Shown: in pieces, positions 1-24,900 of the stretch
Layout: each line of letters begins with the position of its first letter
How positions within the stretch are numbered: position 1 is the stretch's first letter
Source of the DNA: a virus
Reading direction: 5' to 3' (one strand)
Length of the DNA: 24,900 bases
IMG/VR virus record: IMGVR_UViG_3300007734_000507
Location: 1-24,900 of that record
Made by a program: the position numbers and the translations under genes
Notes under the pieces: model-generated
The model's input: only the letters and a program-made list of their open reading frames with translations
The model's database searches: none
Told to the model about the DNA's origin: nothing

Positions 1-61
1 AAGATTAGCGTGGCTTTACGAGAAACTAGAAGTGCATAACGAATGCCATTGTCATAACTAA

Positions 62-76
62 AAGTCATTATGACTT
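62..76. repeat. 15-bp palindrome near the left edge
   Basis: AAGTCAT and ATGACTT are perfect inverted arms around a single central T. A related half-site (GTCATAAC) lies just upstream at about 50-57. Such a short symmetric site could bind a dimeric regulator. No neighbouring promoter or gene start is clear enough to say which, so function is inference only. Confidence 0.4.
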
Positions 77-158
77 AAAGTAATCAAGTCCCCCAATAAT
101 GCACCATCCGCCTCTTTCCCTCTCCGCATCCGCCAGCCAGAATCCGCCGATCCAAAAG

Positions 159-420
159 TTATCCACAGGTTATCCACAGATCGGCGCCAAAGTTATCCAC
201 ATTTGCACAGTCTGGTTGCAGTTTGCATCTCAGAACTGGCGCAGTTGTAATACTTTCTGTGATTTTGAGTTAACATAATGGACATTGTATTAAATGGATT
301 TTGTCAGCCGTTTGTAAGCATCTAGAAAAACTCTAGCAAAATCAACAGCTTACAGAAGTTATCCACACTATCCACAGATACCTGTGGATAACTTGCATCT
401 AGCAATTTGCCTGTGGATAA
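159..420. other. DnaA-box cluster, candidate replication origin
   Basis: Exact copies of the DnaA consensus TTATCCACA lie on the + strand at 159-167, 170-178, 193-201 and 359-367. A one-mismatch copy (CTATCCACA) is at 368-376. Inverted exact copies (TGTGGATAA) are at 383-391 and 412-420. The first two boxes start 11 bp apart, about one helical turn, and the third starts 23 bp further on. The two groups bracket a lower-GC stretch (about 240-355) that could serve as an unwinding element. In bacteria, clustered boxes of both orientations beside an AT-rich segment mark oriC, and some phages and plasmids recruit host DnaA in the same way. That the phage uses this as its origin is inference. A packaging or terminase-binding role is the main alternative, given the terminase genes downstream. 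Confidence 0.65.
240..358. other. AT-richer spacer between DnaA-box groups, possible unwinding element
   Basis: This stretch has no open reading frame with a plausible start. It is visibly richer in A and T than the flanks. It holds a TCTAGA palindrome at 321-326 followed by AAAA and a second CTAG at 333-336. Its place between two DnaA-box groups fits a DNA-unwinding element. The functional claim is inference. Confidence 0.3.
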
Positions 421-786
421 CTTTTCGATGGGGGGGAGGGGGTGGTCGGCGGCGGTGATAATTGTGGGAGCATCCGCCCCACCGAAAAAGCGAAAAGTAG
501 AAAAGGGGCAACATCCCCGCTACCTTGCTACGAAAAAAATGGGAGTTGGTGACCAGCGTTGCGACCTACAGGTTTGCAGACCCACCTGATCAGGTATCTG
601 GCGTACAGTTTCGTTACTCGACACCAACACGGCTGGAGACTGCCTTGCAAGTAGGCTCTAGTTTCGGCGAACCGCAATCTCCATGCGTGTTAGTTGTTGG
701 TGGTTTCCATAAGGCAGGATTAGGGCGCAATCCAACAACGAAAAACTCCCGTGATGCCGACACACTGCCCACCAACGCTGATAAAT
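421..786. other. Non-coding, structure-rich spacer upstream of the terminase genes
   Basis: I see no convincing gene here. Open frames exist on both strands, but they lack ATG starts with ribosome-binding sites and have no recognisable protein features. The stretch opens with a G-run block (430-455). It contains a GGGG/CCCC hairpin (505-508 with 515-518) with outer GTAG/CTAC arms. It also has the 12-bp palindrome ACCTGATCAGGT (584-595), a GCCT/AGGC hairpin near 643-656, and an 8-bp inverted pair, CAGCGTTG near 554 and CAACGCTG near 773. It may be a packaging site, a long leader or an uncharacterised RNA. None of these can be settled by eye. Confidence 0.4.
584..595. repeat. 12-bp perfect palindrome
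   Basis: ACCTGATCAGGT is a perfect inverted repeat with no spacer, centred on a GATC, inside the non-coding region before the terminase operon. It could be an operator-type site, or chance. No second copy was noticed in the window. Confidence 0.35.
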
Positions 787-816
787 TTACCATATCGCCT
801 ACCAATTTGCTATAGT
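787..816 (+). promoter_or_regulatory. Possible sigma70-type promoter for the terminase operon
   Basis: TTACCA (787-792, four of six matches to the -35 consensus) is separated by 18 bp from TATAGT (811-816, five of six matches to the -10 consensus). Transcription starting near 823 would leave a leader of about 30 nt before the GTG start at 853. It is the best-placed candidate upstream of the packaging genes, but a match of this quality is common by chance. Confidence 0.3.
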
Positions 817-852
817 CCCCCACTATCACGCCCACAACGCACAAGGATAATC

Positions 853-1281
853 GTGAAGATAGAACAGATTGACAGCATCCAAGACGAGCCACAGGCGCAG
901 CTAGAGAAGAAGAAAGCTGGCAGACCCAAGGGTATTTATGGTTTGAAGCGTCAGATACAGGAGTACGCAAGGAATCCTGAACTTGCGTTGCCCAAGACTG
1001 ACAGCCAGAGAATCAAGGACTTGAAGGATATGCTTATAAGGTCGAGTGGTAAGGATGTCGTGCAAAAGATGATTGATATTGCGTTGAACGACAACCATCC
1101 TGCTCAAATGGCGGCTATCAAAATGTGCGTTGACAGGACGCTGCCTATATCCATGTTTGACAAGGATAAAGGCCAGAGGAGTGCGGTCAACATCACAATC
1201 ACTGGCATAGGCGCACCTACAGTAGAGGCAACTACGATTGAGCCAGAGGACATCCAAGACATAGAGGCTAAGAATGGCTGA
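853..1281 (+). CDS. Terminase small subunit (putative)
   Basis: This 142-residue protein is encoded directly before the large terminase and overlaps it by 8 nt, the classic small-subunit position. Its role would be to recognise the packaging site and load the large subunit. The N-terminus carries a basic AT-hook-like stretch (KKKAGRPKG, residues 19-27), often seen in small terminases and suited to DNA binding. A helical middle follows, and the C-terminus is acidic. I chose GTG at 853 because AAGGA (843-847) sits 5 nt upstream. The frame also opens at an ATG at 751, but that extension is rich in Pro/Arg/Cys and has no good ribosome-binding site. The identification rests mainly on position, size and the AT-hook, since small terminases are weakly conserved. 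Confidence 0.7.
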   Translation: MKIEQIDSIQDEPQAQLEKKKAGRPKGIYGLKRQIQEYARNPELALPKTDSQRIKDLKDMLIRSSGKDVVQKMIDIALNDNHPAQMAAIKMCVDRTLPISMFDKDKGQRSAVNITITGIGAPTVEATTIEPEDIQDIEAKNG

Positions 1282-2533
1282 CCTGAACTTTGCGCTATTG
1301 CCTTGGCAACAAGAAGTCTACGCCGACAAGACGAGGTTCAAGGTTGTCGTGGCGGGTAGGCGGTGCGGTAAGTCTAGGTTAGCTGTAACGACACTCTTAA
1401 TAGAGGGGTTGAGTTGCCCCGCGGGATCGGCTGTTCTTTACGTTGCCCCGACTCAGGGGCAGGCTAGACAGATCATTTGGGATGTATTGCTGGATATTGG
1501 GCGGGACATTATTCAGTCTAGCCATGTAAACAACATGGAAGTGACCTTGATTAACGGGGCAAAGATATATGTGAGGGGGTCAGACAGGCCAGATACGTTA
1601 CGGGGTGTCTCCTTGACTTACGCTGTACTGGACGAGGTTGCTGACATTAAGCCTGAGACTTGGGAACAGGTAATTCGTGCGTCATTGTCAGACAAAAAGG
1701 GTAGGTGCATGATGATCGGCACTCCAAAGGGTAGAAATTGGTTCTACGATTTGTACAACTTGGGTCAGGATGGTAGCGATCCTGATTGGAAGTCGTGGCA
1801 TTTCACCACTAAAGACAATCCCTTGATCGACCCTACTGAAATTGAGAGCGCAAAGAAAACCCTTAGCTCATTCGCCTTTAAGCAAGAGTATATGGCGAGT
1901 TTCGATAATGCGGGGAGCGATGTCTTCAAGGAGGAGTGGATTCGGTATGGTGAAATCCCTGAACAGGGTTCTTACTTCATAGCGGTGGACTTAGCGGGGT
2001 TTGAGGAGGTGGCGAAGCAAGCTGCCAACTCCAAGAAGCGTCTTGACCAGAGTGCCATTGCGGTGGTTAAGGTCACCGAGGATGGCAAGTGGTATGTTGA
2101 GAAGATTGAGTTTGGGCGGTGGGACATCAGGACTACGGCGGCGAATATACTGCTGGCTATCAGGGAGTACCGCCCCTTGAGCATTGGGATTGAGCGTGGG
2201 GCGTTAAAGAATGCGGTACTTCCCTATTTGAGTGATTTAATGCGAAAATCCAACATATATGCTCATATTGTGGATTTGACTCATGGGAATCGCAAGAAGT
2301 CAGACCGCATCATTTGGGCATTGCAAGGACGCTTTGAGCATGGCAGAATAGTGCTTAATAAGGAAGAGGATTGGTCGGAGTTCGTTGACCAGTTGCTGAT
2401 GTACCCAAGTCAGGGGGTGCATGACGATCTTCCTGATGCGTTAAGTTATATAGATCAGTTGTCTATAACCTCTTACTTTGAGGCAGATGATGAAGACGAG
2501 TGGCAACCAATTGATATTGTGAGTGGTGTCTAG
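1274..2533 (+). CDS. terL: Terminase large subunit (ATPase and nuclease)
   Basis: This is the DNA-packaging motor, which pumps DNA into the prohead at the portal and cuts the concatemer. At 419 residues it is a normal length. The N-terminal ATPase shows a Walker A motif (AGRRCGKS, residues 27-34) and a Walker B with catalytic acid (YAVLDE, 116-121). The conserved VAPTQGQAR block is near 57-65. The C-terminal RNase H-like nuclease shows a first catalytic Asp in AVDLAG (Asp239) and late acidic residues in HDDLPDA (383-389). The start at 1274 has GAGG 6 nt upstream and overlaps the small-subunit stop, suggesting translational coupling. No motif is missing, so the gene should be functional. Confidence 0.95.
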   Translation: MADLNFALLPWQQEVYADKTRFKVVVAGRRCGKSRLAVTTLLIEGLSCPAGSAVLYVAPTQGQARQIIWDVLLDIGRDIIQSSHVNNMEVTLINGAKIYVRGSDRPDTLRGVSLTYAVLDEVADIKPETWEQVIRASLSDKKGRCMMIGTPKGRNWFYDLYNLGQDGSDPDWKSWHFTTKDNPLIDPTEIESAKKTLSSFAFKQEYMASFDNAGSDVFKEEWIRYGEIPEQGSYFIAVDLAGFEEVAKQAANSKKRLDQSAIAVVKVTEDGKWYVEKIEFGRWDIRTTAANILLAIREYRPLSIGIERGALKNAVLPYLSDLMRKSNIYAHIVDLTHGNRKKSDRIIWALQGRFEHGRIVLNKEEDWSEFVDQLLMYPSQGVHDDLPDALSYIDQLSITSYFEADDEDEWQPIDIVSGV

Positions 2534-2543
2534 GGGGACATAA

Positions 2544-5186
2544 ATGGCAGATCGTGTTCAAGAGTCACCAAGAGGATTCACCTCTGGTTTGTTCTCTGAT
2601 GTTCTTAGCGGCACTCTGAATATGCCATCGATACCTAGAACGGGTATCCCTGCATTGGATTTGCTTTCCCCTAATATGAATTTGCTGAATAGGTTGTCTT
2701 TTGGAGACTTGCAAAAGACTGCTGAACGTATTTCCTATGGTCAACCTCTGACTACAGGGTCGGGCATGACCTTACGCCCAAGGGAAGAAGCTATCTTTGC
2801 GGGGATGGCGGTTGCGCCTTTGGTAGGTAAGGCTGCGAATCTTGGTGCAAGGGCTGGTCGTGCTGGCGCAAGGATGGTGGGCGAGCGTATAGCTGAAAAC
2901 GTGGCGATGGGTAGACCCAATCTGCCTAGTATGTTTGCTGAACCAAGGTCATCATTGTTTGCGGTTGAGCCTAGCCCAAGCATGGCAGTTGATGAGTCAT
3001 CTGCGGTGAGGCAACAGTTAACTGGCAAGATGCAAGCATTGCTGGCGCAAAAGAAAGTGGCAACATCTGCTGTAGAGGTTGGCGCCATCAACCAGCAGAT
3101 TGGCGAGTTGCAAGCACAGTTCAAGTCTTTGCCGGCGGTGGGCAGGGTTGCCAGAGAAGTTGTTGCGCCTCAGATTACAGCACCAGTGTCTGATCTAGGG
3201 TTCTACTCAGCGGCTGAACAAGCGGCGATGAACTTAGAGAGAAGCAAGGGTACGGGTCAGTCTTTCCTTAATGATCTGATGAATGCGCCTGATGTTAAGA
3301 AAGATGAATTGTCTTGGATTGGTCTGGATGACTTCCTGAAAGACAAGCCCAATGTCACCAAGCAAGAGGTGCAAGACTTCATTGCAAGCAATAAGATTGA
3401 TTTGCAAGAGGTGAGATTGGGTGAGCCATTTACTGAAGACCCTGTAGGTGTATCCAAGCGTCTGGCAATATTTGATAAGTATGAGCCAGATATACAGGCT
3501 TTATATAAGGAAATGGACAATCCTAGATATAGGTTAGTTAACAGAGGAATGAGTGCAGAAGAATACAACAGAGGTGTTGTTCTGCAAAATAGAGGCTTTA
3601 GGGGTGAACCATTAACAGCCCAAGAGCAATCTGAATTAGATGGTATTTTGAAGCGACTGGATGGTAATACTGTTAAAGAATTCGCTAATGCTGAAGAAGC
3701 AAGAAAAGTTTATTTAGCAATGAGTCCAGAAGAAAAACTCCAGCATTCCATTAGACCTGTAAAAAGTTCAACTGAATTGCAGCAAGAAATAAATACTCTT
3801 CAGCGTACTAGAGATATTGAAGCTGATAAGGCTTATGTAATTCCAGAGCCAGCACCTAGTAAGTATCAACGTTGGCAACTTGCTGGTGGTGAAAACTATC
3901 GTGAGATTTTGCTGAAGATGCCAGAAAACATGAGTGAGTACAACAAGTACACTGAATCACTCAGGGCAAAGTATGGTCAAGGTGGTTTTGCAAATCTTCC
4001 ATTGACTGATATTGAACGAGCAAGACTTGAAAAGTTTTATGCCAATGAGGATGTAAGCCCATATAAACACTCCCATTGGGGCGATGAACCTAATGTACTA
4101 GCCCACATACGAGTTAATGACCGTGTTGATGCTGATGGCAAGAAGATGCTACTGGTTGAGGAGATACAGTCTGATTGGCATCAGGCTGGTCGGGAAAAGG
4201 GTTATGCGACTAAAGATGCTCGTGCTGAAATACAGAAAAAAGTAGAGAATCTTGATTTGGAGCGTAAAAATTTACAAACTGAACAAGCCCAATTAGAAGA
4301 ATCAGCAAAACCTTTTACTAGTCAAGGAAAAGATGCGCCAAGAGAAATTCTTGATAGGTGGAACACTGTTTCCAATAGATTGAATAATTTACAGCGTGAA
4401 TACGCACCTCTTGCAAATCAGCTTTCAACTGGATTAGCTGGCGTCCCAGACGCACCTTTCAAAGACACTTGGTATCAACTCGCCTTAAAGCGGATTATGA
4501 AGTATGCCGCTGACAATGGGTATGAGAGAGTTGGATTGACTACTGGTAAGCAACAGATAGATAGGTTCTCCAATGAATTACGCCAGAATGTTGATGAGAT
4601 TAACTTTAACCCTATTGGCACACAAAACGAAATTATTATTAATGCAAAAAAGAATGGGCAAAATACATTTTCAGGGACTGTAAAAGACGGTAAGTTTATT
4701 GATGGTCAAGCCCAAGGTAAAACGGTAGAAGAAGTCTTGGGTAAGTCAATGGCAAAGCAGATTGCCGAAAAGAAAGACGGTGTTATAAAGGGCAATGACC
4801 TCACTATTGGCGGCGAGGGAATGAAGGCTTACTACGATGAGATTTATCCCAAGTTCTTAGAGAAGTATGGCAAGAAGTGGGATGCTGGTGTTGGTGAAAC
4901 AAAGCTAACTGGCACTGGTTCAAAAGATGAATTAGCGCAAAAAGTATATGGTCGTGGCGAAACTTATAAAAACTTGCCAAGTGAACAAAAACGCAAGATT
5001 GACGAAATGTTTTTGCAAAAAGGCGAACCCATCCGCTACATTGACATTACGCCTAAAATGAAAGAGGGCGTTAAAAAAGGTCAACCATTGGCAGCTGCGG
5101 AGCAAACACCTGAGATGCTTGCATCTGGCGGTCTTGACTATGCTGACCCTTTTAGGAATCCACTGTTAGAAAGCACAATCGGGTAA
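2544..5186 (+). CDS. Large polyvalent-type protein, possibly virion-delivered
   Basis: An 880-residue protein lies between the terminase and portal genes, where most phages have nothing. The N-terminal 200 residues are Ala/Gly/Pro-rich with a hydrophobic stretch (about 82-115), reminiscent of proteins ejected with DNA. The C-terminal half has blocks I recognise from large polyvalent proteins of phages and conjugative elements. These are HSHWGDEPNVLAHIR and LVEEIQSDWHQAGREKGY within 509-554, VPDAPFKDTW to LTTG (634-668), GMKAYYDEIYPKFL (759-772) and IDITPKMKEGVKKGQPL (about 833-849). Polyvalent proteins are thought to be delivered into the host with the genome and to counter defences. I cannot name a catalytic activity. 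The start at 2544 has a GGGGGA ribosome-binding site that overlaps the terL stop. The middle (about 3480-4060 nt) is more AT-rich than the ends, suggesting a mosaic gene. Confidence 0.6.
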   Translation: MADRVQESPRGFTSGLFSDVLSGTLNMPSIPRTGIPALDLLSPNMNLLNRLSFGDLQKTAERISYGQPLTTGSGMTLRPREEAIFAGMAVAPLVGKAANLGARAGRAGARMVGERIAENVAMGRPNLPSMFAEPRSSLFAVEPSPSMAVDESSAVRQQLTGKMQALLAQKKVATSAVEVGAINQQIGELQAQFKSLPAVGRVAREVVAPQITAPVSDLGFYSAAEQAAMNLERSKGTGQSFLNDLMNAPDVKKDELSWIGLDDFLKDKPNVTKQEVQDFIASNKIDLQEVRLGEPFTEDPVGVSKRLAIFDKYEPDIQALYKEMDNPRYRLVNRGMSAEEYNRGVVLQNRGFRGEPLTAQEQSELDGILKRLDGNTVKEFANAEEARKVYLAMSPEEKLQHSIRPVKSSTELQQEINTLQRTRDIEADKAYVIPEPAPSKYQRWQLAGGENYREILLKMPENMSEYNKYTESLRAKYGQGGFANLPLTDIERARLEKFYANEDVSPYKHSHWGDEPNVLAHIRVNDRVDADGKKMLLVEEIQSDWHQAGREKGYATKDARAEIQKKVENLDLERKNLQTEQAQLEESAKPFTSQGKDAPREILDRWNTVSNRLNNLQREYAPLANQLSTGLAGVPDAPFKDTWYQLALKRIMKYAADNGYERVGLTTGKQQIDRFSNELRQNVDEINFNPIGTQNEIIINAKKNGQNTFSGTVKDGKFIDGQAQGKTVEEVLGKSMAKQIAEKKDGVIKGNDLTIGGEGMKAYYDEIYPKFLEKYGKKWDAGVGETKLTGTGSKDELAQKVYGRGETYKNLPSEQKRKIDEMFLQKGEPIRYIDITPKMKEGVKKGQPLAAAEQTPEMLASGGLDYADPFRNPLLESTIG

Positions 5187-5190
5187 CACT

Positions 5191-7239
5191 ATGGCAACAG
5201 ATAAAGAAGTCAAACTTGAACAGAATGAGTTTTATGAGCCGACTGAGGCTGATAAAGAACTGACTGCTTTTGTTACCGACCATTGCACAAAGTGGCGTGA
5301 CTACAGAGATACCAACTTTCTTCCTGATTGGCTGGAATACGAGCGTATCTTCCGTGGTCAATGGGCATCTGAAGACAAAACCCGTGAGTCAGAGCGCAGC
5401 CGAATAGTAACTCCTGCTACTCAACAAGCAGTCGAGACTCGTCACGCTGAGATCATGGAAGCTATCTTTGGTCAGGGTGACTTCTTTGACATTGAAGACA
5501 ATATCCAAGATGTAAATGGCAATCCTATTGATGTTGAGATGATTAAGAATCAACTCACTGAGGATTTCAAGAAAGACAAAATCAGAAAAGCTATCGACCA
5601 GATCGAATTGATGGCTGAAATCTATGGGACAGGCATTGGCGAGATTGTTGTCAAGACTGAAAAAGAGTATGTTCCCTCAACTCGTCCTATTCCTAATCAG
5701 CAGGGTCAGGCAGCTATTGGCGTAATGGAGCGAGACAGGATTTCTGTCAAGATCATGCCTGTCAACCCCAAGAATTTTTTGTTTGACCCTAACGGTACAA
5801 GCATTGATGACTGTATGGGTGTGGCTATTGAAAAATACGTTTCAATTCATAAGGTTGTGCAAGGTATTGAGCGTGGTATCTACCGTAAGGTGGACATTGG
5901 TACTTCTGGTGAAGATACTGACCTTGAGCCAACCCAAGAAGTCTCGCAATATCAAGATGAAAAAGTTCTGTTGTTGACCTACTACGGGTTAGTTCCCCGT
6001 GAGTACCTTAACAATATGAAAGAGAACAAGGATATTGTTGAATTGTTCCCTGAGAATTCTACGGCAGAAGACTATACCGATATGGTTGAGGCTATTGTTG
6101 TGATTGCCAATGATGGAATGCTCTTAAAGGCTGAAGAAAATCCATACATGATGAAAGACAGGCCAGTTCTGTCTTACCAAGACGATACTGTGCCAAATCG
6201 CTTGCTTGGTCGTGGTACGGTGGAAAAAGCATTCAATATGCAAAAGGCTATTGATGCACAGACTCGCAGCCACTTGGATTCACTGGCACTGAGTACTTCT
6301 CCCATGATTGCAATGGACGCAACTCGCTTGCCCCGTGGTATGAAGTTTGAGGTAAAGCCTGGAAAAGCTATTCTGGTCAATGGTTCTCCTAGCGAGATTC
6401 TGTTCCCATTCAAGTTTGGTGCAACTGACCCAAACAACCTTGCAACTGCCAAAGACTTTGAGCGAATGTTGCTACAAGCGACAGGAACTCTAGACTCCAA
6501 TGGCATGATTAGCCAAGCTAGTCGTGATGGTGGCGGTATGTCGATGGCGGTTGCCTCCATCATCAAGAAATATAAGCGTACCTTGGTGAACTTCCAAGAA
6601 GATTTCTTGATTCCATTCATCAAGAAGGCTGCTTTCAGGTTTATGCAGTTTGATCCAGAGCGTTATCCCTCTGTTGATATGAACTTCATCCCTACTGCAA
6701 CCCTTGGCATCATTGCTAGGGAGTACGAGCAGCAGCAATTCATTGGTTTATTGCAGACTTTGGGTGCAAATACTCCTGTTCTGCCTATTTTGCTTAAAGG
6801 AATCGTTGGAAACAGCAGTTTGTCTAACAGAATGGAGTTGATGGCTAAGTTAGATGAGATGATGCAACCTGATCCACAAGCACAGCAGATGCAGCAAGTG
6901 CAACAACAGTTGGCTATGCAAGCGGCACAAGCTCAAATTGCTGTAAACACTACTCAGGCAGAACAAAATAGGGCTGAAGCACAGAAATTGTCTGTTGAAG
7001 CGCAGTTAATGCCTCAAGAAGTGCAAGCTAAGATGAGTGCAAGCCTGACTAAGAATCTTCCAAACCAAGATGATTTGTCTTCTAAGGAGTTTGACAAGCG
7101 GGTTAAGATTGCTGAATTGATGCTTAAAGAGTCTGACATTAAAAACAAGGCTAAGATTGTTGAAATGCAGATGATGGACAAACAAAATCAAAGCCAAAAA
7201 GATAATGATTTTTTGAAGAGCATCATTGGTGAACAATGA
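5191..7239 (+). CDS. Portal protein
   Basis: This 682-residue protein should form the dodecameric ring at the unique capsid vertex, where it docks the terminase and later the tail adaptor. It lies in the packaging block, and its size suits podovirus portals of the P22/T7 range. Visible family-like features are an N-terminal helical region with WLEYERIFRGQW, the block RIVTPATQQAVETRHAEIMEAIFG (about residues 69-92), VNPKNFLFDP near 191-200, and a long helical core. The C-terminal 130 residues are Gln/Ala/Lys-rich and coiled-coil-like, as expected for a portal barrel or crown. The ribosome-binding site is weak, and the start lies 4 nt after the preceding stop, so coupling is likely. The call rests on context and remembered family resemblance, not on a catalytic motif. 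Confidence 0.8.
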   Translation: MATDKEVKLEQNEFYEPTEADKELTAFVTDHCTKWRDYRDTNFLPDWLEYERIFRGQWASEDKTRESERSRIVTPATQQAVETRHAEIMEAIFGQGDFFDIEDNIQDVNGNPIDVEMIKNQLTEDFKKDKIRKAIDQIELMAEIYGTGIGEIVVKTEKEYVPSTRPIPNQQGQAAIGVMERDRISVKIMPVNPKNFLFDPNGTSIDDCMGVAIEKYVSIHKVVQGIERGIYRKVDIGTSGEDTDLEPTQEVSQYQDEKVLLLTYYGLVPREYLNNMKENKDIVELFPENSTAEDYTDMVEAIVVIANDGMLLKAEENPYMMKDRPVLSYQDDTVPNRLLGRGTVEKAFNMQKAIDAQTRSHLDSLALSTSPMIAMDATRLPRGMKFEVKPGKAILVNGSPSEILFPFKFGATDPNNLATAKDFERMLLQATGTLDSNGMISQASRDGGGMSMAVASIIKKYKRTLVNFQEDFLIPFIKKAAFRFMQFDPERYPSVDMNFIPTATLGIIAREYEQQQFIGLLQTLGANTPVLPILLKGIVGNSSLSNRMELMAKLDEMMQPDPQAQQMQQVQQQLAMQAAQAQIAVNTTQAEQNRAEAQKLSVEAQLMPQEVQAKMSASLTKNLPNQDDLSSKEFDKRVKIAELMLKESDIKNKAKIVEMQMMDKQNQSQKDNDFLKSIIGEQ

Positions 7240-7721
7240 ACCTTAAAAAAGTCATTTTTTCTGATATTTCAACAGAGGCAAAAGTAACTGCCATTGCTCT
7301 TTTGTTGGATAAAGAATTACCTAAGTTAACTGACCAAGTTGATACAGTCAAAAAACTTAAAGGTGAGCAAGGAGATCGTGGCTTACAGGGCGACAAAGGC
7401 AATGCTGGTCGTGATGGTAAAGATGGTAAAGATGGGCGTGATGGAAAAGACGGGTCAACTGGTAAAAATGGAAAAGATGGTGAAGATGGTGTTTCAGTTG
7501 TAAATGCCAAAGTTGATTTTGATGACTCCTTAGTTTTTACATTGTCTGATGGCAAAACAATCAATGTTGGAGAAGTTAAAGGCGAAAAAGGTGAAAAGGG
7601 TGAGCGAGGTGCGGCTGGACTATCGGGTGCTGGTTCAAGCACAGGCTTTTATAATGCTGATGGTGGTTTTTATAATTCAATCTATGGCGGTACAACTGCC
7701 CTAGACGGAGGAAGTCCTTAA
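7236..7721 (+). CDS. Collagen-like virion protein
   Basis: This 161-residue protein has two Gly-X-Y blocks: residues 43-84 (14 triplets, many GKD/GRD) and 116-133 (6 triplets, GEK/GER). They are separated by a short beta-type module (86-115). The N-terminus is helical and may be a trimerisation or attachment segment. The C-terminus is Gly/Ser/Tyr-rich, with FYNADGGFYNSIYGG. Collagen-like triplets in phages form triple-helical rods in tail fibers or head fibers, and its position directly before a fiber gene supports that. The gene overlaps the portal stop as ATGA and the next start as TAATG, so all three are probably co-translated. It is most likely a fiber stalk or connector. A head-fiber role is the alternative. 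Confidence 0.75.
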   Translation: MNLKKVIFSDISTEAKVTAIALLLDKELPKLTDQVDTVKKLKGEQGDRGLQGDKGNAGRDGKDGKDGRDGKDGSTGKNGKDGEDGVSVVNAKVDFDDSLVFTLSDGKTINVGEVKGEKGEKGERGAAGLSGAGSSTGFYNADGGFYNSIYGGTTALDGGSP

Positions 7722-9049
7722 TGGCTATTCAAATTCAGTTAAGACGAGGTACTGCAAGCCAATGGACAGCGGCAAATACTCTCCTTGCTCAAGGAGAAAT
7801 TGGTTTAGAAACGGACACATCCAAACTTAAACTTGGTGATGGCTCTACGCTATGGAATAGTCTATCTTATTTTAGTGCTGGTAGTGGAGTGACTGCTGTT
7901 ACCGCAACATCTCCAGTTGTTTCATCAGGCGGTTTAACTCCTGTAATTTCAATGCCAGCCGCTACCACCTCAGTAAATGGTTATTTGACTTCTACTGATT
8001 GGAATACTTTTAATGGTAAAGGGTCAGGAACTGTAACGAGTGTTGCGGCTACCGCTGGAACAGGCATCAGCGTTTCGGGTAGTCCAATTACAACCTCTGG
8101 CACTCTGACAATTACCAATAGCGCACCAGATCAAACTGTTGTGTTGACTGCTGGTACAGGTATATCAACAAGCGGGACTTATCCTAACTTCACCATTACA
8201 AACTCTTCTCCTGACCAAACAGTTGCCTTAACTGCGGGAACGGGAATTAGCACAAGTGGTACGTATCCTAACTTTACAGTTACTAACTCTGCACCAGATC
8301 AAACTGTGGCATTGACCCAAGCTGGCACAACAACAATTACTGGTACTTACCCTAACTTTACCATTTCATCTGCTGATCAGTTCCAAGGAACAGTTACATC
8401 TGTAACGGGTACTGCACCAGTTGTTTCTAGCGGTGGTGCGACTCCAGCAATTAGCATGGCGGCAGCTACAACTTCAGTTAGCGGATATTTAACTTCTACT
8501 GATTGGACTACGTTTAACAACAAAGGTAGTGGCACAGTCACAAGCGTTGCGGCAACAGTCCCATCATTCTTGTCTGTATCTGGCTCACCAATTACAACAA
8601 GTGGCACATTGGCAATTACTTTGTCAGGTACTGCTTTACCAATAGCTAATGGTGGTACTGGTGCTACTACGTTGGCTGGTGCATCTATTGCCACCTACAC
8701 AGGTACTGAGACATTAACTAACAAGCGCATTGACCCAAGAGTTACTTCAGCCGCATCCGCATCTTCTTTAACTCCAAGCGTTGCAACGGCTGATGTTTAC
8801 GCATACACAGCATTGGCAGCAGGTCTTACCATCAATGCCCCAACTGGAACACCTGTTGATGGCGATAAGTTGATGTTTAGATTGCTGGACAACGGCACAA
8901 GCAGATCATTGACTTGGGATGCAACCTACACAGTTATTGGCGTGACTTTGCCAACAGCAACAACAATCAGCAAAACAACGTATGTAGGTTGTATTTACAA
9001 CGCTAACAATACACGTTGGGATGTGATCGCAGTAACCACACAGGCATGA
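7721..9049 (+). CDS. Tail fiber protein with Mtd-type N-terminus and internal repeats
   Basis: This 442-residue probable receptor-binding or fiber-shaft protein begins with about 55 residues (IQIQLRRGTASQW through LGDGSTLWNSL). They match the N-terminal attachment domain familiar from the Bordetella phage major tropism determinant and many phage fibers. The rest is Thr/Ser/Gly-rich beta repeats, including GYLTSTDW-TFN modules, TAGTGIS-TSGTYPNF units and an ANGGTGATT element common in fibers. The C-terminal 110 residues are less repetitive and may be the binding tip. A strong ribosome-binding site (GGAGGA, 7707-7712) lies 8 nt before the ATG, so high expression is expected. No C-type lectin variable region or retroelement template was seen, so it is not evidently a diversity-generating target. 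Confidence 0.8.
   Translation: MAIQIQLRRGTASQWTAANTLLAQGEIGLETDTSKLKLGDGSTLWNSLSYFSAGSGVTAVTATSPVVSSGGLTPVISMPAATTSVNGYLTSTDWNTFNGKGSGTVTSVAATAGTGISVSGSPITTSGTLTITNSAPDQTVVLTAGTGISTSGTYPNFTITNSSPDQTVALTAGTGISTSGTYPNFTVTNSAPDQTVALTQAGTTTITGTYPNFTISSADQFQGTVTSVTGTAPVVSSGGATPAISMAAATTSVSGYLTSTDWTTFNNKGSGTVTSVAATVPSFLSVSGSPITTSGTLAITLSGTALPIANGGTGATTLAGASIATYTGTETLTNKRIDPRVTSAASASSLTPSVATADVYAYTALAAGLTINAPTGTPVDGDKLMFRLLDNGTSRSLTWDATYTVIGVTLPTATTISKTTYVGCIYNANNTRWDVIAVTTQA
7910..8116 (+). repeat. Fiber module duplication, copy 1 (207 nt)
   Basis: Codons 64-132 of the fiber gene form a 69-codon unit: PVVSSGG, SVNGYLTSTDWNTFN, GSGTVTSVAAT, then SVSGSPITTSGTL. The unit recurs at the same length at 8414-8620. 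The protein repeat is close, but synonymous bases differ in many places, so the duplication is old or maintained by selection. Confidence 0.8.
8123..8371 (+). repeat. Three tandem units of about 84 nt in the fiber gene
   Basis: Units of 28, 28 and 27 codons each begin PDQTV-LT and end GTYPNFT-(T/S). They start at 8123, 8207 and 8291. The third diverges in the middle, with QAGTTTITGT replacing AGTGISTSGT. They sit between the two 207-nt module copies and look like shaft repeats that could change number by recombination. Confidence 0.8.
8414..8620 (+). repeat. Fiber module duplication, copy 2 (207 nt)
   Basis: Codons 232-300 repeat the 69-codon unit of 7910-8116. Shared blocks include GYLTSTDW, GSGTVTSVAAT and SVSGSPITTSGTL. 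The main difference is VPSFL in place of AGTGI. Equal length in both copies points to a discrete structural module. Confidence 0.8.
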
Positions 9050-9273
9050 CCATGAAAATTGACTTTTCCTTTTCATCTCAATACGGCACATTTTCAGATG
9101 CTTTGCATTTGCCTGACGATCATGGATTGTCTGATGAGCAGATTGAAACGATGAAACAGCAAAGGTTTGATAACTGGATTGCTGTAATTACTGCACCACA
9201 ACCAAACTATGTGTTGGATACTGATGGAAATATAGTTTTTGATACTGATGGCAACCCTGTGATTGCGGAGTAA
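9046..9273 (+). CDS. Small acidic protein in the fiber module
   Basis: The product is a 75-residue protein of unknown function. I chose ATG 9046 because it overlaps the fiber stop as ATGA; ATG 9052 is an alternative. The N-terminus is beta-like (KIDFSFSSQYGTF), followed by a helical middle. The C-terminus has a tandem DTDGN motif (LDTDGNIVFDTDGNPV) that resembles Asp-rich turn sequences able to bind a cation. Its place between two fiber-type genes suggests a fiber accessory or assembly role, but nothing in the sequence proves it. No strong ribosome-binding site is present, consistent with coupling to the upstream gene. Confidence 0.65.
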   Translation: MTMKIDFSFSSQYGTFSDALHLPDDHGLSDEQIETMKQQRFDNWIAVITAPQPNYVLDTDGNIVFDTDGNPVIAE

Positions 9274-9276
9274 AAA

Positions 9277-11382
9277 ATGGCTGACCGCTATTGGGTAGGT
9301 GGTACAGGTTCTTGGAGTAGCACCAACACTGCTAACTGGTCTGCATCTTCTGGCGGGGCTACTGGTGCGTCTGTCCCTACTGCGGCGGATAACGTATTTT
9401 TTGATGTTAATTCAAACGTAGGCACAGGTGCATTTACAGTCACGATGGCAAACACGCCAAGGGTCTGTAATGACTTTACAGCGTCAGGCTTAGATGGAGC
9501 AATGACGCTTGCTGGTACAGGTATTGGATTAACAGTATCAGGCAGTCTTACATTTCAAGCCACAAACTTTACTGCAACACATACAGGAACAACCGCATTT
9601 AACGCTACGACAACTGGCAAAACAATAACAACAAATAACGTAACTTTAAGTAGTGCAATTACTTTAACTGGAGTTGGTGGTGCTTGGACACTTGGTAGTG
9701 ATTTAAGTACTTCTGGTTCATTTACAGTTACAAATGGAACATTTGATACTTCATCATCAGGAAACTATGCTTTAACTTGTAGTGGTTTTTCTTCTGCTAA
9801 TTCAAATATAAGAACGATAAATTTAAATGCTTCTACTATTAGTACAAGCAGTTTCAATTTTTGGAACACTTCAACATCAACAAACCTTACATTAAATGCA
9901 GGAACTTCTACTATAAGTTCTTCAAATACAATTCCCGGTTTTGGTGGTGGTGGGTTAACTTATTACAACGTATCATTTACATCAACATCATTAGCTACGC
10001 CATCAATCTCAGGCGCAAATACATTTAGGGACTTAACCATAACAGGTAGAACTGCTGTTGGGATTGGCGTATTAAGTCTTAGCGCAAACCAAACAATAAA
10101 TGGCACATTAACGCTAAGCGCAGGCACTACTTCTGCATGTCGCACAATGGTTGCCTCTAACACTATTGGAACTCCGCGTACATTAACAGTTGCAACTATT
10201 GCATCTTTAACTGATATTGATTTTAGAGATATTGTTGCCGCTGGCGCATCAGGTACTTGGTCAGGAACTAGGTTGAGTGATTGTGGCGGCAATAGCAACA
10301 TAACTTTTCCTGCGGCTAAGACTGTTTACTATATCCAAACAGGGTCAAATAATTGGGGAGGAAGTTCTTGGTCTTTAACATCTGGAGGCTCGGTATTAAA
10401 TGCCGCATTTCCATTAGCACAAGATACAGCAATATTTGATGCGGCTACATATCCCGCATCGGGTTCTACAACAACTATTAATGCCAACTACAACATTGGC
10501 ACAATAGATATGTCGTTAAGAACGTCAAACACTATGACGTTGGCAACAGGAACAACTACACCAGCAATTTATGGTAATTGGATAAATGGATCAGGAATAA
10601 CAATATCCGGCACAGGAACGCTTACGTTTGCTGGTCGAACTACACAGCAAATTACAAGTTCTGCAAAAACATTTACTCAACCAATAGATATTAATACTTT
10701 AAGTGGTTCGGTTACTTTGCAAGATGCTTTGACACAAAGTTCAACAGTAGCAACTGCATTGACAAGCGGAACCTTAGACTTAAATGGCTTTACATATACT
10801 GTTGGATTAAGATTCACAACCGCCACAGGAACAAAAAAATTAACCTTTAATGGCGGCACATTACTCTTGTCGGGCGCAACAACAACCGCATTTAACAACG
10901 CCGTACCCACAGGATTCACCACAACCGCTGGAACAGGGACAGGCACAATCTCCATGACTGCCGCAACTGCAAAGACTTTTGTTGGTGGTGGTTCTACGTT
11001 TAATTGCACACTTAACCAAGGTGGTGCTGGTGATTTGACTATTACAGGCTCAAACACATTCAGCAACATTACAAACACAGTTCAGCCAGCATCAGTCTTG
11101 TTTACGGCAGCAACAACCAGCACGTTCACCAACTTCAGTTTGTCGGGTACGGCAGGAAACTTGATAACGATTGGCTCGGTGACTGCGGCAAGCCACACGC
11201 TGTCCAAGGCAAGCGGTACTGTCAGTTCAGACTATTTGTCAATCAGTCGGTCTACAGCTACAGGCGGGGCAGGATGGTATGCAGGGGCAAATTCCACAGA
11301 TGGCGGCAATAACTCGGGGTGGATATTCACAGCACCACCTGCGCCTAGCGGTAGTAACAGCAATTTTTTAATGTTCTTTTGA
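9277..11382 (+). CDS. Large Ser/Thr/Gly-rich adhesin-like beta-repeat protein
   Basis: The 701-residue protein has a low-charge composition dominated by Thr, Ser, Gly, Ala and Asn. It has many short strands of alternating hydrophobic residues and the recurring pattern (L/I)T(L/I)(S/T)G. This is what parallel beta-helix or beta-solenoid surface proteins look like. The opening ADRYWVGGTGSWSSTNTANW is an N-terminus I associate with phage structural proteins, and a related W-GGSSW motif recurs around residues 357-362. The C-terminus is SGSNSNFLMFF. It probably forms part of the host-adsorption apparatus or a virion surface decoration. CGGAG lies 6 nt before the ATG. No secretion signal or catalytic motif was seen. 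The exact role and fold are inference. Confidence 0.7.
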   Translation: MADRYWVGGTGSWSSTNTANWSASSGGATGASVPTAADNVFFDVNSNVGTGAFTVTMANTPRVCNDFTASGLDGAMTLAGTGIGLTVSGSLTFQATNFTATHTGTTAFNATTTGKTITTNNVTLSSAITLTGVGGAWTLGSDLSTSGSFTVTNGTFDTSSSGNYALTCSGFSSANSNIRTINLNASTISTSSFNFWNTSTSTNLTLNAGTSTISSSNTIPGFGGGGLTYYNVSFTSTSLATPSISGANTFRDLTITGRTAVGIGVLSLSANQTINGTLTLSAGTTSACRTMVASNTIGTPRTLTVATIASLTDIDFRDIVAAGASGTWSGTRLSDCGGNSNITFPAAKTVYYIQTGSNNWGGSSWSLTSGGSVLNAAFPLAQDTAIFDAATYPASGSTTTINANYNIGTIDMSLRTSNTMTLATGTTTPAIYGNWINGSGITISGTGTLTFAGRTTQQITSSAKTFTQPIDINTLSGSVTLQDALTQSSTVATALTSGTLDLNGFTYTVGLRFTTATGTKKLTFNGGTLLLSGATTTAFNNAVPTGFTTTAGTGTGTISMTAATAKTFVGGGSTFNCTLNQGGAGDLTITGSNTFSNITNTVQPASVLFTAATTSTFTNFSLSGTAGNLITIGSVTAASHTLSKASGTVSSDYLSISRSTATGGAGWYAGANSTDGGNNSGWIFTAPPAPSGSNSNFLMFF

Positions 11383-11389
11383 GGAAACA

Positions 11390-11629
11390 ATGATCCCAGA
11401 GCTACAAAAGTATTACGAAGACAGATTTTCCATGATGTCTATGGACGGTTGGAAAGAATTGACTATTGATATTGACAATATGATAGAGTCACTCAATAAT
11501 ATAAGCGTTATTCCTGATGAAAAGACCTTGATGTTCAAAAAAGGTGAACTTTCCATCTTGACTTGGCTAAAAACCTTGAAAGAGGTCAGCGAACGAGCCT
11601 ACGAGGAATTGAATGAAAAGAATGTTTGA
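11390..11629 (+). CDS. Hypothetical 79-residue helical protein
   Basis: This short, mostly helical protein (YYEDRFSMMSMDGWKELTIDIDNM and EKTLMFKKGELSILTWLKTLKE) has a mildly acidic composition and no membrane segment. GAGGA (11381-11385) lies just before the ATG and overlaps the previous stop. The last 17 nt overlap the next gene. I recall proteins of this type sitting next to a small zinc-ribbon gene upstream of scaffold genes in phages, but I know no function. Confidence 0.7.
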   Translation: MIPELQKYYEDRFSMMSMDGWKELTIDIDNMIESLNNISVIPDEKTLMFKKGELSILTWLKTLKEVSERAYEELNEKNV

Positions 11630-11840
11630 TTTTGCCTGTGAAAATGGGCATAAAACTGAAAGACTTGTCAATTATGAGTTGATGAGTTTTCGATGTGAGT
11701 GCGGAGAAACAGCCAACCGTACTCTATCTGCTCCAAACTTCAAACTAGAAGGGTGGTCTGGTTCTTTCCCATCAGAGCATGGGAAGTTCGAGAAAAAACA
11801 CCTAGATCAGTTGAAGTGGGAGCAAAAGCACAACTCATAA
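11613..11840 (+). CDS. Small zinc-ribbon protein
   Basis: A 75-residue protein with likely metal ligands Cys9 and His13 (CENGH) and Cys28 and Cys30 (CECG), which gives a compact zinc-ribbon resembling the FmdB-type fold. The segment SAPNFKLEGWSGSFPS (39-54) follows the ribbon, and I remember it as conserved in phage versions. The charged C-terminus is HGKFEKKHLDQLKWEQKHNS. GAGGA lies 5 nt before ATG 11613; ATG 11622 is a weaker alternative. It lies before the scaffold gene, so an assembly or regulatory role is possible but unproven. Confidence 0.75.
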   Translation: MKRMFDFACENGHKTERLVNYELMSFRCECGETANRTLSAPNFKLEGWSGSFPSEHGKFEKKHLDQLKWEQKHNS

Positions 11841-11897
11841 ACAGAAATGTCGAGTTGAATGTCCTAGAACCGATAACGGCAGGAAAAAGGTAAAAAT

Positions 11898-12653
11898 ATG
11901 TTGATTGACAATGAAGATGAGTCGCTAAGTGAGTTAGATGCAGTTGAGCAAAAGAAGCAACTACCTGAAGTAGCGCCACTTTCTGAGATGCCTGAGAAAT
12001 ACAGGCAGAAATCTTTAGAAGAAGTGGTCAAAATGCACCAAGAAGCTGAGAAGCTGATTGGAAAGCAAGCGCAGGAAGTTGGGGAAGTGCGAAAGCTGGC
12101 AGATGAACTTATCAAGCAAAACCTCTCCTCTAAACAGCAACCTATTGAGAAAGAGCTTGAAGTAGATTTTTTCGAGAATCCACAAGAGGCAGTTCGCAGG
12201 ACTGTTGATAACCATCCCGATGTACTTGCCGCTAGACAAGCTGGTCAAGATTTCAAAAAGATGCAGATTCAACAAAAGCTGGCGCAAGAGCATCCTGATT
12301 TTGGTCAGATTGCTCAAGATGCAGACTTTGTGAATTGGGTGAAATCTTCACCTGTTCGCCTTGGTTTGTATGCAAAAGCTGATGGTGAATATGATTACGA
12401 TAGTGCAAACGAATTGTTGAGTACCTATAAACAGTTGCGTGGCGTTAAGACAAGACAGACTACAGATGCAGGGGAAACTCAGCGCAAGTCTAGTCTTAAG
12501 GCAGCGGGTGTTGATGTAGGTGGAAGTGGGGAGTCTGGAAAAAGAGTCTATCGTAGGGCTGATCTAATTCGGCTGAAAATGAGTGACCCAGATCGTTATG
12601 AAGCGTTAAGCGGAGAAATCATGCAAGCGTATCAAGACGGTAGGGTTAGATAA
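11898..12653 (+). CDS. Capsid scaffolding protein (putative)
   Basis: The 251-residue, highly charged, helix-rich protein is encoded immediately before the major capsid gene, the standard scaffold position. It would template prohead assembly and be released or degraded on maturation. The block MPEKYRQKSLEEVVKMHQEAEK (about residues 34-55), followed by LIGKQAQEVGEVRKLADEL, is typical of podovirus scaffolds as I remember them. The basic C-terminus (KRVYRRADLIRLKM) would suit coat-protein binding, as in P22. No protease motif was seen. AAGG precedes the ATG by 7 nt. Confidence 0.8.
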   Translation: MLIDNEDESLSELDAVEQKKQLPEVAPLSEMPEKYRQKSLEEVVKMHQEAEKLIGKQAQEVGEVRKLADELIKQNLSSKQQPIEKELEVDFFENPQEAVRRTVDNHPDVLAARQAGQDFKKMQIQQKLAQEHPDFGQIAQDADFVNWVKSSPVRLGLYAKADGEYDYDSANELLSTYKQLRGVKTRQTTDAGETQRKSSLKAAGVDVGGSGESGKRVYRRADLIRLKMSDPDRYEALSGEIMQAYQDGRVR

Positions 12654-12683
12654 TTTAACTAATCGTTTTTTTGGAGATTTAAC

Positions 12684-13637
12684 ATGGCAACAGCATTTTC
12701 CCCCAGTGGTTCAGTTACCACAACTACAGCAGACAAGTTCATTCCTGAAATTTGGTCAGATGAAATCGTAGCTGCCTATAAGAAAAACTTGGTTCTTGCG
12801 AACTTGGTTATGAAGATGAACTTCAAGGGCAAGAAAGGTGACGCCGTTCACATTCCTGCACCTACCCGTGGTTCTGCTTCTGCAAAAGCCGCTGAAACAG
12901 CAGTCACTTTGATTGCTGCTACAGAGTCTGAAGTTAACGTATCTATCAACAAACATTATGAATATTCACGTTTGATTGAAGATATTGTCGAAGCCCAAGC
13001 CCTGAACAGCTTGCGTAACTTTTATACCTCTGACGCTGGTTATGCTCTGGCTAAACAAGTCGATACTGACTTGATTCAGTTGGGTCGTTCAACCAATGGC
13101 GGTGCTGGTACAAATGCTTACGCAACTGGTGCATTCATTGGTGGTGACGGTACTACTGCTTATGTTGCCGCAAGCAACAATGAGTCAGCATTGACTGATG
13201 CCGCTATTCGCCGCACTATTCAGCGTCTTGATGACACTGATACCCCAATGGATCAGCGTTTCTTCATCATCCCCCCGTCAAGTCGCAATACTTTGATGGG
13301 TCTGGCTCGTTACACTGAACAAGCCTTTGTTGGTGGTACTAACAGTACTATCCGCACTGGTGAGATCGGTAACCTGTATGGCATCCCTGTGTTCGTATCA
13401 AGCAACACTGATACTGCATCAGGTTCTGCTGCTGCACGAGTTTGTTTGATGGGTCACCGTGATTCAATGGTGCTGGTTGAGCAAGTTGCTGTTCGTTCAC
13501 AAATCCAGTACAAACAAGAGTATTTGGCTACTCTGTTCACTTCTGACACTCTTTATGGTGTTCAGATTCTCCGTGCCGCCGCAAGCGTTAGTGCAGCTAA
13601 ATCTGCATCAATGTTCGCTCTCTTAGTTCCTGCCTAA
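12684..13637 (+). CDS. Major capsid protein
   Basis: The 317-residue protein directly follows the scaffold gene and precedes a strong hairpin, as expected for the most highly expressed virion gene. The N-terminal region IPEIWSDEIVAAYKKNLVLANLV, then KKGDAVHIPAPTRG, then a long helix-like INKHYEYSRLIEDIVEAQALNSL, are features I associate with HK97-fold coat proteins of podoviruses. A Gly/Ala/Thr-rich insertion (about residues 138-165) may be a surface loop. The later IGNLYGIPVFVSSN and the terminal strand fit a coat protein. GGAG lies 7 nt before the ATG. The HK97 fold is inference from family resemblance. Confidence 0.85.
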   Translation: MATAFSPSGSVTTTTADKFIPEIWSDEIVAAYKKNLVLANLVMKMNFKGKKGDAVHIPAPTRGSASAKAAETAVTLIAATESEVNVSINKHYEYSRLIEDIVEAQALNSLRNFYTSDAGYALAKQVDTDLIQLGRSTNGGAGTNAYATGAFIGGDGTTAYVAASNNESALTDAAIRRTIQRLDDTDTPMDQRFFIIPPSSRNTLMGLARYTEQAFVGGTNSTIRTGEIGNLYGIPVFVSSNTDTASGSAAARVCLMGHRDSMVLVEQVAVRSQIQYKQEYLATLFTSDTLYGVQILRAAASVSAAKSASMFALLVPA

Positions 13638-13649
13638 TTGCAGTTGTTT

Positions 13650-13679
13650 CCCCCTGCCCTAGTGGTAGGGGGGCTTTTT
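13650..13679 (+). terminator. Rho-independent terminator after the capsid gene
   Basis: CCCCCT (13650-13655) pairs with AGGGGG (13667-13672). The stem extends inward through a G-T wobble and two C-G pairs to a CTAGT loop. Five T residues follow at 13675-13679. It lies 12 nt after the capsid stop and just before the ribosome-binding site of the next gene, so it may act as a partial terminator or attenuator. Confidence 0.8.
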
Positions 13680-13702
13680 AAACCTAATTAGGAGAAACAA
13701 GA

Positions 13703-14026
13703 ATGGCAGCAGCAACAGCAGTAACAAGTCGTCGTGGCACAGATCAATTTCGGGGCTTATTCTCTGATACTTGGTCAGTTACAGCGACTTTGGACGCATC
13801 ATCTCTTGGAGATGGTGTCGGAGAGACAAACACAATAGCCGTTCCCGGAGTTAAATTGGGCGATATTGTAATGAATGTAAGTTTGGGCGTAGATGTTTCA
13901 GGCATCTCTATCACTCCTTACGTTTCAGCAGCTAATGTGGTGTCTATTCGTTTTCAAAACGAGTCAGGCGGTACATTGGATTTGGCATCCACAACAGTTA
14001 AATGTGTGGTTGTTCGCACTGTGTAA
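13703..14026 (+). CDS. Small capsid-associated protein (putative decoration protein)
   Basis: The 107-residue, Ser/Thr/Val/Gly-rich beta-type protein follows the capsid gene and its hairpin, with its own strong ribosome-binding site (AGGAG, 13690-13694). Visible segments are SSLGDGVGETNTIAVPGVKLGD, then VSLGVDVSGISITPYVSAANVVSIRFQNESGG. Related sequences are, as I recall, common near phage capsid genes. Its position and size suggest a head decoration or stabilising protein, but no direct signature shows this. It is bracketed by two hairpins, so its mRNA level can differ from that of its neighbours. Confidence 0.65.
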   Translation: MAAATAVTSRRGTDQFRGLFSDTWSVTATLDASSLGDGVGETNTIAVPGVKLGDIVMNVSLGVDVSGISITPYVSAANVVSIRFQNESGGTLDLASTTVKCVVVRTV

Positions 14027-14030
14027 AGAT

Positions 14031-14056
14031 AGGGGGGGCTAGTCCCCCCTTTCTCA
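14031..14056 (+). terminator. Second GC-rich hairpin terminator
   Basis: AGGGGGG (14031-14037) pairs with CCCCCCT (14044-14050) around a GCTAGT loop. The hairpin starts 4 nt after the preceding stop and is followed by a short, interrupted T-rich tract. The weak T-tract suggests incomplete termination. Confidence 0.65.
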
Positions 14057-14068
14057 TTTAAGGGTTTT

Positions 14069-14281
14069 ATGGCTACTTTTCGCTGTCTTCAATCAGGTAA
14101 CACTGTAACTTTTACATATCAGCATGACATTGACTCCATGAAGGGTCATCAAGGATATGTAAGGATAGACGAGCCAGAAGTAACCATAGAATCAGAGACT
14201 AGGACAGATACCGCATTTCGTGCGCCTGTAATTCCAACATTTAAGCGTATGGGAAGACCCCGAAAGGTAGCAAATGTCTGA
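14069..14281 (+). CDS. Hypothetical 70-residue protein with AT-hook-like tail
   Basis: This is a small protein of unknown function. The N-terminal 30 residues are beta-like (FRCLQSGNTVTFTYQHDIDSMKGHQGY). The C-terminus ends in KRMGRPRK (59-66), whose GRP core flanked by basic residues resembles an AT-hook and could bind the minor groove of AT-rich DNA. AAGGG lies 4 nt before the ATG. The last 8 nt overlap the next gene. It directly follows the second hairpin. Confidence 0.7.
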   Translation: MATFRCLQSGNTVTFTYQHDIDSMKGHQGYVRIDEPEVTIESETRTDTAFRAPVIPTFKRMGRPRKVANV

Positions 14282-14477
14282 GATAGATGCTCGTGATTTT
14301 GGTCGGTTAGAGGCTCAAGTAGAGACTCTGCATGGTCAGGTGACTCAATTGAGTACCGATGTAAAAGCCTTGCTTGAACTAGCAAACAAAGGCAAAGGTG
14401 GCTTTTGGATGGGGATGACTATTGCTTCAATCATGGGCGGGGTCATTACTTTTATTGCTGATAAGCTGTGGAAATGA
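14274..14477 (+). CDS. Holin-like small membrane protein
   Basis: The 67-residue protein has an N-terminal amphipathic coiled-coil-like helix (RLEAQVETLHGQVTQLSTDVKALLEL, about 11-36). A short Gly/Lys hinge follows, then one hydrophobic membrane segment (about 43-62) and a basic end (DKLWK). This layout resembles XhlA/hemolysin-type phage membrane proteins and small holins, which permeabilise the inner membrane for lysis. No endolysin or spanin was recognised in the window, so the lysis role is inferred from topology alone. AAAGG lies 6 nt before the start. The stop overlaps the next start as ATGA. Confidence 0.65.
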   Translation: MSEIDARDFGRLEAQVETLHGQVTQLSTDVKALLELANKGKGGFWMGMTIASIMGGVITFIADKLWK

Positions 14478-14884
14478 AAGAAGGACTCTTATCAGGCAAG
14501 GTTTGCCCACTTCCTACTCAGGATGTAACTCTCAACCTAAAGAATCGCAACAATGCTTTCAAGAACTTTGGCTATGGTGCGCCAAACCCACTTGAACCCA
14601 ATGAAGCGTTTTGGCTGAAGAAAGCCAAGATGTACAACGCACCCACTGATGTTGTCAAAACCATGCGTTGCGGTAATTGTGCGGCATTTATCCAGACACC
14701 AACAATGATGCAGTGCATCAAAGATGGATTGGAAAAGGGCAAAAGCTCACCTAATGAGCTTGACTATGATGAACAGTTTATTGAAGCTGCTGATCTAGGA
14801 TTCTGCGAATTGTTTCACTTCACTTGTGCAGCACTACGCACTTGTGATGCTTGGAAATCTGGTGGTTCAATCAAAAAGGACTGA
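14474..14884 (+). CDS. Cysteine-rich conserved phage protein
   Basis: The 136-residue protein has seven cysteines (11, 66, 69, 81, 111, 118, 124). The core is MRCGNCAAF (CxxC at 66-69), Cys81, and a late CELFHFTCAALRTCDAW block with Cys111-X6-Cys118-X5-Cys124. The spacing suggests metal or iron-sulfur binding. I recall similar proteins in aquatic phages without an assigned function. I chose ATG 14474, which overlaps the holin-like stop as ATGA, over the in-frame GTG at 14468. It is not an endolysin by any motif I can see. Confidence 0.7.
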   Translation: MKEGLLSGKVCPLPTQDVTLNLKNRNNAFKNFGYGAPNPLEPNEAFWLKKAKMYNAPTDVVKTMRCGNCAAFIQTPTMMQCIKDGLEKGKSSPNELDYDEQFIEAADLGFCELFHFTCAALRTCDAWKSGGSIKKD

Positions 14885-14885
14885 T

Positions 14886-15038
14886 ATGAAGACAGCTAAA
14901 TCCAAAACTCCTGCTAACGCCCCTAAAAAGGGTATTCCTATTGCAATCATGGTTGCAGTTGGCAAACCAAAGGGTATGCCTACTCGTGGTGGCAGAACTG
15001 CTACTAACATTATGAAAAAATCTTCAAGAGGTAAATAA
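14886..15038 (+). CDS. Tiny basic protein (50 residues)
   Basis: ATG 14886 is preceded by AAGGA (about 14876-14880) at good spacing, and the stop overlaps the next ATG as TAATG. The product is rich in Lys, Pro, Gly and Ala (KTAKSKTPANAPKKG at the start, MKKSSRGK at the end) with a short hydrophobic centre (IPIAIMVAVG). The function is unknown. It is the first of four tiny basic proteins in this stretch, which may be virion-internal or nucleic-acid-binding. Confidence 0.65.
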   Translation: MKTAKSKTPANAPKKGIPIAIMVAVGKPKGMPTRGGRTATNIMKKSSRGK

Positions 15039-15322
15039 TGTCATCTTTAACTACCCCTGTAACAGTCCTTAGTGCTGTTGGCGCAACTGGCGCATCTACA
15101 GCCGTTCAGGCTGACGCTGGTCAACCAGCATTCTTGCAAGTTTCTGGTATTACCACAGCTACTGTTGCATTGCAAGGTAGTCTTGATGGAACAAACTGGT
15201 CAACTTTGGGAACTGCATTGACTGCTAACGGCATCGTTACTGTCCAAAATGCACCAAAGTACTTGCGAGCAAATGTAACTGCTTGGACTTCTGGCTCAAT
15301 TACTGCCAAAATCCTGTACTAA
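15038..15322 (+). CDS. Small beta-type structural protein (94 residues)
   Basis: The protein is Thr/Ala/Val/Ser-rich, with short predicted strands and a SLDGTNWSTLG motif (about residues 48-58) that is frequent in phage minor structural proteins. The ATG overlaps the previous stop by 1 nt, and AGAGG lies 6 nt upstream. It is acidic or neutral, in contrast with the basic proteins on both sides. A capsid or tail accessory role is likely from composition and position but not proven. Confidence 0.65.
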   Translation: MSSLTTPVTVLSAVGATGASTAVQADAGQPAFLQVSGITTATVALQGSLDGTNWSTLGTALTANGIVTVQNAPKYLRANVTAWTSGSITAKILY

Positions 15323-15333
15323 GGAGAAACCCT

Positions 15334-15501
15334 ATGAAGATGACTAAGCAACAGAAAAAGGTCAACAAAGTCATGGGAGAGTACAAGGAAGGTACTTTGC
15401 ACTCTGGTAAAACTGGCAAGGTTGTGACCAACCCAAAACAAGCAGTTGCCATTGCTTTATCTGAAGCAGGAATGTCTAAGCCTAAAAAGAAGATGAAATG
15501 A
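15334..15501 (+). CDS. Tiny basic conserved phage protein (55 residues)
   Basis: ATG 15334 has AAGGAGA (15321-15327) upstream; the longer open frame beginning at 15283 has no such site. The motif KVNKVMGEYKEGTLHSGKTG followed by KVVTNPKQAVAIALSEAG matches a small family I remember from phages and bacteria (DUF6496-like), with a lysine-rich tail (KPKKKMK). The family function is unknown. The stop overlaps the next start as ATGA. Confidence 0.7.
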   Translation: MKMTKQQKKVNKVMGEYKEGTLHSGKTGKVVTNPKQAVAIALSEAGMSKPKKKMK

Positions 15502-15656
15502 AAACTGGTTTGTATTCAAATATTCATGCAAAACAGGCTCGTATAAAAGCGGGTTCTGGTGAAAAGATGAACAAGGTGGGGTCTAAAGCTGCACCTACTG
15601 CTGCTGACTTCAAGCAAGCGGCAAAGACTGCAAAGAAGCCTAAAAAGGTGAAGTAA
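15498..15656 (+). CDS. Tiny basic protein (52 residues), below usual ORF cut-off
   Basis: ATG 15498 overlaps the previous stop (ATGA), and the frame runs to TAA at 15654-15656, immediately before the next ATG. The product begins MKTGLYSNIHAKQARIKAGS, continues GEKMNKVGSKAAPTAADFKQ, and ends in KTAKKPKKVK. I remember similar short proteins in other phages. The perfect fit between neighbouring stop and start, and a coherent Lys/Ala-rich composition, support a real gene despite its size. Function is unknown. Confidence 0.75.
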   Translation: MKTGLYSNIHAKQARIKAGSGEKMNKVGSKAAPTAADFKQAAKTAKKPKKVK

Positions 15657-15959
15657 ATGAAATCTCCTACTTGGCAAACAAAAGCTGGTCAAAATCCAAA
15701 AGGCGGCTTGAATGCCAAGGGTAGATCATCTTATAATGCGGAAACTGGGGGTAATTTGAAACCTCCAGTAAAGTCGGGGGATAACCCTCGCAGGGCAAGT
15801 TTCTTGGCTCGTATGGCTGGTAACAGCGGTGCAGAGTACAAGGATGGTGAACCAACAAGATTGCTTCTTTCGTTGAAGGCATGGGGGGCTTCCTCCAAGG
15901 CAGACGCAAAGATAAAAGCTAAAGCTATATCCGCAAGGAATAAGGCAAAAGCAAAATGA
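15657..15959 (+). CDS. Small basic conserved phage protein (100 residues)
   Basis: The N-terminus SPTWQTKAGQNPKGGLNAKG and the block NPRRASFLARMAG belong to a small phage protein family I recall as DUF6321-like, of unknown function. The C-terminus is an Ala/Lys helix (KADAKIKAKAISARNKAKAK). AAGGTG lies 6 nt before the ATG. The stop overlaps the next start as ATGA. High Lys/Arg content would suit nucleic acid binding. This is inference. Confidence 0.75.
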   Translation: MKSPTWQTKAGQNPKGGLNAKGRSSYNAETGGNLKPPVKSGDNPRRASFLARMAGNSGAEYKDGEPTRLLLSLKAWGASSKADAKIKAKAISARNKAKAK

Positions 15960-16291
15960 GAGCATTATCAGTTGGCGCAAATTTAACAGCAACAACAAAC
16001 ACTACCCTCTATACAGTACCTACAGGTTACTATGCAAGGGTGGTATTGCTTCGTGCCGCTAATGCAACTGGCTCAAACAAACACATTACTTTTGATTGGG
16101 TAGATACATCAGCATCTGCTACCTATTCACTGGTTTACCAAACGGCGGTTACTTCTAAAACAACTCAAGATTGGGGCGGTGTATCCTATTTTGTAATGGA
16201 AGAAGGCGACATACTCAAAGCAACATCAGAATCAGCATCAACCTTTGCTGTTGCAGTCACTATTGAAGAAGAAGGGTTGACAAGAACATGA
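15956..16291 (+). CDS. Small beta-rich structural protein (111 residues)
   Basis: This Thr/Ser/Ala-rich, strand-forming protein has segments TLYTVPTGYYARVVLLRAANATG and GGVSYFVMEEGDILKATSES. I associate these with small phage head or tail accessory proteins that have a jelly-roll-like pattern. ATGA overlaps at both ends (15956-15959 and 16288-16291) tie it to the preceding basic protein and the following adaptor. The precise role is unknown. Confidence 0.65.
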   Translation: MRALSVGANLTATTNTTLYTVPTGYYARVVLLRAANATGSNKHITFDWVDTSASATYSLVYQTAVTSKTTQDWGGVSYFVMEEGDILKATSESASTFAVAVTIEEEGLTRT

Positions 16292-16935
16292 CCTACCTTG
16301 AATTAATCAATGATGTACTCGTAAGATTGCGTGAGACAACTGTTTCTACGACAACTGAAACATCTTATTCAACTCTGATTGGCAAGTTTGTCAATGATGC
16401 AAAGCGTCAGATTGAAGATGCCTTTTCGTGGAACGCATTGGGTCAAACAATCACAGTCACTACTGCGGCATCTACACCAGCTTATTCTTTGACGGGTGCT
16501 GGTCAGAAGTTTCAAGTAATGGATGTAATCAACACCACAAGCAATGTTGGCCTTACAAACATCAGTTTTGTGGATATGAACCGCAAACTAAACTTCACTC
16601 CACTTGTTAATTCAGTACCTACTGAATTTGCTTTTGATGGGGTTGATGCCTCATACGACACAAAGGTAAATCTTTACCCAATTCCTGATGGCGTATACAC
16701 AATCAAGTTTGCTTTAACAGTTCCACAAGCAACACTAACATCTGGTTCAACAGTTGTATTGGTGAGTGATGTTTTAGTGGCTCAGAATGCCTATGCTCGT
16801 GCATTGGTTGAGCGTGGTGAAGATGGCGGTCTATCTTCATCTGAAGCGTATTTATTGTATAAAGCTATGTTATCTGACCAAATTGCTTTGGAAGGTACTC
16901 GCTACCCTGAAAATCAGGAGTTTGTTGCGATATGA
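16288..16935 (+). CDS. Head-tail adaptor (tail tubular A / gp11-like, putative)
   Basis: The 215-residue protein is probably the adaptor that binds under the portal after packaging and starts the short tail. The N-terminal YLELINDVLVRLRE, then GKFVNDAKRQIEDAFSWNAL (about 32-51), a beta-rich middle, and a helical C-terminus with AQNAYARALVERGEDGG fit podovirus adaptor or tail-tubular-A-type proteins. It directly precedes a stabilisation-type tail protein, as in P22- and T7-like order. ATGA overlaps join both neighbours. The call rests on resemblance and order. Confidence 0.7.
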   Translation: MTYLELINDVLVRLRETTVSTTTETSYSTLIGKFVNDAKRQIEDAFSWNALGQTITVTTAASTPAYSLTGAGQKFQVMDVINTTSNVGLTNISFVDMNRKLNFTPLVNSVPTEFAFDGVDASYDTKVNLYPIPDGVYTIKFALTVPQATLTSGSTVVLVSDVLVAQNAYARALVERGEDGGLSSSEAYLLYKAMLSDQIALEGTRYPENQEFVAI

Positions 16936-18491
16936 GCCAAGCAATTCAAACATACAGCATTTCAGCCCCCGGCTTTTATGGGTTGAATACTCAAGATTCA
17001 CCTCTTGATTTGAATGCTGGCTTTGCTTTGGTTGCGACAAACTGCATCATTGACCAGTATGGTCGTATTGGTTCACGCAAAGGTTACTCAAGAGTCAATT
17101 CTTCTTCTGGTAATCTTGGTGCAAATGATGTAAAAGTCATTCATGAGTTAGTGCAAGCTGATGGCACTTTGACTGTTTTATTTGCTGGAAACAACAAATT
17201 ATTCAAACTTGACGGTTCTAATGCTGTTGTTGAACTTACCTATGGGGGTGGGGGTACTGCGCCAACTATTACGGCAAGCAATTGGCAATGTGCTTCTTTG
17301 AATTCAATAACTTATTTCTTTCAAGTAGGTTATGACCCATTAATTTATGATCCTGCTGTAAGTACAACTACATTCCGTAGAGTTTCTGAGAAATCTGGTT
17401 ATGTAGCAACAGTTCCAAGTGGAAACATTGTTATCTCTGCTTTTGGTAGATTGTGGGCAGCGAGTACTTCTGCTAATACTTCAACTGTTTACTTTTCTGA
17501 CTTGATTGCTGGTCATGTTTGGTCAACAGGTACATCTGGTTCTTTGAATGTAGACCGTGTTTGGGTCAATGGTTCTGATGAGATTACAGGACTTGCTGCA
17601 CATAATGGGTTTTTGTTCATCTTTGGTAAGCGTCAGATTCTGATTTATCAAGGTGCAACTACACCAGCGTCAATGCAATTGAGTGACACTGTAGAGGGCA
17701 TTGGTTGTATTGCAAGGGATAGCATTCAGACAACCAGCACTGATGTTCTGTTCTTGTCTAATTCTGGTGTCAGATCGTTAATGAGAACGGTGCAAGAGAA
17801 GTCTGCACCAGAACGAGACTTGTCTAAGAATATTCGCAATGACTTGATGAGTACTGTAGCTGGAGAGACACTGGCAAACATCAAGTCTATTTATTCTGAA
17901 AGAGAAGCATTTTACCTATTGGTGACTCCTAGCATTGACACTACTTGGTGTTTTGATACCAAAGCATATCTACCTGATGGCTCTGCAAGGGTTACCGTAT
18001 GGGACACAATCACGCCTAAGTCGTTTTTATTCCGCAGGGATGGTACGCTTTACATAGGGCAGGAGGGGTATATAGGCTTGTATGGAACTTTCCAAGATCA
18101 TGCAACTGTTTACAGGATGTTGTATTACACAAACCATGCTGACCTTGGTGACCAGAATGTAACTTCTATTTTGAAGAAATTGTCTACTGTCGTTATTGGT
18201 GGAACAAATCAAGACGTTACGTTTAAGTGGGGTTTTGATTTCAAAACAAATTACTTGTCTCAGAACACAACTATTCCAGAGCAAGATGTTTACTACTATG
18301 GCACTGCCGAGTATGGTGCAAATGCAACAGTTATTGCCTATTATTCTGATGGTGTTGCATTACAGACATTGACAGTTGCAGCGTCTGGATCGGGCAAGAT
18401 TGTACAAACAGGTTATGAATCTGACATTGACGGTTCTGCATTGTCTATTCAGAAGATTGAAATTCAAGCCAAAACTGGCAAGATGAGTTAA
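16932..18491 (+). CDS. Tail stabilisation protein (P22 gp10-like / tail tubular B-type, putative)
   Basis: The 519-residue beta-rich protein would lie between the adaptor and fiber or needle. The N-terminus GFYGLNTQDSPLDLNAGFALVATNCIIDQYGRIGSRKGY is the form I know from podovirus gp10-like stabilisation proteins. Repeated blade-like stretches follow, such as VIHELVQADGTLTVLFAGNNKLFKLDG and GFLFIFGKRQILIYQG, which suggest a beta-propeller core. It starts by ATGA overlap with the adaptor gene and ends 11 nt before the next start. No enzymatic motif was seen. Confidence 0.75.
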   Translation: MSQAIQTYSISAPGFYGLNTQDSPLDLNAGFALVATNCIIDQYGRIGSRKGYSRVNSSSGNLGANDVKVIHELVQADGTLTVLFAGNNKLFKLDGSNAVVELTYGGGGTAPTITASNWQCASLNSITYFFQVGYDPLIYDPAVSTTTFRRVSEKSGYVATVPSGNIVISAFGRLWAASTSANTSTVYFSDLIAGHVWSTGTSGSLNVDRVWVNGSDEITGLAAHNGFLFIFGKRQILIYQGATTPASMQLSDTVEGIGCIARDSIQTTSTDVLFLSNSGVRSLMRTVQEKSAPERDLSKNIRNDLMSTVAGETLANIKSIYSEREAFYLLVTPSIDTTWCFDTKAYLPDGSARVTVWDTITPKSFLFRRDGTLYIGQEGYIGLYGTFQDHATVYRMLYYTNHADLGDQNVTSILKKLSTVVIGGTNQDVTFKWGFDFKTNYLSQNTTIPEQDVYYYGTAEYGANATVIAYYSDGVALQTLTVAASGSGKIVQTGYESDIDGSALSIQKIEIQAKTGKMS

Positions 18492-18502
18492 AGGGGAATA
18501 TT

Positions 18503-19213
18503 TTGAGTAATTACACAAAGAGTACCAACTTTGCAACCAAAGATGCTTTGGCTTCTGGCAATGCCTTAAAGATTGTCAAAGGCACTGAGATTGATACTGA
18601 ATTCAATAACATTGCTACTGCTGTTGCAACCAAGGCAGATTTGGTTAGTCCTACCTTTACTGGTACGCCTACATTGCCTACGGGGACTATTGGCGTTACT
18701 CAGTCTGCTGCTAACAATACAACTGCTCTTGCGACAACTGCATTTGTTCAAGCGGCATTGTCTGCTTTGTATCCGGTAGGTGCTATTTACATCAATGCAA
18801 CAAGTTCAACTAATCCTGCAACATCATTAGGCTTTGGCACATGGACTGCCTTTGGTGCTGGTAGGGTCATGGTTGGTTTTGACTCAGGGAATGCACTGTT
18901 TGATGTTGCTGAAGAAACTGGTGGTAGTGCAGATTCAATTCTGAAAAGTCACACACATACTGATTCAGGTCATAAACATTTTGTTGCAAATACTGACACT
19001 ACTGCTGGTTCGGCTTTAAGTAGTTCAAATCAACTTGCCAATACTTTTTCTTCGGCGACTGTCTCTAATTACGTTTTACAAGGTACAGCAACAGCAGCAA
19101 CTACTGGCTTGACAAGTTCTTCAACTGCTGTAATTAGTACAGAAGGTGTATCTGCAACAAACACCAACTACCAGCCGTACATTACTGTGTATATGTGGAA
19201 GCGCACTGTATGA
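18503..19213 (+). CDS. Short tail fiber / collar-type receptor-binding protein
   Basis: The 236-residue protein starts at TTG 18503, supported by AAGGGG (18491-18496) 6 nt upstream and by a typical N-terminus (SNYTKSTNFATKDALASGNA, then VKGTEIDTEFNNIATAVATK). The middle TALATTAFVQAALSALYPVGAIY leads into a T4 gp10/gp12-like tip, with FGTWTAFGAGRVMVGFD (111-127). A His cluster, HTHTDSGHKH (150-159), may bind metal as in T4 gp12. The protein ends YQPYITVYMWKR, a characteristic finish. It is probably the host-contact fiber of the tail tip, distinct from the fiber genes at 7721-11382. Confidence 0.8.
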   Translation: MSNYTKSTNFATKDALASGNALKIVKGTEIDTEFNNIATAVATKADLVSPTFTGTPTLPTGTIGVTQSAANNTTALATTAFVQAALSALYPVGAIYINATSSTNPATSLGFGTWTAFGAGRVMVGFDSGNALFDVAEETGGSADSILKSHTHTDSGHKHFVANTDTTAGSALSSSNQLANTFSSATVSNYVLQGTATAATTGLTSSSTAVISTEGVSATNTNYQPYITVYMWKRTV

Positions 19214-19659
19214 ACCAATTTACAGTTATTGATGATGAGCAATCTACTATTACTGTAGTTGATGGTAAGTTGTCTGACATTGAAAACTTTGATGATTTGA
19301 GTCTTGAACATTGGGTTTGTTTCAATGATAAAAAGCCTATTTTCAATACAGTTTATTTAGACAATCTAAGGGTTGTAATTGGCAAAGATGATAACAAATC
19401 AATTGGTTATGTTTTCTACGGGTTGTTTAAGAGTCCATATTATGATGAAACTTGGTGTCAAGTTGATATGTTCTTTTTAAAGCCTGAGTATAGAAAACAA
19501 GGGATTGGCAAAGAAATGTTTGACTTGGTTGAGACAATTGCAAAGGAAAATGGTTGTAAAAGGTTGATTGCAAGCTATAACCTTAAAGAATCATTAGAGG
19601 TGTTTTATACAAAATTTGGTTTTAATGCTACTCATGTAGCAGTCGCAAAGGAGATTTGA
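19210..19659 (+). CDS. GNAT-family acetyltransferase
   Basis: This is a 149-residue probable N-acetyltransferase using acetyl-CoA. Motif A is visible as VDMFFLKPEYRKQGIGKEMFD, with the pyrophosphate-binding R-K-Q-G-I-G-K at 95-101. The late EVFYTKFGF (130-138) is the typical motif-B end. I chose ATG 19210, which overlaps the fiber stop as ATGA, over an in-frame GTG at 19195. GNAT genes recur next to podovirus tail genes, where they may modify virion or host proteins. The substrate cannot be told from sequence. It lies between the fiber and ejection genes. Confidence 0.85.
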   Translation: MNQFTVIDDEQSTITVVDGKLSDIENFDDLSLEHWVCFNDKKPIFNTVYLDNLRVVIGKDDNKSIGYVFYGLFKSPYYDETWCQVDMFFLKPEYRKQGIGKEMFDLVETIAKENGCKRLIASYNLKESLEVFYTKFGFNATHVAVAKEI

Positions 19660-19660
19660 T

Positions 19661-20734
19661 ATGCCATTTTCAGCAGCATTAGTAATTGGAGGAACACAAC
19701 TGTTAGGCGGCGCAATGGCTGGAGATTCCGCAAGACGTGCGGCACAGACATCAGCCGATGCCCAAATACGGGCAGCACAAATTGCTGCTGATGCGGCAAG
19801 GTTTCGTCCTGTTGGCATAACAACCCGTTACGGTACATCTAACTTTCAGACTGATGCACAAGGTAATCTAATTGGTGCTGGCTACAACGTCAGTCCTGAG
19901 TTACAAGCCTATCAAGATCGTCTACAGGCTCTTACAGGCGGCGCATTGACTCAGGCTGAACAGGCACAGCAACAGTACGCTCCACTTCAACAAAGCGCAC
20001 AAGGACTGTTTGGCTTGGGTCAGCAATATCTGCAACAGACTCCTGAACAGGTTGCGGCTCAATATATGCAACAGCAACAGGACTTGCTTGCCCCTAGTCG
20101 TGAACGATCAATGGCTCAATTGCAGAACCAGTTGTATCAACAGGGTCGTGGTGGTTTGTCTGTTGGTGCTACAGGTATGCGTCCTAGCGGTGGTGCTGGC
20201 TTTGGTGCCGCCTCTCCTGAGATGGAGGCGTATTACAACGCTATGGCTCAACAAGATGCTCAGTTGGCGGCTAATGCTCAACAGGCTGGTCAGCAGAATG
20301 TTGCGTTTGGTGCTGGATTGTTGGGTAGTGGTTCTCAATTGATGGGTCAGTATCAGGCTGGTCAGGTAAGTGCTTTGAACCCGTTTACTACCTATTTGGG
20401 TGGGGGACAGGCAATTGAGCAGATGGGACAACAGCCTTTGACATTAGGTGCTGGATTGGGTGGTCAAGCGGCTGCTTATGGTGCTAATGCTGGTAGAGAT
20501 TTGCTGACGGGTGGTATGAGTGCTGCCTTGACTCAACAACAAGCCAATGCCTACAACCCATTTGCTACTGCTCTAAGTGGTCTTGCAAACAATCAGCAAT
20601 TTGGTCAAGGTGTTTCAAACTATTTCCAGAATAGAAACCCTTATGTTGCCAATACCACAGCATCTGCTTTTGGCGATACTACTGGTTATTCTCCTAATGC
20701 TGCTGGTTATGCTCAACCAGTAACTTTATTCTAA
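19661..20734 (+). CDS. Internal virion / DNA ejection protein 1 (putative)
   Basis: The 357-residue protein is unusually rich in Gln, Ala, Gly and Tyr. A Gly-rich hydrophobic N-terminus (ALVIGGTQLLGGAMAG, about 6-21) is followed by an Ala helix (RRAAQTSADAQIRAAQIAADAA), then long Gln-rich low-complexity regions and Gly-rich hydrophobic stretches. This is the profile of podovirus internal proteins that leave the capsid and line a channel across the envelope (P22 gp7/gp16/gp20 or T7 gp14 roles). The start has AAGGAG upstream. It is followed by three more such genes. The specific counterpart cannot be assigned. Confidence 0.65.
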   Translation: MPFSAALVIGGTQLLGGAMAGDSARRAAQTSADAQIRAAQIAADAARFRPVGITTRYGTSNFQTDAQGNLIGAGYNVSPELQAYQDRLQALTGGALTQAEQAQQQYAPLQQSAQGLFGLGQQYLQQTPEQVAAQYMQQQQDLLAPSRERSMAQLQNQLYQQGRGGLSVGATGMRPSGGAGFGAASPEMEAYYNAMAQQDAQLAANAQQAGQQNVAFGAGLLGSGSQLMGQYQAGQVSALNPFTTYLGGGQAIEQMGQQPLTLGAGLGGQAAAYGANAGRDLLTGGMSAALTQQQANAYNPFATALSGLANNQQFGQGVSNYFQNRNPYVANTTASAFGDTTGYSPNAAGYAQPVTLF

Positions 20735-20745
20735 GGAAAAAAATC

Positions 20746-22317
20746 ATGGAAAATCAATCATATAGTGGATTATTTGGTCAGTATGGTCAATATCAAGATT
20801 TATACAATGATCCAGAGGTTTCTTCCTTTAACGCAAATGTAAATACACGTCCAGCCTATGCAGGAAATGTACCAATAAATTCCTATGTTAATCCTATGCC
20901 TTTCCCATCTGTATCTGATGCTGTAAATATGTCACAGCAAAAAGTAACTCCTGTAGACGCAGTGAATCAAATGGATGTTATGAAGAATTTACCTCCTGCA
21001 CCAAATGGTCAAATGTGGGAATTTAATGCCAATTCAAATCAATATGTATTAGTTGATGATCCTCTTTCCAATTTGTCACAGGATACATCTCAAACTACAG
21101 CAGTTGCTTCTAGTCCACAAGTTGCAATGCCAGCACCAGCACTATCAGCACCAGCATCAACATCTTCATCAATTGTTCAAGGAATGTTTCCTGAAGTAGA
21201 TGCAATGCAACGTGCTTTGTACCAACAAAAGCAAAATGAAGCAATGCAAGCACAAGCAATGCAATATGCACAACTTGATCCAATGGCACGGGCGCAATAC
21301 AGTCTGTACCTTGGTGGTCAACAGTTGGGTGGTGCTATTGGTGGTGCTTTGGGTGCTAAAGACCCTCAGTTACAGATGATTGGTTTGCAACAGCAAATCT
21401 TGCGTGAATTAGACCCAAGTAATCCTAATCAACAACTTCAAATTGCTCAAAAATATGCACAAGTTGCACCTGACTTAGCAATGAAGATTGCTGATAATGC
21501 TCGTAGTTCTTTGGTAAAGATCGCACAAATCAATAGAGAACGTAAAGCTGCAATTGGCGTACCTTTGCAAGTCTCTGACCGCATCAATGAACTCAATCAG
21601 AAGATGCGTATGTTGCCGCCTGATAGCGTTGAGTATAAAGATGCAGAAGAAGAAAAAACTCGACTAATGAAGCCTGAAAAGCCTGAGCCAAGGCCGTCTG
21701 TTGGTAGTGATACTGAAAGAATTTCCTTAGATAAATTTGGTAAGAATTATTATGATCTAGATCAACCACAACGTGCTGTTGTCAGTAAGTTGGTTGAAGA
21801 AGATGCAATTAAAAAAGCCCCCAAGTTTCAGGTTGACTTGAAAGACCCAACTGCTACGGCTAAAGCAAGTCTTGATGTTATGAGTAAATGGGAAGGCTTC
21901 CTGAAGTCTGGTGGTGATGTTGAAGTTGCTAATAGATTTAAGCAAGTTAGATCAGCGGCTTCAATGGCTAATGCCAATAATCCAAGTGCTGATAGTGCTC
22001 TTTTATACAGTATTGCAAAAATGTATGACCCATCTGGTGCTGTTCAAGAAGGTGACAAAAAGACCATTATGGGCAACCCATCTATTCCAAATAAATTTAA
22101 ATTGTTAGTTCAAGGTGTATTGGAAGGCGGTACTTTTCTTCCTGAACAACGTAAAAATTTGCTAGATATAGCAACTGAAATTGTTAAAAACAGACAATCT
22201 CAATTGAGTGTTTATCGCAAACAATATATCAAGAAAAACAAGACATTGGGTGGTGAAGAAACTGACATCTTAGACCCATATCAGGGGTTGATACCATTGG
22301 ATGCTTTTGTACGATAA
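20746..22317 (+). CDS. Internal virion / DNA ejection protein 2 (putative)
   Basis: The first 160 residues of this 523-residue protein are Asn/Gln/Pro/Ser-rich and look disordered. A Met/Gln/Ala helix and a glycine-zipper-like stretch (GGQQLGGAIGGALGA, about 186-200) follow. The C-terminal half is helical and ordered, with a block SALLYSIAKMYDPSGAVQEGDKK that I associate with phage internal proteins. Gly-zipper and Gln-rich segments suit membrane insertion after ejection. AAGGA lies 8 nt upstream. No lytic transglycosylase motif was recognised. Confidence 0.65.
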   Translation: MENQSYSGLFGQYGQYQDLYNDPEVSSFNANVNTRPAYAGNVPINSYVNPMPFPSVSDAVNMSQQKVTPVDAVNQMDVMKNLPPAPNGQMWEFNANSNQYVLVDDPLSNLSQDTSQTTAVASSPQVAMPAPALSAPASTSSSIVQGMFPEVDAMQRALYQQKQNEAMQAQAMQYAQLDPMARAQYSLYLGGQQLGGAIGGALGAKDPQLQMIGLQQQILRELDPSNPNQQLQIAQKYAQVAPDLAMKIADNARSSLVKIAQINRERKAAIGVPLQVSDRINELNQKMRMLPPDSVEYKDAEEEKTRLMKPEKPEPRPSVGSDTERISLDKFGKNYYDLDQPQRAVVSKLVEEDAIKKAPKFQVDLKDPTATAKASLDVMSKWEGFLKSGGDVEVANRFKQVRSAASMANANNPSADSALLYSIAKMYDPSGAVQEGDKKTIMGNPSIPNKFKLLVQGVLEGGTFLPEQRKNLLDIATEIVKNRQSQLSVYRKQYIKKNKTLGGEETDILDPYQGLIPLDAFVR

Positions 22318-22344
22318 CTTAATACAAGAATTGGAAAATAAATC

Positions 22345-24303
22345 ATGGCAGACCCAATTGCGGTAAAGAAAACAGTTGATCGTGAAGCGGCAAAGGCGGC
22401 TGGATATACAGACGAGCAGATAGATCAGTTTGAAACTACTCTCAATCAGTATTCACCCACAATCATGGGCAAACAGGCAGAGCCTGACACTCAACGGTTG
22501 AGGAGTGCGTTGCAAGGTACAAGTTTTAAGTTTGCTGATGAGGCAGAGGCATATCTAAGGTCGTTAAGTGGTGAGAATTACGATACGGCATTAGCAGACA
22601 TTAGGGGCAAGATTAAGGATTACGAGAAGTCTCGTCCTGTTGAGTCTGGTGCAATTGAACTTAGTGCTGGTATACCAATGGCATTAGCTGCATCTTGGTT
22701 AACTGGTGGTACTGCAACTCCTGTAGTGGCTAGAACATTACTACCTACATTGGCAAGGGTTGCTGGTGTTGGTGCTGTTCAAGGCGGTTTAACTGGTGCT
22801 GGTGGTGCTGAGGGTGATGCTTTTAGTCGTTTGGTTGGTGGAACTACAGGTGCTGTAACAGGTGGTTTTGTTGCTCCTGCTGTTGTTGGTGGTATGAAAC
22901 TGGTTGGCGGCACTATCCTTGATCCAATGATGGATTTCACAAGGCGCAAGTTTGGTGATAGAGGTGCAAAGATTGTTGAGACTGAAATCCAGCGAATTCA
23001 GCAACAAACTGGTCTTGATCCAGATCAAATTGTGCAGAAGATTGCTGGAGGAGAAATCCTTGCTGAGAATCCCAATATCTTAGGGATTGTCAGAGCATAC
23101 GCATCTGGTGGTGGAGATGCGTCTAGGACTATCAGGGAATCACTAACAACAAGACCCGTGGCGTTACGTCAAAAGACAATCGAACAAATGGCATCTGAGT
23201 TGAATGCTGGAACAGAACCTAATGTCCTGAAGAAATTTGCACAGTCTGAGGTTGAGAGAACAACCGCTAGAAATGCACTTTATAACAAGGCATACGATGA
23301 AGGTGGTGTTATTACTGAGGAGATGTTGAACTCTTTAACAGATGCGATGCAACGATCTCCTAGTGCCTATGAGTTGATAAACAAATTATCTCAAGCACAA
23401 TTAAAGACAAAGCCATTCTTCACAATGAACGAGGCTGGTGAAGTCACATTCATAAGACCGCCTACCATTAGAGATATGGAGATTGCAAGGCGTGGTCTTA
23501 AAGCTGATATAAACAGAAAATATACCAGCGGTGAAGGCGATATTGCAAAAGAACTTCAGCCCTATGAAGAAACATTAAGAGGTTTGATTAATAAGTCTGC
23601 ACCAGCGGTAGGTGAGGCAAGATCACAAGCAGCAAGTGACAAGTTAACTACAAGTTCATTTAATGAGGGTAAAAACGCATTTGCTAAGAGTCCAGATCAA
23701 GTGCAAATTGACTTTGAGAAGTTAATGACAGCAAGTCCAGAGGCTGTTTCAGCATATCGTGCTGGCATCATGGCTCAAATACGCAACAAAATGAGTATGG
23801 GTGGTAGAACATCCATGATGGCAAATCTAGAAAACATTGAGTCTAAAGAGGGTCAGATTCTTAGGATTATTTACCCTCAAGACAAAGTTGATGACATTCT
23901 TAAGCTGGCTAGGGTTGCGGCTCAATCTCAAAAAGCGTCTGGTACTGTTCTTGGTGGTTCACCAACTGCACAGACTTTGATGGAATCTAAAAATATTGGG
24001 ATGAACATTTCACCGCAAGAAATTGGTGCTGTATTCTCTGGAGATGCTTTTACCACCATGAGAGTTGCATCAAAGATTATTCAAAAGAATGCACCTAATT
24101 TGACTCCAGAGCAAAAGCAACAGGTTGCTAAAGTTTTGGTGTCTGAAGACCCTGCATTAGTCTTAAATGCTTTGAAAGATCAAAGTGGCATGGCAATCCT
24201 CCAGAAAAGATTACAAACCCTTGGAAATACATTTGCCAGAACTTCAGGCGGTCTATTAACTGCACCAGCGACAACATCGCTACAACAGTTTTTAAACCGT
24301 TGA
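22345..24303 (+). CDS. Internal virion / DNA ejection protein 3 (putative)
   Basis: The 652-residue protein starts with a charged helical region that includes GYTDEQIDQFETTL and FKFADEAEAYLRS. A long Gly/Ala/Val-rich hydrophobic segment (about 103-196) follows, containing TGGTATPVVARTLLPTL and GAVQGGLTGAGGAEGDAFSRL. The rest is a long, mainly helical C-terminal region. The central segment could insert into the host membrane to help form an ejection conduit. I recall this layout from internal proteins of other podoviruses. The ribosome-binding site is modest (GGA at 22333-22335). Confidence 0.7.
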   Translation: MADPIAVKKTVDREAAKAAGYTDEQIDQFETTLNQYSPTIMGKQAEPDTQRLRSALQGTSFKFADEAEAYLRSLSGENYDTALADIRGKIKDYEKSRPVESGAIELSAGIPMALAASWLTGGTATPVVARTLLPTLARVAGVGAVQGGLTGAGGAEGDAFSRLVGGTTGAVTGGFVAPAVVGGMKLVGGTILDPMMDFTRRKFGDRGAKIVETEIQRIQQQTGLDPDQIVQKIAGGEILAENPNILGIVRAYASGGGDASRTIRESLTTRPVALRQKTIEQMASELNAGTEPNVLKKFAQSEVERTTARNALYNKAYDEGGVITEEMLNSLTDAMQRSPSAYELINKLSQAQLKTKPFFTMNEAGEVTFIRPPTIRDMEIARRGLKADINRKYTSGEGDIAKELQPYEETLRGLINKSAPAVGEARSQAASDKLTTSSFNEGKNAFAKSPDQVQIDFEKLMTASPEAVSAYRAGIMAQIRNKMSMGGRTSMMANLENIESKEGQILRIIYPQDKVDDILKLARVAAQSQKASGTVLGGSPTAQTLMESKNIGMNISPQEIGAVFSGDAFTTMRVASKIIQKNAPNLTPEQKQQVAKVLVSEDPALVLNALKDQSGMAILQKRLQTLGNTFARTSGGLLTAPATTSLQQFLNR

Positions 24304-24318
24304 AAATAGGAGACTGAA

Positions 24319-24897
24319 ATTGATCCAATCACGTTATGCCTCATGGCGGCTGGTCTGGTCAAACAGATTCAGCAAGGTTGCGAACTCTACAAGCAAGCTA
24401 AAGAGCAGTTTGTCCAAGTCAAGCAAACTGGTGAGCAAGTCGTTGCTATTGGCAAAGAACTTAATGGTTTCTGGAATCAACTCCGCAAACTCTTTGGTAC
24501 TAAACCTAAGCCTCAAGCTGCAAAGCCTGTTGCTAAGGCTAAGAAATCTGTTTATGCACCTGTTGATGAGACTCAAGTCAAAGTTGGGATTGTCCAAAGT
24601 CTGACTGAATTCTTCAAGATTCAAGAGCAATTAGAAGCGCATATAAGGGAAGAAGAAGAAAAATCAAAGAACGTCTACGATCCTGACCAGAACCACATGG
24701 AAGCTGCACTTAAGAGGGTGATGGCACAACAGCAAATGGCTGAGTTGGTGGTGCAAATCAGGGAATGTATGGTGTACCAGAGTCCTCCTGAGATGGGTGC
24801 TTTGTACAGTGAAGTCTTTAACATGAGAGAAGTCATACAAGAGGAGCAAACTCAGGCAAGGTTAAGGCAAGAAGCAGTAAAGAGGCGGGAACTATAG
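24319..24897 (+). CDS. Virion-associated helical protein with likely ATT start
   Basis: The 192-residue reading begins at ATT 24319 and gives an N-terminus (M)DPITLCLMAAGLVKQ. TAGGAG (24307-24312) lies exactly 6 nt upstream, and the MDPIT/MDPVT opening is familiar from small phage proteins that follow ejection genes. The first standard start, ATG 24343 (184 residues), has no ribosome-binding site; the TTG at 24320 is in another frame. The N-terminal hydrophobic segment is followed by a charged coiled-coil-like helix, a short W-NQLRKLFG motif, a Lys/Ala/Pro linker, and a helical acidic-basic C-terminus (EEEEK, EEQTQARLRQEAVKRREL). Function is unknown; a minor virion role fits the neighbours. 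The gene ends 3 nt before the window edge. Confidence 0.65.
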   Translation: MDPITLCLMAAGLVKQIQQGCELYKQAKEQFVQVKQTGEQVVAIGKELNGFWNQLRKLFGTKPKPQAAKPVAKAKKSVYAPVDETQVKVGIVQSLTEFFKIQEQLEAHIREEEEKSKNVYDPDQNHMEAALKRVMAQQQMAELVVQIRECMVYQSPPEMGALYSEVFNMREVIQEEQTQARLRQEAVKRREL

Positions 24898-24900
24898 CAA

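Follow-up and report, generated by a model that had tools for sequence, protein, structure and literature searches.

A conserved DnaA-box array linked to a primase-helicase module, a probable replication origin in a common, uncultivated lake phage

The array and the phage that carries it

The window analysed here (24.9 kb) is the whole of an IMG/VR record, yet only a fragment of the genome of a common, uncultivated lake phage. The terL, portal, and capsid genes match PHROG and Pfam families, and an array of DnaA boxes lies at the left edge ahead of the terminase genes, a position indicating that the replication genes normally found upstream are missing from the record. The features of the locus are listed below, with distances in bp given relative to an AT-rich near-dyad at 273–288 ("dyad").

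159–167, plus strand: DnaA box 1, TTATCCACA; most relatives keep a box at dyad -114
170–178, plus strand: DnaA box 2, TTATCCACA; 11 bp from box 1, dyad -103/-102
193–201, plus strand: DnaA box 3, TTATCCACA; 23 bp from box 2, dyad -80
251–300, no strand: least stable stretch (nearest-neighbour energies, 50-bp windows), candidate DNA unwinding element
270–293, plus strand: conserved AT-rich element TTAACATAATGGACATTGTATTAA; 95% column conservation
340–352, plus strand: perfect IHF consensus WATCAANNNNTTR (AATCAACAGCTTA); site predicted by consensus match
359–367, plus strand: DnaA box 4, TTATCCACA; dyad +86
368–376, plus strand: imperfect DnaA box 5, CTATCCACA, with one mismatch; core kept in most relatives
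383–391, minus strand: DnaA box 6, TTATCCACA; dyad +110
412–420, minus strand: DnaA box 7, TTATCCACA; close relatives only, 23% column conservation
429–443, plus strand: G-tract element of the GGGGGGGAGGGGG type, adjoining the array; 93% column conservation
853–1281, plus strand: putative small terminase gene (terS), preceding terL; no family match
1274–2533, plus strand: terL, large terminase; PHROG and Pfam matches

The six exact boxes and one single-mismatch box that a sequence-only reading of this DNA had reported within about 260 bp were found at 159–420, with the first pair spaced by 11 bp from start to start. That reading's judgement that chance was a very unlikely source is borne out by the numbers: 0.27 exact copies are expected in the whole window (first-order Markov model), and the scan probability of six within 262 bp is approximately 2e-14. 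The density of the 9-mer is uneven, with no exact TTATCCACA outside 159–420 in the 24.9-kb record. The AT-richer stretch said to separate two groups of boxes is also present (99.2% of the 50-bp windows in the record are more stable than 251–300), and the two groups themselves stand, but their orientation is not simply opposite, as the left group reads plus, plus, plus and the right group plus, plus (imperfect), minus, minus.

Viral contigs hold no fewer than 598 stretches that encode TerL relatives, 80 of which were fetched. The long relatives span 31–35 kb, and three of these (G003, 33.7 kb; G004, 32.0 kb; G007, 34.5 kb) are probably complete, with 36–126 bp repeated identically at the two ends. 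A further genome (G001, L087–L089; 41.2 kb) consists of a 33.3-kb unit and, after it, part of another copy that is mostly 4–14% diverged, and looks like a mixed-strain assembly. Against isolated phages, TerL identity was <60%, with the best among the matches listed at 24–27%, and in the genome collection the sole match was a contig from a bin that bears the label beta proteobacterium; the phage in that bin is without boxes, so the match gives no host for the box-carrying clade. The first 8 kb of the window, compared at the nucleotide level to 50,697 phage records, returned nothing beyond short matches within a collagen-like tail gene region, and the central stretch of the array (230–360) had no match among the same records. 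The array had no match among plasmids, an Rfam scan of the window returned no match, and no tRNAs were found in it. A GNAT acetyltransferase gene (19195–19659) sits amid the genes of the structural module.

Conserved geometry, the near-dyad, and the IHF site

The array is present in nearly all close relatives. Boxes 1–6 are conserved among relatives in general, box 7 among close ones only. Spacings between boxes of 11, 23, 166, and 24 bp are retained in dozens of relatives. Boxes 2 and 3 stand 23 bp apart in 59 of the 63 arrays, while the 14-bp spacer between them occurs as 26 different sequences, indicating that it is the geometry and not the sequence that is kept. Across 26 aligned arrays, mean column conservation was 100% for box 2 (all columns identical in 26/26 relatives) and 98% for box 3, compared to 64% for the spacer between.

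The most meltable part of the DNA near the array lies between both box groups, and the core of the conserved AT-rich element, ACATAATGGACATTGT (273–288), is a near-dyad located inside this least stable stretch; among the relatives the element takes the form A(C/G)TTWACATAATGGACATTGTATWAA. Distances between boxes and dyad are quantised, at -114, -103, -80, +86, and +110 within the clade of the window phage and at -79 and -24 in arrays that accompany a different terminase backbone. All degenerate matches to the dyad in a first set of fetched loci (124/124) were ≤300 bp from an exact DnaA box. When 2.9 million viral contigs were then searched with only the dyad, 112 stretches were returned, and 38 of the 72 newly fetched loci possessed at least three boxes (≤1 mismatch) within 450 bp. 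Searching by the dyad first recovers DnaA boxes at the same fixed distances, including in phages whose match to the primase-helicase has just 36% identity across 209 residues. Many other hits of the dyad scan had neither boxes nor related replication genes; chance dyad matches are expected in a collection of such size. No direct, iteron-like repeats were found between the box groups (202–358). The basal origin unwinding system (BUS), described in PMC8287927, calls for at least three DnaA-trios (3'-[GA]A[TA]-5') next to a box; no run of three strict trios occurs in the array region (101–480).

All 54 arrays counted for the clade have a perfect IHF consensus at dyad +67/+66, compared to an expectation of 0.055 per region. 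Set apart from these 54 are five arrays assigned to a third group, which have the -103 box in common with them but differ in sequence at the IHF position. The consensus is missing from those five arrays and mostly missing from the arrays on the other backbone. A combination of boxes with an IHF site is also found in datA (PMC5835720), and the array could by analogy be a decoy, present in multiple copies, at which a complex of DnaA boxes and IHF either titrates DnaA or promotes DnaA-ATP hydrolysis and halts initiation by the host. Such a decoy would leave unexplained both a meltable dyad at a fixed distance from the boxes and the linkage, described below, to a primase-helicase module and not to the phage backbone, and we consider it improbable. 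Titration may occur as a side effect of an origin, and as the function of the array it accounts less readily than recruitment of DnaA for the linkage to these genes and for the constant spacing.

Linkage to a replication module and the exchange of terminases

Upstream of the array, the relatives have an early replication module that encodes an HTH protein, a RuvC-like protein, a DUF2800/PD-(D/E)XK exonuclease, an SSB-like protein (without a family match; its acidic SSB-like tail was recognised by eye), a primase-helicase (Pfam AAA_25 and the PHROG families for primase and for helicase), and, in the lineages examined, an uncharacterised protein of mostly 215–230 aa. The structure model of this last protein (pLDDT 74.6) has no solved-structure relative at E <0.001 and its viral matches are mostly unnamed, and thus nothing in it points to a DnaA-like domain or to a loader of helicase. 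A Pfam scan of one complete relative (G003) matched the primase-helicase, exonuclease, and RuvC families and identified no DNA polymerase, DnaA, plasmid-type Rep, or integrase family, a scan that divergent proteins could escape; the one PHROG match to ‘DNA polymerase/primase’ in the same genome corresponds to the helicase part of the primase-helicase. Since the uncharacterised protein is encoded upstream of the array and is without a known solved-structure relative, a module-encoded protein of this kind might bind the 9-mers, their identity to the DnaA box being coincidental. We regard this as the least probable of the readings, with TTATCCACA being the consensus box of host DnaA and tandem arrays of it recurring in many unrelated viral contigs.

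The array tracks the primase-helicase gene. Loci with a primase-helicase of ≥72% identity and at least 1.5 kb of downstream sequence all possessed boxes, mostly 1.2–1.4 kb past the gene. At 51–53% identity, most loci had, at +1.25 to +1.54 kb, between one and three exact boxes together with boxes bearing one mismatch, the exceptions being fragments too short to judge and one locus (L270) with the primase-helicase (52%) present and the boxes and dyad absent; a few other primase-helicase relatives have a single exact box left. Amongst distinct contigs with the same terminase (TerL ≥80%), an array (≥2 exact boxes) was present in 56 of the 61 that encode the primase-helicase and in 0 of the 20 that encode a DUF1376 protein instead (Fisher p = 1e-14, a value that overstates independence because the sequences are related, and the DUF1376 phages are also more distant by TerL). 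Relatives at 82–85% TerL identity that have the DUF1376 gene and are without the primase-helicase have no array.

In L077 (3624–4514) and relatives, the DUF1376 gene replaces the primase-helicase module, and L077 has further genes for a Sak-type annealing protein and for a protein resembling a sliding clamp. Several degenerate palindromic repeats similar to TTAGTGAGYGCTYACT occur left of the G-tract, at the usual place of the array, in the box-less relatives L071, L074, L077, L084, L069, and L270, and are possibly a different origin or operator set; in this respect L270 resembles the DUF1376 phages.

The whole module, from the HTH protein to the uncharacterised protein, together with the boxes and dyad, also occurs beside an unrelated terminase pair, where the array sits between terS_B and terL_B. 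As the array tracks the primase-helicase and accompanies it to an unrelated terminase, it forms part of the replication module rather than of the packaging region. One contig with the early operon in two inverted copies (L262) appears chimeric and was left out of this evidence for a module swap. The description of the array as lying beside the packaging genes is accurate for the window, though the neighbour that matters is the replication module, which lies immediately upstream and beyond the edge of the fragment.

This exchange of terminases bears on the possibility that the boxes mark a site near a genome end that is bound during packaging or DNA entry, the latter as suggested for injection in T5, whose injection stop signal region is described as having DnaA boxes (PMC13250531). 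The array does adjoin terS and a G-tract conserved family-wide, but box-less relatives keep both the G-tract and the terminase, the boxes and dyad follow the replication module onto the unrelated terminase, and several relatives assemble as circles, so that no fixed end is known at the array. A role in packaging or entry is accordingly very unlikely for the boxes. The G-tract, which stays with the terminase in box-less relatives (left of terS in L077, L064, L104, and others), may itself be a packaging (cos/pac) signal outside of the origin. Between the array and terS there is no clear gene at 525–800, and the distance from array to terL varies by hundreds of bp among relatives, which suggests an optional insertion at this position. 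A structured RNA at 525–800 was considered and set aside (fold z-scores of -0.4 and -1.7, not convincing).

The strongest rival explanation is a promoter switch, in which host DnaA, acting together with an HTH repressor of the phage that binds the dyad, would time the passage from replication to expression of the late packaging and structural genes. The 270–293 element contains a sigma-70-like TTGAGT-17-TATTAA by eye, its near-dyad could serve as an operator, and the element lies upstream of terS–terL in the window and between terS_B and terL_B on the other backbone. DnaA is an established transcription regulator (PMC8203912). Set against this, a promoter scan did not score the TTGAGT-17-TATTAA sequence, its -35 part is poorly conserved, the element is missing from box-less phages with the same late genes, and seven boxes in 260 bp plus an IHF site exceed the usual simple operator. 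We consider a switch of this type unlikely as the function of the array, and an origin and a promoter may coexist at one element.

A probable DnaA-dependent origin and its relation to known systems

From the conserved elements, their fixed geometry, and the module linkage, we infer that the array is likely the replication origin of the phage, similar to oriC and P1 oriR and fired by host DnaA, probably with IHF, while the phage supplies the primase-helicase. Host DnaA would bind both box groups, probably helped by an IHF-induced bend at 340–352, and would open the AT-rich stretch around the near-dyad (270–293). The phage primase-helicase, the gene for which is located ~1.2 kb upstream in complete relatives, would be loaded onto the opened DNA, with synthesis performed by the host replicase. 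The near-dyad is possibly bound by a phage protein, for which the HTH protein at the head of the module is a candidate, and transcription may assist opening, or be regulated, at the promoter-like 270–293 element.

Of the criteria used for oriC-type origins, a box cluster far above chance, an AT-rich unwinding element (as a sequence property), and an IHF consensus inside the array were all found, while a GC-skew switch at the array was not. In three long relatives, the detrended minimum of the skew lies 2.8–4.5 kb to the left of the array, a distance at which skew lends the origin no support. Phage skew tends to follow gene direction, making it a weak criterion. Also weighing against an origin are L270, the few relatives with a single exact box, the lack of DnaA-trios, and the promoter-like character of an element located immediately ahead of late genes. 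The earlier suggestion that the phage recruits host DnaA is thus sustained in part, as the fixed architecture, the linkage to the replication module, and the IHF and AT-rich/dyad elements give it good comparative support, while the change in skew that would have accompanied it is absent.

More tentatively, and at somewhat less than even expectation, the abundant lineage may carry a portable module for which host DnaA, IHF, and a phage dyad-binding factor suffice without an initiator of the Rep or O type, such that DnaA hands the origin directly to the phage primase-helicase and replication is coupled to the host DnaA supply and cell cycle. Among well-studied phages, an initiator encoded by the phage itself is the usual case. 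If the proposal is true, the division of labour would be different, with host DnaA initiating and the phage supplying the primase-helicase; multiplication of the phage would be tied to host replication control, and the system would offer a direct handle on how DnaA loads a non-host helicase. The idea is open to testing, given a short element with mapped parts and a natural swap in the form of the box-less DUF1376 relatives. The combination of boxes at -103/-80, the near-dyad, and IHF at +67 could also serve as a signature for origins in uncultivated phages.

DnaA boxes in phages have precedents, being known or predicted in the T5 region (PMC13250531) and in Pseudomonas phage 254 (PMC11512268). 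Isolated phages yielded many short matches to the boxes, and unrelated viral contigs (L105, L113, L117, L147, L151, and others) have dense head-to-tail arrays of TTATCCACA with 11-bp spacing; DnaA arrays seem to be common in uncultivated phages. A contig of genome G188 (L363) has a dense DnaA-box cluster at 1430–1600 between glycosyltransferase-like genes, with no adjoining dnaA visible in the 3 kb of sequence covered. What appears to be new is a DnaA origin without iterons or Rep that has a near-dyad and resides on a portable phage primase-helicase module, and no description of such an element was found among the open-licence papers that the literature searches returned.

The array resembles datA/DARS in joining a DnaA-box cluster to an IHF site, and differs in holding a conserved AT-rich near-dyad and in its linkage to replication genes. 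Copies of TTATCCACA or predicted DnaA-box origins likewise occur in isolated phages (T5-like terminal repeats, Pseudomonas phage 254, and Vibrio phage BD5), but these are different phages, and the dyad/IHF combination was not seen in them, the 230–360 stretch having no match in the 50,697 phage records. As in lambda-type origins, the array lies within or adjoining the phage replication module; unlike these, which depend on a dedicated initiator, it is without initiator iterons.

With the E. coli-type oriC, the array shares consensus DnaA boxes, an IHF site, and a meltable element, with DnaA as the presumed sole initiator, while it differs in belonging to a phage of about 32–34 kb, in having no GC-skew switch, and in a primase-helicase that presumably replaces host DnaB/DnaG. 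A copied host oriC was dropped as an explanation, because the triple of boxes with 11/23-bp spacing was found in none of 121 genomes around the beta proteobacterium bin and the tandem 11-bp pair in 1 of 150 genomes from the order of that bin.

P1 oriR possesses two DnaA-box arrays, an AT-rich unwinding region, and an IHF site beside one array, with DnaA as a helper (PMC4980987). As in P1 oriR (and the iteron plasmids RK2, pSC101, and R6K), box arrays flank an unwinding region and an IHF site is present. Unlike P1 oriR, the array is without Rep iterons, the complete relative has no match to a Rep-type initiator or integrase, and the phage brings its own primase-helicase.
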